A stretch of 64,000 nucleotides of DNA, taken from contig JACFMQ010000002.1 in NCBI GenBank assembly GCA_019455325.1, positions 62,001-126,000 on the forward strand, written 5' to 3'. A model generated the notes under the pieces. The model had not been told where the DNA came from. It was given only the letters and a program-made list of their open reading frames with translations, and did no database searches. This document shows positions 1-64,000 of the stretch, in pieces. Numbering within the stretch: the first letter of the stretch is position 1; each line of letters starts with the position of its first letter. Position numbers and translations under genes: made by a program. This DNA comes from Rhodocyclaceae bacterium. GTDB taxonomy: Bacteria > Pseudomonadota > Gammaproteobacteria > Burkholderiales > Rhodocyclaceae.

Positions 1-692
1 GAGGCGCCGAGCTCCATCCGTTCCTTGTAGGCGTACAGATTGGAGAACAGCGTGTTGGCGGTGTGCATGACGCCCTTCGGCTCGCCCGTGGTGCCGGAGG
101 TGTACATCAGCAGCATCACGTCGTCCGGCGCGATCGGCTCGGCCGCCAGCGGCGGCGTTTCGTCATCCATCAGCAGGGCCGCAAAGCTGTCCGGACCGGA
201 ACCGTCGACGACGATCAACTGCTTGAGATGCGGCAGCTTGTCGAGCATGCCGCGCGCCATGCCCTCGTAGTCGAAGCCGCGGTAGCAGCGGGGTACGACG
301 AAGACCTTCGACTCGCCGAAATTGAGCATGAAACTGAGCTCGCGCTGGCGGAATATCGGCATCACCGGGTTGGAAACGGCGCCGATCCTGGCGCAGGCCA
401 GCACCAGAACGACGAACTCCCACCAGTTGGGCAACTGGTAGCTGACGACGTCGCCGCGACCGACGCCGAGCCTGACCAGGCCACGGGCGGCGCGATCGAC
501 CCGCCGATGCAGTTCGCCGTAACTCAGGCGCAGAACCTCCGGCTCACCCTCCCGGTAGGCGACGATCGCGGTTTTTTCCGGGCAATCGCGCAATGCCCGC
601 TGAAAATGGTCAAGGATGGTTTCGTCGCGCCAGAAGCCGCGCTCCTTCATCTCGCCGGCGCGGGAGGCGAGCAGTACGGGGTCGAAATTCAT
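1..692 (-). CDS. aliA: Acyl-CoA ligase, AMP-binding family (cyclohexanecarboxylate-CoA ligase-like), 3' end outside window
   Basis: This is the N-terminal ~230 residues of an ATP-dependent acyl-CoA synthetase; the rest lies beyond base 1. The protein begins MNFDPVLLASRAGEMKERGF. The AMP-binding P-loop MYTSGTTGEPKG is visible at about residues 194-206, preceded by the usual adenylation-domain text (SYQLPNWWEF, NPVMPIF). Such enzymes activate a carboxylic acid with CoA. The nearby BadR-, BadH- and BadI-like genes make cyclohexanecarboxylate or a similar alicyclic acid the probable substrate, with AliA of Rhodopseudomonas palustris as the model. The start at 692 lies 9 bases after the stop of the substrate-binding protein gene on the same strand. 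Ligase assignment is firm; substrate is inferred. Confidence 0.8.
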   Translation of the reverse strand, partial: MNFDPVLLASRAGEMKERGFWRDETILDHFQRALRDCPEKTAIVAYREGEPEVLRLSYGELHRRVDRAARGLVRLGVGRGDVVSYQLPNWWEFVVLVLACARIGAVSNPVMPIFRQRELSFMLNFGESKVFVVPRCYRGFDYEGMARGMLDKLPHLKQLIVVDGSGPDSFAALLMDDETPPLAAEPIAPDDVMLLMYTSGTTGEPKGVMHTANTLFSNLYAYKERMELGA

Positions 693-701
693 CGCGCCCC
701 C

Positions 702-1973
702 CTACTTCCGGACCAGCCGGCACTTCGATTCAGCCAGCGGCAGCGCGGCATCCTCGGCGGGAATCACGGCCTTGACGTGGTAGTAGTCCCAAGGCTCCTT
801 CGATTCCGACGGTTTCTTGACCTCGAGCAGCAGCATGTCGTGGGCGAATTTTCCGTCGGCGCGGACATGGCCCTTGAACAGGTCGTCCTCGATGGGGTTC
901 GCCTTGAGCCATTGCATGACCGCCGTGCCTTCGTCGCTGCCGGTCTTGTCGACTGCCCGCAGATAGTTGAGCACCGAGGAATAGACGCCGGCGTGCGCCA
1001 TGCTCGGCATCTTTTTCGCCTTGTCGAAGAAGCGACGCGCCCAGGCGCGGGTCTTGTCGTTGCGGTTCCAGTAGAAGCCTTCGGTCAGGGTCAATCCCTG
1101 CGCGGTTTGCAGGCCGAGCGCGTGGATGTCGTTGATGAACAGGACGATGGGCGCCAGGATCTGTTTCGAGCCGGTGATGCCGAATTCGGCGGCCTGCTTG
1201 ATCGCGGTGATCGTGTCCTGGCCGCCGTTGGCGAGCGCGATGACGTCGGCCCTGGAGGCCTGGGCGCTGATCAGGTAGGACGAAAAGTCGGCGTTCGGAA
1301 ACGGGTGCCTCGACACGCCGACGACCTGACCGCCGCTGGCCTTCACCACCGCGCTGGCGTCGTTCATCATCGCCGTGCCGGCGGCATAGTCGGCGGTGAT
1401 GAAATACCAGTTCTTCCTGCCCGAGCCGACGATGGCCCGGGCGCTCCCGGAAGCCAGGCCGTAGGAGTCGTAGACCCAGTGCACGGCGTTCGGGCTGCAG
1501 CGCTCGTTGGTGATGACCTGGGCGGCCGAGCCGGAAACCAGCGCGACCTTGTTCTTCTGCTCGGCGACGTCCATGACGGCCAGCGCGACGTTGGTCGTCA
1601 CCAGTTCGGTGATGACGTCCACCTTGTCGCGGTCGAACCAGCTACGCGCCCGCTCGGCGCCGATGTCGGCCTTGTTCTGGTGGTCGGCGCTGACCAGCTC
1701 GATCTTCCTGCCGGCCACCGTGCCATCCCGCGAGAAATCCTCGATGGCCATGCGCGCGGCGATGACGGCCCCCTGCCCCGTAAAGTCCGAGTAGGTACCG
1801 GACATGTCCGTGAGCACGCCGATCTTGACGATATCGTCGCTGATCCGGCCCTGGGCATGGGCGCCGCCCGCAAGCAGGCAGGCCAGAAGCAGCGGGGCGA
1901 ACATTTTTCCGGATCGGCGGAATGGCCGGTGGGTCCTTGCCGTCTGTCGCGCCGTGGTCGAATTCTTGTGCAT
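702..1973 (-). CDS. ABC transporter periplasmic substrate-binding protein, branched-chain amino acid type (Peripla_BP_6)
   Basis: A 423-residue secreted binding protein. An upstream in-frame ATG exists at 2051, but GGAGGA six bases before the ATG at 1973 fixes the start there. The N-terminus is basic, followed by the hydrophobic stretch MFAPLLLACLLAGGAHA and then DDIVKIGVLTDMSG, the typical opening of type I periplasmic binding proteins of the HAAT/LivK family. The matching ATPases and permeases lie at 8.0-11.4 kb on the other strand, so it probably delivers the aromatic or alicyclic acid degraded by this cluster. Ligand identity cannot be read from the sequence. Confidence 0.9.
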   Translation of the reverse strand: MHKNSTTARQTARTHRPFRRSGKMFAPLLLACLLAGGAHAQGRISDDIVKIGVLTDMSGTYSDFTGQGAVIAARMAIEDFSRDGTVAGRKIELVSADHQNKADIGAERARSWFDRDKVDVITELVTTNVALAVMDVAEQKNKVALVSGSAAQVITNERCSPNAVHWVYDSYGLASGSARAIVGSGRKNWYFITADYAAGTAMMNDASAVVKASGGQVVGVSRHPFPNADFSSYLISAQASRADVIALANGGQDTITAIKQAAEFGITGSKQILAPIVLFINDIHALGLQTAQGLTLTEGFYWNRNDKTRAWARRFFDKAKKMPSMAHAGVYSSVLNYLRAVDKTGSDEGTAVMQWLKANPIEDDLFKGHVRADGKFAHDMLLLEVKKPSESKEPWDYYHVKAVIPAEDAALPLAESKCRLVRK

Positions 1974-2259
1974 GTCTTCCTCCTTGTGTTTGGTGTTCGG
2001 TGAGGTATCCCACCTGTCGAGGAAAGTAATACCCAGCGCCTTATAAGTCAATATATTTACCTAAAATGCAGCAATCTGGCGGCGCTCGATTGTGCATCGC
2101 ACAACAAATAATTCACTATCTACATGATTAACAAATATTAATCACATATTCCTCACGCTCCGCCAAACGGCTCGTTACGCCTATCATGTAAATATGTTGA
2201 CAGAAAGATCGAGGCATTCCTAGAATCCACTCCATCCCAAACGGCAGCGGAGGAGCGGC
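1974..2259. promoter_or_regulatory. Divergent AT-rich control region with two inverted repeats
   Basis: This 286-base gap separates the divergently transcribed binding-protein and acyl-CoA dehydrogenase genes and is strikingly AT-rich against its surroundings. It holds TTGTGC-atc-GCACAA (2090-2104) and TGATTAA-caaata-TTAATCA (2125-2144), both perfect inverted repeats that look like operators. The MarR-family regulator encoded at 3405-3875 or a regulator outside the window could bind them. No FNR-type TTGAT-N4-ATCAA box is present here. Confidence 0.6.
2197..2226 (+). promoter_or_regulatory. Sigma-70 promoter for the acyl-CoA dehydrogenase gene
   Basis: A perfect -35 TTGACA (2197-2202) and a -10 TAGAAT (2221-2226) are separated by 18 bases and followed 33 bases later by the ATG at 2260 with a GGAGGAG ribosome-binding site. 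The near-consensus match suggests that repression, not weak recognition, sets expression. Confidence 0.65.
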
Positions 2260-3408
2260 ATGGAATTCGGTCTCAGTCCGGACCAGGAGGCACTGGTCGA
2301 AAGTGCGGCGCGGTTCGCCAGGAATCGCCTGGCACCGGGTTACAGGGCGCGGGAGCAGGCACAATGCATCGAGCGCGACCTGGTCGGCGAAATGGGCGAG
2401 ATGGGTCTGCTCGGCGTCGAACTGGCGGAAGCGCACGGCGGCCTCGGCCTCGATTGCGTGACCAGCGGTCTGCTGCTCGAGCAGATCGCCTACGGCGACT
2501 TCAACGTGGCCTACGTCAACCTGCTGGCGTCCCTGTGCGGCCAGATCGTCGCCACGCACGGACGTTCGACGCAGGCGGAGGAATGGCTGCGCAAGGTCGT
2601 CGCCGGCCAGAAGACCATCGCCATCGCCCTGACCGAGCCGGGCGCCGGCTCCGACGCCGCCCGCCTCAATCTGAAGGCGGCGCGCGTCGGCGACGATTTC
2701 CTCCTGAGCGGCGAAAAAACCTCGATCTCGCTGGCGACCCAGGCCGACGTCGCCGTGGTTTTCGCGCGCACCGGCGAGGAATCCGAGCGGGCCCGCGGCA
2801 TCAGCGCCTTCCTCGTGCCGATGGATCTGCCGGGAATCACCCGGACGACCTTCGACGATATCGGCACCCGACCCGTCGGCCGCGGCTCGATCTTCTTCGA
2901 CGGGGTCCGCGTTCCCTCGGACATGATGCTCGGCGACGAAGGCCGGGGTTTCGTCCAGGTCATGCAGGGCTTCGACTACAGCCGCGCGCTGATCGGCCTG
3001 CAATGCATGGGCGCCGCCCGCGCCTCGCTCGACGAAACCTGGCGCTACGTTCAGGAGCGCGAAGCCTTCGGCAAGCCGATCGGAGAGTTTCAGGGCGTCA
3101 CTTTTCCCCTGGCCGAAGCCGAGACCATGTACGAGGCCTGCCGCGCACTCTGCCTGAAGACGCTATGGCTGAAGGATCGCGGCCTGCCGCACACCGCCGA
3201 GGCGGCGATGTGCAAGTGGTGGGGACCGAAACTGGCCTGCGAAATCATCCATCAGTGCCTGCTGACGCACGGCCACGGCGGCTACGGCGCCGACTACCAC
3301 TTCGGCCAGCGCTACCGCGACGTGATGGGGCTGCAGATCGGCGACGGCACGGCGAACATCATGAAGATGATCATCGGCCGCGAAAAGATCGCCGCGCACC
3401 GGGTCTAG
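2260..3408 (+). CDS. Acyl-CoA dehydrogenase with Asp in place of the usual catalytic Glu
   Basis: A 382-residue FAD-dependent acyl-CoA dehydrogenase of normal length. TEPGAGSD near residue 126 is the FAD/substrate loop. Where most family members have YEGT with a catalytic Glu, this protein reads IGDGTANIM, placing Asp362 at that position. Within a BadH/BadI cluster it may oxidise cyclohexanecarboxyl-CoA or its ring-unsaturated product (AliB/BadJ role), or pimeloyl-CoA. Its TAG stop shares the palindrome CTAG with the convergent regulator gene. The start has GGAGGAG six bases upstream and a strong promoter. Family firm; substrate uncertain. Confidence 0.9.
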   Translation: MEFGLSPDQEALVESAARFARNRLAPGYRAREQAQCIERDLVGEMGEMGLLGVELAEAHGGLGLDCVTSGLLLEQIAYGDFNVAYVNLLASLCGQIVATHGRSTQAEEWLRKVVAGQKTIAIALTEPGAGSDAARLNLKAARVGDDFLLSGEKTSISLATQADVAVVFARTGEESERARGISAFLVPMDLPGITRTTFDDIGTRPVGRGSIFFDGVRVPSDMMLGDEGRGFVQVMQGFDYSRALIGLQCMGAARASLDETWRYVQEREAFGKPIGEFQGVTFPLAEAETMYEACRALCLKTLWLKDRGLPHTAEAAMCKWWGPKLACEIIHQCLLTHGHGGYGADYHFGQRYRDVMGLQIGDGTANIMKMIIGREKIAAHRV

Positions 3409-3875
3409 AGCTTGGCCATGTTGCGCTGCAAGAGGCTGATGTAATGGATGAACGACAGGCGATCGTCGAAGGAGAAGCCTTTCAGGGCTTCGCCGTAAAA
3501 CCTGTGGATCGGCTCCTGCAGCGCGTTCCACAGTTCCTCTCCGGCCGGGGTCAGGCGGATCTTGCGCGAGCGCCGGTCTTCGGTGCCGGTGTGCCTCTCG
3601 ATGATGCCGTCGCGCTCCAGGCGCGTCAGCACGCCGGTCAGGTTCTGCCGGCTGACCAGCAGGAAGCGGGAGAGATCGCTGACGCTCATGCCGTCGGCCG
3701 CCTGCGGCCGCGACAGCGCTCCCATGACCGACCACTGCTGGGTGGTGACGCCGAATTGCTCGAGCGCCTGCGTGCCCTTGGTGTGCAGCGTGTTGGTCGC
3801 CTGGAAGAGACGGAAGAACAGGCGGTTGGCGATTTCCATCGAGGCCAGGTTCTTTTCGGTGCGCAGGTCGGTCAT
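3405..3875 (-). CDS. badR: MarR-family transcriptional regulator (BadR-like)
   Basis: A 156-residue MarR-type winged-helix repressor. The recognition region is VSDLSRFLLVSRQNLTGVLT (about residues 75-94), followed by the wing sequence HTGTEDRRSRKIRLTPAGEE. The start at 3875 (MTDLRTEKNL) is preferred over the longer frame to 3962, which would cover the whole promoter gap. It lies between the acyl-CoA dehydrogenase and BadH genes. In R. palustris, BadR controls the aliAB-badHI operon for cyclohexanecarboxylate degradation. The MarR family is certain; equivalence to BadR rests on context. Confidence 0.8.
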   Translation of the reverse strand: MTDLRTEKNLASMEIANRLFFRLFQATNTLHTKGTQALEQFGVTTQQWSVMGALSRPQAADGMSVSDLSRFLLVSRQNLTGVLTRLERDGIIERHTGTEDRRSRKIRLTPAGEELWNALQEPIHRFYGEALKGFSFDDRLSFIHYISLLQRNMAKL

Positions 3876-3979
3876 CTGAAATTTCCGCGTTTCGCTACGG
3901 AGGCGTATTGGAACGCAAAAGCGGGAGCGTCGGCAATGGCTCCCCGGAATACAGTCATTCACAAGCCAGGAGAAGACAT
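3876..3979. promoter_or_regulatory. badR/badH divergent promoter region with inverted repeat
   Basis: The 104-base gap between the divergent regulator and dehydrogenase genes must hold both promoters. GGGAGC (3923-3928) and GCTCCC (3939-3944) form a perfect inverted repeat about 36 bases before the badH start and could be an operator. No convincing -35/-10 pair was found by eye. CAGGAGAAG just before 3980 is the badH ribosome-binding site. Confidence 0.4.
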
Positions 3980-4747
3980 ATGAAGGGAATCAAGGGAAAA
4001 GTCGTGATCGTGACCGGCGGCGCCGGCGGCATCGGGGCGGCCATCTGCCGCCGGTTCGCCGAGGCGGGCGCGAAGGTCGCGGTATTCGACCTCGACGGCG
4101 AGGCGGCGGCAGCCGTCGCCGCCGGCATCAACGCCCAGGGCGGCGAAGCGGCGGCCTTCGCCATGGATCTGACCCGCCAGGAAGCGGTGCTTGCCGCCGT
4201 CGCCGCAGCCGAGAAACGGCTCGGCCCGATCGACGTGCTGGTCAACAACGCCGGCTGGGACAAGGCGGCCCCTTTCCTGAAAACCGACAAGGCGCTGTGG
4301 GAAAAGATCGTCGCGGTCAATCTCTACGGCGCGCTCTACATGCACCACGCGGTATTGCCGGGTATGGCCGAGCGCGGCGCCGGCCGGGTCGTCAACATCG
4401 CCTCCGACGCCGCCCGCGTCGGCTCTTCGGGCGAGGCGGTCTATGCTTTCTGCAAGGGCGGTCTGGTGTCCTTCTCGAAGACGATCGCCCGCGAGCTGGC
4501 GCGCAAGCAGATCGGCATCAACATCGTCTGCCCGGGACCGACCGACACCGCGCTGTTCCGCGATTTCGCCGGCGAAGGCGAGCCGGGCGAAAAGCTCAAG
4601 AGCGCACTGACCAAGGCCATCCCCTTCGGCCGTCTCGGCCAGCCGGAAGACCTGCCGGGCATCGTCGTCTTTCTCGCCAGCGACGAGGCCGCCTTCATCA
4701 CCGGCCAGATCATCAGCGTCTCCGGCGGCCTGACGATGGCCGGCTGA
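3980..4747 (+). CDS. badH: 2-hydroxycyclohexanecarboxyl-CoA dehydrogenase (SDR family)
   Basis: A 255-residue classical short-chain dehydrogenase. The NAD-binding motif TGGAGGIG is at residues 12-19, NNAG at 89-92, and the catalytic set is Ser142, Tyr155 and Lys159 (YAFCK). It should oxidise the ring hydroxyl of 2-hydroxycyclohexanecarboxyl-CoA to the ketone, just before hydrolytic ring opening by the next gene product. It is 36 bases upstream of badI, in the same order as in R. palustris. The ATG at 3980 is chosen because an AGGAGA site precedes it; the reading frame extends further upstream without such a signal. Confidence 0.85.
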   Translation: MKGIKGKVVIVTGGAGGIGAAICRRFAEAGAKVAVFDLDGEAAAAVAAGINAQGGEAAAFAMDLTRQEAVLAAVAAAEKRLGPIDVLVNNAGWDKAAPFLKTDKALWEKIVAVNLYGALYMHHAVLPGMAERGAGRVVNIASDAARVGSSGEAVYAFCKGGLVSFSKTIARELARKQIGINIVCPGPTDTALFRDFAGEGEPGEKLKSALTKAIPFGRLGQPEDLPGIVVFLASDEAAFITGQIISVSGGLTMAG

Positions 4748-4783
4748 GCGCCCACTTCACCAACCGAGGACAAGGAAATCACC

Positions 4784-5566
4784 ATGGAATACCAGGACAT
4801 TCTCTACACCAAGGCGGACGGCATCGCCACCGTCACCATCAACCGCCCGAAGCAGTTCAACGCCTTCCGCGCGCAAACCTGCGAGGAAATGATCCACGCC
4901 TTCAAGGATGCCGATTTCGACCGGTCGATCGGCGTCGTCGTGCTCACCGGCGCCGGCGAAAAGGCCTTCTGCACCGGCGGCGACCAGGGCACGCAGGACG
5001 GCGGCTACGGCGGGCGCGGCGTCATCGGCCTGCCGATCGAGGAAGTCCAGAGCGCCATCCGCGACATTTCCAAGCCGGTCATCGCCCGGGTCAACGGCTA
5101 CGCCATCGGCGGCGGCAACGTGCTGGTCACCATCTGCGACCTGGCCATCGCTTCCGACAACGCCCAGCTCGGTCAGGCCGGCCCGCGCGTCGGCTCGGTC
5201 GACCCCGGATTCGGCACCGCCCTGCTGGCGCGCGTGGTCGGGGAGAAGAAGGCCCGCGAGATCTGGTACCTGTGCCGTCGCTACACCGCCCAGGAGGCGC
5301 TGCAGATGGGCCTGGTCAACGTCGTCGTGCCGCAGGACCAGCTCGACGCCGAAGTGAAGAAGTGGTGCGACGAGATCGTCGAGAAAAGCCCGACCGCCAT
5401 CGCGCTGGCGAAGAAATCCTTCAACGTCGATACCGAGATGATCCGCGGCATGGGCGGCCTGGCGATGCACGCACTCAAGCTGTACTACGAAACCCCGGAA
5501 TCGGCCGAGGGCGGCAACGCCTTCCGCGAAAAGCGCAAGCCGGAATTCCGGGCGCACGTCCGCTGA
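4784..5566 (+). CDS. badI: 2-ketocyclohexanecarboxyl-CoA hydrolase (crotonase family)
   Basis: A 260-residue crotonase-fold protein related to MenB. Recognisable blocks are INRPKQFNAFRAQTCEE (about 19-35), FCTGGDQGT (65-73), YAIGGGNVL (about 106-114) and GSVDPGFGTALLARVVGEKK, all characteristic of BadI rather than of ordinary enoyl-CoA hydratases. BadI hydrolytically opens the 2-ketocyclohexane ring to give pimeloyl-CoA. It follows badH, and GcdH downstream handles the glutaryl-CoA formed from pimeloyl-CoA. A GGACAAGG-type site precedes the ATG. Confidence 0.9.
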   Translation: MEYQDILYTKADGIATVTINRPKQFNAFRAQTCEEMIHAFKDADFDRSIGVVVLTGAGEKAFCTGGDQGTQDGGYGGRGVIGLPIEEVQSAIRDISKPVIARVNGYAIGGGNVLVTICDLAIASDNAQLGQAGPRVGSVDPGFGTALLARVVGEKKAREIWYLCRRYTAQEALQMGLVNVVVPQDQLDAEVKKWCDEIVEKSPTAIALAKKSFNVDTEMIRGMGGLAMHALKLYYETPESAEGGNAFREKRKPEFRAHVR

Positions 5567-5579
5567 GACGGCCGACCGC

Positions 5580-5605
5580 GGGCGGGCCGCAGCGGCGGTC
5601 CGCCC
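5580..5605 (+). other. Intercistronic hairpin between badI and acyl-CoA dehydrogenase
   Basis: GGGCGGGCCGC and GCGGTCCGCCC can pair (11 base pairs with one G-U) around an AGCG loop. No T-run follows, so it is more likely an mRNA-stabilising or processing element than a terminator. Confidence 0.4.
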
Positions 5606-5638
5606 CGGCATGACAAAAAGAGACGGAGACATTCATTC

Positions 5639-6793
5639 ATGATCCGCGACCAGGAAACGCTGAACATCCTGCTTGACACCCTTTCCCGCTTCGTCCGGGA
5701 ACGCCTCGTTCCGCAGGAGGCGATCGTCGCCGAGACCGACGCGATTCCCGACGCCCTGGTCTCGGAAATGAAGGAACTGGGGCTGTTCGGGCTGTCCATT
5801 CCCGAGCAGTACGGCGGCATGGGCCTGAGCATGGAAGAGGAAGTGCTGGCGACCTTCGAGCTGACCCGGGCATCGCCGGCCTTCCGCTCCCTGTTCGCGA
5901 CCAACAACGGCATCGGCGCCCAGGGCATCGTGCTCGACGGCACGCCGGAACAGAAGGAAAGCTTCCTGCCGCGGCTGGCCAGCGGCGAGATCGTCGGCAG
6001 CTTCTGCCTGACCGAACCGGACAGCGGTTCCGACGCCGGCAGCCTGCGCACCACGGCGGTTCGCGACGGCGACAGCTACGTGTTGAACGGCACCAAGCGT
6101 TTCATCACCAATGCGCCGGAAGCCGGCCTGTACACGGTCATGGCCCGCACCGACGCCAAGCGGCCGGGCGCCGCCGGCGTCTCGGCCATCCTCGTCGAAC
6201 GCGGCGCGCCCGGCCTCGCGCTCGGTCCGATCGACCACAAGATGGGCCACAAGGGCGCGCACACCTGCGACGTGATCTTCGAGGACTGCCGCGTGCCGGT
6301 CGCCAATCTGATCGGCGGCCGCGAGGGGCTGGGCTTCAAGACAGCGATGAAGGTGCTCGACAAGGGCCGGCTGAACATCGCCGCCGCCAGCGTCGGCGCC
6401 GCCGAACGGATGCTCGCCGACGCCCTGCGCTACGCCTGCGAGCGCATCCAGTTCGGCAAGCCGATCGCCGAGTTCCAGTTGATCCAGGCCATGCTCGCCG
6501 ACAGCAAGGCGGAAATCTACGCCGCCCGCTCGATGGTCGTCGACGCCGCCCGCAGGCGCGATGCCGGCTTCGATATCGCGACCGAGGCATCCTGCGCCAA
6601 GCTCTTCGCCTCCGAGATGTGCGGTCGCGTCGCCGACCGCGCCGTGCAGATCTTCGGCGGCGCCGGCTACCTTGCCGAATACGGCATCGAACGCTTCTTC
6701 CGCGACGTCCGCCTGTTCCGCATCTACGAAGGCACGACGCAGATCCAGCAACTGGTCATCGCCCGCAACATGATCCGCGAGCAGGCCGCCTGA
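5639..6793 (+). CDS. Acyl-CoA dehydrogenase (AliB- or pimeloyl-CoA dehydrogenase-like)
   Basis: A 384-residue acyl-CoA dehydrogenase with canonical features: TEPDSGSD near 125, a tightly conserved FITNAPEAG segment, a C-terminal IFGGAGY block and IYEGTTQIQ with the catalytic Glu364. It lies between badI and gcdH on the same strand. Plausible substrates are cyclohexanecarboxyl-CoA (AliB role) and pimeloyl-CoA; the sequence alone does not decide between them. A GAGACGGAGAC site precedes the ATG. Confidence 0.9.
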   Translation: MIRDQETLNILLDTLSRFVRERLVPQEAIVAETDAIPDALVSEMKELGLFGLSIPEQYGGMGLSMEEEVLATFELTRASPAFRSLFATNNGIGAQGIVLDGTPEQKESFLPRLASGEIVGSFCLTEPDSGSDAGSLRTTAVRDGDSYVLNGTKRFITNAPEAGLYTVMARTDAKRPGAAGVSAILVERGAPGLALGPIDHKMGHKGAHTCDVIFEDCRVPVANLIGGREGLGFKTAMKVLDKGRLNIAAASVGAAERMLADALRYACERIQFGKPIAEFQLIQAMLADSKAEIYAARSMVVDAARRRDAGFDIATEASCAKLFASEMCGRVADRAVQIFGGAGYLAEYGIERFFRDVRLFRIYEGTTQIQQLVIARNMIREQAA

Positions 6794-6832
6794 CGCCCGC
6801 TCGCCACCTCACGCCACAGAAAGGAAAGCGAC

Positions 6833-8005
6833 ATGAATTTCAAATGGGACGACCCGCTGCTGCTGGATCGGCAGTTGACCGAGGACGAACGCATGATCCG
6901 CGACGCGGCGCAGGCCTATTGCCAGGACAAGCTGCTGCCGCGCGTCCAGTCGGCGTTTCGCAGCGAGAGCACCGACCCGGCGATCTTCCGCGAAATGGGC
7001 GAACTCGGCTTGCTCGGGCCGACCATTCCGGCCGAATACGGCGGCGCCGGCCTCAACTACGTCAGCTACGGCCTGATCGCCCGCGAGGTCGAACGCATCG
7101 ACTCCGGCTATCGCTCGATGATGAGCGTGCAGAGTTCGCTGGTGATGGTGCCGATCCACGCCTTCGGCACCGAGGCGCAGAAACGGAAATATCTGCCGAA
7201 ACTCGCCAGCGGCGAGATCGTCGGCTGCTTCGGCCTGACCGAGCCGAACCACGGCTCCGACCCCGGATCGATGATCACCCGCGCGCGCAAGGCGCCCGGC
7301 GGCTATTCGCTCTCCGGCGCCAAGACGTGGATCACCAACAGCCCGATCGCCGACGTGTTCGTCGTCTGGGCCAAGGACGACGAGGACCGGATTCGCGGCT
7401 TCGTGCTCGAAAAGGGCTGGCAGGGGCTTTCGGCGCCGGCGATCCACGGCAAGGTCGGCCTGCGCGCCTCGATCACCGGCGAGATCGTCATGGACGAGGT
7501 GTTCTGCCCGGAGGAAAACGCCTTCCCCGAGGTGCGTGGCCTGAAGGGGCCGTTCACCTGTCTCAACTCGGCGCGCTACGGCATCGCCTGGGGCGCGCTC
7601 GGCGCCGCCGAGGACTGCTGGCACCGCGCCCGCCAGTACGTGCTCGACCGCCAGCAGTTCGGCCGGCCGCTCGCCGCCAACCAGTTGATCCAGAAGAAGC
7701 TCGCCGACATGCAGACCGAGATCACCCTCGGCCTGCAAGGCTGTCTGCGCCTCGGCCGCATGAAGGACGAAGGGATCGCTGCGGTCGAGATCACCTCGAT
7801 CATGAAGCGCAACAGTTGCGGCAAGTCGCTCGACATCGCCCGCATGGCGCGCGACATGATGGGCGGCAACGGCATCTCGGACGAGTACGGCGTCGCCCGC
7901 CACCTGGTCAACCTGGAAGTGGTCAACACCTACGAGGGGACGCACGACGTTCATGCGCTGATCCTCGGTCGGGCGCAGACCGGCATCGCCGCCTTCGCCA
8001 ATTGA
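6833..8005 (+). CDS. gcdH: Glutaryl-CoA dehydrogenase
   Basis: A 390-residue oxidising, decarboxylating acyl-CoA dehydrogenase that converts glutaryl-CoA to crotonyl-CoA. Family hallmarks are [17 protein letters not shown] at the N-terminus, [26 protein letters not shown] and [15 protein letters not shown] with the catalytic Glu368. The position downstream of badHI fits the route cyclohexanecarboxyl-CoA to pimeloyl-CoA to glutaryl-CoA to crotonyl-CoA. AGAAAGGAAAG precedes the ATG. Confidence 0.95.
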
Positions 8006-8030
8006 GCGCAGGCCGCCGAGAGGGCAAGAC

Positions 8031-8831
8031 ATGACGGAACAGACGACGACCGGGGCGCCGCCCGGCGACTACATTCTGGAAACCCGCGGGCTGGTCCGCG
8101 AATTCGCCGGCTTCGTTGCCGTAAACGAGGTCGACCTGAAGGTTCGCCGCGGCCAGATCCACGCCCTGATCGGTCCGAACGGCGCCGGCAAGACCACCTG
8201 CTTCAACCTGCTGACCAAGTTCCTCGAACCGACGCGCGGCCGGATCGTCTTCAACGGCACGGACATCACGGCGCAAACGCCGCAGGCGGTCGCGCGCTGC
8301 GGCCTCGTCCGCTCCTTTCAGATCTCCGCCGTCTTTCCGCATCTCAGCGTGCTCGAGAACGTGCGCATCCCGCTGCAGCGCAGGCTCGGCAACAGCTTCC
8401 ATTTCTGGCGCTCCGCGCGCTGCCTGGGAAACCTCGACGCGCGGGCGATGGAACTGCTCGACGCCGTCGGGCTGGCGTCCTACGCGCAAATGATCGCCGT
8501 CGAGCTGCCCTACGGACGCAAGCGGGCGCTCGAGATCGCCACGACGCTGGCGCTCGATCCGGAGCTGATGCTGCTCGACGAGCCGACCCAGGGCATGGGC
8601 CACGAGGACGTCGACCGCGTCATGCGGCTGATCAAGGAGGTCGCGGCCCGGCGCACCGTCCTCATGGTCGAGCACAACATGAAGGTGGTCGCGGGAATCT
8701 GCGACACCATCACCGTGCTGGCGCGCGGGGCGGTGCTCGCCGAGGGCGACTATGCCGCGGTTGCCGCCGATCCGGCGGTGATCGAGGCCTACATGGGCAG
8801 CACGGCTGCCGAACCGGCGGGAGCGCACTGA
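8031..8831 (+). CDS. livG: ABC transporter ATP-binding protein, LivG type
   Basis: A 266-residue ATPase of the branched-chain amino acid (HAAT) transporter family. Walker A is GPNGAGKTT (about residues 48-56), Walker B is LMLLDEPTQGM, and the signature is the LivG-type degenerate LPYGRKRALEIA. The C-terminal helix ends in EAYMGS, also typical of LivG. It overlaps nothing and starts 26 bases after gcdH. With the next three genes and the binding protein at 0.7-2.0 kb it forms one importer, probably for the carboxylic acid degraded here and not for leucine. Confidence 0.9.
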   Translation: MTEQTTTGAPPGDYILETRGLVREFAGFVAVNEVDLKVRRGQIHALIGPNGAGKTTCFNLLTKFLEPTRGRIVFNGTDITAQTPQAVARCGLVRSFQISAVFPHLSVLENVRIPLQRRLGNSFHFWRSARCLGNLDARAMELLDAVGLASYAQMIAVELPYGRKRALEIATTLALDPELMLLDEPTQGMGHEDVDRVMRLIKEVAARRTVLMVEHNMKVVAGICDTITVLARGAVLAEGDYAAVAADPAVIEAYMGSTAAEPAGAH

Positions 8832-8833
8832 CC

Positions 8834-9541
8834 ATGATTCCGACCGACTTCCTGCGCGTTGCCAACCTGCACGCCTTTTACGGCGAATCGCACGTGCTGC
8901 ACGGCATCGACTTCACCGTGCGTCGCGGCGAATGCGTCAGCCTGCTTGGCCGCAACGGCTCCGGCCGGACTTCGGCGCTGCGCGCGATCATGGGGCTGAC
9001 CGGCCGGCGCACCGGTTCGATCATGCTCAACGGCCGCGAGATCATCGACTGGGCGCCGCACCGCATCGCCCAGCTCGGCGTCGGCTACTGCCCGGAAGAA
9101 CGCGGCATCTACGCCGGCCTGAGCTGCGAGGAGAACCTCATGCTGCCGCCCAGGGTCGGCAGCGGCGGCATGAGCGTCGAGGAGCTCTACGAACTGTTCC
9201 CCAACCTGTACGAGCGCCGGCACAGCCAGGGCACGCGCCTGTCCGGAGGAGAGCAGCAGATGCTGGCGATGGCGCGCATCCTGCGCACCGGCGCCCGCCT
9301 GCTGCTGCTCGACGAGATTTCCGAGGGGCTGGCGCCGGTGATCGTGCAGCGCCTGGGCGAAGTCATCCGGCAGCTCAAGAAACGCGACTACACCATCGTG
9401 CTCGTCGAACAGAACTTCCGCTTCGCGGCGCCGCTGGCCGACCGCATGTTCGTCGTCGAGCATGGCCGGGTGGTGTGCGAGATCGTCCAGGACGAACTCG
9501 ACCAGAAACGCGAGTACCTGCAGGAACTGCTCGGTGTCTAG
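8834..9541 (+). CDS. livF: ABC transporter ATP-binding protein, LivF type, Walker A Lys replaced by Arg
   Basis: A 235-residue ATPase starting two bases after livG. The signature LSGGEQQMLAMAR and Walker B LLLLDEISEGL are normal. Walker A reads GRNGSGRT (residues 39-46): the universally used Lys is Arg45 (CGG at 8966-8968). LivG keeps its Lys, so the heterodimer would still have one normal P-loop. Some LivF-like proteins of Proteobacteria appear to carry Arg here, so this may be a lineage trait, not a defect. The gene is otherwise full length. Confidence 0.9.
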   Translation: MIPTDFLRVANLHAFYGESHVLHGIDFTVRRGECVSLLGRNGSGRTSALRAIMGLTGRRTGSIMLNGREIIDWAPHRIAQLGVGYCPEERGIYAGLSCEENLMLPPRVGSGGMSVEELYELFPNLYERRHSQGTRLSGGEQQMLAMARILRTGARLLLLDEISEGLAPVIVQRLGEVIRQLKKRDYTIVLVEQNFRFAAPLADRMFVVEHGRVVCEIVQDELDQKREYLQELLGV

Positions 9542-9604
9542 GTCCGCCCGGTTTGTCCGGCCCGCCCTTCCCGGCCTTGCCCCTCCCTTTTCGGAGTACC
9601 GCCA

Positions 9605-10489
9605 ATGATCGACATTTTCGGAGTCCCCCTGCCGGCCCTGCTCGGCCAACTGCTGCTCGGGCTGGTCAACGGCTCGTTCTACGCGCTGCTCAGCCTCGGC
9701 CTGGCGATCATCTTCGGCATGCTGCACATCATCAACTTCGCGCACGGCGCGATGTACATGATGGGCGCCATGTTCGCCTGGCTGCTGCTCGACCGACTCG
9801 CCATCGGCTACTGGCCGGCGCTCTTCATCGCGCCGCTGATCGTCGGCGTCTTCGGCATCGGCATCGAGCGCCTGCTGCTGCGGCGCATCGCCCGGCTCGA
9901 CCCGCTCTACGGACTGCTGCTCACCTTCGGCGTGGCGCTGGTCATCGGCGGCCTGTTCCGCACGCTGTTCGGAGTCGGCGGCCAGCCCTACTCGATTCCG
10001 CCCGAACTGAGCGGGGCCTTCGACCTGGGCTTCATGATGCTGCCCAAGTACCGAGCCTGGGTCATCGTCAGTTCGCTGACGGTCTGTCTCGCGGCGTGGT
10101 ACCTGATCGAGAAGACCCGCCTCGGCGCCTTTCTGCGCGCCGCCACCGAGAACCCGGCGCTGACCCAGGCGCTGGGAATCAACGTGCCGATCATGGTCAT
10201 GCTGACGTTCGGCATCGGCGTGGGCATCGCCGCCTTCGCCGGCGTACTCGCCGCGCCGACGGCACAGGTCAGCCCGCTGATGAGCCAGAACATCATCGTC
10301 GTCTTCGCCGTGGTGGTGATCGGCGGCATGGGATCGATCATCGGTTCGGTGCTCACCGGCCTGCTGCTCGGCGTGGTCGAGGGATTGACCAAGGTTTTCC
10401 TGCCGGAAGCCAGCGCCGTCGTCGTCTTCGTCATCATGGTCGGCGTGCTGCTGCTGCGGCCTGCCGGCCTGTTCGGAAGGAGCAAGTGA
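9605..10489 (+). CDS. livH: Branched-chain-type ABC transporter permease, LivH type
   Basis: A 294-residue hydrophobic permease with about eight membrane segments. LLGLVNGSFYALLSLGLAII near the N-terminus and GMLHIINFAHGAMYMMGA are LivH hallmarks, and VVVIGGMGSIIGSVLTGLLL is the conserved cytoplasmic loop region. A 63-base gap separates it from livF; its stop overlaps the start of livM (TGATG). It forms the membrane channel with livM. Confidence 0.93.
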   Translation: MIDIFGVPLPALLGQLLLGLVNGSFYALLSLGLAIIFGMLHIINFAHGAMYMMGAMFAWLLLDRLAIGYWPALFIAPLIVGVFGIGIERLLLRRIARLDPLYGLLLTFGVALVIGGLFRTLFGVGGQPYSIPPELSGAFDLGFMMLPKYRAWVIVSSLTVCLAAWYLIEKTRLGAFLRAATENPALTQALGINVPIMVMLTFGIGVGIAAFAGVLAAPTAQVSPLMSQNIIVVFAVVVIGGMGSIIGSVLTGLLLGVVEGLTKVFLPEASAVVVFVIMVGVLLLRPAGLFGRSK

Positions 10490-11427
10490 TGAAACCGGAT
10501 ATCCCGTGGCGCTGGTACCTGTCCGGCCTCTTCGTCATGCTGGTCGCGCCGGCGATGATCTACCCGATACTGCTGGCCAAGGTGCTGTGCTTCGTCGTCT
10601 TCGCCTGCGCCTTCAACCTGCTGCTCGGCTATACCGGCCTGCTGTCCTTCGGCCATGCGGCCTTTTTCGGCGGCGGCGCCTACGTCGCCGGCTGGCTGCT
10701 GCGCGACGCCGGGCTGCCCGTGCTCGCCGCGGTCGGCGGCGCGACGCTGTTCGGCGCACTGCTCGGCTGGGCGATCGGCGGACTGGCGATCCGCCGCCAG
10801 GGCATCTACTTTGCGATGATCACGCTGGCCATTGCCCAACTGGTCTACTTCGTCTTCCATCGCGCCAGCTTCACCGGCGGCGACGACGGCATGCAGGGCA
10901 TTCCGCGCGGCATGGTCTTCGGCTTCGATCTCGCCGACGACCTCAGGCTCTACTTCTTTGTGCTGGCCGCCGCGATCGCCGCCTTCGCGCTGATCCAGCG
11001 CACCATCCATTCGCCGTTCGGGCAGATCCTCCAGGCGATCCGCGAGAACGAGCCGCGCGCCGTCTCGCTGGGCTACGACGTGGACCGCTACAAGCTGCTG
11101 GTCTTCGTCATCTCGGCCGCCCTCTCCGGCCTAGCCGGGGCGCTCAAGACCGTGGTCTTCGGCTTCGCGACGCTGGCCGACAGCCACTGGCACACCTCGG
11201 GCGAGGTCATCCTGATGACCCTGCTCGGGGGCGTCGGCACGGTGCTCGGCCCGGTGATCGGGGCGGCGACCGTGGTCGTGCTGCACAACGAACTGGCCGA
11301 CAAGGTCGGAGCGATGATCGACGTCTTCATGGGTGCGATCTTCATCTTCTGCGTGCTGACCTTCCGCCGCGGCATCGTCGGCGAGGGGGTGGCCCTCTAC
11401 AAACGCATGATCGGCGAGAAAGGATGA
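10489..11427 (+). CDS. livM: Branched-chain-type ABC transporter permease, LivM type
   Basis: A 312-residue permease. GYTGLLSFGHAAFFGGGAYV and GIYFAMITLAIAQL are LivM-specific blocks, and the loop LGGVGTVLGPVIGAA is the ATPase contact region. The ATG overlaps the livH stop and follows a GGAAGGAG site. It pairs with LivH in the importer. Confidence 0.93.
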   Translation: MKPDIPWRWYLSGLFVMLVAPAMIYPILLAKVLCFVVFACAFNLLLGYTGLLSFGHAAFFGGGAYVAGWLLRDAGLPVLAAVGGATLFGALLGWAIGGLAIRRQGIYFAMITLAIAQLVYFVFHRASFTGGDDGMQGIPRGMVFGFDLADDLRLYFFVLAAAIAAFALIQRTIHSPFGQILQAIRENEPRAVSLGYDVDRYKLLVFVISAALSGLAGALKTVVFGFATLADSHWHTSGEVILMTLLGGVGTVLGPVIGAATVVVLHNELADKVGAMIDVFMGAIFIFCVLTFRRGIVGEGVALYKRMIGEKG

Positions 11428-11431
11428 GGCC

Positions 11432-12136
11432 ATGTCCGACGATTTTTCCGATGTTTCGGCAGTCGACCGCAGCATCGTCGGCCGTCGGAGCACCCGCCAG
11501 TTCCTGCCCCACCCCGTTCCGCGCGCGCTGGTCGAGGCGATTCTGGGCGCCGCCCGGCACGCGCCTTCGGGCAACAACATCCAGCCCTGGCGCGTGCATG
11601 TGGTCGGCGGCGACAGGCGGCGCGAACTGTGCGAGCGCGTCTGCGCCGAGTTCGACAAGGGACCGGCGGCGGCCGCAGCGGAATACGACTACTATCCGCG
11701 CGAATTCGTCGAGCCCTATCTGGCGCGCCGCCGCCGCACCGGCTGGAATCTCTACGGCCTGCTCGGCATCGCCAAGGGCGACCATGCGGCGATGCGCCGC
11801 CAGCACCGGCGCAACTTCGAACTGTTCGACGCACCGCTCGCCCTGGTGTTCACCATCGATCGGCGGCTGGCCCAGGGCAGTTGGCTGGACTACGGCATGT
11901 TCCTGCAGAACGTATTGCTCGCGGCCCACGCGCGCGGCGTCGACAGTTGCCCCCAGGCAGCGTGGATCGACTACCACCGCACCGTCGGCGAGGTGCTCGG
12001 TTTCGTGCCGGAGGAGCAACTCGTCTGCGTCGTCGCCCTCGGCTACGGCGATCCCGATGCGCCGGTCAATCGAGTGACGACCGAACGCTGCGCATTGAAC
12101 GAATTCGTTCGCTTCCACGACGGCGCAAGCTGCTGA
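11432..12136 (+). CDS. Nitroreductase-family flavoprotein
   Basis: A 234-residue FMN-dependent NAD(P)H oxidoreductase. The N-terminal RRSTRQF motif and ARHAPSGNNIQPWRVHVV are the FMN-binding blocks of the nitroreductase fold, and GYGDPDAPVNR near the C-terminus is typical. It starts four bases after livM, so it belongs to the same transcript. Its role in alicyclic acid catabolism is unclear; candidates are reduction of an unsaturated or nitro intermediate or flavin-based redox balancing. A terminator follows. Confidence 0.85.
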   Translation: MSDDFSDVSAVDRSIVGRRSTRQFLPHPVPRALVEAILGAARHAPSGNNIQPWRVHVVGGDRRRELCERVCAEFDKGPAAAAAEYDYYPREFVEPYLARRRRTGWNLYGLLGIAKGDHAAMRRQHRRNFELFDAPLALVFTIDRRLAQGSWLDYGMFLQNVLLAAHARGVDSCPQAAWIDYHRTVGEVLGFVPEEQLVCVVALGYGDPDAPVNRVTTERCALNEFVRFHDGASC

Positions 12137-12143
12137 AAACAAA

Positions 12144-12177
12144 AATCCCCGCCGGGCCGTGGCCGTCGGCGGGGATT
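12144..12177. terminator. Bidirectional terminator between the catabolic operon and the cco operon
   Basis: AATCCCCGCC (12144-12153) pairs perfectly with GGCGGGGATT (12168-12177) around a 14-base loop. The plus-strand upstream arm is preceded by AAAACAAAA, giving a T-rich tail for minus-strand transcripts. It sits between convergent genes. Confidence 0.7.
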
Positions 12178-12210
12178 CGACCTCGTTGCCAAGGTCGTGC
12201 GTCGCAGGGC

Positions 12211-12345
12211 CTATTCAGTACCCGGCTTTTCGTCCATCTTCTTCTTGAAGAAGCGCGCGTAGTAGATCGACATGCCGACCGTGAACACGATCACGAACAG
12301 GCTGAGCAGTCCGATGTCGCTACCGAACAGCAATTCCCAAGCCAT
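12211..12345 (-). CDS. DUF3149 small membrane protein of the cbb3 oxidase locus
   Basis: A 44-residue micro-protein, MAWELLFGSDIGLLSLFVIV followed by FTVGMSIYYARFFKKKMDEKPGTE. It has a single membrane helix (about residues 11-30) and a basic C-terminal tail. A GGGAGGT site lies about six bases before the ATG. It matches the DUF3149 pattern (MAW.xLF.xDIGLxSL..), a family common at the end of betaproteobacterial cco-ccoG-fixH loci. The likely role is in oxidase assembly or stability, but no function is established. Confidence 0.8.
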   Translation of the reverse strand: MAWELLFGSDIGLLSLFVIVFTVGMSIYYARFFKKKMDEKPGTE

Positions 12346-12361
12346 GCTGGTACCTCCCTGA

Positions 12362-12886
12362 CTAGTTGGAAATCGTCGCCGCCCGCAGGCGGGCGGCCTC
12401 TTGTTCTTGCGGCAGCCAGTCGCCGGCGATGCGCCAGCCGTGGCCTTCGTCTTCGAGCATCACGTGCCAGCGGCCGCCTTGCAGCGGCGCCGTCAGCCGG
12501 CCGACGTAGAAGCCGGCGGCATCCTTCGTCAGCGCCACGGTCTGGTCGGCGCCGGCGCGCGTCGGATGCACGATGCGCAACTGCAGAACCTCCGGCAGCG
12601 CGGCATCGGCGTTGCCGGACAGGAACAGGCGCAGGTCCAGGCCGTTTCCGCCGGCCACGAGTTCCGCGGAGAGGCCGAGATGCGCCGCCTCCTGGTCGCG
12701 CGCCAGACGCTGGCTGACGGCCAGGCCCTGCTTGTAGTAATCGTCCTCGACCAGGCCGTCGTTGCTGCGCACGGCCAGCCAGGCGGTGACGAAGCCGGCG
12801 ACGACGACGATCGCCGGCCCGGCCATCAGAAACCACGGCCAGGGCTCGCGGTACCAGGGTTTGGAGCTCGTGTTCGGCATGTTCAT
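12362..12886 (-). CDS. fixH: FixH family protein of cbb3 oxidase assembly
   Basis: A 174-residue inner-membrane protein with a single N-terminal helix (FLMAGPAIVVVAGFVTAWLA, about residues 19-38) followed by a periplasmic domain with VEDDYYKQGLA, the FixH signature. FixH (CcoH) assists cbb3 oxidase maturation, probably together with the CcoG and CcoI copper route. The start overlaps the ccoG stop as ATGA. It is followed by the DUF3149 micro-protein. Confidence 0.9.
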   Translation of the reverse strand: MNMPNTSSKPWYREPWPWFLMAGPAIVVVAGFVTAWLAVRSNDGLVEDDYYKQGLAVSQRLARDQEAAHLGLSAELVAGGNGLDLRLFLSGNADAALPEVLQLRIVHPTRAGADQTVALTKDAAGFYVGRLTAPLQGGRWHVMLEDEGHGWRIAGDWLPQEQEAARLRAATISN

Positions 12887-14298
12887 GGCAGGATGAAGGT
12901 GGCTTTCTCGCTGACGGCGATCTTGTCGTGGTTCTGCGCCCGCACGTCGAAGCGGATCGGATTCGATCCCTTCCTGCCGGCGCCGGGTTCGACGAGGACG
13001 ACGACGCTGACCGACCGGGAACTGGCCGCCGGCACCTCGACGATACGCTCGCCGGCGATGTCGATGCCGTCCAGCCCCCCGACCGACAGCGCGAAGCGGT
13101 GCGCGCCCTCGCTGGCGTTGATGATGTGCAGCGTGTAGAGGTTCTCGATGCGGCCGTCGTCCGCCTCGCGGCTCAGCACCGAGCGGTCGCGGATGACATC
13201 GACCTTGAGCGGCACGCGGGTGGCCATCGACCAGGCGGTGGCGACGACGATGGCCATCAGGATGCCGCCGTAGAGCAGCGTGCGCGGCCGCATCAGGTGG
13301 GCGACGATGTCCTTCTGCGTGTAGTGCTTTTCCAGCGCCGCCTCGGTCGAATAGCGGATCAGGCCGCGCGGGTAGCCGACCTTGTCCATCACCTGGTCGC
13401 AGACGTCGATGCAGGCGGCGCAGGCGATGCACTCCATCTGCAGGCCGTCGCGGATGTCGATGCCGGTCGGACAGACCTGCACGCACTGATCGCAGTCGAT
13501 GCAGTCGCCGAGCCCCATCGCCTTGTAGTCGGCGCCCTTCTTGCGCGGGGCGCGCGGCTCGCCGCGCCCCGGGTCGTAGGTGATGATCAGCGTGTCCGGG
13601 TCGAACATCACGCCCTGGAAGCGGGCGTAGGGGCACATGTACTTGCACACCTGCTCGCGCAGGAAGCCGGCCTGCATGTAGAGGAAGGCGGCGTAGAAGA
13701 GGATCCAGAACCACTCCCACGGGCCGAACGACAGCGTCGCCGCCGAGGCAACCAGCTCGCGGATCGGCGTGAAGTAGCCGACGAAGGTGAAGCCGGTCCA
13801 CAGCGCGACGAGCAGCCAGAGCGCGTGCTTGACCGTCTTCAGCCGCCACCAGCGGGCGTCGCGCGGCCCCTTGTCGAGCTTCATGCGCGCCTGCCGCTCG
13901 CCCTCGATCTTGGCCTCGATCCACAGCAGGATCTCGGTATAGACCGTCTGCGGGCAGACGTAGCCGCAGAACAGCCGGCCGCCGACGGCGGTGACGAGGA
14001 ACAGCGCGTAGGCCGAGATGATCAGCAGGATCGCCAGATAGAGCACGTCCTGCGGCCAGAGGACCAGGCCGAACAGGTAGAACTTGCGCTCGACGACGTG
14101 GAAGAGAACGGCCTGGCGGCCGTTCCATTCCAGCCAGCACATGCCGTAGAAGATGAGCTGCGTGAACCAGACCAGGCCCCAGCGCCAGTTGGCGAAGAGC
14201 CCGGTGACGCTGCGCGGATAGACCTTCTTGTGCTTCTCGTAGAGGCTTTGGGTATTGATGACGGCGACCTGGGCGCCGCTATCCTTTTGCTGAGTCAT
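12883..14298 (-). CDS. ccoG: cbb3 oxidase accessory iron-sulfur protein CcoG
   Basis: A 471-residue polyferredoxin-like membrane protein (RdxA/FixG). About five membrane helices precede and surround GRLFCGYVCPQTVYTE and CKYMCPYARFQG, and a cytoplasmic 2x[4Fe-4S] domain carries CIDCDQCVQVCP and CIACAACIDVC. The C-terminal region is an Ig-like periplasmic domain (IG_FixG C-terminal). CcoG is implicated in copper(II) reduction for cbb3 maturation. The upstream region contains only a degenerate FNR-like site. Confidence 0.95.
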   Translation of the reverse strand: MTQQKDSGAQVAVINTQSLYEKHKKVYPRSVTGLFANWRWGLVWFTQLIFYGMCWLEWNGRQAVLFHVVERKFYLFGLVLWPQDVLYLAILLIISAYALFLVTAVGGRLFCGYVCPQTVYTEILLWIEAKIEGERQARMKLDKGPRDARWWRLKTVKHALWLLVALWTGFTFVGYFTPIRELVASAATLSFGPWEWFWILFYAAFLYMQAGFLREQVCKYMCPYARFQGVMFDPDTLIITYDPGRGEPRAPRKKGADYKAMGLGDCIDCDQCVQVCPTGIDIRDGLQMECIACAACIDVCDQVMDKVGYPRGLIRYSTEAALEKHYTQKDIVAHLMRPRTLLYGGILMAIVVATAWSMATRVPLKVDVIRDRSVLSREADDGRIENLYTLHIINASEGAHRFALSVGGLDGIDIAGERIVEVPAASSRSVSVVVLVEPGAGRKGSNPIRFDVRAQNHDKIAVSEKATFILP

Positions 14299-14364
14299 GT
14301 CGGGTCCTGATCTTCTTCAGAATTACACGAGTTACTAATATTCCACGGAGGAACTCATGCAATT

Positions 14365-14378
14365 TTGACGGATATCAG
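14365..14378. promoter_or_regulatory. Degenerate FNR-like site upstream of ccoG
   Basis: TTGAC-GGAT-ATCAG differs from TTGAT-N4-ATCAA at two positions. It lies in the 134-base ccoP-ccoG gap, 67-80 bases before the ccoG start. It could allow a separate oxygen-responsive promoter for ccoG-fixH, but the match is weak. Confidence 0.3.
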
Positions 14379-14398
14379 CGATGGAGTCTTGCGAAAAG

Positions 14399-14424
14399 GG
14401 CGCGGACCCGAGCGGGTCCGCGCC
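14399..14424 (-). terminator. Terminator after ccoP
   Basis: An 11-base-pair perfect stem (GGCGCGGACCC with GGGTCCGCGCC) closes a GAGC loop. On the minus strand it is followed by CTTTTCGC, consistent with Rho-independent termination of the ccoNOQP transcript before ccoG. Confidence 0.7.
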
Positions 14425-14432
14425 GGACTTGC

Positions 14433-15347
14433 TTACTGCTTGCCGCCGGCCGACAGGCCGAAGACGTAGGCGGAGAGCACGTGCACCTTGCCGTCGCCGA
14501 GGAAGTCCTTCCAGGCCGGCATCTTGTTCTGGCGGCCCTTGGTGATGGTCTCGACGATCGCCGCCTCGCTGCTGCCGTAGAGCCAGACCTTGTCGGTCAG
14601 GTTCGGCGCGCCGAGGGCGTGCATGCCCGTGCCGTCGGGGCCGTGGCAGGCGACGCAGGCGGCCTCGAACTTCTCCTTGCCCTTGGTCGCCAGCAGCGAA
14701 TCGTGGGCGAGGCCGGAGAGCGAGCGGACATAGTGCGCCACTTCCTTGGCGCCGGACGGACCGCCGACGGCCTCCTCGTTGCCGCCATAGGGCGGCATGA
14801 TGCCGTTGCGGCCGTTGGCGATGGTCTCGATAATCTGCTCCGGTTCGCCGCCGTACAGCCAGTCGCCGTCGGTCAGGTTGGGGAAGCCCTTCGAGCCGCG
14901 GGCGTCGGAACCGTGGCACTGCATGCAGTACGTCAGGAACAGGCGCTTGCCCATCTCCATCGCATCCTTGTCGGCGGCGACGGCGTTCAGGTCCATCTGC
15001 AGGTACTTGTCGAACAGCGGCTTGATGGCGGCGTCGACCTTCTCGACCTCGGCCTTGTGCTGGCCGACCGAGGTCCAGCCGAACACGCCCGGGAAACGGC
15101 CCAGGCCCGGATAGAGCACGAGGTACACCAGCGAGAAGACGACCGTGATGTAGAACAGCCAGCTCCACCACTTCGGCATCGGGTTGTTGTATTCCTCGAG
15201 GGTCTCGTCCCAGACGTGGCCGCAGGTCTTGCCGGCGGTGAAGGTCGCCTTGCTCTGCACCCACAGCAGGACCGCACAGCCGACGATGCCTCCCAGCACC
15301 GTCAGGATGACGAACCAGTTCCAGAACTCATTCACAAAATCGCTCAT
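14433..15347 (-). CDS. ccoP: Cytochrome c oxidase cbb3-type subunit III (diheme)
   Basis: A 304-residue diheme c-type cytochrome subunit of cbb3 oxidase. An N-terminal membrane segment (ILTVLGGIVGCAVLLW) and a second hydrophobic region precede two heme sites, CMQCH and CVACH. The conserved NNPMPKWW block lies before the second helix. It passes electrons to CcoO and the catalytic CcoN. The start at 15347 overlaps the ccoQ stop (ATGA); a longer frame to 15467 would swallow ccoQ. Confidence 0.96.
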   Translation of the reverse strand: MSDFVNEFWNWFVILTVLGGIVGCAVLLWVQSKATFTAGKTCGHVWDETLEEYNNPMPKWWSWLFYITVVFSLVYLVLYPGLGRFPGVFGWTSVGQHKAEVEKVDAAIKPLFDKYLQMDLNAVAADKDAMEMGKRLFLTYCMQCHGSDARGSKGFPNLTDGDWLYGGEPEQIIETIANGRNGIMPPYGGNEEAVGGPSGAKEVAHYVRSLSGLAHDSLLATKGKEKFEAACVACHGPDGTGMHALGAPNLTDKVWLYGSSEAAIVETITKGRQNKMPAWKDFLGDGKVHVLSAYVFGLSAGGKQ

Positions 15348-15535
15348 GATGTTTTCCTTTGTTCTTGGCGAGCCGGCCCCGCGTGGACGCGGTCGCCATC
15401 GTCCTCTGCGAACGGCAGGTTGGCGGCTTCCTCGAAGCGCGATTTCCTCTTCCCACCGTAGGCCCACCAGACGATGCCGATGAATATCAGGAACGACAGC
15501 ACCGTCACGATGGAACGCAGATCATTGATGTCCAT
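15344..15535 (-). CDS. ccoQ: Cytochrome c oxidase cbb3-type subunit CcoQ
   Basis: A 63-residue protein beginning MDINDLRSIVTVLSFLIFIG, with one membrane helix (about residues 8-26) and a charged tail. It stabilises the cbb3 complex. It lies between ccoO (four-base gap) and ccoP (four-base overlap). The internal ATG at 15535 is chosen over the frame start at 15595, which would overlap ccoO. Confidence 0.9.
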   Translation of the reverse strand: MDINDLRSIVTVLSFLIFIGIVWWAYGGKRKSRFEEAANLPFAEDDGDRVHAGPARQEQRKTS

Positions 15536-15539
15536 GGCC

Positions 15540-16160
15540 TTACTTGACGTCCTTGAGTGCCGTACCGAGGCCCTGCAGATAGGCGATGAGGACATCCAGC
15601 TCGGTCATGTCGCCGATGGCCGCCTTGGCGCCCTTCATGTCTTCCTCGGTGTAGGGCACGCCGACCCGGGACAGCGCCTTCATCTTGGCCTCGATGTCGG
15701 CGCCGACCGTATTCTTGGCGGCGCGCTCGGCCAGCCAGGGATAGGCCGGCATGTTCGACTCGGGCACGACGTCGCGCGGCTGCATCAGGTGGGCGATGTG
15801 CCACTCGTCCGAGTAGCGGCCGCCGACGCGGTGCAGGTCCGGCCCGGTGCGCTTGGAGCCCCACTGGAACGGGTGGTCATAAACGAATTCGCCGGCCACG
15901 GAGTAGTGCCCGTAACGCTCGGTCTCGGCGCGGAACGGACGGATCATCTGCGAGTGGCAGTTGTAGCAGCCCTCGCGCAGATAGACGTCGCGTCCGGCCA
16001 GTTGCACGGCGTCGTAGGGCTTGAGCCCCGGCACCGGTTCCGTGGTGGACTTCTGGAAGAACAGCGGAACGATTTCGACCAGGCCGCCGACGCTGACCAC
16101 GAGCAGGGTCAGAACGATCATCAGGCCCAGGTTACGTTCGATCTTGTCGTGCGTAATCAT
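15540..16160 (-). CDS. ccoO: Cytochrome c oxidase cbb3-type subunit II (monoheme)
   Basis: A 206-residue membrane-anchored monoheme cytochrome c. The N-terminal helix is about residues 13-35, the heme site is [11 protein letters not shown] and an axial Met is likely in [10 protein letters not shown]. It transfers electrons to CcoN. A GGGAG site precedes the ATG, 19 bases after ccoN. Confidence 0.96.
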
Positions 16161-16179
16161 TTTGTTTTATCTCCCTGAA

Positions 16180-17610
16180 TCAGGCGTGGTGGCCCGCCGG
16201 GGCGAGCACCGGAGCGTCTTCGGTCTTGCCGCCGGCCATGGTCTTGAACATGTTGTAGGCCATGATCACCATGCCGGACAGGAACAGCAGGCCGCCGACG
16301 AAGCGGATCGTCCAGAACGGATAGCTGCCCTTGACCGCCTCGACGAAGCTGTAGGTCAGCGTGCCGTCCGGGTTGACCGCGCGCCACATCAGACCCTGCA
16401 TGACGCCGGCGATCCACATCGAGGCGATGTAGAGCACGACGCCGATGGTGGCGACCCAGAAGTGCACGGTGATCAGCTTGACGCTGAACATCTCCTGCTT
16501 GCCGAACAGACGCGGAATCAGATAGTAGATCGAGCCGATCGAGACCATCGCCACCCAGCCGAGCGCGCCGGAGTGCACGTGGCCGACGGTCCAGTCGGTG
16601 TAGTGCGACAGCGCGTTCACCGTCTTGATCGCCATCATCGGACCTTCGAAGGTCGACATGCCGTAGAACGACAGCGAGGTGATCAGGAACTTCAGGATCG
16701 GGTCGTCGCGCAGCTTGTGCCAAGCGCCCTGCAGGGTCATGATGCCGTTGATCATGCCGCCCCAGGACGGCGCCAGCAGGATCAGCGAGAAGAGCATGCC
16801 GACCGACTGCGTCCAGTCCGGCAGCGCCGTGTAGTGCAGGTGGTGCGGGCCGGCCCACATGTAGGTGAAGATCAGCGCCCAGAAGTGCACCACGGAGAGG
16901 CGGTAGGAATACACCGGGCGACCGGCCTGCTTCGGCACGAAGTAGTACATCATGCCGAGGAAGCCGGCGGTCAGGAAGAAGCCGACCGCGTTGTGGCCGT
17001 ACCACCACTGGACCATCGCGTCCTGCGCGCCCGCGTAGCAGGAGTAGGACTTGAACAGGCCGGCCGGGATGGCGCAGCTATTGACCACGTGCAGCAGCGC
17101 GACGGCGAGGATGAAACCGCCGAAGAACCAGTTGGCCACGTAGATGTGGCTGACCGTGCGCTTGGCGATGGTGCCGAAGAAGACGACGGCGTAGGACACC
17201 CAGACCGCGGTGATCAGCAGGTCGATCGGCCACTCCAGCTCGGCGTACTCCTTGCCCTGGGTCATGCCCAGCGGCAGCGTGATCGCCGCCAGCACGATCA
17301 CCAGTTGCCAGCCCCAGAAGGTGAAGGCGGCGAGCGGACCGGCGAAGAGCCGGGCGTGGCTGGTGCGCTGGACGCACCAGTAGGAGGTTGCGAAGAGCGC
17401 GCAGCCGCCGAACGCGAAGATGACCGCATTCGTATGCAGCGGACGCAGCCGCCCGTAGGACAGCCATTCAATACCGTAAGTCAGGTCCGGCCAGACCAAC
17501 TGGGCGGCGATGAAGACACCCATCGCCATGCCGACGATGCCCCAGATCACGGTCATTACAGCGAACTGCCGCACTACCTTGTAGTTGTAATTGGATTGCG
17601 TTTCCGACAT
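16180..17610 (-). CDS. ccoN: Cytochrome c oxidase cbb3-type subunit I (catalytic)
   Basis: A 476-residue heme-copper oxidase subunit with 12 membrane helices. It reduces oxygen at a heme b3-CuB site with very high affinity, supporting microaerobic respiration. Recognisable blocks are [20 protein letters not shown] (heme b ligand His), [20 protein letters not shown] (CuB His and neighbourhood) and [10 protein letters not shown]. It is the first gene of ccoNOQP, and its upstream region carries FNR-type boxes. Confidence 0.97.
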
Positions 17611-17690
17611 GGAACCACCTCTTTAATGACAAAAAGGAAAGCCACACATGCTACCCCCCTGATACGCCCAGGTAGCGCGTTTGCGGCAGC

Positions 17691-17747
17691 ATTTTAACCC
17701 ATATCAAGAATTTTTGATGCACATCAATCGACTTTGTTTAAGATCAA
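17691..17747 (-). promoter_or_regulatory. FNR/ANR-dependent promoter of ccoNOQP with tandem boxes
   Basis: A perfect FNR box TTGAT-GCAC-ATCAA (17714-17727) and a one-mismatch box TTGTT-TAAG-ATCAA (17734-17747) are centred exactly 20 bases apart, about 110 and 130 bases upstream of ccoN. A -10-like TAAAAT reads on the minus strand at 17696-17691. The layout resembles an FNR class II promoter with a supplementary upstream site, inducing the oxidase at low oxygen. Confidence 0.7.
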
Positions 17748-17764
17748 TATGCAATCGTCAGGCG

Positions 17765-17791
17765 AAAAAAAGGGTGCGTCGCAACGCACCC
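17765..17791 (-). terminator. Terminator of the ccoI-ccoS transcript
   Basis: GGGTGCGT (17772-17779) and ACGCACCC (17784-17791) form an 8-base-pair stem with a CGCA loop. On the minus strand a run of seven T follows. It lies between ccoS and the ccoN promoter and insulates the two units. Confidence 0.85.
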
Positions 17792-17885
17792 CAACCCCAA
17801 CAGAGAAACGAACCGGCCGCCTTCCGCGCAGACGCAGAAGCGGACCGACTGGAGCGCAGTGTACTGCCCGGCCCCACCGGCATCT

Positions 17886-17899
17886 TTGATTCAGATCAA
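17886..17899. promoter_or_regulatory. Perfect FNR box overlapping the ccoS stop codon
   Basis: TTGAT-TCAG-ATCAA is a perfect match to the FNR consensus. It overlaps the last bases of ccoS and lies about 283 bases upstream of ccoN, separated from it by the terminator at 17765-17791. No gene starts nearby on the plus strand. Confidence 0.6.
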
Positions 17900-18099
17900 T
17901 CATCGCGCGCCGTGCCCGAAGGCGCCTCCTGGCGCGGCGCCGCGGCCTCGTCGCGCGGCCGGTCGTCGTCCATCAGGATGCGGTAGGCCGGACCTTCCAT
18001 ATCGTCGAACTGGCCGCTCTTCACCGACCACCAGAAGGCGACGCCGATGAGGAAGACCAGCACGACGGACAGCGGGATCAGCAGGTACAGACTTTCCAT
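17896..18099 (-). CDS. ccoS: cbb3 oxidase maturation protein CcoS
   Basis: A 67-residue protein beginning [19 protein letters not shown], with one N-terminal membrane helix and the conserved FWWSVKSGQFDDMEGPAYRI block of CcoS/FixS. It is needed to mature cbb3 oxidase with its cofactors. The start overlaps the ccoI stop (TGATG). The C-terminal part is longer and more polar than the minimal family core. Confidence 0.93.
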   Translation of the reverse strand: MESLYLLIPLSVVLVFLIGVAFWWSVKSGQFDDMEGPAYRILMDDDRPRDEAAAPRQEAPSGTARDD

Positions 18100-20537
18100 C
18101 AGGCCTCCACGCGCTGCAGACGCAAGGAATTGAGCACGACCAGCAGCGAGCTGCCGGACATGCCGATGCCGGCCATCCACGGCGTGACGAAGCCGAGCAT
18201 GGCGAGCGGCAGGGCAACGAAATTATAGACAAAGGACCAGACCAGGTTCTGGCGCACCACGTGCAGCCCGCGGCGCGCGATGCGCAGCCCCTTGCGCAGA
18301 TGGTCGAGATTCTCCGAGAGCAGCACGAAGTCGGCCTGCGCGCGCGCCAGCGCCGCGCCGCCGCCCATGGCCACCGAGACGTGCGCCTGCGCCAGCACCG
18401 GCGCGTCGTTGACGCCGTCACCGACCATCGCCACCGTCCTCCCCTGCGCCTGCAGGTGGCGGACGAATTCGTGCTTGCCCTGCGGCGACACGTCGGCGCG
18501 CACGTCGTCGATGCCCAGTTGCGCCGCGACGCGGCGCGCCACGGCGACCGCGTCGCCGGTGAGCAGCGAGACGGCGCAGCCGGCCGACTTCAAGTCGGCG
18601 ACGAGATCGGCGGCCTCCGGGCGGACTTCGTCGCCGACGCGGAACACCGCCAGCCAGCCGCCGGCGTCGCCGAGCGCGATCGCCGTGTCGCCCTGGCCGA
18701 GCAGCGCCGCCCCCTCGACCGGCATCGGCTCCCCGTGGACCGCGGCCACCCACTCCGGCCGCCCGATGCGCAGCTCGCGCCCCTGCCACTCGCCGAGCAC
18801 GCCGCAGCCGGCGACGCTGCGCACCTCGCCCGTCTCCGGCAGGCATTCGCCGGCGGCGGCCGCGCCGAGCGCGCGCGCCAGCGGGTGCTCCGAACTCCGT
18901 TCGAGCGCCGCCGCCAGCGCCACGCACTCGGCGGCCGACAGGGCGCCGAGCGGACGCGTTTCGAGCAGGCGCATGCGGCCGCTGGTCAGCGTGCCGGTCT
19001 TGTCGAAGACGAAGTGGTCGGCGCGCGCCAGCGTCTCGATGCCGTGCCCGCGCGTGACCAGCAGGCCGACGCGGGCGAGCGCGCCGCTGGCCACGGTGAG
19101 CGCCACCGGCGTCGCCAGCGACAGCGCGCACGGGCAGGTGACGACGAGCACGGAGACGGTGATCCACAGCGCCTTGTCTGGGTCGATAGTCCACCAGACC
19201 GCGGCCACGGCCGCGGCGACGAGCAGCAGCGCGGCGACGAAGCGGGTGGCGATCTTGTCCGCCAGTTCGACGATGCGCGGCTTCTCGGTGGCGGCGCGCT
19301 CCATCAGGCGGACGATGGCCGACAGCCGGGTGTCCTCGCCGACCTGCTCGACGCGCATGACGAGCGGGCTCTCGCCGTTCACCGCGCCGCCGGTCAGGCG
19401 GTCGCCCGGCTGCCGGGCGACGGGCAGGCTCTCGCCGGTGAGCAGCGACTCGTCGACGCTGCTCGCGCCCTCCAGCACCGTGCCGTCGGCCGGGATCGAC
19501 TCACCCGGCCGGATCAGCACGACGTCGCCGGCGGCGAGGTCGGCGGCCACCGTCTGCGCCGGCTCGCGGCTCGCCGGGTAGCCCGGCAGCCGCGTCGCCA
19601 GGCCGGGCAGCAGCTTGGTCAGCGCCTCGGTGACGCTGACCGCCTTCTGCCGCGCCATCATCTCCATGTAACGGCCGCCGAGCAGGAAGAAGACGAACAT
19701 CGTCACCGAATCGAAATACACCTCGCCGGCGGCGATGAGCGTCGCCCAGACGCTGGCGGCGAAGGCGGCGCCGATGCCGAGCGCCACCGGCACGTCCATG
19801 CCGACGCGCAGCAGGCGCAGGTCGCGCCAGGCGTTGCGGAAGAACGGCGCCGCCGAGTAGAACACCACCGGCACGGTGAGCACGCAGCTCGCCCAGCGCA
19901 GCAGTTGCTCGACGTCAGCGGTCATGTCGCCCTCGGCGGCGACGTAGACCGGCACGGCGTACATCATCACCTGCATCATGCCGAAGCCGGCGACGAACAC
20001 CCGCCACAGCGCGCTGCGCCGCTCCCGCTTCGCCAGCGCCTCGTTGCGCGCGGCGTCGTAGGGATGCGCGCGATAGCCGATGGCGGCGACGGCGGCGAGG
20101 ATATCGGAGAGTTTCAGCCGCGAGTCGTCCCAGCGCACGCGGGCGCGCCGCGTCGCATAGTTGATGTCGACGCCGGTGACGCCGGGCAGGCGCGCGAGGT
20201 GCTGCTCGTTCAGCCAGATGCAGGCAGCGCAGGTGATGCCTTCGAGGATCAGCGAGGCTTCCCGCTCGTGCTCGCCGAGGCTGCGCACGAAGCTCTTCTG
20301 GAATTCGGCGTGGTCGTAGAGCAGCAGGCTGCCGATCTCTTCCGGCATGGCCTCGCGCGGCGAGCCGGGCAGCGCGTCGCGGTTGCGGTAGTAGTCGGCG
20401 AGCCCGCTGTCGACGATGGAATGGGCCACCGCCTGGCAGCCGAGGCAGCACATCGGCCGCGCCTCGCCGGCGATCGCCACGCTCAGTTCGGTACCGTCGG
20501 GGATGTCCTGCCCGCAGTGATAACAGTTTCCGCTCAT
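18099..20537 (-). CDS. ccoI: Copper-translocating P1B-type ATPase CcoI (FixI)
   Basis: An 812-residue heavy-metal ATPase that delivers copper for cbb3 oxidase. An N-terminal zinc-finger-like region ([15 protein letters not shown]) is followed by a heavy-metal-associated domain with ITCAACIW, eight membrane helices with the CPC metal site ([11 protein letters not shown]), the phosphorylation motif DKTGT and the hinge GDGVNDAP. The MSGNCYHCG start at 20537 is preferred over the frame start at 20585 because family members begin close to the cysteine motif; the ribosome-binding site is weak. It overlaps ccoS. Confidence 0.95.
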
Positions 20538-20567
20538 CGCCGCCAAATGCCTGTCCGGAAAAGGAAA

Positions 20568-20594
20568 GGGCGCGAGGCAGAGCACCCCGCGCCC
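20568..20594 (-). terminator. Candidate terminator between SDR gene and ccoI
   Basis: GGGCGCG (20568-20574) pairs with CGCGCCC (20588-20594). On the minus strand a TTTCCTTTTCC stretch follows. It would end the SDR transcript just before ccoI. Confidence 0.5.
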
Positions 20595-20617
20595 GAAAAA
20601 ACGGCGACTAGTATAAG

Positions 20618-21385
20618 TTATTTGGCGGCCATCCGGATGGCGCCGTCGAGACGGATCACCTCGCCGTTGAGCATCGTGTTTTCCAGGATGTGCCGCACCA
20701 GCGCCGCGTATTCGGCCGGTTTGCCGAGGCGCGACGGGAACGGCACCATCTTGCCGAGCGCCTCCTGCACCTCCGGCGGCATGCCGAGCAGCATCGGCGT
20801 CTCGAAGATGCCGGGCGCGATGGTCATCACGCGGATGCCCGAGCGCGCCAGCTCGCGGGCGATCGGCAGCGTCATGGCGACGACGCCGCCCTTCGAGGCG
20901 GCGTAGGCGGCCTGCCCGATCTGCCCGTCGAAGGCGGCGACGGACGCGGTGTTCACGATCACGCCGCGCTCGCCGGCGGCGTTCGGCTCGGCCTTGCCCA
21001 TCGCCTCGGCAGCCAGCCGGATCATGTTGAAGCTGCCGACGAGGTTCACGTTGATCACCTTCTGGAAGCTCGCCAGCCGGTGCGCGCCCTCCTTGCCGAC
21101 GACCTTCTCGGCCGGCGCGACGCCGGCGCAGTTCACCAGCCCGTGCAGGCCGCCGAAGCCAGTGACGGCGGCGTCGATCGCCGCCTTGGCGCTCTCCTCG
21201 TTCGACACGTCGGTCTCGACGAAGCAGGCGGCGGCGCCCAGCTCGCGCGCCAGCGCCTCGCCCGGTTCGCGCTGCAGGTCGGCGAGGACCACGCGGCCGC
21301 CGTTCTCGACGAGCATGCGCGCCGTGCCGGCGCCGAGACCGGACGCACCGCCGGTCACCACGAATACCTTGTTTTCGATCTGCAT
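20618..21385 (-). CDS. SDR-family 3-hydroxyacyl-CoA dehydrogenase (HSD17B10-like)
   Basis: A 255-residue classical [11 protein letters not shown] (11-18), NCAG (85-88) and the catalytic Ser148-Tyr161-Lys165 (YAASK) are present. The segment [20 protein letters not shown] and the C-terminal [18 protein letters not shown] are typical of type II 3-hydroxyacyl-CoA dehydrogenases (HSD17B10 family). It probably oxidises a short or branched 3-hydroxyacyl-CoA. GGAGG lies five bases before the ATG at 21385. It is monocistronic between tRNA-Thr and ccoI. Confidence 0.85.
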
Positions 21386-21472
21386 CACGGCCTCCTTCGG
21401 AAGAATCTTGCGTTCAGGCGGCGCCATGTTAGCACGACCAGACGGTGCCGTATGGAAGAAGGCGGAAAGGAC

Positions 21473-21505
21473 GAAGCCCGCGGGGAGGAACTCCCGGCGG
21501 GCTTC
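21473..21505 (-). terminator. Candidate terminator after tRNA-Thr
   Basis: GAAGCCCGC (21473-21481) and GCGGGCTTC (21497-21505) pair perfectly around an inner GGGAG/CTCCC-rich loop, immediately downstream of the tRNA on its strand. The U-tract is weak (GTCCTTTCC). Confidence 0.55.
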
Positions 21506-21513
21506 GGCGATGC

Positions 21514-21589
<76 letters not shown>

Positions 21590-21601
21590 AATGAGCCGCG
21601 C

Positions 21602-21630
21602 ATTATATACGCGGCTTCGCGCACGAACAA
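21602..21630 (-). promoter_or_regulatory. Promoter of tRNA-Thr
   Basis: On the minus strand -35 TTGTTC (21630-21625) and -10 TATAAT (21607-21602) are separated by 17 bases. The tRNA 5' end is 12 bases beyond the -10. The -10 is cradled by an inverted repeat (GAGCCGCG/CGCGGCTT). Confidence 0.75.
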
Positions 21631-21739
21631 CAGGCCCGGCGCGCGGCCGGCCGTTCGGTTGCGAAAAGCAGCCTTTCGTCGTCGGCGAGGTGACGGCGGC
21701 GGCCGCTTCCACTAAGTTTGCAGCCACAGGAGGATGGAC

Positions 21740-22246
21740 ATGAAGCGACAACGCCCCGGCAACGCGCTCCCGCGCATCGGGCCATCGGCCCGCCGCCAAT
21801 CGGTTCGCGGCTTTTCCCTCATTGAACTGATGATCGTCATTGCCATCATCGGCATCCTGGCGGCCATCGCCATCCCGAACTACAGCGAATACGTCCTGCG
21901 CGGCAAGATCGTCGAGGCGACGTCGCAGCTCGCCGAACTGCGGACGCGGATGGAGAAGTACTACCAGGACGAGCGCAACTACGGCACGGGAGGCGTGTGC
22001 GGCAACGACGGCGCCGTCACCCGCGTGGCCATGCCGGCGGCGCCGACGGTGAAGTATTTCACCTTCGCCTGCGCCACGGCCGGCCAGAACTTCACGCTGA
22101 CGGCGACGGGCATCGCCGGCGCCGGCACCGGCGACTTCGTATATACGATCAACGAAGCGAACCTGCGCCGGACCACGAAGCTGCCGGCGGGCTGGAGCGG
22201 AACCGGCTCGAACTGCTGGGTGACCGGCAAGGGGGGAGGCTGCTAG
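21740..22246 (+). CDS. pilE: Type IV pilin-like minor pilin (PilE family)
   Basis: A 168-residue prepilin. The leader of 24 residues ends in RG before FSLIELMIVIAIIGILAAIA, the classic N-methylated helix with Glu at +5; cleavage is expected at Gly24-Phe25. The downstream text ATSQLAELRTRMEKYYQDERNYG is typical of the PilE/minor pilin class. An AGGAGG site ending at 21733 is six bases before the ATG at 21740 and rules out the ATG at 21734. It opens a cluster with fimT, pilV, pilW, pilX and pilY1. Confidence 0.85.
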   Translation: MKRQRPGNALPRIGPSARRQSVRGFSLIELMIVIAIIGILAAIAIPNYSEYVLRGKIVEATSQLAELRTRMEKYYQDERNYGTGGVCGNDGAVTRVAMPAAPTVKYFTFACATAGQNFTLTATGIAGAGTGDFVYTINEANLRRTTKLPAGWSGTGSNCWVTGKGGGC

Positions 22247-22248
22247 CC

Positions 22249-22851
22249 ATGCCTCGATCGAACGGCTTCACGCTGATCGAGCTGATGATCGTGCTGGCGG
22301 TGATGGCGATCCTCTATTCGCTCGCCGCGCCCATGATGGTGCGCTGGATGGGCGACGCCCGCATCCGGGTCGCCGCGGAGACGATGCAGACGGGGATATT
22401 GCTGGCGCGCACGGAAGCGATACGACGAAACGTGCCGGTACGCTTCCAGCTGATGTCCTCGCTCGACAACGACTGCGCACCGTCGAATGTGGCGACCCAC
22501 TGGGTCGTCAGCCTGGACGACGCCTCCACGAAATGCGCCACGGCCCCGTCGGCGACGGCCGACCCCCGTATCGTCCAGATCAAGTCGGGCCAGGAAGGCG
22601 GCTCACGGGTGACGATCGCCGCGACGCGGGCCGGCGGCGTTCCGGCGACGACGATCATCTACAACGGCACCGGCCGCCTTTCCGGCGCCACGTCGATCGA
22701 CACCATCGACATCGGCAGCCCGGACGGGGAAGGCTGCCAGCACCTCGGTGGCGACGCCCGCTGTCTGCGCATCCGGATCCTGCCGGGCGGCGATTCGCGC
22801 ATGTGCGATCCGAAGGTCGCAGACGTCAACGACGTGCGGCGTTGTCCATAG
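22249..22851 (+). CDS. fimT: Type IV pilus minor pilin FimT/GspH-like
   Basis: A 200-residue pseudopilin starting two bases after the previous stop, with GGGGAGG before the ATG. The leader is only six residues (MPRSNG), followed by FTLIELMIVLAVMAILYSLA with Glu at +5. The following AAPMMVRWMGDARIRVAAETMQTGILLARTEAIRRN is the FimT/GspH signature. It probably sits in the initiating minor-pilin complex together with PilV, PilW, PilX and PilY1. Confidence 0.88.
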   Translation: MPRSNGFTLIELMIVLAVMAILYSLAAPMMVRWMGDARIRVAAETMQTGILLARTEAIRRNVPVRFQLMSSLDNDCAPSNVATHWVVSLDDASTKCATAPSATADPRIVQIKSGQEGGSRVTIAATRAGGVPATTIIYNGTGRLSGATSIDTIDIGSPDGEGCQHLGGDARCLRIRILPGGDSRMCDPKVADVNDVRRCP

Positions 22852-22864
22852 CCAGGAGGTTCTC

Positions 22865-23311
22865 GTGAACGGGCCAAGCGCAAACCGCCGCGCCGCGATG
22901 CCGCCCCCCGCGGGCGAGGGCGGCTTCTCTCTCCTCGAAGTGCTGATCAGCGTGCTGCTCTTCTCGGTGGGACTGCTGGCGCTCATCGGCATGCAGGCGG
23001 TCGTCGTCGGCAACACCATGGACGCCGAGTACCGGCTGCAGGCCAGCTACCAGGCGAACCGGATCATCGGCCGCATGTGGGTGGACAGGGTCAACCTCGC
23101 CACTTACGACACGGACAGCGAAGCAGGGAACGATTTCCTGGACGACTGGCTGGTCGACGTGGCGGCCGCGCTGCCCGGCGCCTCCGGCGCCAACGCGCCG
23201 ACGATCCAGGTCAACGGCGACCAGGTCGACGTCGTCATCCGCTGGCGGCGTCCGGGAGACGGCGAGGTCCGCACGCTCGCCACGACGACGTTCATCAACG
23301 GGGCCACCTGA
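22865..23311 (+). CDS. pilV: Type IV pilus minor pilin PilV
   Basis: A 148-residue prepilin. The GTG at 22865 is chosen because AGGAGGT lies seven bases before it; an internal ATG (MPPPAGEGG) is an alternative. Cleavage is expected at Gly20-Phe21, before FSLLEVLISVLLFSVGLLAL with Glu at +5. The mature part is PilV-like (GMQAVVVGNTMDAEYRLQAS). The stop overlaps the pilW start as TGATG, indicating translational coupling. Confidence 0.88.
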   Translation: MNGPSANRRAAMPPPAGEGGFSLLEVLISVLLFSVGLLALIGMQAVVVGNTMDAEYRLQASYQANRIIGRMWVDRVNLATYDTDSEAGNDFLDDWLVDVAAALPGASGANAPTIQVNGDQVDVVIRWRRPGDGEVRTLATTTFINGAT

Positions 23312-24441
23312 TGCCGATGAAAGAGCAGGAATCCTCCACGAAACGTCGCGCCAGCGGCTTCTCGCTCCCGGAGCTGCTGGTTTCCATGGCGCTGGCGCTG
23401 ATCGCCCTGCTGGTGATCGGCTCGGTGGTGCTCACCAACGACCGCTTCCAACGCGCGACCATCGGCACGTCCGACGCCCAGACCACCGGCTCGCTGGCGC
23501 TCTACGCGATCGAACGCGACGCGCGCATGGCCGGCTACGGCCTGGCGAACAGCAACGCGCTCGGCTGCTCACCGATCCAGTACTACTACAGCGCAGGCGG
23601 CGCGGGCTGCGGCGCGGAGTGCTATTCGCGGCCGGCCAACGCCGCCTCCGCGCTGCCCGACCTCGGCTTCGCGCCGGTGGTCATCGAGAACGGCGCGGCC
23701 GGGGCGCCCGACGCGGTCACCTTCGCCTTCGCCAACCCGAGAGGCCGGGTCATCCCGGGAACGCTCAAGGAAGACATGTCGCAGCCGTCGGCGGAACTGA
23801 GGATGGAAGAAATCACCGGCTTCGGCGTCAACGAACTGATCGTCGCCTTCCAGCCGGGCGTCGGCTGCGCGCTGATGCAGGTGACCCAGATTCAGGGAGC
23901 GTCCGCCCAGAGGCTGCTGCACGACGCGGGGGGCGGCATACCCTACAACCCGGACGCCGACAGCAGCCTCTTCCCGACATTCACCAAGGGGGCGCTGGTG
24001 TTCAACCTGGGGCGGCCGATCGTGCGCCGCTACGACGTGGCGAACGCCCAGCTCCGCATCGTCGACTACTTCAGCTACGCGTCCCCGACCGCCCTCCCGA
24101 CCTTCAACACAGGCGCGGAGGTGCTCTACGACCAGATCGTCGATCTGCAGGCCGAGTACGGCAAGGACACCGACAACGACCAGGTCGTGGACACCTGGGA
24201 CAACGTCACGCCGGCGCCCGGATCGGCCGACTGGCTGCAGATCCTCGCCATCCGCGTCGGCGTGCTCGCACGCAGCAGGGACGAAGCGCGCCCGGAAGGC
24301 GGCGCATGCCGCGCGACCACCGTGCTGCCGGCGTGGGAAGGCGGCGATTTTGCCCTGCCCGGCGGCGTCCCGAGCTGCTTCAAGTATCGCGTGTTCGAAA
24401 CGGTGATCCCGCTGCGCAACATGATCTGGAGGGAGTCGTGA
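23311..24441 (+). CDS. pilW: Type IV pilus minor pilin PilW
   Basis: A 376-residue prepilin with cleavage expected at Gly16-Phe17 before FSLPELLVSMALALIALLVI. The downstream ALYAIERDARMAGYGLAN is the PilW hallmark. The large C-terminal domain includes GKDTDNDQVVDTWDN, an Asp-rich stretch that may bind calcium. It overlaps pilV and pilX by a few bases, so the minor pilins are one translation-coupled unit. Confidence 0.9.
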   Translation: MPMKEQESSTKRRASGFSLPELLVSMALALIALLVIGSVVLTNDRFQRATIGTSDAQTTGSLALYAIERDARMAGYGLANSNALGCSPIQYYYSAGGAGCGAECYSRPANAASALPDLGFAPVVIENGAAGAPDAVTFAFANPRGRVIPGTLKEDMSQPSAELRMEEITGFGVNELIVAFQPGVGCALMQVTQIQGASAQRLLHDAGGGIPYNPDADSSLFPTFTKGALVFNLGRPIVRRYDVANAQLRIVDYFSYASPTALPTFNTGAEVLYDQIVDLQAEYGKDTDNDQVVDTWDNVTPAPGSADWLQILAIRVGVLARSRDEARPEGGACRATTVLPAWEGGDFALPGGVPSCFKYRVFETVIPLRNMIWRES

Positions 24442-25019
24442 CGCCGCGCGGCCCGCTGCACCGGCAGCGCGGCGTGATACTGATCATCACGCTGCTAGTC
24501 CTGGTCGCCCTGTCGCTGACGGCGATCTCCCTGACCCGGACGGTCGATACCGCGATGCTGATCGCCGGCAACATCGCCTTCAAGCAGGGTACGACCGCCA
24601 TGGCCGACCGCGGCATCGAGGCCGCCCGCACCTGGCTTGCCGTCAATGCCGGCAGCCCGCTGGAAGCGAACAGCCCGGCAAGCGGCTACTACGCGAACTG
24701 GCAGGACGTCGACTTCATCGGCAACGACGCCACGAAGACCGACTTCGACTGGGATTCGGTGCCGGCGCTCGCCGCCATGTCGGCGAACGACCCCTACACG
24801 GTGCGCTACGTCATCCATCGCCTGTGCGAGCTCCCCGGGCAGCCGACCGCCGTTCCCTGCCAGAAGACCCCGGTGGGCGGAGCCACGCTGAGCACGAAGG
24901 GTTCGGCGACCTACGGATCCCAGGCGCTCGCCACGTCGAGCCAGGTCTACTTCCAGGTCACCGTCAGAGTGAACGGCCCGCGCAATGCCGTCAGCCACGT
25001 TCAGGCCATTCTCAATTGA
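24438..25019 (+). CDS. pilX: Type IV pilus assembly protein PilX
   Basis: A 193-residue protein with start GTG at 24438 overlapping the pilW stop (GTGA) after GGAGGGA. The N-terminus TPRGPLHRQRGVILIITLLV and the following helix VALSLTAISL match PilX, with processing expected at Gly12-Val13. The mature region has few cysteines and a long loop. PilX works with PilV, PilW and PilY1 in pilus priming. Confidence 0.85.
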   Translation: MTPRGPLHRQRGVILIITLLVLVALSLTAISLTRTVDTAMLIAGNIAFKQGTTAMADRGIEAARTWLAVNAGSPLEANSPASGYYANWQDVDFIGNDATKTDFDWDSVPALAAMSANDPYTVRYVIHRLCELPGQPTAVPCQKTPVGGATLSTKGSATYGSQALATSSQVYFQVTVRVNGPRNAVSHVQAILN

Positions 25020-25035
25020 GGCCGAGGAGCAGACC

Positions 25036-28000
25036 ATGACCCCTCCGAAGCGTCCGTCCAGGACACCTCTCGTCGCATTCCTGTCGGCGGCGATGGCCGC
25101 CCTGCCGCTCCTCTCCGCCGCGGCGCCGACCGACATCCACAACGAGCCGCTGGCGAACGCGGCCGCGGCGCCCCCGCCGAACGTCATGTTCATCCTCGAC
25201 GACTCGGGGAGCATGATGTGGCAGCACTCGCCCGACTACACGACCGACTACGAGATGTTCAACACCAACGGTACCGTGGCGAGCGCAGCCAAGTATCCGA
25301 TCTGCTTCGACTACAAGGACAACGACAATACGATCTCGACGACACCCGACAACGCCTCGGCGGCGGACGCCGGCCTGAAGAGCTGCGCCCTGGGCGACCC
25401 CCCGCTGATGAGCGCGCAGTACAACAAGCAATACTACGACCCGACGATCCGCTACCGTCCCGCCATCAACCACGACGGCACCGAGCGCATATCGATGACG
25501 GCGGCGAACACCGCCAACTGGACGGCCGTTCCGACCGACGCCTACGGGCTTCAGAACCGGGACCAGATCCAGACGGAGCGCCACCGGCTGACCAGTTCCA
25601 GCACCACGGCGACGACCAACCTCGTCACCGGCTACCCGGACCGCCTGTGGTGCACGGACACGGCCGCACAGTCCAGCAGCAAGGACGACGCCGCCGGCAC
25701 GAAAACCGGTACGCCGAACGCGCCGCTTTGCGTCAAGAACAGCGCGTACAGCTACCCGAACAACGTCTATGGCTACGGACGGAACCAGGGGACGACGACG
25801 ACCAAGTTCGTGTTCGGCAATCCCTACTACTACACGATCCCGGTTTCCGAATACTGCACCACGGCAAACCTGGTCGACTGCGTCGACGCCAACGCGGACG
25901 GCAGCAATCCGTCGCCGGTGACCCACACCTTCGCGGCGCGGATGCGCTGGTGCAGCGACTCCGGCTCCACCACCGCAGGCGTCAACGCGTTCAGCAACTG
26001 CCAGGGCAAGCGCACCAACACCCACACCTACCCCAAGGCCTTCGGCCGCGTCATATCGAGCACGGGGACCCCGCTGGCGAAGGCGGCCGCGCTGCTGACG
26101 GTGAGCACCGGCCTGGACAATGTGAAGTTCACGATCACCTCGCTCACCATCGACGGCGTGAACATCCTGAGCAGCGCGACCTCGTACGCCTCGAACAACG
26201 TCGTCAAGACGGCCGGCTCGACGGAGATCAACGCCAACGACGGCCTGGACACCAGCAACGAGCGCAACTCGATGGCGCAAGCGATCGTCGACGCAATCAA
26301 CAGCATCAGCGGCACCACGGGCTATTCGGCGAGCCGCTCCGGCAGCGTAGTGCGCATCGAGGCGACCACCGCCGGGTCGGCGCCGAACGGCAGGCTGCCC
26401 ATCGTCGGTGCGACCATCGTGTCCACCGCCGCGGCGAAGGCGACGATCAAGATCGAATCGGTTTCGTCCACCAGCAGCATCACCAACCTGACCGCCAACG
26501 GCGCCCCGCTGATCGGCGGCACGGTCAGCTGCAACTACAGCAACAACGCCACTAATCGCAACAACTGCGCCAGCAATCTCACGTCGGCGATCAACGCCTA
26601 CACCGGCACTTCCGGATACTCCGCGTTGCGCGACGGCAGCGCCGTCACGGTCACCGCGCCGCTGGCGGCGGGAGCGACGGCGAACGGCCGGCGCCTGGTC
26701 GAGACGGGTTCGGTCGCGACCGACGCCGATGCGCAGAATTCGGAATACCAGGAATTCAAGGACGGCGCATCGAACTCCGCCCTGCCACACACGGTCACCG
26801 CCTTCTCCGGCGGCTCGGAATACGAACCGAGCCTCGCCCCCACCCGCGTCGGCGTCGTTCCGTTCGCCCGGATCGACATCGTCTCCGGGCCCGGACGGAC
26901 CTATCCGAAAACCAGCGAACGCTCGGACTGCAGCACCGAGGGGTATTGCACCTACGAAGAGGAAATGACCAACTTCGCCAACTGGTACGCCTACTACCGC
27001 ACCCGCATGCAGATGATGAAGACGGCCACCGGCCGCGCCTTCGCCCCGCTGCCGGAGACCTACCGCATCGGCTTCATCACCATCAACCCCGGCGCCACCG
27101 TATCGAGCAGCCGCTACCTCAGGATCGACGATTTCACCACCGGCGCCGGCAACCAGCGGGACAAGTGGTACGGCAAGCTCTACGCGCAGACGAACAACGG
27201 CGGCACCCCGCTACGCGAGGCGCTCAGCCGGGTGGGGCAACTGTACGCCGGAAAATTCGGCAGCGGCTTCCTGACCAAGGGCATCCCGGAAACCGACGAT
27301 CCCATCCAGCTCAGTTGCCAGTCGAATTTCGCCATCCTCAGCACCGACGGCTACTGGAACAACGAGGGCGGCCGCGACCTGAGCAACAAGGCGCTCGGAG
27401 ACGTCGACGGCGTCGAGGACGACAACTACTCCAAGTCCCAGGACGGCGTCTATGACAAGGAAAAGGCGTCGAACACGCTGTCGGACGCAGCCCTCTACTA
27501 CTACCAGACCGACCTCCGCCCGGACATAGAGAACAACGTCCGCCAGTCCACGCGGGACAGCGCCCAGCACCAGCACATGACCACCTTCACGCTGGGCCTC
27601 GGCCTCGACGGCACCCTCACCTACGACCGGAACTACGAGACCCAGCAGAGCGGGGACTTCCACGACATCAGGACGGGCGATCGCTCCTGGCCGATTCCCG
27701 TCGCCGAACAGCCGAGCGCGCTCGACGACCTCTGGCACGCGGCGGTGAGCGGCCGCGGCAAGTTCTTCAGCGCGAGCGACCCGCAGGAACTGGCCCTCGG
27801 CCTCCAGGACACACTTACGGCACTGCAGGCCACGCCCGGGGCCGGCGCCGCGGCGGCGACCTCGAACCTGCAGCCGGTGTCGGGCGACAACTTTGCCTTC
27901 ACCGCGGAGTACCGGACCGTGGAATGGTCCGGCGACCTGAAGGCGCGGACCATCGACCTGTCGAACGGCAACGTGTCCTCGGTCGTGCTGTGGTCGGCGC

Positions 28001-29961
28001 GCGAGCGGCTGGACCAGAAGGCGTGGAACACGCGTCGGATCTACACCTACGACGCCGGCGACGACAGCACCGGCGGCAACCGGATGAAGTCGTTCTGCTG
28101 GCCGGGTTCCACCGATGCCGCCTGCGCCGACGGGTCGGGGCTGAGCGCCGCCGAGCAGGCCCACTTCAACCCGACCCTGCTCATCCAGTACCCGTCGCTG
28201 ACCGCGACCCAGCAGGAGGCGATGACCGGGCAGAAGATCGTGGACTACATCCGCGGCGACCGCGCCAACGAGATGGCCGGCACCTCGACGATCACCGACC
28301 TGTTCCGCGAGCGGACCAGCGCCCTGGGCGACTTCGTCTCCGCGCAGCCGAGGTACGTGCGGGCCTCCGACTTCTCCTACGCCGACGCCAACTACGCCGC
28401 GTTCAGGATCTGCACCGCGGGCTATGGCGGCCCCGCCGAAACGCAGCCGGCCTGCGGCGCCGGCGATTTTCCGCGCTTCCCGAAGCCGAGAAGGGGGACC
28501 GTCTTCGCGGCGGCGAACGACGGCATGCTGCACGCCTTCGAGACCGACGTGAACAACGACCCGTACTACCAGACGGCGGGAATCTCGACGCCGGAGACGT
28601 CCGACGACACCTTCACCGGCGACAACGCGGGCAACGGTGAAGAGCGCTGGGCCTATATCCCGAGCACCGTGCTTCCCAACCTGGCAAAGCTCGCGGAATC
28701 CCCATACACCCACCGCTACTTCGTCGACGGCTCGCCGCAGGTCGGCGACATCTGCAAGGGCGCCTGCGCCACCGTCGCCGACTGGCGGACGATCCTGGTC
28801 GGCGGGCTCAACGCCGGCGGCCGGGGCTACTACGCGCTCGACATCACCAACCCGGAGAGCCCGAAGGCGCTGTGGGAATTCACCGTATCGTCCACCTGCC
28901 TGTCCGACGCCCAGGCCGCAAGCGGCCTCTACGACGCGGACTGCCATCTCGGCTACACCTACGGCAACCCGCTGATCACCAAGCGGAAGGCAGACGGCAA
29001 ATGGCTGGTCATCGTCGCCTCGGGCCACAACAACTTCAACCCCGGCGACGGCAAGGGCTACCTGTACGTGCTCGACGCCTATACCGGGAAGATCCTGAAG
29101 CGGGTCGGCACCGGCGCCGGCAGCGCCGGAACGGCGTCCGACCACGCCGACGCGAACCCCGCCGGGCTGGCGAAGATCAACGGCTGGGCGGACAACTCGG
29201 CGGTGAACAACACGACCCTCGCCGTCTACGGCGGCGACCTCCTCGGCAATCTCTGGAAGTTCGAGCTCGACGACGAGCGCAGCGGCTACCTCACCGCGAT
29301 CAAGCTGGCCACGCTGACCGACGCCGGCGGCGCGGCGCAGCCGGTGACCACCCGGCCGGAACTGGCCTACGTGAACGGCTACCGCGCCGTTTACGTGGCC
29401 ACGGGGAAATACCTCGGACTCGACGACCCCGGCAGCACCGCGCAGCAGACGGTCTACGCGATCCGCGACGACCTCTCCGGCGCCACCGTCGACGCCCGCA
29501 CCGAAACGGTGGCGCGGACGCTCGGCAGCGGCTCGCTTCCGGCGACCCGCAGGGTGACCGACAACAACGGCATCAGTTGGGCGGCGCAGAAAGGCTGGCG
29601 CGTCGACCTGCCGGACACGGGCGAGCGCGTGAACGTCGACCCGCTGCTCCAGTTGGGAACGCTGACCGTCGCCTCCAACGTGCCGAACGTCGACGTCTGT
29701 ACCTCGGGTGGATACAGCTACCTGAACTTCTTCAACATCGTCGACGGCGGCTCGATCACGGTCGTGAACACGCTCCTGTCCAGCGTCAAGCTGGCGGACG
29801 CCCTGGTCGTGGGCGTCAACATCATCCAGCTTCCCGGCGGCGTCGTGAAGGCCATCGTCACGACCGCGGCCAACCAGCAACTGACGAAGGACAATCCGAC
29901 GCCGGCCGCGTCGTTCACCGGCCGACGCGTATCGTGGCGCGAACTCCTCCATGAACATTGA
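25036..29961 (+). CDS. pilY1: Type IV pilus tip/adhesin protein PilY1, with internal tandem repeat
   Basis: A 1641-residue secreted protein, larger than many PilY1 proteins. The ATG at 25036 follows GAGGAGC, and a signal peptide (VAFLSAAMAALPLLSAAA) leads to NVMFILDDSGSMM, a von Willebrand-type MIDAS motif (Asp55, Ser57, Ser59). A long variable N-terminal half includes two similar ~100-residue units at residues 347-561. The C-terminal half has the PilY1 beta-propeller blocks (GTVFAAANDGMLHAFETD, YIPSTVLPNL, HRYFVDGSPQVGD, LVGGLNAGGRGYYALDITNP). It promotes pilus extension and adhesion at the cell surface. Its stop overlaps the next gene's start. Confidence 0.93.
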   Translation: MTPPKRPSRTPLVAFLSAAMAALPLLSAAAPTDIHNEPLANAAAAPPPNVMFILDDSGSMMWQHSPDYTTDYEMFNTNGTVASAAKYPICFDYKDNDNTISTTPDNASAADAGLKSCALGDPPLMSAQYNKQYYDPTIRYRPAINHDGTERISMTAANTANWTAVPTDAYGLQNRDQIQTERHRLTSSSTTATTNLVTGYPDRLWCTDTAAQSSSKDDAAGTKTGTPNAPLCVKNSAYSYPNNVYGYGRNQGTTTTKFVFGNPYYYTIPVSEYCTTANLVDCVDANADGSNPSPVTHTFAARMRWCSDSGSTTAGVNAFSNCQGKRTNTHTYPKAFGRVISSTGTPLAKAAALLTVSTGLDNVKFTITSLTIDGVNILSSATSYASNNVVKTAGSTEINANDGLDTSNERNSMAQAIVDAINSISGTTGYSASRSGSVVRIEATTAGSAPNGRLPIVGATIVSTAAAKATIKIESVSSTSSITNLTANGAPLIGGTVSCNYSNNATNRNNCASNLTSAINAYTGTSGYSALRDGSAVTVTAPLAAGATANGRRLVETGSVATDADAQNSEYQEFKDGASNSALPHTVTAFSGGSEYEPSLAPTRVGVVPFARIDIVSGPGRTYPKTSERSDCSTEGYCTYEEEMTNFANWYAYYRTRMQMMKTATGRAFAPLPETYRIGFITINPGATVSSSRYLRIDDFTTGAGNQRDKWYGKLYAQTNNGGTPLREALSRVGQLYAGKFGSGFLTKGIPETDDPIQLSCQSNFAILSTDGYWNNEGGRDLSNKALGDVDGVEDDNYSKSQDGVYDKEKASNTLSDAALYYYQTDLRPDIENNVRQSTRDSAQHQHMTTFTLGLGLDGTLTYDRNYETQQSGDFHDIRTGDRSWPIPVAEQPSALDDLWHAAVSGRGKFFSASDPQELALGLQDTLTALQATPGAGAAAATSNLQPVSGDNFAFTAEYRTVEWSGDLKARTIDLSNGNVSSVVLWSARERLDQKAWNTRRIYTYDAGDDSTGGNRMKSFCWPGSTDAACADGSGLSAAEQAHFNPTLLIQYPSLTATQQEAMTGQKIVDYIRGDRANEMAGTSTITDLFRERTSALGDFVSAQPRYVRASDFSYADANYAAFRICTAGYGGPAETQPACGAGDFPRFPKPRRGTVFAAANDGMLHAFETDVNNDPYYQTAGISTPETSDDTFTGDNAGNGEERWAYIPSTVLPNLAKLAESPYTHRYFVDGSPQVGDICKGACATVADWRTILVGGLNAGGRGYYALDITNPESPKALWEFTVSSTCLSDAQAASGLYDADCHLGYTYGNPLITKRKADGKWLVIVASGHNNFNPGDGKGYLYVLDAYTGKILKRVGTGAGSAGTASDHADANPAGLAKINGWADNSAVNNTTLAVYGGDLLGNLWKFELDDERSGYLTAIKLATLTDAGGAAQPVTTRPELAYVNGYRAVYVATGKYLGLDDPGSTAQQTVYAIRDDLSGATVDARTETVARTLGSGSLPATRRVTDNNGISWAAQKGWRVDLPDTGERVNVDPLLQLGTLTVASNVPNVDVCTSGGYSYLNFFNIVDGGSITVVNTLLSSVKLADALVVGVNIIQLPGGVVKAIVTTAANQQLTKDNPTPAASFTGRRVSWRELLHEH

Positions 29962-30587
29962 TGCGTGATCGCCGCAGCCGCCCCGGAGCGCAACGCTCCG
30001 GGGATTTTTTTTTGCGCCCGGGCCGCGGCGTTCCGCTCGGCGCGGCACTCTCGGCATCCGTGCTGCTTCATGCCGCGGCGTTCTCGATCGACCTGCCGGC
30101 AACGCCCGGCGCCAGGCCGCTGCGGCCGCCGGGACTGGAAGCGCGGCTGCGGCCGGTCGCGGAGGAAAGGCGGCCAGCCGACGACATCGGCGGACAAGGC
30201 GAAGAAACGGCCCCGGCCAACCGGACGGCCGAAAAACGGAGCGATCGGCGGACGGACGACCCGGAGGATGCGGCTGCCGTCGCCGCTCCGGCGGAGGCGT
30301 TCGTCGACGCCCGGCAACTGGACGTCCGGCCGGCCATCCGGACGCGAACCATGCCGGCATACCCGGCGACGCTGCCGCCGGGCGCCTCGGGCACGGTCGT
30401 GCTCGAACTGCTCATCGCCAGAACGGGCCGGGTCGCCGCCGTCGAGGTCGTCACCGGCTCGGGCTTTCAGGAAATGGATGCGGCGGCGGTGGCGGCGTTC
30501 ATGGCCGCGGAGTTCGACCCCGGCCGCGCCGGCGGCGTGCCGGTCGCCGCGAAGATCCGGATCAGCGTCAGCTTCGACGGCGAGTAG
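29961..30587 (+). CDS. TonB family protein (C-terminal TonB domain)
   Basis: A 208-residue protein. A membrane segment near residues 27-41 (GAALSASVLLHAAAF) is followed by a charged, proline-containing linker and a TonB C-terminal domain (about 128-208: RTRTMPAYPATLPPGASGTVVLELLIARTG split here, VVTGSGFQEMDAAA). It would transduce proton-motive force to outer-membrane receptors or act as a periplasmic anchor. The start at 29961 overlaps the pilY1 stop, but a strong intrinsic-terminator sequence lies inside its first codons. A GTG at 30060 is a possible alternative start after that hairpin. Confidence 0.65.
   Translation: MRDRRSRPGAQRSGDFFLRPGRGVPLGAALSASVLLHAAAFSIDLPATPGARPLRPPGLEARLRPVAEERRPADDIGGQGEETAPANRTAEKRSDRRTDDPEDAAAVAAPAEAFVDARQLDVRPAIRTRTMPAYPATLPPGASGTVVLELLIARTGRVAAVEVVTGSGFQEMDAAAVAAFMAAEFDPGRAGGVPVAAKIRISVSFDGE
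29981..30012 (+). terminator. Rho-independent terminator after pilY1, overlapping the next gene
   Basis: CCCCGGAGCG (29981-29990) and CGCTCCGGGG (29994-30003) form a perfect 10-base-pair stem with a CAA loop, followed by A and a run of T. By form it is a strong intrinsic terminator, yet it lies within codons 7-17 of the TonB-like gene. Confidence 0.85.
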
Positions 30588-30593
30588 GCAGGA

Positions 30594-31517
30594 TCAGCCC
30601 TGCAATTCCTTCGGCAGCGGGAAATAGACGTTCTCGACGTCGCCGACCATCCGTATCTCGGTCTCCCCGGAGAGCGCGGCGAGGCGCTCGATGATCTCCT
30701 GCACGAGCACCTCGGGAGCGGATGCACCCGCCGTCACGCCGACCGAGCGCACCCCGTCCAGCCAGGCGGGGTCGAGCTGGTCGCCGCGGTCGAGCAGATG
30801 GGCCCGGCAGCCGACGCTCTCGGCCACTTCCCGCAGACGGTTCGAGTTGGAGCTGTTCGGCGAGCCGACGACGAGGATCAGCTCGACCTGGGAGGCGAGC
30901 TTGCGCACCGCGTCCTGCCGGCTCTGCGTGGCGTAGCAGATGTCGTCCTTCTTCGGGCCGACGATGCCGGGAAAGCGTTTGCGCAGCGAAGCGACGATCT
31001 CGCTGGCGTCGTCGATGGAAAGCGTCGTCTGCGTGACGTAGGCGAGCGCATCGCCGGCGGCGACGTCGAGGGCAGCGACATCCTCCCGACGCTCGACGAG
31101 CAGCATGTCCTCGGCCTCCTGCCCCATCGTCCCCTCGACCTCCGGGTGGCCCTTGTGCCCGATCATCACGATCCGCCGCCCCTGCGCGGACATGCGGTCG
31201 ACTTCGAGATGCACCTTCGTCACCAGCGGACAGGTGGCGTCGAACACCCGCAGCCCGCGCCGCTCGGCCTCCTCACGCACGGCCATCGATACGCCGTGCG
31301 CGCTGAAGATGACCGTGGCGCCGGTGGGCACCTCGTCCAGCTCGTCGACGAAGATCGCCCCCTTCGCCCGCAGATCGTCGCAGACGAAGCGGTTGTGCAC
31401 CACCTCGTGCCGAACGTAGATCGGCGCGCCGAACTTCGCCAGCGCGCGCTCGACGATAGCGATGGCGCGCTCGACGCCGGCGCAGAAACCGCGAGGATTG
31501 GTGAGGATGACTTCCAT
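30594..31517 (-). CDS. ispH: 4-hydroxy-3-methylbut-2-enyl diphosphate reductase
   Basis: A 307-residue iron-sulfur enzyme of the MEP isoprenoid pathway, producing IPP and DMAPP. The three cluster cysteines are in [25 protein letters not shown] and [18 protein letters not shown] and the conserved EGTMGQE region are present. It converges on the TonB-like gene. The order ribF, ileS, lspA, fkpB, ispH is the usual proteobacterial arrangement. Confidence 0.97.
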
Positions 31518-31525
31518 GGACTTCC

Positions 31526-31981
31526 CTACAGAATGCCGACGATCTTCACCTCGAAGCGCACCGGCTGGCCGGCGAGCGGATGGTTGAAATCGAAGACGGC
31601 GACGGTGTCGGTGAGTTCGCGCAGCAGGCCGGCGATGCCGCCCTGGGTGCCGGGCAGGCCGCCATCGGGCGCGCTGAATTCGATCAGCGAATTGACCTTG
31701 AGTTCCATGTCCGGCGGCAGCGCGCTGCGCGCGATGCGCTCGACCAGCCGCGGGTTGTGCTGGCCGAAGGCCTCGTCGGCCTCCAGTTGGAAGACGTGGT
31801 GCTCGCCGACGCCGAGGCCGAGCAGGCAGGCCTCCAGCGTCGCCGCGAGCTGGCCGGCGCCCATCTGCAGCGTTGCCGGCGACATGTCGAAGGTGCTGAC
31901 GTGCTCGGTGCCGTCCAGGCTGGACAGGCGGTAGTGCAGCGTCAGGAAGCTGTCCGGCCCGACGGTGGCGGTTTCAGTCAT
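31526..31981 (-). CDS. fkpB: FKBP-type peptidyl-prolyl isomerase (SlpA-like)
   Basis: A 151-residue FKBP of the SlpA/FkpB subfamily. Family sequence includes [20 protein letters not shown], the insert-in-flap region [16 protein letters not shown] and [16 protein letters not shown]. It catalyses prolyl isomerisation with chaperone activity in the cytoplasm. It lies between lspA (8-base overlap) and ispH (8-base gap), as in other Proteobacteria. Confidence 0.93.
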
Positions 31982-32469
31982 CGGAATCTCGCTCCTTTTT
32001 GCGGCGGCCGGCCCTGAACTGGTCCAGGACCATCAGCACCGCGCCGACGACGATCGCCGAATCGGCGACGTTGAACGCCGGCCAGTAAAACCCGGCGGCG
32101 TGCCACTGCACGAAATCGACGACGGCGCCGAAGCGGACGCGGTCGATGACGTTGCCGAGCGCGCCGCCCATGATCAGCGCCAGCGCGAACGCCAGCAGCT
32201 TCTGCGCCGCATGCCCGCGCAGCATGAAGGCGATCCAGCCCGACACGGCGAGCGCCAGCGCGGTGAACAGCCAGCGCTGCCAGCCGCCGGCATCGGCGAG
32301 GAAGCTGAACGAGGCGCCGGGGTTGAAGGTCAGCACCCAGTTCCAGAACGGCGCGACGTAGATCGTCTCGCCGCGGCCGATCGTCGCCAGCGCGATCTGC
32401 TTCGTGATCTGATCGAGCGCGACGACGAGCGCCGCCAGCGCATACCAGCGCGCCGGCGAGGCGCGTCCG

Positions 32470-32483
<14 letters not shown>
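31974..32483 (-). CDS. lspA: Lipoprotein signal peptidase
   Basis: A 169-residue inner-membrane aspartyl protease that removes lipoprotein signal peptides after lipidation. The catalytic Asp residues lie in [10 protein letters not shown] and [19 protein letters not shown] and [10 protein letters not shown] are other conserved blocks. The start is GTG at 32483, 14 bases inside the ileS 3' end, so translation is coupled to ileS. Four membrane helices are predicted by eye. Confidence 0.95.
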
Positions 32484-35271
<2,788 letters not shown>

Positions 35272-35284
35272 ATCGTTAACGTCC

Positions 35285-35752
35285 ACCGCAGAGGCGCAGA
35301 GACGCAGAGGAACGCAGAGAAAACCGGAAGATCAGATTCCGTTTGCGATGCGCTTCACTCCGCTCTTCAGAGCCTCGACATTGAAATTGATCAGTAATCC
35401 AAGTTTCTTGTTCAAAAGCTTCAAATAAGTCAGCAACTGAGCCGAGTGGACGGGCAACAGACCGTCGACCGCCTTAATCTCGACAACGAGGTCGCCTTCC
35501 ACCAGGAGGTCGAGCCGGTACGCATTCTCGACCTCGATATCTCGATAACGCAACGGAATGCGAACTTCGTTCTCGATGCGAATACCGCGGTACGTCGACT
35601 CTGCGGCAAGGCAATCCCGATAGCAGCTTTCCAGCAACACCGGCCCGAGCTGTCGATGCACTTCGATCACCGCACCAATCACCTCTCCACTCAATACAGA
35701 GAAAGATTCTGCCGTTCTCTGCGTCACCTCTGCGCCTCTGCGTCTCTGCGGT
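35285..35752 (-). mobile_element. Inverted-repeat-bounded GxxExxY unit
   Basis: About 470 bases bounded by 26-base inverted repeats (35285-35310 and 35727-35752) that differ at two positions, each extended inward by a further ACGCAGAGAA. The arms consist of reiterated NCGCAGAG octamers. The unit carries one gene (35332-35727) and separates ribF from ileS. The same terminal sequence recurs at 49836-49939 as a gene-less hairpin. It resembles an autonomous unit with a MITE-like derivative. No target-site duplication could be defined. Confidence 0.7.
35332..35727 (-). CDS. GxxExxY family protein (PDDEXK-like)
   Basis: A 131-residue protein of the GxxExxY family. The core is SGEVIGAVIEVHRQLGPVLL followed by ESCYRDCLAAE, then IENEVRIPLRYRDIEVENAYRLDLLVEGDLVVEIKAV, where the Asp and E-x-K (residues around D-LLVEGDLVVEIKA) resemble a PD-(D/E)xK nuclease core. 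The start GTG at 35727 overlaps the ribF stop as GTGA, so its translation looks coupled to ribF. Both ends lie in inverted repeats. The biochemical function is unknown; a role in moving or maintaining the repeats is an inference. Confidence 0.8.
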   Translation of the reverse strand: MTQRTAESFSVLSGEVIGAVIEVHRQLGPVLLESCYRDCLAAESTYRGIRIENEVRIPLRYRDIEVENAYRLDLLVEGDLVVEIKAVDGLLPVHSAQLLTYLKLLNKKLGLLINFNVEALKSGVKRIANGI

Positions 35753-36668
35753 GGAAGTATTCGAGCGTCGCATCGACGTCGCGCGCGATCTGCGCCTTCA
35801 GTTCGTCGAAGCCGGAAAACTTCATCTCGTCGCGGATCTTGTGCAGGAAGCGGACGGTCAGGTGCGCGCCGTAGATGTCGGCGGCGAAGTCGAGCAGGTG
35901 CACTTCGAGGATCGGTCGCGGCACGGCGTTCGCCGTCGGCCGGTAGCCGAGGTTGGCGACGCCGGGCAGCGGCTTGCCGCCGAGCCCGGTCACCTCGACC
36001 GCGAAGACGCCGAGCAGCGGCGGCCGGTCGTGCTTCATGCGGATGTTGGCCGTGGCGTAGCCGAGCTGCCGCCCGACCTTCTCGCCATGCACGACGCGGC
36101 CGTCGATCACGTAGGGCCGGCCGAGCAGTTCGGCGGCATGCTCGATGTCGCCGCGCCACAGCGCGTCGCGCACGGCCGAGCTGGAGACGCGGACGCCGCC
36201 TGCGAGCACCGACTGCATGGCCTCGACGCGAAAGCCGAAGGACTCGCCGGCCCGCTGCAGCAGCGCGAAGTCGCCGGCGCGCCGGGCGCCGAAGCGGAAA
36301 TCGTCGCCGATGATCAGGTGCCGCACGCGCAGCGCTTTGACCAGCACGTCCTCGACGAACTGGTCGGCGGTGAGGCTGGCGAAGGCTTTGTCGAAGCGGC
36401 AGACGAAGGCCAGCTCGACGCCGTCCTCGGCGATCAGCTCCAGCTTCTCGCGCAGCGTCGAGAGCCGCGTCGGCGCCGATTCCGGCGCGAAGAACTCGCG
36501 CGGATGCGGCTCGAAGGTGAGCACCGCCGGCGGCAGCCCGGCTTCGCCCGCCACCGCGCACAGGCGCGCGAGCAGCGCGCGATGGCCGAGGTGCACGCCG
36601 TCGAAGTTGCCGATGGTGAGCACGGTCGCGCTGGGCGCGGGTTGCGAAATGCCGCGGAAGACGAGCAT
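35724..36668 (-). CDS. ribF: Bifunctional riboflavin kinase/FAD synthetase, C-terminus supplied by a repeat
   Basis: A 314-residue bifunctional enzyme making FMN and FAD. The FAD synthetase N-terminus has IGNFDGVHLGH and FEPHPREFF; the kinase domain has RPYVIDGRVVHGEKVGRQLGYATANI and LEVHLLDFAADIYG. The last residues, after TLEYF, read HRRDAEAQR and are encoded entirely by the inverted repeat, which also provides the TGA stop. The native C-terminus was therefore probably shortened or changed by insertion, though the enzyme core is intact. It is upstream of ileS. Confidence 0.95.
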   Translation of the reverse strand: MLVFRGISQPAPSATVLTIGNFDGVHLGHRALLARLCAVAGEAGLPPAVLTFEPHPREFFAPESAPTRLSTLREKLELIAEDGVELAFVCRFDKAFASLTADQFVEDVLVKALRVRHLIIGDDFRFGARRAGDFALLQRAGESFGFRVEAMQSVLAGGVRVSSSAVRDALWRGDIEHAAELLGRPYVIDGRVVHGEKVGRQLGYATANIRMKHDRPPLLGVFAVEVTGLGGKPLPGVANLGYRPTANAVPRPILEVHLLDFAADIYGAHLTVRFLHKIRDEMKFSGFDELKAQIARDVDATLEYFHRRDAEAQR

Positions 36669-36701
36669 CGAAAAAGCCGGAGGGCAGCCGAAAAAGGCTG
36701 A

Positions 36702-36707
36702 ATTATA
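36702..36707 (-). promoter_or_regulatory. Candidate -10 element for ribF
   Basis: TATAAT reads on the minus strand at 36707-36702, 34 bases before the ribF start. No good -35 is visible at 16-18 bases upstream. It lies in the only gap between amiC and ribF. Confidence 0.4.
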
Positions 36708-36741
36708 AAGGGTAGCGGGCCTCGCCGCACCGCGGGACGAC

Positions 36742-38049
36742 TCAGTCGAGCCGCGCGAGCCTGGACTTGGCGAGCGGCGGATTGAGCTTGAAGTACTTGC
36801 GGATGCCGGAGAGCACCGCCTCGGCGAGCTTGTCCTGATAGGCCTCGTCGTTCAGCCGGCGCTCCTCCTCCGGATTCGAGATGAACGCCGTCTCGACCAG
36901 GATCGACGGAATATCCGGCGCCTTCAGCACGGCGAAGCCGGCCTGTTCGACGTGCGGCTTGTGCAGGGTGCCGACGCTGCCCAGTTCGCCGAGCACGGCC
37001 TTGCCGAGCTTCAGGCTGTCGTTGATCGTCGCCGTCTGCGACAGGTCGAGCAGCGTGCGCGCCAGCACCGGGTCCTTGACGCCGATGTTCACGCCGCCGA
37101 TCAGGTCGGCCGCGTTCTCCTTGTTCGCCAGCCAGCGCGCCGCCGAACTCGACGCGCCGTTCTCCGAGAGCACGAACACCGAGGCGCCGCGCGCATCCGG
37201 CCGGACGAAGGCGTCGGCGTGAATCGACACGAAGAGGTCGGACTGCACGCGCCGCGCCTTCTGCACGCGCATGGCGAGCGGCACGAAGAAATCGGAGTCG
37301 CGCGTCAGCACCGCGCGCATGTTCGGCTCGGCGTCGATCTTCGCCTTCAGCCGCCTGGCCACGGCCAGCGTCACGTTCTTCTCGTAGGTGCCGCGGCGGC
37401 CGATGGCGCCCGGGTCTTCGCCGCCGTGGCCGGGGTCCAGCGTGATCGTCACCAGCCGGTCCACCACCGGCTTGCCGGCGCGCTTGCGCTCGTCCGCCGA
37501 CGGCCTGGCCTCGGCCACCGCCGGCGGCTCGTCGAGCGGCAACTGCTGCAGCTCCTTCTTCTCGATCAGCGCCATCAGCGGATCGAGCGGATTGGCCGGA
37601 TAGACGTCGAGCACCAGGCGGTGCCCGTACTCGCCGACCGGATTGAGCACGAACACCTGCGGCGCCACCTCGGTCTTCAGCTCCATCACCAGGCGGACGA
37701 CGCCGGGCTTGAAGCGGCCGGTGCGCAAGAGTCTGATGTTCGGATCGTCGGCGGCGACCTTGCCGGACAGGCCTTCCAGCACGCCGTTCAGTTCGACCTC
37801 TTCGAGATCGACGACGAGGCGCTCCGGGTTCTTCACCGTGAAGAACGAATACTTCATCGGCGCATCGCTCTCCAGCGTCACGCGCGTGTAGTCGGCCGAC
37901 GGCCAGACGCGCACGGCGAGCACGCTCGGGCCGCGGGCGGCCTGCGCCAGCGGCGTGACGAGCAGGACCAGGGAGGCGCCGGCGAGGCTTACGATCCGGC
38001 GCCGGGCGACGTCGGGCCGGGCGGCGGCGGTGCTAGCGCGCCCAGACAT
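36742..38049 (-). CDS. amiC: N-acetylmuramoyl-L-alanine amidase (AmiC-like)
   Basis: A 435-residue periplasmic amidase. A twin-arginine-like start (RPDVARRRIVSLAGASLVLL) suggests Tat export. An AMIN domain (about 50-150) is followed by an Amidase_3 domain with the zinc ligands in DPGHGGEDPGA (His), the conserved Glu in RRGTYEKNV, SIHADAF and LVETAFISNPEEE. It cleaves septal peptidoglycan for cell separation. The start lies 61 bases inside tsaE, usual for tsaE-amiC pairs. Confidence 0.93.
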   Translation of the reverse strand: MSGRASTAAARPDVARRRIVSLAGASLVLLVTPLAQAARGPSVLAVRVWPSADYTRVTLESDAPMKYSFFTVKNPERLVVDLEEVELNGVLEGLSGKVAADDPNIRLLRTGRFKPGVVRLVMELKTEVAPQVFVLNPVGEYGHRLVLDVYPANPLDPLMALIEKKELQQLPLDEPPAVAEARPSADERKRAGKPVVDRLVTITLDPGHGGEDPGAIGRRGTYEKNVTLAVARRLKAKIDAEPNMRAVLTRDSDFFVPLAMRVQKARRVQSDLFVSIHADAFVRPDARGASVFVLSENGASSSAARWLANKENAADLIGGVNIGVKDPVLARTLLDLSQTATINDSLKLGKAVLGELGSVGTLHKPHVEQAGFAVLKAPDIPSILVETAFISNPEEERRLNDEAYQDKLAEAVLSGIRKYFKLNPPLAKSRLARLD

Positions 38050-38489
38050 GCCCCACCCTCCGGCGACCGGGCGGAGACGTCGACACGGCGGCCCTCGCCG
38101 TCGAAGCGCAGGGCGACGACGAGATCGGGCGGCGGCACGAAGCCGGCCGCCTTGTCCGGCCATTCGACCAGACAGACCGCGTCGCTGCGGAAATATTCGC
38201 CCAAGCCAGCATCGACAAACTCTTCCGGATGGTTGAAACGATAAAAATCAAAGTGATACCAGTATAAGCTCGAAATTACGTAAACTTCAACCAGCGAATA
38301 GGTCGGACTCTTCACCGGGCCTGCGTGGCCGAGGGAGCGCAGCGCCGCCCGCACCAGCGTCGTCTTGCCGGCGCCGAGGTCGCCTTCCAGATAGACCACC
38401 ATGCCCGGACGCAGGACCCGCGCCAGGGCCGCGCCGAAGTCGGCGGTGGCGTTCTCGTCGGCGAGGAAGCGGCTGCTGTTGACGCTCAT
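37989..38489 (-). CDS. tsaE: tRNA t6A threonylcarbamoyladenosine biosynthesis ATPase TsaE
   Basis: A 166-residue P-loop protein. Walker A GDLGAGKTTLVRAAL (about residues 41-55) and KSPTYSLVEVY, HFDFYR and LVEWPDKA are family blocks. It works with TsaB, TsaC and TsaD in t6A modification of tRNAs. The C-terminal tail (PEGGACLGALAPPPPGPTSP) is extended and overlaps the amiC start. The start is 15 bases from the divergent queG start. Confidence 0.93.
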   Translation of the reverse strand: MSVNSSRFLADENATADFGAALARVLRPGMVVYLEGDLGAGKTTLVRAALRSLGHAGPVKSPTYSLVEVYVISSLYWYHFDFYRFNHPEEFVDAGLGEYFRSDAVCLVEWPDKAAGFVPPPDLVVALRFDGEGRRVDVSARSPEGGACLGALAPPPPGPTSPGAGS

Positions 38490-38504
38490 GCTAGGCTTTG
38501 CGGC

Positions 38505-39611
38505 ATGCAAGAAATGCAGGACAAGGAATCGACCGGCGGCGCGGCGCCCGAGCGCGACTGGGCGGGACTCGCCGCCCGGATCAAGGACTGGGGACGCGAG
38601 ATCGGCTTCGCCGAGGTCGGCATCGCCCGCGCCGAGCCCGGCGAGGCGGTGCCGGGGCTGCTGCGCTGGCTGGCGCTCGGCCGCCACGGGGAGATGGATT
38701 ATATGGCCAAACATGCGCCGCTGCGCGCCGACCCCGGCCTGCTCGTGCCCGGCGTCGTCAGCGTCGTCAGCGTGCGCCAGCCGTACTGGCCGGAGGACGC
38801 CGCCGACGCCGCGGCCACGCTGGCCGACGGCGGCCTCGCCTACGTCTCGCGCTACGCGCTCGGCCGCGACTACCACAAGCCGATCCGCAACCGCCTGCAG
38901 AAGCTCGCCGACCGCATCCGCGCCGAGATCGGCGACTTCGCCTGCCGCGCCTTCTCCGACTCGGCGCCGGTGATGGAGGTCGAGTTCGCCCGCCAGGCCG
39001 GCACGGCCTGGCGCGGCAAGCACACGCTGTCGCTGACGCGCGGCGGCTCCTACCACTTCCTCGGCGAGCTCTACACCGACCTGCCGCTGCCGCCGGACGC
39101 GCCGGTCGAGGCGCACTGCGGCACCTGCACGGCCTGCCTCGACGCCTGTCCGACGCAGGCCATCGTCGCGCCCTACGAAGTCGACGCGCGGCGCTGCATC
39201 TCCTACCTGACCATCGAACTCGCCGGCCCGATCCCAGAAGACCTGCGGCCGCTGCTCGGCAACCGCATCTACGGCTGCGACGACTGCCAGCTCTGCTGCC
39301 CGTGGAACCGCTTCGCCCACGCCGGCGACCCGGACTTCGCGCCGCGCCACGGCCTCGACGCCGCCGCGCTCGTGGACCTGTTCGCGTGGAGCGAGGCCGA
39401 GTTCGACCAGCGGCTGCAGGGCAGCCCGATCCGCCGCATCGGCCACGAGCGCTGGCTGCGCAACCTCGCCGTCGCGCTCGGCAATGCGCCCGGCTCGCCG
39501 CAGGTGCTGGCGGCATTGCAGGCGCGCGCCGACCATCCTTCGCCGCTGGTCCGCGAACACGTGGCCTGGGCGCTGGCGCGGCAGCGGCGAAATAGTGCTT
39601 GCAATCCCTGA
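38505..39611 (+). CDS. queG: Epoxyqueuosine reductase
   Basis: A 368-residue cobalamin-dependent iron-sulfur enzyme performing the last step of queuosine synthesis in tRNA. The N-terminal domain has GFAEVGIARAEP and GEMDYMAKHAPLRADP. Two [4Fe-4S] motifs, CGTCTACLDACPT and CDDCQLCCPWN, are intact, and HEAT-like repeats form the C-terminus. The ATG at 38505 leaves only 15 bases to the divergent tsaE start, so promoters must overlap coding DNA. Confidence 0.95.
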   Translation: MQEMQDKESTGGAAPERDWAGLAARIKDWGREIGFAEVGIARAEPGEAVPGLLRWLALGRHGEMDYMAKHAPLRADPGLLVPGVVSVVSVRQPYWPEDAADAAATLADGGLAYVSRYALGRDYHKPIRNRLQKLADRIRAEIGDFACRAFSDSAPVMEVEFARQAGTAWRGKHTLSLTRGGSYHFLGELYTDLPLPPDAPVEAHCGTCTACLDACPTQAIVAPYEVDARRCISYLTIELAGPIPEDLRPLLGNRIYGCDDCQLCCPWNRFAHAGDPDFAPRHGLDAAALVDLFAWSEAEFDQRLQGSPIRRIGHERWLRNLAVALGNAPGSPQVLAALQARADHPSPLVREHVAWALARQRRNSACNP

Positions 39612-39710
39612 TCGCGGCGCTATAAAGTCCACTCCGTCCGGCTTCCGTCAACGGTAGCCGGGCCCCGCGATCGGATCGCAGGCAGCCCGCAAGGGGCGCT
39701 GCGCCGATCT

Positions 39711-39800
39711 CTGAAACAGGGCAAAACCATCGAAAGATGGCGACGCAAAGTCACCGGCCTACAGCGAACCCCGGTTCGCCACGGTAGCGGGACCACCAGA
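39711..39800 (+). promoter_or_regulatory. Cyclic di-GMP-I (GEMM) riboswitch
   Basis: The aptamer hallmarks are in order: AGGGCAAAACC (39718-39728), hairpin CCAT-CGAAAG-ATGG with its GAAA tetraloop (39727-39740), the junction GCGACGCAAAG (39740-39750), TCACCGGCCTA, a second stem GCGAAC-CCCG-GTTCGC (39764-39779) and the closing GGTAGCGGGACCACC. This matches the class I c-di-GMP aptamer. It lies upstream of two DUF1631 genes, on the same strand, which it probably controls. Confidence 0.9.
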
Positions 39801-40008
39801 TAGACGAGGTCGATGTGGACATTTCCATCTCCTGTCAGCGCACGCCCCTGGCCGTCGTCATGGCCTGGGCCGCGCCGTTCACGGCGGGGAAATCCGACGT
39901 TCCCGGCAACCCTCTCCTGGTCGACGGCGCCTGCCAGTCTTTCCCCGGTTTCCCCCGCATCGCTGCGACGGGCGCGCCATGCGCGCACCGTCGCCGGGAA
40001 GATCGGCC
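39801..40008 (+). promoter_or_regulatory. Riboswitch expression platform / long leader of the DUF1631 operon
   Basis: About 208 bases separate the aptamer from the first convincing start. GACGAGGTCG followed by ATG (39813) and GTG (39815) could initiate short frames (156 and 73 codons) right after the aptamer, but their translations have no recognisable family character. No obvious intrinsic terminator is seen, so control may be translational or Rho-dependent. Confidence 0.35.
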
Positions 40009-41049
40009 ATGGACGCGCATGCACGCGGCCGGGTAATCCCCTTCGCCGCCGGCAGCGGCGCCAGGACGGACGCCCGCGTCCCGCAGATCGATGCGGCGAC
40101 GCTGAGCGCCCGCTTCCTCGCCTCGCTCGACGACCTGATCTGCCGGCGCCCGGCTGCGTGCCGGATCGCCGACGCCTGGCCGGCGCATCCCGGCGCGCAG
40201 TTGGAGCGCGTCGCCATCGACATCGTCGACATGCTGTTCGGCTTCGTCGCCGACGATCCGCGGCTGCCGCGCGGCGTCGGTGAGGCGCTGCTCGCCGCGC
40301 AACTGCCGGTGCTGCAACTGGCCATGCGCGAACCGGAGTTCTTCGCCGACTGGCGCCATCCCGCGCGCCTGCTGCTGAACGACGCGGCACCGCTGGCCGC
40401 GGCGCACGCGGCGCGCGGCGGCGATGCCGCCGCCTTCGCCGACGCGTTCGCGCGCGGCCTCTCGGCCGTGCTCGACGACCTAGCGCCGAACGGCGCCGCC
40501 TTCGCCATCTTCCACGAACGCCTGCGCGAATTCGCCGGCAGCGACGCCCGGCCGACGCCCGCCGACGCCCGGCCCCGCGCCGAGGCGGCGGCGCGCGCCT
40601 TTCTCGCGCGGCCGCTGCCGCAGATCGCGCGCGATTTCGTCGCCGGCCGCTGGATCGACGTGCTCGCCCGCGTCGGCGCCGCGCACGACGACGCCAGCCC
40701 GCAGTGGCAGGACGCGCTGGCCGCCATCGAGGAACTCGCCTGGAGCCTGGCGCCAAAGCACGGCGAGGCGGAACGCTTCCGCCTGATCGCGCGCATGCCG
40801 CCGCTGCTCGCCCGGCTGCACCGCGGCCTCGACCTGATCGGGCTGTCCGATGAAGCGCGCCGCCCGTTCTTCACGGCGCTGGCCGAGGCGCATTCGGCGC
40901 TGCTGCGCGCCGGCGGCCGTCCCGAGCCTGCCGCCTTTCCCAACCCCCGAGGGCCGCAGGCGATCCCGGCCGCGCCCGAAAATTCCGCCGACCCCGCGCG
41001 CGACGGCCGGACGCCGGCCGACGACGCAACGGACAGGCAAACCGCCTAG
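40009..41049 (+). CDS. DUF1631-related protein, short paralogue
   Basis: A 346-residue protein resembling the central part of the following DUF1631 protein: FLASLDDLI, LERVAIDIVDMLFGFVADD, LPVLQLAMREPEFFADWRHP and WSLAPKHGEAERFRLIARMP match FLASLNEAQ, LESVTIDIVAMLFDFIFND, IPVLKVAMLDHSFFANRQHP and WSVAAKTNGDECMRLISALP in the neighbour. It lacks the neighbour's N-terminal 200 residues and C-terminal beta-rich domain. The ATG at 40009 follows GGGAAG; 39979 is an alternative start. The downstream gene starts eight bases after its stop. Function unknown. Confidence 0.75.
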   Translation: MDAHARGRVIPFAAGSGARTDARVPQIDAATLSARFLASLDDLICRRPAACRIADAWPAHPGAQLERVAIDIVDMLFGFVADDPRLPRGVGEALLAAQLPVLQLAMREPEFFADWRHPARLLLNDAAPLAAAHAARGGDAAAFADAFARGLSAVLDDLAPNGAAFAIFHERLREFAGSDARPTPADARPRAEAAARAFLARPLPQIARDFVAGRWIDVLARVGAAHDDASPQWQDALAAIEELAWSLAPKHGEAERFRLIARMPPLLARLHRGLDLIGLSDEARRPFFTALAEAHSALLRAGGRPEPAAFPNPRGPQAIPAAPENSADPARDGRTPADDATDRQTA

Positions 41050-41057
41050 GAGGCATC

Positions 41058-43211
41058 ATGGCCAAGCGAACGACAACGAAAAAGATCGTTTCGATCAACG
41101 CCGCCGGCGGCGAACGCGGCCCGGGTTCGCGCATCGTCGCCGACTGCGCCGGGCAACTGTGCGACGGCCTCTGCCGCTGGCTGACGGAGATTCGCGGCGC
41201 CGTGTCCGAGGAGCTGTTCGTCCTCGCCGACGGCACCCGCGACCGGCAGTTGCAGACCCGCTACCTCGACCTGCGGCACGGCGTCGAGCGCGACTGGGCG
41301 CAGTTCGTCGAGGCCTTCCGCCGCGAATTCGCCGACGACCGCCGCCGGCCGGCGGCGCCGGCGGAACGGCCGGAGGCGCCGGACTTCGAGGGGCTGCGAC
41401 TGGTCGACGACGACGCCCTGTCCGAGCACATCGTCATCCGCGAGTTCTCGGCCCAGCTCGCCGAAACCTGCGACAAAGAGCTGTATGTGCTCGACCGGCG
41501 CATCGCCGCCCTGCTCGGCCAGGAGACGCCGGTCGACGGCGGCAACCCGCTCGCCCCGCCGCATCTCTGCCGCGCCCTGATCGACGCCGGCGCCGCCCTC
41601 GGCCTCGACGCCGGCGACCGCCTGCTGCTGCTGCGCCGCATCGAACGCCACCTGCACCAGGCCCTGCCCGACCGCTACCGCGAGATCAACGCCGGCCTCG
41701 CCGAGCGCGGCGTCCTGCCCGACCTCAGGCGCAGCTACCGGCAGCCGGCCGGCGACGGCCGCGCCGCCGGCCCGATCGATGCCGCCCTCTCGGCGGCCGC
41801 CACGGCGGCCCTGCCGGAGACGGCCACCGACATCGTCGGCGTGCTGCAGCGGCTGGCGGCCGCGCGCAGCGTGCCCGGCGCAGCGGCGGCCGCGCCCGCG
41901 CCGACGCCGGCCAGCATCAGCCACGCCTTCCTCGCCTCGCTCAACGAGGCGCAGCATACGGAATGGCAGCCGGGTACCGGCGTCGCGCTGAACCAGGTGC
42001 AGGTCATCCGCGACTCGGCGGCGGCGCAGCAGGTCAGCGCGCTCGAATCGGTGACGATCGACATCGTCGCCATGCTCTTCGACTTCATCTTCAACGACGG
42101 GGAACTGCCGGCCTCGGTCAAGTCGCTGATCGGCCAGTTGCAGATCCCGGTGCTCAAGGTGGCGATGCTCGACCACAGCTTCTTCGCCAACCGCCAGCAC
42201 CCGGCGCGCCGCTTCCTCGACGGCATCGCCGGCATCGCGCTGCACTGGGGCGCCGGCGCGGTCGAGGACGATCCGTTCCACGTCCGCCTCGGCCAGGCCG
42301 TGGCGCGCATCCAGCAGGAATTCGAGACCAAGGTCGAGATCTTCGGCGAGGTCATCGCCGAGCTGGAAGCCTTCGTCACCGCGCACGAGGCGGAGGAAGC
42401 CGAAACGCTCGGCATCGCCGCCGAGGCCGCCGTCCGCCGCGAGGCCGAGGAGGCCGCGGCCGAGCGCGCGCAGGCGGCGCTGGCGCCGATCGTCGCCCGA
42501 CCGCAGCCGGAGGTGGTCCGCGCCTTCCTCGTCGAGCACTGGTCCGCGGTCCTGCGGCAAAAGGCCCTGGGCCACGACGCAAACGCGCCGGCCTGGCGCG
42601 AGGCGGTCGAGGTCGCCGAGCAACTGGTCTGGAGCGTCGCCGCCAAGACCAACGGCGACGAGTGCATGCGCCTGATCAGCGCGCTGCCGATGCTGCTGGC
42701 GCGGATCAGCGCCGGCCTCGACGCCGGCGGCATCGACGTGCGGGCGCGCGGCCTCTTCTTCGACGCGCTCATCGGGCTGCACGCCGCCGCGCTCAGGGGC
42801 GGCGCCGAGATCTCCGTCGCCGACGCGCCGTTGCCCGCCGGCGACGGCGACCTGCGCGTCACGCGCCACGTCGAGGACGGCATCGTCATCGAGGACGTGG
42901 CGCTCGTCGGCGCCCCGCCGATGCGCCGCGCCCGCGACCGCGAGGCCCTCGAACAGGTGCGCGACCTGCAGCGCGGCGACTGGGTCGACTTCGTCGACGC
43001 CGGCGGCAACGTCGCCCGCGAGCGGCTCAACTGGGTGAGCCCGCAGAAGGGCATCCTGGTCTTCTCCAACCACCGCGCGGCCAGGGCGATCTCCATCTCG
43101 CCGGAGGCCCTCGCCCGCCAGATCCGCGACGGCACGGCCCGCGTCGTCGCCGAACGCTCGGTGATCGACCGGGCCATCGACGGCGTCATGCACACGCTCA
43201 GCGCCGCCTGA
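41058..43211 (+). CDS. DUF1631 family protein, full length
   Basis: A 717-residue cytoplasmic protein of the DUF1631 family, with no signal or membrane segment. It is largely alpha-helical, with Ala/Glu/Arg-rich helices around residues 440-480. The C-terminus (about 630-717) has LQRGDWVDFVDAGGNVARER, then LNWVSPQKGILVFSNHRAARAISIS, a beta-barrel-like domain reminiscent of PilZ folds, but without clear RxxxR and DxSxxG c-di-GMP motifs. The upstream c-di-GMP riboswitch links it to second-messenger control. An AGGAGG site precedes the ATG. Confidence 0.85.
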   Translation: MAKRTTTKKIVSINAAGGERGPGSRIVADCAGQLCDGLCRWLTEIRGAVSEELFVLADGTRDRQLQTRYLDLRHGVERDWAQFVEAFRREFADDRRRPAAPAERPEAPDFEGLRLVDDDALSEHIVIREFSAQLAETCDKELYVLDRRIAALLGQETPVDGGNPLAPPHLCRALIDAGAALGLDAGDRLLLLRRIERHLHQALPDRYREINAGLAERGVLPDLRRSYRQPAGDGRAAGPIDAALSAAATAALPETATDIVGVLQRLAAARSVPGAAAAAPAPTPASISHAFLASLNEAQHTEWQPGTGVALNQVQVIRDSAAAQQVSALESVTIDIVAMLFDFIFNDGELPASVKSLIGQLQIPVLKVAMLDHSFFANRQHPARRFLDGIAGIALHWGAGAVEDDPFHVRLGQAVARIQQEFETKVEIFGEVIAELEAFVTAHEAEEAETLGIAAEAAVRREAEEAAAERAQAALAPIVARPQPEVVRAFLVEHWSAVLRQKALGHDANAPAWREAVEVAEQLVWSVAAKTNGDECMRLISALPMLLARISAGLDAGGIDVRARGLFFDALIGLHAAALRGGAEISVADAPLPAGDGDLRVTRHVEDGIVIEDVALVGAPPMRRARDREALEQVRDLQRGDWVDFVDAGGNVARERLNWVSPQKGILVFSNHRAARAISISPEALARQIRDGTARVVAERSVIDRAIDGVMHTLSAA

Positions 43212-43252
43212 CCAGACTTCTCTCTTTTGGGCGCCTTCCCCCGGCGCCCTTC

Positions 43253-43289
43253 CGGCGAGCCTTCACGGAAGGGGCTCGCCGTTTTTTTT
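43253..43289 (+). terminator. Rho-independent terminator after the DUF1631 operon
   Basis: CGGCGAGCC (43253-43261) pairs with GGCTCGCCG (43273-43281), followed by eight T. A second hairpin (GGGCGCC/GGCGCCC) lies just upstream around 43229-43249, giving a tandem structure. Confidence 0.92.
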
Positions 43290-43384
43290 GGGGTATGCGT
43301 GACCAGGCCGCTCTCCCCTCGCGGGATCGCGGGGCCTGACTACCACTGACTGAACTGCATCGGATTCGACAGGGGGGAGCGGAA

Positions 43385-43726
43385 CTATGCGCCAAGCAGC
43401 CTGCGGGCCAGGACGGATTGCATATCCCGACGCCCGTCGGCAATCAGGTAGATGATGACTCGATCGCCTGTGACACGATAGATCACGCGGTAAGGCTTGA
43501 AGAAGGTCTGGCGGTATTCCTTGATGCCCACCGCCACCAGTTCCCTCGGGTAGCTGCCACGCTCGGGGAACCTCGACAGGCTGTCTACAGCCTCCATCAA
43601 CTGGTCGAGTACGTAGCCGGCGTTGGCCACACAATCGAACTCGGAGAGGTAGTCGTGAATGGCCTCCAGGTCCTGCTCCGCGCCCTCGGTGAGAAGGACT
43701 TCGAACCTGGACGGAGCGCCTGCCAT
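43385..43726 (-). CDS. RelE/ParE-family toxin
   Basis: A 113-residue ParE/RelE-fold protein. The text EQDLEAIHDYLSEFD near the N-terminus and RVIYRVTGDRVIIYLIADGRRDMQSVLARRLLG at the C-terminus are characteristic. Members act on DNA gyrase (ParE) or on ribosome-bound mRNA (RelE); which applies here is unclear. Its start overlaps the antitoxin stop (TGATG), the classical antitoxin-first arrangement. Confidence 0.9.
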   Translation of the reverse strand: MAGAPSRFEVLLTEGAEQDLEAIHDYLSEFDCVANAGYVLDQLMEAVDSLSRFPERGSYPRELVAVGIKEYRQTFFKPYRVIYRVTGDRVIIYLIADGRRDMQSVLARRLLGA

Positions 43727-44001
43727 CAGGCCGGGGCCCGCTTGGCGCGCAGACGGGCAACGACATCGGCCGCGGGTTTGACCTTGCCTGCCGACACGTC
43801 CTGATTGCCTATTGCCAGGATTTTCAGCAGGGCCAGGGTTTCCTGGGTTTCCTCGAACGAGGCGATATCCTGCAGAACCGCCTTGGCTTCACCGTTCTGA
43901 GTGATGACCAGCGGCTCACGCTGCTCGCACAGATGTGCCAGCACCTCGGCAGCGTTGGCCTTGAGGTAGCTGATCGGCTTGATTCGAGATGAGTGGCGCA
44001 T
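43726..44001 (-). CDS. Phd/YefM-family antitoxin
   Basis: A 91-residue antitoxin. IKPISYLKANAAEVLAHLCE and REPLVITQNGEAKAVLQDI are the Phd/YefM DNA-binding blocks; the C-terminal third would wrap the toxin. It likely autoregulates the pair. AGGAG precedes the ATG at 44001. Confidence 0.92.
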   Translation of the reverse strand: MRHSSRIKPISYLKANAAEVLAHLCEQREPLVITQNGEAKAVLQDIASFEETQETLALLKILAIGNQDVSAGKVKPAADVVARLRAKRAPA

Positions 44002-44106
44002 GCCTGTGCTCCTGACATTCCGTGAGGACCGAATATAGTCCTTTTATGGTCTCGCGGCGAGATGCCTGAACAGGTGCCGACGCGCGTTCAGTCCAAGCAA
44101 ATGATC

Positions 44107-44125
44107 ACACAATGCTTATTTGTGT
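44107..44125. promoter_or_regulatory. Inverted repeat upstream of the small HemP-like gene
   Basis: ACACAA-tgcttat-TTGTGT is a perfect 6+6 inverted repeat in an AT-rich stretch 76 bases before the GTG start at 44201. It may be a regulator site for the gene downstream. Confidence 0.35.
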
Positions 44126-44144
44126 CACATAGTGTTTACTTTAC

Positions 44145-44163
44145 AAATGAGAATTGTTAGCAT
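44145..44163. promoter_or_regulatory. Candidate Fur box
   Basis: AAATGAGAATTGTTAGCAT resembles the classical Fur operator (AATGAGAAT core, three GATAAT-like hexamers with some mismatches). It lies 38 bases before the small gene at 44201, in AT-rich DNA. Confidence 0.5.
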
Positions 44164-44200
44164 CGACCCGTTTTCAATAAACACAGAGAGGTGAGCAAGT

Positions 44201-44419
44201 GTGGAAGCAATCATCGGCAATGCTTCGGCGGCAAAGGCGGGCGGCAACGCGCTCGTCCTCGGCAAGCTGAAGGAGCTCTACATGGAAGCCTTCGCCCACG
44301 ACGGTTTTGCCGAGCTGCGCGTGGAAATGCGCATCCTCAGGCGCGGGCAGAAGGAAGTCATCCTGCACTGCGGCAAGCAGTACCGATTCGTAGTGGATTA
44401 CCTGCCCCAGGCAAACTGA
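44201..44419 (+). CDS. Small HemP-like / hypothetical protein under a candidate Fur box
   Basis: A 72-residue protein with GTG start after a GAGAGGTG site. The C-terminal text ELRVEMRILRRGQKEVILHC followed by GKQYRFVVDYLPQAN loosely resembles hemin-uptake protein HemP (G-x-x-E-V-x-I-x-H-x-G-x-x-Y-R), though the usual ending LRxTRxGKLILTK is absent. The candidate Fur box upstream supports iron-dependent expression. It stands alone between the toxin-antitoxin pair and the secretion cluster. Identity is tentative. Confidence 0.55.
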   Translation: MEAIIGNASAAKAGGNALVLGKLKELYMEAFAHDGFAELRVEMRILRRGQKEVILHCGKQYRFVVDYLPQAN

Positions 44420-44589
44420 GGCAGAAGCAGTTTCTCCGGCCGGGGCGAGCCCGGCGGATGGCAAGGCAACAGGCTGGCGACGCGGGGTCGCAGCGAAAAC
44501 CCTCCGGACCGTTCCGGACTTTTTCGTCACAACCTGGCGCAGGCGTTCCCGGAGGGGAAGCCGAAGCCCTCATCCGCAAGGAGAACTCG
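44420..44589 (+). promoter_or_regulatory. Structured leader of the pseudopilin operon
   Basis: The 170-base gap is G+C-rich and contains TCCGGA-ccgt-TCCGGA followed by CTTTTT (about 44505-44525), a weak terminator-like or attenuator hairpin. CAAGGAGAACTCG is the ribosome-binding site for 44590. No clear sigma-70 promoter was found. Confidence 0.4.
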
Positions 44590-45540
44590 ATGTTGTCCAA
44601 ACTCATGGCCAAATCCACGGCCGAACTGAAGTCCCTCGTCAAATCCATCGACGTTTCCGCCGTCAAGGGCCGCGCCCTCAAGCGCCGCTTCGAGAAGGTG
44701 CGCAACAAGCAGGGCGGCTTCACGCTGCTCGAACTGCTGGTCGTCGTCGCCATCCTCGCCGCCATCGCCGGCACCGCCGCAGTGCTGCTGCGCGACACGG
44801 ACAAGAAGGCCTTCGCCGCCGCGCACGTGGCGATGATGGACCAACTGTCCAAGGGCATCGTGCATTACGCGCAGTTGAACACCCCCGTCGGCAACTATCC
44901 CGACAATTGGGATTCGCTGATGGCCAGCCCCACCGGCGCCGCCGGCGACGGCGTGGCGCTCTCCATCCTGAGCTCCGACCTCACCGACCAACTGACTGCC
45001 ACCACGCTTACGGCGGATGAAGTGACCGCATTCGGCGAAGTCGGCATCACCCAGATGCGCATCATCAAGGAAGACCTCGCCGGCGCCGATCTGCCGGCGG
45101 ACGTCACCAGTTGCGCCAACGCCGGCCTGCAGGCCGTCGTCAACGACAAGGGCAATGCCGTCGTTTCGCAGAACATCTACCGTTCGGGCGCCGCGAACGG
45201 CTGCGGCGTCTCGGTCGCCCTCGCGGCGGACGCCGACGTCTTCATCTGGAATGGCGGCGCCGAGCGGATCGGCCTGCCGTCCGCTTCGACCGACCGGGTG
45301 GTCGCCTTCGGCGCCGGCCCGGACGCCACGCTGTTCGATCCGACCAAGTACGGCGCCCTGACCAACTCGCCGATCTACCGCCACGTCGATCCCGACCAGT
45401 ACAACCGCTTCATCGTGCTCTTCAACGTCGGCGCCACCGGTGACACGTTCGAGAAGGCCGTGTTCCAGGCCATCATCGACGGCGCGGGCGACACGAAGGA
45501 CGAGGAACTGGGCGAGTTCGACAACGTCCGTCCGACCTAA
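44590..45540 (+). CDS. Type II secretion-like pseudopilin with a 43-residue leader
   Basis: A 316-residue prepilin. The leader of 43 residues (MLSKLMAKSTAELKSLVKSI onward, rich in Lys/Arg) is far longer than the usual 5-25 and ends in QGG before FTLLELLVVVAILAAIAGTA; cleavage is expected at Gly43-Phe44 with Glu at +5. The mature domain is about 270 residues, large for a pseudopilin. It is first in the secretion cluster and has a strong AAGGAG site and a hairpin after its stop, suggesting it is the most abundant (major) subunit. Confidence 0.85.
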   Translation: MLSKLMAKSTAELKSLVKSIDVSAVKGRALKRRFEKVRNKQGGFTLLELLVVVAILAAIAGTAAVLLRDTDKKAFAAAHVAMMDQLSKGIVHYAQLNTPVGNYPDNWDSLMASPTGAAGDGVALSILSSDLTDQLTATTLTADEVTAFGEVGITQMRIIKEDLAGADLPADVTSCANAGLQAVVNDKGNAVVSQNIYRSGAANGCGVSVALAADADVFIWNGGAERIGLPSASTDRVVAFGAGPDATLFDPTKYGALTNSPIYRHVDPDQYNRFIVLFNVGATGDTFEKAVFQAIIDGAGDTKDEELGEFDNVRPT

Positions 45541-45567
45541 GCACCGCGTAAACCCAGGGTAGCCCAC

Positions 45568-45603
45568 GGTCCGCGAGAGGAAGCCCGCTTCCCCTCGCGG
45601 ACC
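45568..45603 (+). other. Intercistronic hairpin after the first pseudopilin gene
   Basis: GGTCCGCGAG (45568-45577) pairs perfectly with CTCGCGGACC (45594-45603), and the interior GAAGC/GCTTC extends the stem. No T-run follows. It may protect the upstream mRNA end or partly terminate, giving an excess of the first pseudopilin. Confidence 0.6.
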
Positions 45604-45641
45604 CCTCGCGGCCGGGCGCACCCCGATCCGGAAAGAAATCC

Positions 45642-46553
45642 ATGGCGGTCCTCAAGGCAGGCGAGCTGCACGATCTCCGCGGCTTCACGCTCATCGAACT
45701 CCTCGTCGTCTGCGGCATCCTCGCGGCGCTCTCCTTCATCGCCTGGGGCGGCTACGCCGGCGTCCGGGAGAAGGCGGCGGACGACATCGCGCACGCCGAG
45801 CTGGCGCGCCTGGCGCAGGCGCTGCGGCGCTTCAGGGCCGACACCGGGCACTATCCCGGCCAGGGGCCGTTCGCGCTGGCAGCACCCGGTACCGTCGAAA
45901 CCCACGTCACGTCCACGCGCGTCGACTGCAACCCGGTGGGCGGCATCCTGCGCTCCTGGGCGCGGCCCGCCGCCGACGCCGACCGCGACGCCTGGTTCCG
46001 CTCGCCGGCGAATCTCGCCGTGCTCTTCGAGGCGCCGGCCCTGTGCGGCAACCACCCCCTGCACTGGCTCAACGCTTGGCACGCCGAGCGCCGGCGCGGC
46101 TGGCACGGCCCCTATCTCGACCATGCGGCGCGCGCCTGGGTGGACGTCGGCGCCGATTTCAACGGCGGCGGCACGGCGCCGGACGGCGACGGCAACCCGC
46201 TCGCCGGCAGCAAGATTCTCGACGTTCCCGGCTTCGGCGCCGGCCCGGCCCTGCCGCCCGCCGGCCCCACCGGCAAGCGCTGCGACGACGCGGCCATCGA
46301 AACCGGCACCTGCCTGCTCGGCTGGCGCAGCCTGCGCCGCGACGAGAACGGCTACGACGCGGACCGCCACGAACTCGGCCAGCACCCGCGGCCCTTCGCC
46401 GTCTTCGGGCTGGCCGACGGCGACCACCCGCGCGTCGTCTACTGGGGCGCCGACGGCCGCTACGGCGGCCGCAACGCGCTCGACCCGTGCCGCCCGAACG
46501 CCGCCGACTCCCACGGCAAGGACGACGCCGTGATCTGTCTCGAAAGTGAATGA
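45642..46553 (+). CDS. GspG-like pseudopilin with calcium-loop-like C-terminus
   Basis: A 303-residue prepilin with a 14-residue leader (MAVLKAGELHDLRG) before FTLIELLVVCGILAALSFIA, Glu at +5. The region ARLAQALRRFRADTGHYPGQG is GspG-like. Towards the C-terminus VYWGADGRYGGRNALD resembles the LGADGxxGG calcium-binding loop of GspG. Several cysteines (e.g. DCNPVGG, CGNHPL, RCDD, TCLLG, DPCRP) suggest disulfides. It starts after a 101-base gap containing a hairpin and overlaps the next start (ATGA). Confidence 0.82.
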   Translation: MAVLKAGELHDLRGFTLIELLVVCGILAALSFIAWGGYAGVREKAADDIAHAELARLAQALRRFRADTGHYPGQGPFALAAPGTVETHVTSTRVDCNPVGGILRSWARPAADADRDAWFRSPANLAVLFEAPALCGNHPLHWLNAWHAERRRGWHGPYLDHAARAWVDVGADFNGGGTAPDGDGNPLAGSKILDVPGFGAGPALPPAGPTGKRCDDAAIETGTCLLGWRSLRRDENGYDADRHELGQHPRPFAVFGLADGDHPRVVYWGADGRYGGRNALDPCRPNAADSHGKDDAVICLESE

Positions 46554-47044
46554 CCATGCCCGCACCCGGAATCCGTGCCGTCCTCCTGCTGCTCGCGCTG
46601 GCGGCGACGCCCGCCGCCGCGCCGGCCGCTGCCGAAGCGACGGCGCCACCCCAGGATCTGGCGTCCCTGAAGAACGCCTACCGCGAGGTGGACCTGCGCC
46701 AGTTCGTCGCCGCCTCGCGCACGGGAAAGCCCGGCCTGCGCACCATCTTCGTGCCGGCGCGGGTGAAGTTCCGCGCCCGCCTCGCCCGCCCGCCCATCCC
46801 GCAGGAGAGCGACTACCTGATGAGCGCGCTGCAGGCGACGGGCGTCGTCAACCCGCCGACCGTCGAGCACGGCATCGGCCTCGACTACGGCGGCGAGAAG
46901 GGGCTGGCCGCCTACATCGAGAAGGACGCGGCGCGGCATCTCGCGAGCGCGGCGAAGGCCGGCGACACGCTCACCTTCTACGCGCTGCACGTCTACAACA
47001 ACCACCGCGGCCCGGCCCTGGTGATCGTCTCCTTCGGCCAGTGA
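46550..47044 (+). CDS. Secreted protein of unknown function between pseudopilins
   Basis: A 164-residue protein with a signal peptide (IRAVLLLLALAATPAAAPAAA). The mature part (VDLRQFVAASRTGKPGLRTI, ...TLTFYALHVYNNHRGPALVI) matches no family I can name. The ATG at 46550 overlaps the previous stop; a second ATG at 46556 is possible. Tight coupling on both sides (ATGA, TGATG) implies a function with the pseudopilins. Confidence 0.7.
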   Translation: MTMPAPGIRAVLLLLALAATPAAAPAAAEATAPPQDLASLKNAYREVDLRQFVAASRTGKPGLRTIFVPARVKFRARLARPPIPQESDYLMSALQATGVVNPPTVEHGIGLDYGGEKGLAAYIEKDAARHLASAAKAGDTLTFYALHVYNNHRGPALVIVSFGQ

Positions 47045-48093
47045 TGACGCGTCGCGCCGGCTTCACGCTGATCGAACTGCTGGTGGTCGTGGCCATCCTC
47101 TCCGCCGCCGCCGCACTGGCCCTCGGCGCGCTCGGCCCGGACATGGCGCAGGTGCGCCACGATGACACGGCGAACCGGCTGGACGCGCTGCGCCGCGCCC
47201 TGCTCGCGGCGCCCTCCGTCGGCGGCGCGACGCTGCCCGGCGGCTACGTCGCCGACAACGGTGACCTGCCGGCGAGCCTCGCCCGGCTGACCGCGCGCGG
47301 CGACTTCGCGGCGCGCGACGCGCGCGCGCCGGTCTTCGACCCGGTGCCGGACGCGGCCACCTGCGCCGACGACGGCGGCGCCGGCACGGAGACGCTGGAC
47401 GGCGCCGCCGGCCTGCTCGTCAAGGGCCACCGCGGCGACTACCTCGCAGGCCGGGCGACGAACGGCGTCTTCCGCGACGGCTGGGGCAACGAGAGCGCCA
47501 CCGACGACGCAACGAACTGGGGCTGGGCCGCGAGCCGCGACGAGACGGCGCAGAGCCTCGCGCTCGTCAGCCTCGGCGCCGACGGCGTGGCCGGCGGCGA
47601 TCCGCCCTACGACAGCGACCGCGGCCTCGCCGTCGCCGCCGACGACTGGCTGCTGCCGATCGCCGGCTGGACGGTGACGGTGACGAACCGGAGCGGCGCC
47701 GACCTTGCCGCGCGGCACCTCTCGGTCAGCCTGCTGGTCTTCAGAAACGACGACGACGGCGGCCATTGGCTGCGCTACAGCACGGCGACGCAGAACCTGT
47801 GCCTGGACGGCGACGGCGACGGGCTGGTCGACGGCGCGCCCTGCCTGCAGCAGGGGGCATCGTTCAGCTTCGCCGCCGGCTGCTGGCCGAGCGGCCCGAA
47901 CGCGGAGATCCGGCACCGGCGGATTCCCCAGGGGCGGCACCTGCTGGTGCTGGTGGACACCGGCACCGCCGGCGATCCGTGGAGCGCCGACGGCAAGCCC
48001 TGGCGGAAGCAGGCGGGCGACGCCCCCGTCGTCCGCCAGATCGACGCGCTGGCCGGCCACGCCCTGCCGGCCGTCGACCTGGAGATGCGATGA
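47044..48093 (+). CDS. GspG-like pseudopilin with long C-terminal extension
   Basis: A 349-residue prepilin with a six-residue leader (MTRRAG) before FTLIELLVVVAILSAAAALA, Glu at +5. FRDGWGNE and LVSLGADGVAGGDPPYDSD match the two conserved GspG regions (DxWGNP and the SLGADGxPGGxGxxADI calcium site). After them the protein continues for about 160 residues instead of ending, including DGDGDGLVDGAPC, an Asp-rich possible calcium loop. It overlaps both neighbours by a few bases. Confidence 0.85.
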   Translation: MTRRAGFTLIELLVVVAILSAAAALALGALGPDMAQVRHDDTANRLDALRRALLAAPSVGGATLPGGYVADNGDLPASLARLTARGDFAARDARAPVFDPVPDAATCADDGGAGTETLDGAAGLLVKGHRGDYLAGRATNGVFRDGWGNESATDDATNWGWAASRDETAQSLALVSLGADGVAGGDPPYDSDRGLAVAADDWLLPIAGWTVTVTNRSGADLAARHLSVSLLVFRNDDDGGHWLRYSTATQNLCLDGDGDGLVDGAPCLQQGASFSFAAGCWPSGPNAEIRHRRIPQGRHLLVLVDTGTAGDPWSADGKPWRKQAGDAPVVRQIDALAGHALPAVDLEMR

Positions 48094-49823
48094 ACGCCGC
48101 GCGCCGCATCGCCCGGCGCCTCGCGCGCCTGCGCCTGCCGGCCCGGGGCGGCGGCAAGCCATGGCTGCTGCTGGCCTGGGAGATTTCCGGCCTGCGCGCC
48201 GCGCTGGCGATGCCCGTGGCCGGCGGCGCGCGCATCGTCTTCACGGCCTCGTCGCCGCAGGCCGACTTCGCGGCGGCGCTCGACGACGTGCTCGCGCAGA
48301 TGGCGGCGGCGAAGCAGAAGAAGCCGGCGCGCGCGGCGCTGGCGGCGCGCCAGTTGCTGCCGCTCACCGTCGCGCTGCCGATCCCGCCGGACAAGCCGCG
48401 GCCGGCGGCGCAGATGCGCGAGCTGGCGCGCGGCGACCTGGAGATGGCGCTCGCCGAGTTCGGCAGCCTGTGGAGCTTCGGCACCCTGCTCGCCGCGCGC
48501 GGCCATCTGACGACGGCGGACCGCGAAGCCGTCGCGCAATACCGGGACGCCCACCGCGAAGGCATGGCGACGCCGCTGCGCTACGGCGAGATCGCGCTCG
48601 AACTCGGCCTCATCGAACGGCCGGCGATCGACCAGTGCCTGCGCTTGCAGGAACGCCTGCAGAACGTCGACGGCGAGCTGGTCGCCGGCTGGAACGGCCG
48701 CCTCCACGACAAGCAGCCGCTGTGGCTGGCCTGCGCCGTCGAGCGCGAGCAGCACCACGCCTGGGCGCGCGCGCTCTCCGCGCGCGGCCTCTCCCTGGCG
48801 ACCAGCCTGCCCTTCTCGTGGCTGGCCAGCGAGGACGACGGCGCGGAGACGGCGGCGGACGCGCCCGGCCGCGTCAGCGTCGAGCTGCACCGCGAGGAGG
48901 CGCTGGCCGTGTATCGCCGGCAGGGCCGCGTCGTCGCCGCGCGCGGCGAGGCGCGCAGCGAGCGCGGGCTGCGCGCCGAATGGCTGGCGCGCCTGATGGC
49001 CGACTGGCTGGCCGAGCCGCGCCTGGAAATCGAACTGGTGGCGCTGCATGCCGAGGACGAGGCGGCGGCGCTCGCCGTCGGCGAAACGCTGGCGCAGGAC
49101 ACCGGCCACCCGGTGCGCGTGCGCGCGCCGGAGGAATCCTGGCCGCGGCTGTGGGCCTCCCTGCTGCGCGAGGCGACGGCGGCGCCGGCCGGCCGGCGCC
49201 TGCCGCACCTGGCCGAGCGCGACCTGCGCGGCCCGCTGTGGAAGACGCCGGACTTCCTGCGCGCGGCGGCGCTCGGCGGCGTGCTGCTGGCGCTCGTCGC
49301 CGTCGAAGGCGAGCAGCGCTGGCGGCTGGCCGCGCTGGAAGCGCGCATCGAGGCGCGGCAGCAGGCGGAGCGGGAAAAGGCCGCCAGCGCGCAGCAGCAG
49401 GCGCGCCTTCTCGCCGAACTCACGCAACTGGCGCGCGATCTCGACAAGGCGCGCGCGGAGATCGCGCCGATGGAAACCGAGTACCGGCGCCTGTCCGCGG
49501 TCCTGGCGATGCGGCACAACCTGCCGGAGCTGCTCTACGCGCTGTCGAGCGCGGTCGGCACCGACGCGGTGCTCGAATCGGTGAGGAACAGCCGCTCCGG
49601 GGCGAACGCCTCGTCGATCCAGGTGGTGGCCTGGTCGCCGTCCTACACCGGCGCGCAGGACTTCGTCGGCCGCGTCGCCGAGCTCGGCCAGTCCCTGCAT
49701 TACGCCGTCTCGCAGAGCGAGAGCGTGGAGCGCGCCGGCCGCGACGGCAAGCCCGGCCACGAGGTGTCGTTCTGGCTGGTGCCGGAAGCGACGGCAGACG
49801 TGCCATCGCCGGAGGCGCCATGA
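48090..49823 (+). CDS. PilM-PilN/GspL-like fusion protein
   Basis: A 577-residue protein. The N-terminal ~385 residues are cytoplasmic, with an actin-like PilM/GspL/MshI character that is weakly conserved. One membrane helix (AAALGGVLLALVAVEG, about 390-406) follows, then a coiled coil (about 407-470, Arg/Gln/Glu-rich) and a periplasmic PilN-like domain. This merges the PilM and PilN roles, as GspL does, and would link the ATPase to the inner-membrane platform. It overlaps the previous gene (ATGA). A repeat hairpin follows it. Confidence 0.7.
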   Translation: MNAARRIARRLARLRLPARGGGKPWLLLAWEISGLRAALAMPVAGGARIVFTASSPQADFAAALDDVLAQMAAAKQKKPARAALAARQLLPLTVALPIPPDKPRPAAQMRELARGDLEMALAEFGSLWSFGTLLAARGHLTTADREAVAQYRDAHREGMATPLRYGEIALELGLIERPAIDQCLRLQERLQNVDGELVAGWNGRLHDKQPLWLACAVEREQHHAWARALSARGLSLATSLPFSWLASEDDGAETAADAPGRVSVELHREEALAVYRRQGRVVAARGEARSERGLRAEWLARLMADWLAEPRLEIELVALHAEDEAAALAVGETLAQDTGHPVRVRAPEESWPRLWASLLREATAAPAGRRLPHLAERDLRGPLWKTPDFLRAAALGGVLLALVAVEGEQRWRLAALEARIEARQQAEREKAASAQQQARLLAELTQLARDLDKARAEIAPMETEYRRLSAVLAMRHNLPELLYALSSAVGTDAVLESVRNSRSGANASSIQVVAWSPSYTGAQDFVGRVAELGQSLHYAVSQSESVERAGRDGKPGHEVSFWLVPEATADVPSPEAP

Positions 49824-49835
49824 CGATCGACACCT

Positions 49836-49939
49836 ACCGCAGAGACGCAGAGGCGCAGAGATTCGCAGAGAAAAGCAAAGCGGGGCATTGCGTTTTCGCT
49901 TTTCTCTGCGCCCCCTCTGCGCCTCTGCGTCTCTGCGGT
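49836..49939. repeat. 104-base palindromic element with the GxxExxY-unit terminal repeat
   Basis: A perfect 25-base inverted repeat (49836-49860 and 49915-49939) and an inner perfect 13-base repeat (49864-49876 and 49898-49910) fold into one long hairpin with a short internal loop. Each arm is built of reiterated CGCAGAG units (four per arm). The outer arm equals the terminal repeat bounding the GxxExxY unit at 35.3-35.75 kb. It lies 13 bases after the PilM-PilN-like gene, inside the operon. Confidence 0.92.
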
Positions 49940-49971
49940 GGACGTTCCCCTCTTCAACCGGGGACTTCAGG

Positions 49972-50700
49972 ATGAACCGCCTCGACCCACTGCGCCGGCA
50001 GGCCGGTGCGCTGTACGAGCGCTGGCGGAAGCTGCCGGCCGGCGAGAAGAACATGCGCACGGCGGTGGCCGCGGCGGTCTGCTGCGCGGTGTATTTCGGC
50101 CTGGTCTGGCCGGCGGCGAAGAACCGTCTGGAAAAGATCGAATACGACCTGGCCAAGCAGACGGCGCGCAGCAAGGCATCGGGAAAGCAAGCGCCGGCGC
50201 CGGTGATGCCGCCGAGCCTGGGCGGCATGGGCGCGGCGCAGGCACAGGCCGAACTGGCGGCGCTGCAGCAGCGCGCCGAGACGCTGCGCGCGACGCTCGA
50301 CGAACTGCGCCGCGGCTTCGCGCCGGCCGACGACAACCTGGCGCTGAGCCTCCTGAAGAGCGGCCTGACCAGCCTGGCCGAGGCCGGCGACATGGAGGTG
50401 CTGGCCCTCGAACACATCTACCGGCGCCCGGAGGACCGCGACAAGCCGCCGACGCCGGAACTGATCCGCGACGCCATCCAGGCCAACCCGTTCAAGCGCC
50501 CGCTGCTCTCGATGCGCGCGCGGGCGAGCTACCGCGGCCTGATGCAGTTCCTCGACGGGCTGGCCTCGCTGCCCTACGTGGCCGCGCCGGTGTGGAGCGA
50601 CATCAGCGTCAAGACCGGCCGCCACCCCGACCAGCGCGCGCCGGGCAGCGCGACGCCGGCCGCGCAGTGGCTGGAAGTCCAGATCCATTTCGCCATCTGA
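49972..50700 (+). CDS. PilO/GspM-like inner-membrane platform protein
   Basis: A 242-residue protein with one N-terminal helix (AVAAAVCCAVYFGLVWPAA, about 26-44), then a coiled coil (LEKIEYDLAKQ and AELAALQQRAETLRATLDEL) and a periplasmic ferredoxin-like domain. Size and layout fit PilO/GspM, partner of PilN/GspL. The ATG at 49972 follows a GGGACTTCAGG site; the frame upstream runs into the repeat hairpin and is rejected. Confidence 0.72.
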   Translation: MNRLDPLRRQAGALYERWRKLPAGEKNMRTAVAAAVCCAVYFGLVWPAAKNRLEKIEYDLAKQTARSKASGKQAPAPVMPPSLGGMGAAQAQAELAALQQRAETLRATLDELRRGFAPADDNLALSLLKSGLTSLAEAGDMEVLALEHIYRRPEDRDKPPTPELIRDAIQANPFKRPLLSMRARASYRGLMQFLDGLASLPYVAAPVWSDISVKTGRHPDQRAPGSATPAAQWLEVQIHFAI

Positions 50701-50708
50701 GCGCCGCG

Positions 50709-51826
50709 ATGACCGCCTTCTTCCCCCGCCTGCCGCCCGCCGAACGCTTCGACCGCCTGCTCGCGGCGACGGTGGCGCGCCAGGCTTCCGACCTGCACCT
50801 GGCCATCGGCCGGCCGCCGATCCTGCGGCAGCACGGCGTGCTGGCGCCGCTGGCCGAGCCGGACTGGGACGCGCAAACGATGAGCGGCCTGCTCGACGGC
50901 CTGCTGGCGGCCGGCCAGCGGCACGACCTGGACGCGCGCGGCAGCGTGGACCTCGGCCACACCGGCGGCGGCGGCGAGCGCTTTCGCATCAACGTGTTCC
51001 GCGCGCTCGGCCAGCCGGCGCTGGTGGCGCGCCACCTGCCGGCGCGCTTCGCCTCGCTGGCCGAGCTGCGCCTGCCGGAGAGCCTGCGCGAACTGGCCGG
51101 CCTCAATTCCGGCATGGTGCTGGTCACCGGCATCACCGGCAGCGGCAAGAGCACGACGCTGGCCACCCTGATCAACGAGATCAACGAGCGCACGCCGGCG
51201 CACATCCTGACCATCGAGGACCCGGTCGAATTCGTGCACCGGCCGAAGCAGGCGCTGATCAGCCACCGCGAGCTGCACACCGACGTGCCGGACTTCGCCG
51301 GCGCCGTGAAGTCGGCGCTGCGCGAGGACCCGGACGTGATCCTGGTCGGCGAGCTGCGCGACACCGAGACCATGCGCGCCGCGCTGACCGCGGCGGAAAC
51401 CGGCCACCTGGTGTTCTCGACGCTGCACACGGCGGACGCGGCCGGCGCCATCGAGCGCTTCGTCGGCGCCTTCTCCGGCGCGGAACAGGGCGTGGTGCGC
51501 CATCGCCTCTCCCTGGTGCTGAAGGCGGTGATCGCCCAACAGTTGCTGCCGGTACTCGGCGCCGCCGGGCGCGTGGCCGTGGTCGAGGTGCTGCGCGTGA
51601 CGCCGGCGGTGGCCAACCTGATCGCCTCCGGGCGCAGCGCGCAGATCTATTCGGCGATCGAGTCCGGCCGCGAGATCGGCATGCAGACCTTCGACCAGGC
51701 GCTCGCCGGCCACGCGCGCGACCGCCTGATCGCGGCCGACGAGGCGCGCCGCCTGGCGCGCGACCCGGCGAACTTCGACCGGCTGCTGCGCGCCGGGCGC
51801 AGCGGCGGCGACGGCGGGGCGGCGGC

Positions 51827-51830
<4 letters not shown>
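50709..51830 (+). CDS. PilT-like retraction ATPase
   Basis: A 373-residue hexameric ATPase of the PilT/PilU subfamily. RQASDLHLAIGRPPILR is the PilT N-terminus, Walker A is GITGSGKST (about 140-148), the Asp box is IEDPVEF, Walker B is DPDVILVGELRD and the His box is HLVFSTLHT. The PilT C-terminal block AVANLIASGRSAQIYSAIES and GMQTFDQAL is present. Retraction ATPases are absent from true type II secretion systems, so this gene argues for a dynamic pilus. It is four bases ahead of the GspE-like gene by overlap. Confidence 0.88.
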
Positions 51831-53443
<1,613 letters not shown>

Positions 53444-53453
53444 GGCACGGACG

Positions 53454-54680
53454 ATGAGCGCCTGGACCTACGTCTGCCTGACGCCCGACGGGCAGGAACG
53501 GAAGGGCGCGATCGAGGCCAACGACCTCGACCACGCGCGCGGCCTGCTGCGCGGCCAGGGCCTGCGCGTGCTCGACCTGCGTTCCGGCAGCGAAGGCGAC
53601 CGTTCGCCGCTCGCCCTGCTCGCCGGCGCGCGGCGCGCGCTGGCGGCGAGCCTGGGCGTGCGCAACGCCGACCTGCTGCTCTTCTACCACCAGATGCAAC
53701 TGATGCTGCGCGCCGGCCACACCATCCTGGAAGCGCTCGGCGCGGCCGGCCGGCTGGCCGCGCGGCCGCGCCTCGGCGACATCCTCGAACGCTGCGGCGA
53801 GCGCGTCAGCGCCGGCAGCAGCTTCTCGGCGAGCCTGGCGAAGGAGCCGGCCACCTTCCCGCGCATCGCGGTCAAGCTGCTTGAAGCCGGCGAGGCGAGC
53901 GGCGAGCTGGACAGCGTGTTCGGCCGGCTGGCGATACTCACCGAGCGCCGCGCCGACGTGCGCCGCCAGCTCCTCACCGCGCTTTCCTATCCGGCCATCG
54001 TCCTGCTGCTCGCCGTCGGCGTCGTCAGCTACCTCGTCAGCACCGTGCTGCCGCGCCTGACGCTCTTCCTGCAGGGGCGCGGCAAGGCCATCCCGTGGGC
54101 GGCGCAGACCCTGCTCGACGTCGCCGACTGGTTCGCGCGCTGGGGCGGCACGCTGGGCATGGCGCTGCTCGGCACGACGGTGGCGGTGCTCGCGCTGTGG
54201 CGCATTCCCCGCTTCCGCCTGCTCGGCGACCGTCTGCTGCTGGAAGTGCCGGTCATCGGCGGCACGCTGATGGCCGCGGCCATGGCCCAGTTCGCCTGGA
54301 CCTTCGGCCTGCTGCTGAAGAGCCGGCTGACGGCGCTGGACACGCTGCGCGTGGTCACGCAGGTGGTCGGCAACGCGGCCGTCGCGCGTGCGCTCGACGA
54401 AGCCGCCGAACAGGTGCTCGAAGGCCGGGCGCTCGCCGTGGCACTGGCGCGGCCGCCGATTCCCGCGCTGGTGCAGCACATGGCGGCGGTGGGCGAGCGC
54501 AGCGGCGAGCTGGAACCGGTGATGGAGGCGCTCGGCAACCATTACCAGAAGGCGCTCGACGCACGCATCAAGCTGCTCTCGATGATGATCGAGCCGGTGA
54601 TGACGCTGTTCATCGGCGGCATCGTCGGCCTCGTCTATTTCGCCTTCTTCCAGGCGGTGATGACGGTGGCCGCCGGCTGA
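53454..54680 (+). CDS. GspF/PilC-like inner-membrane platform protein
   Basis: A 408-residue polytopic protein with two GspF domains and three to four helices (ALSYPAIVLLLAVGVVSYLV, LGMALLGTTVAVLAL, FIGGIVGLVYFAFFQAV). MSAWTYVCLTPDGQERKGAI and the ALEAGEASGEL-type motif (VKLLEAGEASGELDSVF) and VGERSGELEPVME are diagnostic. It transfers ATPase rotation to the pseudopilus. It starts ten bases after the gspE-like stop. Confidence 0.93.
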   Translation: MSAWTYVCLTPDGQERKGAIEANDLDHARGLLRGQGLRVLDLRSGSEGDRSPLALLAGARRALAASLGVRNADLLLFYHQMQLMLRAGHTILEALGAAGRLAARPRLGDILERCGERVSAGSSFSASLAKEPATFPRIAVKLLEAGEASGELDSVFGRLAILTERRADVRRQLLTALSYPAIVLLLAVGVVSYLVSTVLPRLTLFLQGRGKAIPWAAQTLLDVADWFARWGGTLGMALLGTTVAVLALWRIPRFRLLGDRLLLEVPVIGGTLMAAAMAQFAWTFGLLLKSRLTALDTLRVVTQVVGNAAVARALDEAAEQVLEGRALAVALARPPIPALVQHMAAVGERSGELEPVMEALGNHYQKALDARIKLLSMMIEPVMTLFIGGIVGLVYFAFFQAVMTVAAG

Positions 54681-54711
54681 GATCCCTATCCGACGACAAG
54701 AACCCGCGCAG

Positions 54712-55179
54712 ATGAAAACACGACTCCCCGCCCTGCTCGCTACCGCCGCGCTGTCCGCCGGCGCGGCGGCGGCCGCTCCGTCCACCGCCGTTGCCGACAG
54801 GCATGCGGACGCGGCCGTCGCCGTTCCGCGGCCGCCGTCCGTCGCCGCCGCGCTGCGCCCGCCGCGCCCGCTCAACGATCCGTTCGCCGTCTCGCCGCAG
54901 CTCTACGAGCGGCGCGGCCCGCGCTTCAGCGGGCTGCCCGGCGCCAGCGTCCTCGACCTGCAGCGGCGCGTGCGCGTCAAGGCGCTGATGGCGACCGCCG
55001 GCGGCGGCATGGCGCAGCTCCTGGTCAACGGCCGCGACGCCCTCACCGTGATGCACAAGGAAGTGGTCGACCTCGGCGACCTGGGCATCTACGAGGTGCA
55101 GATCGGCCGCGCCGGCGTCGCCCTCAGCGAGCCCGGCGCCTCCGACGCGGCCGGCGGCAAGAAGGTGGTGCTGCGATGA
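54712..55179 (+). CDS. PilP/GspC-like periplasmic protein
   Basis: A 155-residue protein with a signal peptide (LPALLATAALSAGAAAAAPS). The mature text RPPRPLNDPFAVSPQLYERR, then VKALMATAGGGMAQLLVNGRD and DLGDLGIYEVQIGRAGVALS resembles the homology-region fold of GspC/PilP/MshK that links platform and secretin. Its stop overlaps the secretin start (ATGA). Assignment rests on size, position and pattern. Confidence 0.65.
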   Translation: MKTRLPALLATAALSAGAAAAAPSTAVADRHADAAVAVPRPPSVAAALRPPRPLNDPFAVSPQLYERRGPRFSGLPGASVLDLQRRVRVKALMATAGGGMAQLLVNGRDALTVMHKEVVDLGDLGIYEVQIGRAGVALSEPGASDAAGGKKVVLR

Positions 55180-57512
55180 AACGCGCCGCCCGCCTTTTCC
55201 ATCCGCCGCGGCGCCTGCTCGCCGCCTGCGCCGCCGTCCTCGCCCTCGCCTCGCCGGCGGCCGCCGGCAAGGCGCCGCAGGAGCCGGCCACGGCCCTCGG
55301 CGACATCCAGCTCACGCAGATCCGCCTCGACGACGCCGCGCGCCTGCTCTCGCAGGTGGGCAAGGCGAACGTGGTGGTGACCGGCCAGGTCTCGGAGAAG
55401 ATCGTCTCGCTCTACCTGCGCGACGCCACGGTCGCCGACATGGTGAAGAACCTGTGCCGCGCCGCCGGCGTCTGGTACCGCTACGACGCCGGCTCGAAGA
55501 CCTACGTCATCATGAGCGGCGAGGAATACCGCAAGGACCTGGCGCTGGTCCGCGACGAGAAGACGCGGGTGTTCACGCTGCGCCACCACAACGTCGTCGC
55601 CGCGGCCAATGCGATCCGGGCGCTGTTCGGCACGCGCGTCGCGCTCGCCGCGCCGGTCGAGGAAATGCCGCCGACCTCGCTCGGCGCCGGCAGCCGCACG
55701 CGCACCGCGGGCAGCGGCACGTCGGCGGGCGGCGCCGGCCGCAGCGGCGGCACGGGCACAAGCGGGAGCGGCCGCCAGGGCGGCGGCAACGCCTTCGGCG
55801 GCGGCGCCAGCCTCGATCTGCCGGGCACGGGCGCCTCGGCCACGGGCGGACGCGGCGGCGCGACGACCGAGCACGACCCGGCGAAGGATCTCGACCGCCT
55901 GAGCCTCGACCGCGTCGAGGCGCAGGCCGGCGTCGACGCCGAGGGCCGGCCGCGGCTGGGCGTCGCCGAGGTCCAGGAGATGGCCGCCCGCCAGGGGCCG
56001 CCGATCCACCTCACCTACAACCGGCTGAACAACCTGCTGCTGGTGCGCACCGGCGACGACGGCGCGCTGGAGCAGATCGCCGCGCTGGTGCGGGACATGG
56101 ACCGGCCGCCGCGACAGGTGCTGCTGGAAATGCGGATTCTCGAAGTCACGCTCGACGACGGCTACCGCTCGGTCTTCGACATCGGCCTGGGCGGCCGGCG
56201 CACGACGCCCGGCCCGCTGCCGAGCGGCGCGCTGGGGACGACGACGCCGAGCTACGCGAAGAACTCGATGACCAGCGGCCTGTTCGACGCGGAGCAGAAC
56301 GCCAACCTGGTCTGGCAGGTGATGAGCGAGTCGCTGAGCCTGCGCCTGCAGCTCCTGGCCACCGAGAACAAGCTGAAGACGCTCGCCTCGCCGATGCTGG
56401 TCGCCGCCAACAACCAGCCGGCGCGGCTGTTCATCGGCGACGAGCGGGTGCTCACCGTCGGCGCCTCGTCGCAGAGCATCACCGGCACCACCGGCGCGAC
56501 CAACACGCAGATCACCGTCGAGACCGAGAAGCGCGACGTCGGCCAGACGCTCTCGATCCTGCCGCGCATCAACGGCGACCGCTCGGTCAGCCTGACCATC
56601 GACCAGGACAGCTCGACGGTCAGGATCGGCGACGCGACGATGCCGATCGCCACGGCCGACGGCAACATCTTCTACTTCCCGATCGACACGGTGAACACCG
56701 CCGCCGTGCAAGTGACCGCACACGCACGCGACGGCATGACCGTGGCCATCGGCGGCATGATCCGCGAGAGCACGGAGCGCGGCGAGGAGAAGGTGCCGCT
56801 GCTCGGCGACATCCCCGGCCTCGGCTTCTTCTTCAAGCGCGACGTGCGCGCCGCGGTGCGTTCGCAAATCGTGCTGCTGATCACGCCGCGCGTGCTCGAA
56901 AGCCCGGAAGAGGCCGACGCGCTGGCGCAGACGCACGTGCACAGCCACGACGACCTGGCGGCGCGCGTGCCGCGCGGGCCGGTGGTGCCGAAGCCGACGG
57001 GCTTCCTCGCGGCGCCGGAAGCGCCGGCCGGCGGCGTCGACGCGACGCCATCGGCGCCGATGGCCGACAGCGCACCGCCGACGCCGGCCGCCGGAGGAAG
57101 CGCGGCGGCGCCCGCCTCCGTGCCGCTGGCCGAGGCGGCCGGCGGCCAGGCGGCGTTCGCCGATCTGGCGCGCGCGGCGGCGCGCGCAGTGCGCGCCGCC
57201 GACCCGACCGCGCCGCCGGACGACCGCCTGCGAACGGTCGGCGTGGCCGGCGCCAGCTTCCGCCTCGGCGACGGCCTGGAAGCCCGCCCGGTGGCGAGCT
57301 GGCGGCGCGACGGCCTGTACGTCACGGCGCTGCGCGTCGTCAACCTCGCCGACCGGCCGGCGCCGCTGCCGGCCGCCGCGTTCCGCGGCCGCTGGGCGGC
57401 GCTGGTCGTGGAAAGGCCCCGGCTCGCCGCCGCCACCGGCGCCGATTCGTGGAGCTGGGTCTATGCGATCTCGCGCCTGCCCTTCGACGAGGCGCTGGAG
57501 CGCACGCGATGA
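55176..57512 (+). CDS. Secretin (GspD/PilQ/MshL-like) with a long C-terminal extension
   Basis: A 778-residue outer-membrane secretin. A signal peptide is followed by N-domains (LRDATVADMVKNLCRAAGVW, NVVAAANAIRALFG), a Gly/Ser/Thr-rich linker (about 165-230), an N3-like domain (TYNRLNNLLLVR) and the secretin core (RQVLLEMRILEVTLDDGYRS, VGQTLSILPRI, EKVPLLGDIPGLGFFF, LLITPRVLESPEEA up to about 580). About 190 further residues follow; the last 110 (DGLYVTALRVVNLADRPAPL and WAALVVERPRLA, SWSWVYAISRLPFDEAL) look like the DUF3438/TIGR03749 conjugative-element family. The stop overlaps the next start. Confidence 0.9.
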   Translation: MKRAARLFHPPRRLLAACAAVLALASPAAAGKAPQEPATALGDIQLTQIRLDDAARLLSQVGKANVVVTGQVSEKIVSLYLRDATVADMVKNLCRAAGVWYRYDAGSKTYVIMSGEEYRKDLALVRDEKTRVFTLRHHNVVAAANAIRALFGTRVALAAPVEEMPPTSLGAGSRTRTAGSGTSAGGAGRSGGTGTSGSGRQGGGNAFGGGASLDLPGTGASATGGRGGATTEHDPAKDLDRLSLDRVEAQAGVDAEGRPRLGVAEVQEMAARQGPPIHLTYNRLNNLLLVRTGDDGALEQIAALVRDMDRPPRQVLLEMRILEVTLDDGYRSVFDIGLGGRRTTPGPLPSGALGTTTPSYAKNSMTSGLFDAEQNANLVWQVMSESLSLRLQLLATENKLKTLASPMLVAANNQPARLFIGDERVLTVGASSQSITGTTGATNTQITVETEKRDVGQTLSILPRINGDRSVSLTIDQDSSTVRIGDATMPIATADGNIFYFPIDTVNTAAVQVTAHARDGMTVAIGGMIRESTERGEEKVPLLGDIPGLGFFFKRDVRAAVRSQIVLLITPRVLESPEEADALAQTHVHSHDDLAARVPRGPVVPKPTGFLAAPEAPAGGVDATPSAPMADSAPPTPAAGGSAAAPASVPLAEAAGGQAAFADLARAAARAVRAADPTAPPDDRLRTVGVAGASFRLGDGLEARPVASWRRDGLYVTALRVVNLADRPAPLPAAAFRGRWAALVVERPRLAAATGADSWSWVYAISRLPFDEALERTR

Positions 57513-58588
57513 AACGCCTGCTGCCGCTCGCCGCGTGCGCCGGCCTCGCCGCCGGGAACGCCCTCGCCGCGCCCGACGATCCGCTCGCCAGCGCGCACAT
57601 CGCCGTCTTCGCCGCCGACGACGAGCCGGCGCCGCCGCTCGCCGACGCGGTCCTCACGGTCTTTGCCGCCGAGGCGCCGATCCTGGCGGCCGACGAAGCG
57701 CCGCTCGAACTGCGCCGGGCGGGCGTCGAAAGTCTCGGCCACCTGACGCTCACGGCCGGCTACCACCGCGAGGCGATGCGCTACGACATCGCCTCCGACA
57801 TGACCGGGACGCAGACGCCGAACGTCGTCTCGGAACTCGAATGGCGGGTGCCGATGCTCGAACTGCGCCTCGACGCCGGCTGGACGCACGCCAGCGGCTT
57901 CACGCTGGCCGGCCGCTTCGCCTCGGCGCACGCGGTCGGCGGCGGCCGCGTGCGCGACTCCGACTACCTGCTCGACGACCGCGCCGGGGAATTCTCGCGC
58001 TCCCATGCCGACGCCGACGACAGCAAGGCGAACGACGCCTCGCTCGGCGCCGGCTGGCGCTTCCGGCTCGGGCCGCGCGCCGAGGTCGCGGCGCTGGCCG
58101 GCTACGCGCTCCACCGGCAGGAGTTCCGCATGCAGAACGGCCGGCAGGTCGTCAGCGCGCCGCCGATGGAGATGCCGCTCGGCCCCTTCCCCGGCCTCGA
58201 CAGCCATTACTCACCGGAGTGGCGCGGCCCCTGGCTCGGCCTCGAAGGCAGCGCGCGCCTCGGCGAACGCCTGGCGCTACACGGCGCGCTCAAGTATCTC
58301 CGCCTGCGCTTGCGCGCCGAGGCCGACTGGAACCTGCGCAGCGACCGCGCCCACCCGGTCAGCTTCCGGCAGCGCGGCGACGGCGACGGCTGGGAGGCGC
58401 GGCTAGGCGCGCGCTGGCGCCTCGCCGCGGGCCAGGAACTGAGCCTCGATTTCGCGCGGCGGCGCTTCGCCGTCGAAGACGGCAAGCGCACCGTCTTCGG
58501 CGCCGACGGCAGCAGCTTCTCGACCCGCCTGAACGAGGCGCGCACCGACGCCTGGTCGCTCGGCGTCGGCTACCGGATCTTCTATTGA
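57509..58588 (+). CDS. Outer-membrane beta-barrel protein, omptin-like, probably non-proteolytic
   Basis: A 359-residue protein with a signal peptide (LLPLAACAGLAAGNALA) and a low-complexity Ala/Asp-rich stretch to about residue 70. The rest is alternating strands ending in the barrel terminus VGYRIFY. The region ELEWRVPMLELRLDAGWTHA and VRDSDYLLDDRAGEFSRSHA is reminiscent of omptins (the D-x-D pair), but the Asp-Glu-His set on the opposite side is not recognisable (EADWNLRSD). It overlaps the secretin gene by four bases, which is unusual for an omptin. Function unknown. Confidence 0.6.
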   Translation: MKRLLPLAACAGLAAGNALAAPDDPLASAHIAVFAADDEPAPPLADAVLTVFAAEAPILAADEAPLELRRAGVESLGHLTLTAGYHREAMRYDIASDMTGTQTPNVVSELEWRVPMLELRLDAGWTHASGFTLAGRFASAHAVGGGRVRDSDYLLDDRAGEFSRSHADADDSKANDASLGAGWRFRLGPRAEVAALAGYALHRQEFRMQNGRQVVSAPPMEMPLGPFPGLDSHYSPEWRGPWLGLEGSARLGERLALHGALKYLRLRLRAEADWNLRSDRAHPVSFRQRGDGDGWEARLGARWRLAAGQELSLDFARRRFAVEDGKRTVFGADGSSFSTRLNEARTDAWSLGVGYRIFY

Positions 58589-58607
58589 CGACGGAGGCGC
58601 ATCGAAC

Positions 58608-60713
58608 ATGAACGCCAGACGCCCCACGGGCCGCACCTTCCTGCCCGGACTGTGCCTGCCGCTGCTGCTCGCCGCCGGGCCGGCAACGGCCGCCGACGCC
58701 GACAAGGTCCTGTCGGAAGTGCACGTCAGCAACCGGCCGGCATCCGGTCCGCGCCGCCCCTTCCTGCGCGACCAGGTGGCGCCGGTGGAGAGCTGCACCG
58801 TCGAGGAGGCGGAGCGCATCGGCGCCACCAACCTGAACGAGGCCCTCGACAAGCGTCCGGGCGTCGCCGTGCAGGTCGAATGCTCGATCTGCAACGCCCG
58901 CTTCATCTCGCTGAACAACCTGCCCGGCCGCTACACCACCCTGCTGATCGACGGCGTGCCGCTGTTCTCCGCCGTGTCCCAGGCCTACGGGCTGGATTCG
59001 GTGGGCCTGCGCGGCCTCGAACGCATCGACCTGATGCGCGGCGCCGGCGCCTCGGGCCTGAGCCCCGACGCCCTGGCCGGCACGGTCAACCTGGTGACGC
59101 GCCGGCCGATCCGGGACGAGGGCCTGGTCGAGGTCGCCGCCGGCCGCTTCGGCCATCGCCGGCTCGACCTGCAGATGGCCCGCGCCGGCGACGCCGGCGC
59201 CGTCATCGCCAGCTATCACGGCAACCTTCACGACGCCGTGGACGGCGACGGCAACGGCGTCTCGGAATACAGCGGCCATCGCCGCCAGCTCGGCGGCCTG
59301 GGCTTCTTCGTCGACGACGCCGGCGGCTTCGCCTGGCGCGGGCGCCTCGACGCCATCGACGAGAAGCGCGGCGGCGGCGCCCTCGGCACCGACTACGACG
59401 CGATCAAGGCGAGCCGCAGCGGCAATCCCTTCGACTTCTCCCGCGGCCGCCGCGCCTCGCCCTACGCCGACGGCTGGGTGAATCCCGGCGACGGCGGCAA
59501 GCTCGCCTACGACGACGGCCGCAGCGGGCTGTCGGAGATCATCTTCACCCGGCGCCACGCCGCCTACGCGACCGGCGAAAAACGCTTGGGCGAGGCCCGC
59601 CTCGGCATCGCCGCCGGCTACGCCCGCCACGATCAGGATTCGTTCTACGAGGGCAACGTCTACAAGGCGAAGCAGAACCAGGGCTACCTGGCGGCCAGCC
59701 TGCGCGGGCCGCTCGCCGGCGGCGCGTGGACGGCGCTCGCCGACTGGCGCTACGAGGATCTGCGCTCGCGCGCCCGCCTGCCCGACGGCACGCCGGCCGA
59801 CGGCCTCGACGACTACACCTTCCGCATTCCCGGCCTCGGCCTCGGCGCCAGCTACCCGCTGCTCGGCGACCGGCTGGAAGCCGCCCTTAACCTGCGCTGG
59901 GAAGACCACAGCGTCTACGGCGCGCAGTTCGCGCCCCGCGCCAACCTGCTCTGGCGGCACGACGCGCACGCCAGCAGCCGGCTGTCCGCCGGCAAGGGCT
60001 ACCGCGCGCCGACCAGCTATTTCGAGCAGGACCACGGCATCCTCGACACCCTCCTGATCCGGAACGAAACCCGCGGCGTCGAGGAATCGCGCAACCTGAT
60101 GTACACCTTCGACTGGCAGGACGGCGACTGGAAGCTCCTCGGCAACGCCCACTACACGCGGCTGGAGAGGCTGGCCTGGCTCGACGTCGGCGCCGCCGAA
60201 TCGGTGCTGCGCAGCGCCGAGCGGCCGGTGCGGGTGAGGGGCGCCGACCTGCAGATCGGCTACCAGGTGAGCACGCCGCTGGCCGTCGGCCTGGGCCTGG
60301 AACGGGTGCGCTACGACTTCCCGGTCGGCACCCTGGCCTTCGCCCGCCCGGACCGCCGGGCCTACCTCACCCTCGACTGGGACGGCGGCGGCTGGAACGT
60401 CTTCCTGCGCGGCACCTGGACCGGCGCCCAGGACCTGGCGAAGTTCTACTACCGCGACGGCGCCCGCCACAACCTCGACGGCAGCCCCAAGCCGCGGCGC
60501 AGCCCGGCCTTCTGGACCTGGGACCTGCGCGCCCAGTACGCCATCGACGAACGCTGGGCGGTGTTCCTCGGCGCCGACAACCTCACCGACTACCGCCAGA
60601 CCGACCACGACGGCTACCTGTGGATCGACGACGCCGGCACCATCGACGTCACCCAGATCTGGGGGCCGAACCGGGGACGCTTCGTCTACGGCGGCGTCCG
60701 CTTCGAATTCTGA
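58608..60713 (+). CDS. TonB-dependent outer-membrane receptor with CxxC in the plug
   Basis: A 701-residue receptor. A signal peptide leads to a plug domain (about 40-160: ATNLNEALDKRPGVAVQVEC, ISLNNLPGRYTTLLIDGVPLF, LERIDLMRGAGASGLSPDAL, AGTVNLVTRRP) and a 22-strand barrel ending in YGGVRFEF. Unusually the plug contains VQVECSICNARF with two cysteines two residues apart. The substrate is unknown; neighbours suggest a metal or heme/redox compound. ACGGAGG precedes the ATG. Confidence 0.9.
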   Translation: MNARRPTGRTFLPGLCLPLLLAAGPATAADADKVLSEVHVSNRPASGPRRPFLRDQVAPVESCTVEEAERIGATNLNEALDKRPGVAVQVECSICNARFISLNNLPGRYTTLLIDGVPLFSAVSQAYGLDSVGLRGLERIDLMRGAGASGLSPDALAGTVNLVTRRPIRDEGLVEVAAGRFGHRRLDLQMARAGDAGAVIASYHGNLHDAVDGDGNGVSEYSGHRRQLGGLGFFVDDAGGFAWRGRLDAIDEKRGGGALGTDYDAIKASRSGNPFDFSRGRRASPYADGWVNPGDGGKLAYDDGRSGLSEIIFTRRHAAYATGEKRLGEARLGIAAGYARHDQDSFYEGNVYKAKQNQGYLAASLRGPLAGGAWTALADWRYEDLRSRARLPDGTPADGLDDYTFRIPGLGLGASYPLLGDRLEAALNLRWEDHSVYGAQFAPRANLLWRHDAHASSRLSAGKGYRAPTSYFEQDHGILDTLLIRNETRGVEESRNLMYTFDWQDGDWKLLGNAHYTRLERLAWLDVGAAESVLRSAERPVRVRGADLQIGYQVSTPLAVGLGLERVRYDFPVGTLAFARPDRRAYLTLDWDGGGWNVFLRGTWTGAQDLAKFYYRDGARHNLDGSPKPRRSPAFWTWDLRAQYAIDERWAVFLGADNLTDYRQTDHDGYLWIDDAGTIDVTQIWGPNRGRFVYGGVRFEF

Positions 60714-60739
60714 ATTCTGATCGCGCTCCGGAGAACGCC

Positions 60740-61687
60740 ATGAACCTTTCCCTCGCCTCCATCCCCCGGCCGGCAGCGGCCGACGAACGCCTGCGCGCCG
60801 CCTGCGTCGCCGTCGACGGCATCCTGCTCGGCAAGCCCGAGGCCGTGCGCCTGGCCTTCGCCTGCCTGGTCGCCGGCGGCCATCTGCTGCTCGAAGACCT
60901 GCCCGGCATGGGCAAGACCGTGCTCGCGCACGCGCTGGCGCGCAGCGTCGGGCTGGCCTTCAACCGCGTGCAGTTCACCAGCGACATGCTGCCCGGCGAC
61001 CTCACCGGCGCGGCGGTGTTCGACCGCGACCAGGGCAAGTTCGTCTTCCACCCCGGCCCGATCTTCACACAGGTGCTGCTCGCCGACGAGATCAACCGCG
61101 CCTCGCCGAAGACGCAGTCGGCGCTGCTCGAAGCCATGGAGGAACGGCAGGTGAGCAGCGACGGCGACAGCCGGCCGCTGCCGCGGCCCTTCTTCGTCAT
61201 CGCCACGCAGAATCCGGTGGACCAGTTGTCGACGAACCCGCTGCCCGAGGCGCAGCTCGACCGCTTTCTGATGCGCCTCTCGCTCGGCTATCCGGACGCG
61301 GCGGCCGAGATCGAGATGCTGCGCGGCGAGGACCGGCGCGAACTGCTCGAACGCCTGCCGGCGGCGATCGACGCCGAAACGCTCGCCGCTCTGCAGGCGC
61401 AGGCGCGCGCCGTGCATGCCTCGGACGCGCTACTCGCCTACGTGCGCGCGCTGGCCGAGCACACGCGCCTCGCCGCCGGCCTGCGCTACGGTCTGTCGCC
61501 GCGCGGCGCGCTGGCGCTGCTCGCCGCCGGCCGCGCCTGGGCGCTGTTCGCCGGCCGCGACCACGTGCTGCCGGCGGACGTCCAGGCGGTGTTCCCGGCG
61601 GTGGCCATCCACCGGCTCGGCCTGGGCGACACGCGCGACGCGGAGCGCGCGGCCGGGCAGATACTCGCTGCGGTGCCGCTGCCATGA
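60740..61687 (+). CDS. MoxR-family AAA+ ATPase
   Basis: A 315-residue AAA ATPase. Walker A is EDLPGMGKTVLAHALARSVG, Walker B LLADEINRASPKTQSALLEAMEE, sensor FFVIATQNPVD and the MoxR block PLPEAQLDRFLMR. MoxR proteins assemble or insert cofactors into complexes, often with DUF58 and von Willebrand proteins, which are not seen directly downstream. Here it may mature the redox proteins encoded next. CTCCGGAGAACGCC precedes the ATG. Confidence 0.92.
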   Translation: MNLSLASIPRPAAADERLRAACVAVDGILLGKPEAVRLAFACLVAGGHLLLEDLPGMGKTVLAHALARSVGLAFNRVQFTSDMLPGDLTGAAVFDRDQGKFVFHPGPIFTQVLLADEINRASPKTQSALLEAMEERQVSSDGDSRPLPRPFFVIATQNPVDQLSTNPLPEAQLDRFLMRLSLGYPDAAAEIEMLRGEDRRELLERLPAAIDAETLAALQAQARAVHASDALLAYVRALAEHTRLAAGLRYGLSPRGALALLAAGRAWALFAGRDHVLPADVQAVFPAVAIHRLGLGDTRDAERAAGQILAAVPLP

Positions 61688-61770
61688 GCGCCCACGCACG
61701 GCCGCCCGAAGGGGGCGCTCACCCTCCCTCGGGGAGGATGTCGCATAGCGACAGGAGGGCAGTTCAATGA
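61684..61770 (+). CDS. Possible 28-codon coupling ORF between MoxR and the membrane protein
   Basis: An ATG at 61684 overlaps the MoxR stop (ATGA) and the frame ends at a TGA overlapping the next ATG. The product (MSAHARPPEGGAHPPSGRMS onward) has no recognisable feature and is encoded largely by a hairpin-rich repeat-like stretch. It may only pass ribosomes on to the next gene, or be chance. Confidence 0.25.
   Translation: MSAHARPPEGGAHPPSGRMSHSDRRAVQ
61722..61753. repeat. Tandem small hairpins, repeat-like intergenic element
   Basis: CCTCCC-TCG-GGGAGG (61723-61737) is followed by TGTCGC-ATA-GCGACA (61739-61753), both perfect, just before the AGGAGGG ribosome-binding site of the next gene. 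The form suggests a REP-like intergenic repeat or a translational control structure. No second copy was found by eye in this window. Confidence 0.45.
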
Positions 61771-62303
61771 ACGCCCCGGACATGAATCATGCGACGCGGG
61801 ACGCCGCGCTGCTCGACTGGCGCACGCACGACACCACCCGCCACCTGCTCTTCGCCTTCCTCGGCGCCTTCGCCGGCGCGCTCGTCACCGGCGTGCTGCT
61901 CTGGCTCGACGTCGGCCACGCCCACCTGACGCAGGTGCTGATCGTCGCGCACCTGGCGGCGGGCGTGCTCGCGCTCGCCTTCTTCGTGCCCTTCGTGGTC
62001 GTGCACTGGCGCGACGGCAAGGAGCCGCTGGTCCATCTCGTGCTGCCCTTGCGGCTGCTCGCCGAATGGCGCTGGGACGTACTCGCGCGCCGCCGCCTGA
62101 TCGGCCACGCGCTGATGTGGTCGCTGGCGCTGCTGATCGTCAGCGGCTGCGTCATCGCCGCACCGGCGCTGCTGTACCTCGCCGGCTATCCGCTCACCCT
62201 GCCCTACGGCGCCCACGTCTGGCTGCTCGACGCGCATCGCTGGCTGACGCCGCTGCCGCTGGTCGCGCTGGCCGCGCATTTCCCCATGGAGGAACGATCA
62301 TGA
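61767..62303 (+). CDS. b-type-cytochrome-like four-helix membrane protein
   Basis: A 178-residue protein with four hydrophobic helices: LLFAFLGAFAGALVTGVLLW, VLIVAHLAAGVLALAFFVPF, ALMWSLALLIVSGCVIAAPA and the segment after HRWLTPLPLVALAAHF. Histidines recur at helix positions suited to heme b ligation (VAHLAAG, VVVHW, GHALMW, YGAHVW, LDAHRW, AAHF), as in quinol-oxidising membrane anchors of the cytochrome b561/DUF4405 type. Its stop overlaps the pentaheme cytochrome start (ATGA), so it is probably that protein's electron donor in the membrane. Confidence 0.6.
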   Translation: MNAPDMNHATRDAALLDWRTHDTTRHLLFAFLGAFAGALVTGVLLWLDVGHAHLTQVLIVAHLAAGVLALAFFVPFVVVHWRDGKEPLVHLVLPLRLLAEWRWDVLARRRLIGHALMWSLALLIVSGCVIAAPALLYLAGYPLTLPYGAHVWLLDAHRWLTPLPLVALAAHFPMEERS

Positions 62304-63901
62304 GATTCGTCGGTCTGGCGGCGACCTGGCGCCGCCTGCTCTACGCGGTCGCCGCGGCCTGCCTCGGCATCGCCGCCGCCGCCCTGCTCCTGCCGCCGCC
62401 GGACGACCTGCGCGTCGACGTGGCGCGCGACATGCCGTTCTATTCGCTGCCGTTCGGCGCCAACCCCTTCGCGCCCGCGGAGCTGCGCACGCCGGACGGC
62501 ACGCTGGTGAACTGGCGCAGCGTGCCCTCGTCGCGCTCCTGCGGCGAGTGCCACCTGCGCGAGTTCATGGAGTGGAACGCCTCGATGCACGCCATCTCCG
62601 ACCGGGACATCATCTACGACAGCACGGTGCTGGAAAACACCACCGCGTCGCGCGCCGCCGCCGTGCACGGCACGGAGAAGGGCCGCTGGTGCGAGGGCTG
62701 CCACAACCCGCTCGGCGTGCTGACCGGCTTCGTCTCGCCGGTGACCAGCGTGCAGGAGACCGAGGCGCTCGAAGAAGGCGTGTCCTGCGTCGTCTGCCAC
62801 ACGGCCACGCACGCCGTGCCGCTGGCCGGCAACGGCGCGTTCACCTCGCACCTCAACGGGCTCTTCCGCCACCTGCATCCGGCCGTGATCATGGCCGCGC
62901 CGTCGCGCCACGCGCGCGACATGCAGGCGCGCCGCGACGTGCCGCTGATGGGCAGCAGCGACCTGTGCGGCGCCTGCCACACCGAGATCCGCCCGACCGC
63001 GGTGGCCGGCGAGGAGCCGATGAACTTCCAGGACACCTACGACGAATGGCGGCGCTCGCCGTGGGCGCAGGCCGGCGTGCAGTGCCAGGACTGCCACATG
63101 GCGCGCGAGCCGGCCGCCTACATCGCCGCGCTGCAACGCGGCGAGCGGCCGGCGCGGCAGGTGTCGCACCGCATGCCGGGCAACAACTACCTGCTCTCCA
63201 ACCCGGCGCTCGGCGGCCTCACCACCCTGCTGCGCGGCGGCTCGCCGACCGGCGTCAACCGCCTGTTCGACCGCAAGACCTGGGAGGCCGAGCTCGGCAC
63301 CACGCACCGGCAGGCGACGGAGCTGCTGCGCGCGGCCGCCGAACTGCGCGTCGCCGCCGGGCACGACGGCGCGGGACGGCTCGTCGTCGAAGCGACGGTG
63401 AAGAACGCCGGCGCCGGCCACGCGCTGCCCACCGGCCCGCTCGACCAGCGCTACATGTGGCTGGAAGTCGAGGTCGTCGACGCGGCCGGCCGCACGCTGT
63501 TCCACCGCGGCGCCTTCGACGGGAAGACCGGCGTCACCGACCCGCAGGCCACGGCCTGGGTCAAGCTGCTGACCGACGCCGCCGGCGAACTCGACCTGCG
63601 CCACATCCTCTTCGACTCCGACCGGCTCGCCTATCCGCGCAAGCCGATCCCGGCCGGCGCCGAGGACCGGGTCGCCTACGCCGTCCCGCTGCCCGCGGAC
63701 GCGGCCGGGCCGTGGCAGGTCCGGGTGCGGCTGTGGTATCGCCTGGCCTTCCAGGAAATCCTGCAGAACATCGACCGCCAGGGCCTGGGCAACACGGCGG
63801 GCGTCATCATCCCGCCGCTGCTGATGCAGGAAACGACGGCGACGGTGCCGTCCGGGCGCGTGCAGGCGGCCGCGCCGTCCGGGCAGGAGGAGACATCATG
63901 A
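62300..63901 (+). CDS. Pentaheme c-type cytochrome
   Basis: A 533-residue secreted multiheme cytochrome with an N-terminal helix (LLYAVAAACLGIAAAALLL) that is either a signal or an anchor. Five CxxCH sites are visible: CGECH (about 81), CEGCH (131), CVVCH (163), CGACH (223) and CQDCH (262). The C-terminal half (from about 370) has no hemes and looks beta-rich (LVVEATVKNAGAGHALPTGP). The arrangement recalls periplasmic multiheme oxidoreductases of the cytochrome c554/hydroxylamine-oxidoreductase-related type. It overlaps both neighbours by four bases. Confidence 0.88.
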   Translation: MRFVGLAATWRRLLYAVAAACLGIAAAALLLPPPDDLRVDVARDMPFYSLPFGANPFAPAELRTPDGTLVNWRSVPSSRSCGECHLREFMEWNASMHAISDRDIIYDSTVLENTTASRAAAVHGTEKGRWCEGCHNPLGVLTGFVSPVTSVQETEALEEGVSCVVCHTATHAVPLAGNGAFTSHLNGLFRHLHPAVIMAAPSRHARDMQARRDVPLMGSSDLCGACHTEIRPTAVAGEEPMNFQDTYDEWRRSPWAQAGVQCQDCHMAREPAAYIAALQRGERPARQVSHRMPGNNYLLSNPALGGLTTLLRGGSPTGVNRLFDRKTWEAELGTTHRQATELLRAAAELRVAAGHDGAGRLVVEATVKNAGAGHALPTGPLDQRYMWLEVEVVDAAGRTLFHRGAFDGKTGVTDPQATAWVKLLTDAAGELDLRHILFDSDRLAYPRKPIPAGAEDRVAYAVPLPADAAGPWQVRVRLWYRLAFQEILQNIDRQGLGNTAGVIIPPLLMQETTATVPSGRVQAAAPSGQEETS

Positions 63902-64000
63902 AGAATCCGCCCTCGTTGCTCGAAGGCGTCGCCTGGCTGCTGCCGCTGGCCGCAGCCGGTGCGCTGGCGTTCACGATCCACGCCAACCGCACCACGGACG
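63898..64000 (+). CDS. Start of a further gene, membrane-anchored, truncated by the window
   Basis: The ATG at 63898 overlaps the cytochrome stop (ATGA) after AGGAGG. The visible product, MKNPPSLLEGVAWLLPLAAA then GALAFTIHANRTTD, has one N-terminal hydrophobic helix. It continues beyond 64000. Coupling implies another component of the cytochrome complex. Confidence 0.6.
   Translation, partial: MKNPPSLLEGVAWLLPLAAAGALAFTIHANRTTD

Follow-up and report, generated by a model that had tools for sequence, protein, structure and literature searches.

REP/REPIN-RAYT systems, in which a genome holds many short intergenic palindromes and one nuclease or transposase gene, are arranged like the elements described here, which are built around a gene of the GxxExxY family. 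REP copy number is higher where the RAYT gene is present (PMC8049555). We regard REP/RAYT as the nearest functional analogue, but with an unrelated enzyme (PMC8049555, PMC8266576). The elements also resemble MITEs and their parent insertion sequences in having terminal inverted repeats and in occurring as one gene-bearing and many gene-less forms, and they resemble homing endonuclease genes in carrying a small, selfish nuclease gene.

The gene-bearing element and its protein

The element was found in a stretch of 64,000 nucleotides from a Rhodocyclaceae genome (G000), hereafter called the window, where the gene order is ileS, GxxExxY (minus strand), ribF. Its features are as follows.

35272..35772, no strand: whole inserted gene-bearing element with its junctions; 41-53 bp instead in four same-genus genomes
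35279..35310, plus strand: left inverted arm with outer end AACGTCCACC and reiterated CGCAGAG; an extra unit at 35313-35319
35332..35727, minus strand: GxxExxY gene, PD-(D/E)XK nuclease family; a GTG at 35727 is taken as the putative start, the frame being open further upstream
35717..35758, minus strand: right inverted arm, four CGCAGAG units; shares bases with the 3′ end of ribF and with the putative start of the GxxExxY gene
49835..49940, no strand: hairpin of this family that lacks the gene; each arm has four units

A preliminary description of this DNA had claimed a GxxExxY gene between inverted CGCAGAG repeats, and this was borne out. The arms (35279-35310 and 35727-35758) are 32 nt long and 91% complementary, four CGCAGAG units stand at 35287-35319 (+) and four at 35717-35750 (−), and the protein belongs to the GxxExxY family with 132.8 bits against TIGR04256 (cut-off 35) and 133.3 bits against PF13366 (cut-off 22). 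This gene-bearing copy is about 460-480 bp long. The proposed placement between ribF and ileS was right as to the junction, but on one side the insertion reaches into the ribF 3′ end and replaces the native last codons and stop. As a result of this replacement, RibF of G000 (window 35724-36668, −) has a C-terminus of array-encoded residues. The gene-less hairpin with the same termini, said to lie 14 kb away, was confirmed at 49835-49940. The window has four occurrences of the terminal pattern CACCGCAGAGNCGCAGAG, allowing 1 mismatch, all belonging to the gene element or this hairpin, and 100 shuffles gave 0; the bare CGCAGAG heptamer is at chance level there (25 versus 25.4 expected). Folded as single-stranded DNA, the hairpin reaches −55.3 kcal/mol (z = −11.7), and none of 200 shuffles was as good.

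The D...ExK active site of the PD-(D/E)XK superfamily is present in the window protein. Among 98 GxxExxY proteins (the 103 usable loci described below minus four with in-frame stops and one short protein; the genome_contigs part is the best 80 of 584), 97 have the complete set of D, E and K, and the E and Y of the name-giving motif and the active-site D and K are invariant. By family and intact site, the GxxExxY protein is a predicted PD-(D/E)XK nuclease. The four genes with an in-frame stop (4/103; L058, L078, L099, L104) belong to otherwise typical elements. The AlphaFold model of the window protein has a mean pLDDT of 95, and Foldseek against the PDB placed 4ic1 (SSO0001), which we take to be Cas4, at the top (E = 0.015, probability 1.00, TM 0.58 by query length), followed by lambda exonuclease relatives and other nucleases. 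No PDB match had E ≤ 0.001, and a search by sequence up to E = 1 turned up no relative of solved structure. On the model, the nuclease appears structurally nearest to Cas4 and lambda exonuclease.

Gene-less palindromes and empty sites

In the 4.46-Mb genome of G000, CGCAGAGACGCAGAG occurs 41 times forward and 39 times reverse and the backward-read pattern 0 times, which rules out that the repeat is confined to two places. A profile search found one PF13366 gene in G000, that of the window. Forty regions outside the window were taken, covering all CGCAGAGACGCAGAG sites there, and these regions and the window contain, between them, 47 array clusters of at least four units, namely the gene element and 46 gene-less copies, in agreement with the pairing of an autonomous form and derivatives proposed earlier. 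Further copies in G000 lie on contigs C7, C16, C19 and C31. In the gene-less copies, these arrays close into hairpins of roughly 80-130 bp, and among the G000 copies read no gene other than GxxExxY was seen between the arms.

The two ends of the G000 elements are slightly unlike, AACACCTACCGCAGAG and AACGTCCACCGCAGAG. Of the 47 copies, 32 have CTACC with CCACC and 14 have CCACC twice; CTACC (GGTAG on the other strand) is present at 33 of 94 G000 ends and absent from the ends read by eye in the relatives G012, G056 and G071. Near-identical subfamilies at separate G000 sites point to recent multiplication. One copy (L129), with CGCAGAG in one arm and a CGCAAAG-like unit in the other, possibly represents a word caught in transition; it was excluded from the end and flank tests, giving n = 46. 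An outer sequence, GGGCRATCGCATGA, was observed at L133, L134, L138, L139, L153, L157 and L158, and all 9 of its occurrences in 239 kb, a sample centred on the copies, are within 62 bp of a copy, which suggests either an extended version of the element or a preferred target.

Empty sites were found in relatives both for the gene element, in four genomes, and for hairpins. The ileS-ribF junction, aligned on both sides in G001, G002, G005 and G006, measures 41-53 bp compared with about 501 bp in G000; in G003 and G004 it is uncovered among the matches listed. Thirteen hairpins had flanks reaching the query and six of these sites could be aligned with relatives. None of the six has an array in the relatives: of the 18 genome-sites inspected by eye, 12 are short junctions between genes, and the other 6 contain a different gene or sequence that is unrelated. 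The aligned hairpin copies sit at gene-gene junctions, and the same neighbour genes adjoin in relatives without the hairpin. Insertion and multiplication of the palindromes are read from the sequence comparison. Exact element ends are unreadable because the relatives are about 85-95% identical at the flanks. Target-site duplication was undetected in the 46 G000 copies, where the longest word shared by the flanks has a mean length of 3.5-3.8 versus 3.8-3.9 for shuffled pairings; at one site of the set (L142), GTTCA is common to both flanks.

These positions could also mean that the palindromes serve the host at gene junctions, in mRNA stability, termination or gene coupling, with GxxExxY as their nuclease and mobility as an incidental matter. 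A crude coding test placed 44 of the 46 copies outside coding-like ORFs, and the location of aligned copies between genes is favourable as well. Nevertheless, we regard a host function of this kind as very improbable, because the relatives' sites are empty although the same genes adjoin, and because the repeated word turns over quickly, with 39 changes on the 75 tips of the tree described below.

Heptamer arrays around GxxExxY genes and their matching words

GxxExxY loci were collected from three sources: an HMM search of 121 relatives, with a match in 24 genomes and 29 loci kept (L012-L040) besides that of the window; genome_contigs, from which the best 80 of 584 were confirmed; and viral contigs, with 3 loci. 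Exclusion of four weak or partial loci (L031-L034) left 109, and removal of six with a flank below 60 bases left 103 usable loci. By eye, L032 has arms, L034 has one side, and L031 and L033 have none. A locus was counted as positive when inverted chains of one heptamer stood on both sides with a score of at least 1.7, and equal-size windows shifted by 1000-1300 bases within the same loci served as controls. Inverted arrays were found at 82 of the 103 loci (the genome_contigs part being the best 80 of 584) compared with 1 of 373 control windows, so that the expectation of such repeats around GxxExxY genes elsewhere held. At thresholds of 1.4, 2.0, 2.4 and 2.7, the numbers were 85 versus 18, 77 versus 1, 61 versus 0 and 51 versus 0. 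Positive loci made up 22/24 in relatives, 59/76 in genome_contigs (best 80 of 584) and 1/3 in viral contigs, and 17 of the 21 loci missing the criterion are among the 76 usable genome_contigs loci. A simpler arm-match test on 76 genome_contigs loci gave a median score of 19.5 for a locus's own arms versus 8 for arms of other loci; the own pairing exceeded all 20 cross pairings in 39/76, and direct orientation was also above the 99% cross level in 10/76. Array-bearing loci occur in Betaproteobacteria, Planctomycetota, Verrucomicrobiota, Chloroflexota and Bacteroidota, and also in cyanobacteria, Acidobacteria, Parachlamydiales and Methanosarcinales.

Some genomes hold hundreds of array matches, and a gene might happen to fall between two palindromes in such a genome; that of L061 (G127), a 3-Mb betaproteobacterial one, has 373 CACAGAG array matches, the highest number of the 48 genomes counted. 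Chance flanking is hardly credible, however, and is ruled out by the figure of 1 in 373 same-size windows against 82 of 103 genes in the same loci. Plasmids and phages were also considered as vehicles and rejected: with one protein query, 6 out of 72,556 plasmid records matched, as against none among 50,697 phage records, and of the 3 viral-contig loci one has arrays. Elements recur beside trpC or trpG, with differing words, in 8/26 relatives' loci (L014, L015, L016, L018, L023, L024, L030, L037) and 3/80 genome_contigs loci (L045, L077, L115; best 80 of 584), counts which were made by simple motif patterns and are probably too low.

The claim that CGCAGAG is the repeat holds in G000, but the word differs from genome to genome. 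The main units are CACAGAG, CGCAGAG, CACGGAG, CGCAAAG, CACGAAG, CACAAAG, CGCGGAG, CGCCAAG, CACCAAG, CGCAGAT and CACGAAT, with rarer forms. On a tree of the 75 proteins with a clear unit (weakly resolved, with 42 of 71 inner branches open and 4 starred), the word label requires 39 changes compared with 50.1 for shuffled labels, and 0 of 200 shuffles were as low. This result indicates that gene and word travel together, yet that the word often turns over.

Among the relatives, CGCAGAG array matches are concentrated in G000 (80), G056 (52) and G018 (8), and those of CACCAAG in G012 (100), G071 (35), G038 (24) and G070 (9), with 1-3 in 29 further genomes; each of these seven genomes has 0 matches for the other of the two words. 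A PF13366 gene is present in all 7 relatives with at least 8 array matches, a cut-off set after the counts were seen, versus 17 of 114 others (Fisher, P = 5.5e-6). In G000, G056, G018, G012 and G038, the gene is flanked on either side by an arm of the matching word; the G070 gene has a mixed array, and that of G071 has one visible arm at a contig end. Any CGCAGAG match is found in 15 genomes, 10 with a PF13366 gene; G002, G019, G047, G052 and G109 have 1-5 matches each and no PF13366 match. In G002, of the same genus and 88% complete, the PF13366 gene was not found, and its hairpins (L196-L199; compare L023 and L025) show a second end type, AACCGCTTTCAACGCAGAG.

Across phyla, three words were counted in 48 of the 80 genome_contigs genomes (best 80 of 584), picked for clear units. 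The gene has one of the three words in 29 genomes, 4 of which show none of those words beyond two matches. In 23 of the 25 informative genomes the commonest counted word is that of the gene (permutation mean 10.3, maximum 19 in 10,000); another word is on top in the genomes of L086 and L073. Median matches in cognate versus other genomes were 27 versus 2.5 for CACAGAG (p = 0.0028), 11 versus 1 for CGCAGAG (p = 0.039) and 56 versus 0 for CACGGAG (p = 4e-5), where the gene element itself adds a few matches that may decide the smallest cases, several words occur side by side in many genomes, and a few genomes give high values for the backward-read control (for example G163 and G165 for CGCAGAG, G135 for CACGGAG). 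No residue was found that demonstrably tracks the word: for unit position 2, the best p was 0.0024, above the 5% permutation threshold of 0.0006; alignment residue 6 gave p = 0.0005 with another unit position, a value read without its threshold, and the tree-aware test comprised 3 pairs only.

Gene, arrays and dispersed palindromes are almost certainly associated. Since the word changes quickly while arms, gene and genome-wide derivatives stay matched, nuclease and word may co-evolve, and we hold it to be nearly an even chance that they do so within a mobile class that spans bacteria as well as archaea, whose sole dedicated mobility enzyme would be a single nuclease, some 120 residues long, that recognises lineage-specific heptamer arrays. 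The suggestion that the protein recognises or spreads the palindromes stands as far as the association of the gene with dispersed palindromes of the same word; recognition and spread themselves we infer.

A proposed mechanism and its relation to known systems

That the GxxExxY nuclease mobilises the palindromes is, from the sequence evidence, a reading we consider about evenly balanced between true and false. The element would consist of a single gene for a PD-(D/E)XK nuclease, enclosed by inverted arrays whose heptamer is specific to the lineage. The nuclease would bind the reiterated heptamers, most likely on a palindrome extruded as a cruciform or as a lagging-strand hairpin, and make its cut at the base of the palindrome or close to it; host repair or replication would then join the DNA so released or copied into gene junctions, without target duplication. 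By working in cis and in trans on the arrays of its own element, the nuclease would let gene-less palindromes multiply where the cognate gene is present. What is read from the sequences is the arrays, the word common to gene and dispersed palindromes, the empty sites, the lack of detectable duplication and the near-invariant catalytic residues; from these we infer the cutting, the driving of spread and the manner of joining, and host repair or replication as the integration route is our guess. To our knowledge, no strand-joining activity is known for a lone PD-(D/E)XK nuclease. Counting against a mobilising nuclease are the 5 of 15 CGCAGAG-bearing relatives without PF13366, the 2 word mismatches in 25, the 4 of 29 genomes lacking a signal of the three words, the 21 of 103 loci missing the array criterion, the 10 of 76 loci whose arms match in direct orientation too, and the failure to find a residue that tracks the word.

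Alternatively, the palindromes may multiply or persist by replication template switching, GxxExxY being a cruciform-processing tolerance nuclease which rides on the palindrome and does not move it. Strong hairpins, the missing target duplication and an active site kept in 97/98 proteins would all suit such a process, but tolerance alone leaves unexplained both the gene's place inside the palindrome (82/103 loci) and the same word in gene arms and dispersed copies, and we consider it rather unlikely.

PF01797 (Y1/RAYT), the sole transposase family scanned, has matches in 68 of the 121 relatives, including G018 and G056, and none in G000, G012, G038, G070 and G071, five of the seven high-copy relatives, indicating that the elements can do without RAYT-type enzymes. 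On the same ground, a driving role of REP/RAYT is not supported in G000. The chosen start codon lies 0-20 nt past the last array unit in 33 of 70 loci examined (0-5 nt in 14, 6-20 nt in 19; for example L041, L052, L046 and L062), and the purine-rich unit may therefore double as a ribosome-binding site or operator. Such closeness of the arrays upstream of the gene would fit a transposase of another family that mobilises the palindromes in trans, with GxxExxY as a passenger or as a repressor binding the arrays beside its own start codon. We judge this unlikely, given the five genomes in which PF01797 was not found, the conserved catalytic residues, and GxxExxY as the only gene seen inside the arms of the G000 copies.

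Our best reading of the sequences is that the GxxExxY elements would form a widespread class of mobile palindrome whose sole protein is a small nuclease, and the class is apparently undescribed. In the open-access literature (subscription papers and preprints lying outside it), no description of GxxExxY, TIGR04256, PF13366 or twelve array sequences as such an element was found. The mentions of GxxExxY and PF13366 read there are incidental, a search for CGCAGAG with inverted repeat gave none related by title among the matches listed, and one for PDDEXK_3 with inverted repeats gave nothing. If true, the mobilising role would supply a substrate and a role for a widespread protein family named only after its motif, would account for a large body of palindromic repeats that have so far lacked an explanation in environmental genomes, and would provide numerous naturally paired nucleases and recognition words for studying the evolution of specificity. 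It would also mean a type of mobile element based on a PD-(D/E)XK nuclease, and not on DDE, HUH or recombinase enzymes.

The likeness to REP/RAYT extends to target duplication, which was unseen for the GxxExxY elements here. The RAYT enzyme (TnpA_REP) is of the HUH/Y1 family, however, and unrelated to the PD-(D/E)XK protein, and whereas REP has a short stem with a GTAG tag, the GxxExxY arms are reiterated heptamers, with GGTAG at some of the G000 ends, and the gene lies within the palindrome. Unlike MITEs and insertion sequences, the elements have no detected target-site duplication, and no transposase gene was seen inside the G000 copies read. Nucleases of the Cas4 and lambda-exonuclease type are the best structural matches of the protein. 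Cas4 has cysteines for an Fe-S cluster, but no invariant or nearly invariant cysteine was found in 17 aligned GxxExxY proteins, and the locus here is not CRISPR. Finally, homing endonucleases occupy one conserved site, in contrast to the 47 array clusters, mostly gene-less, which lie at different places in G000.
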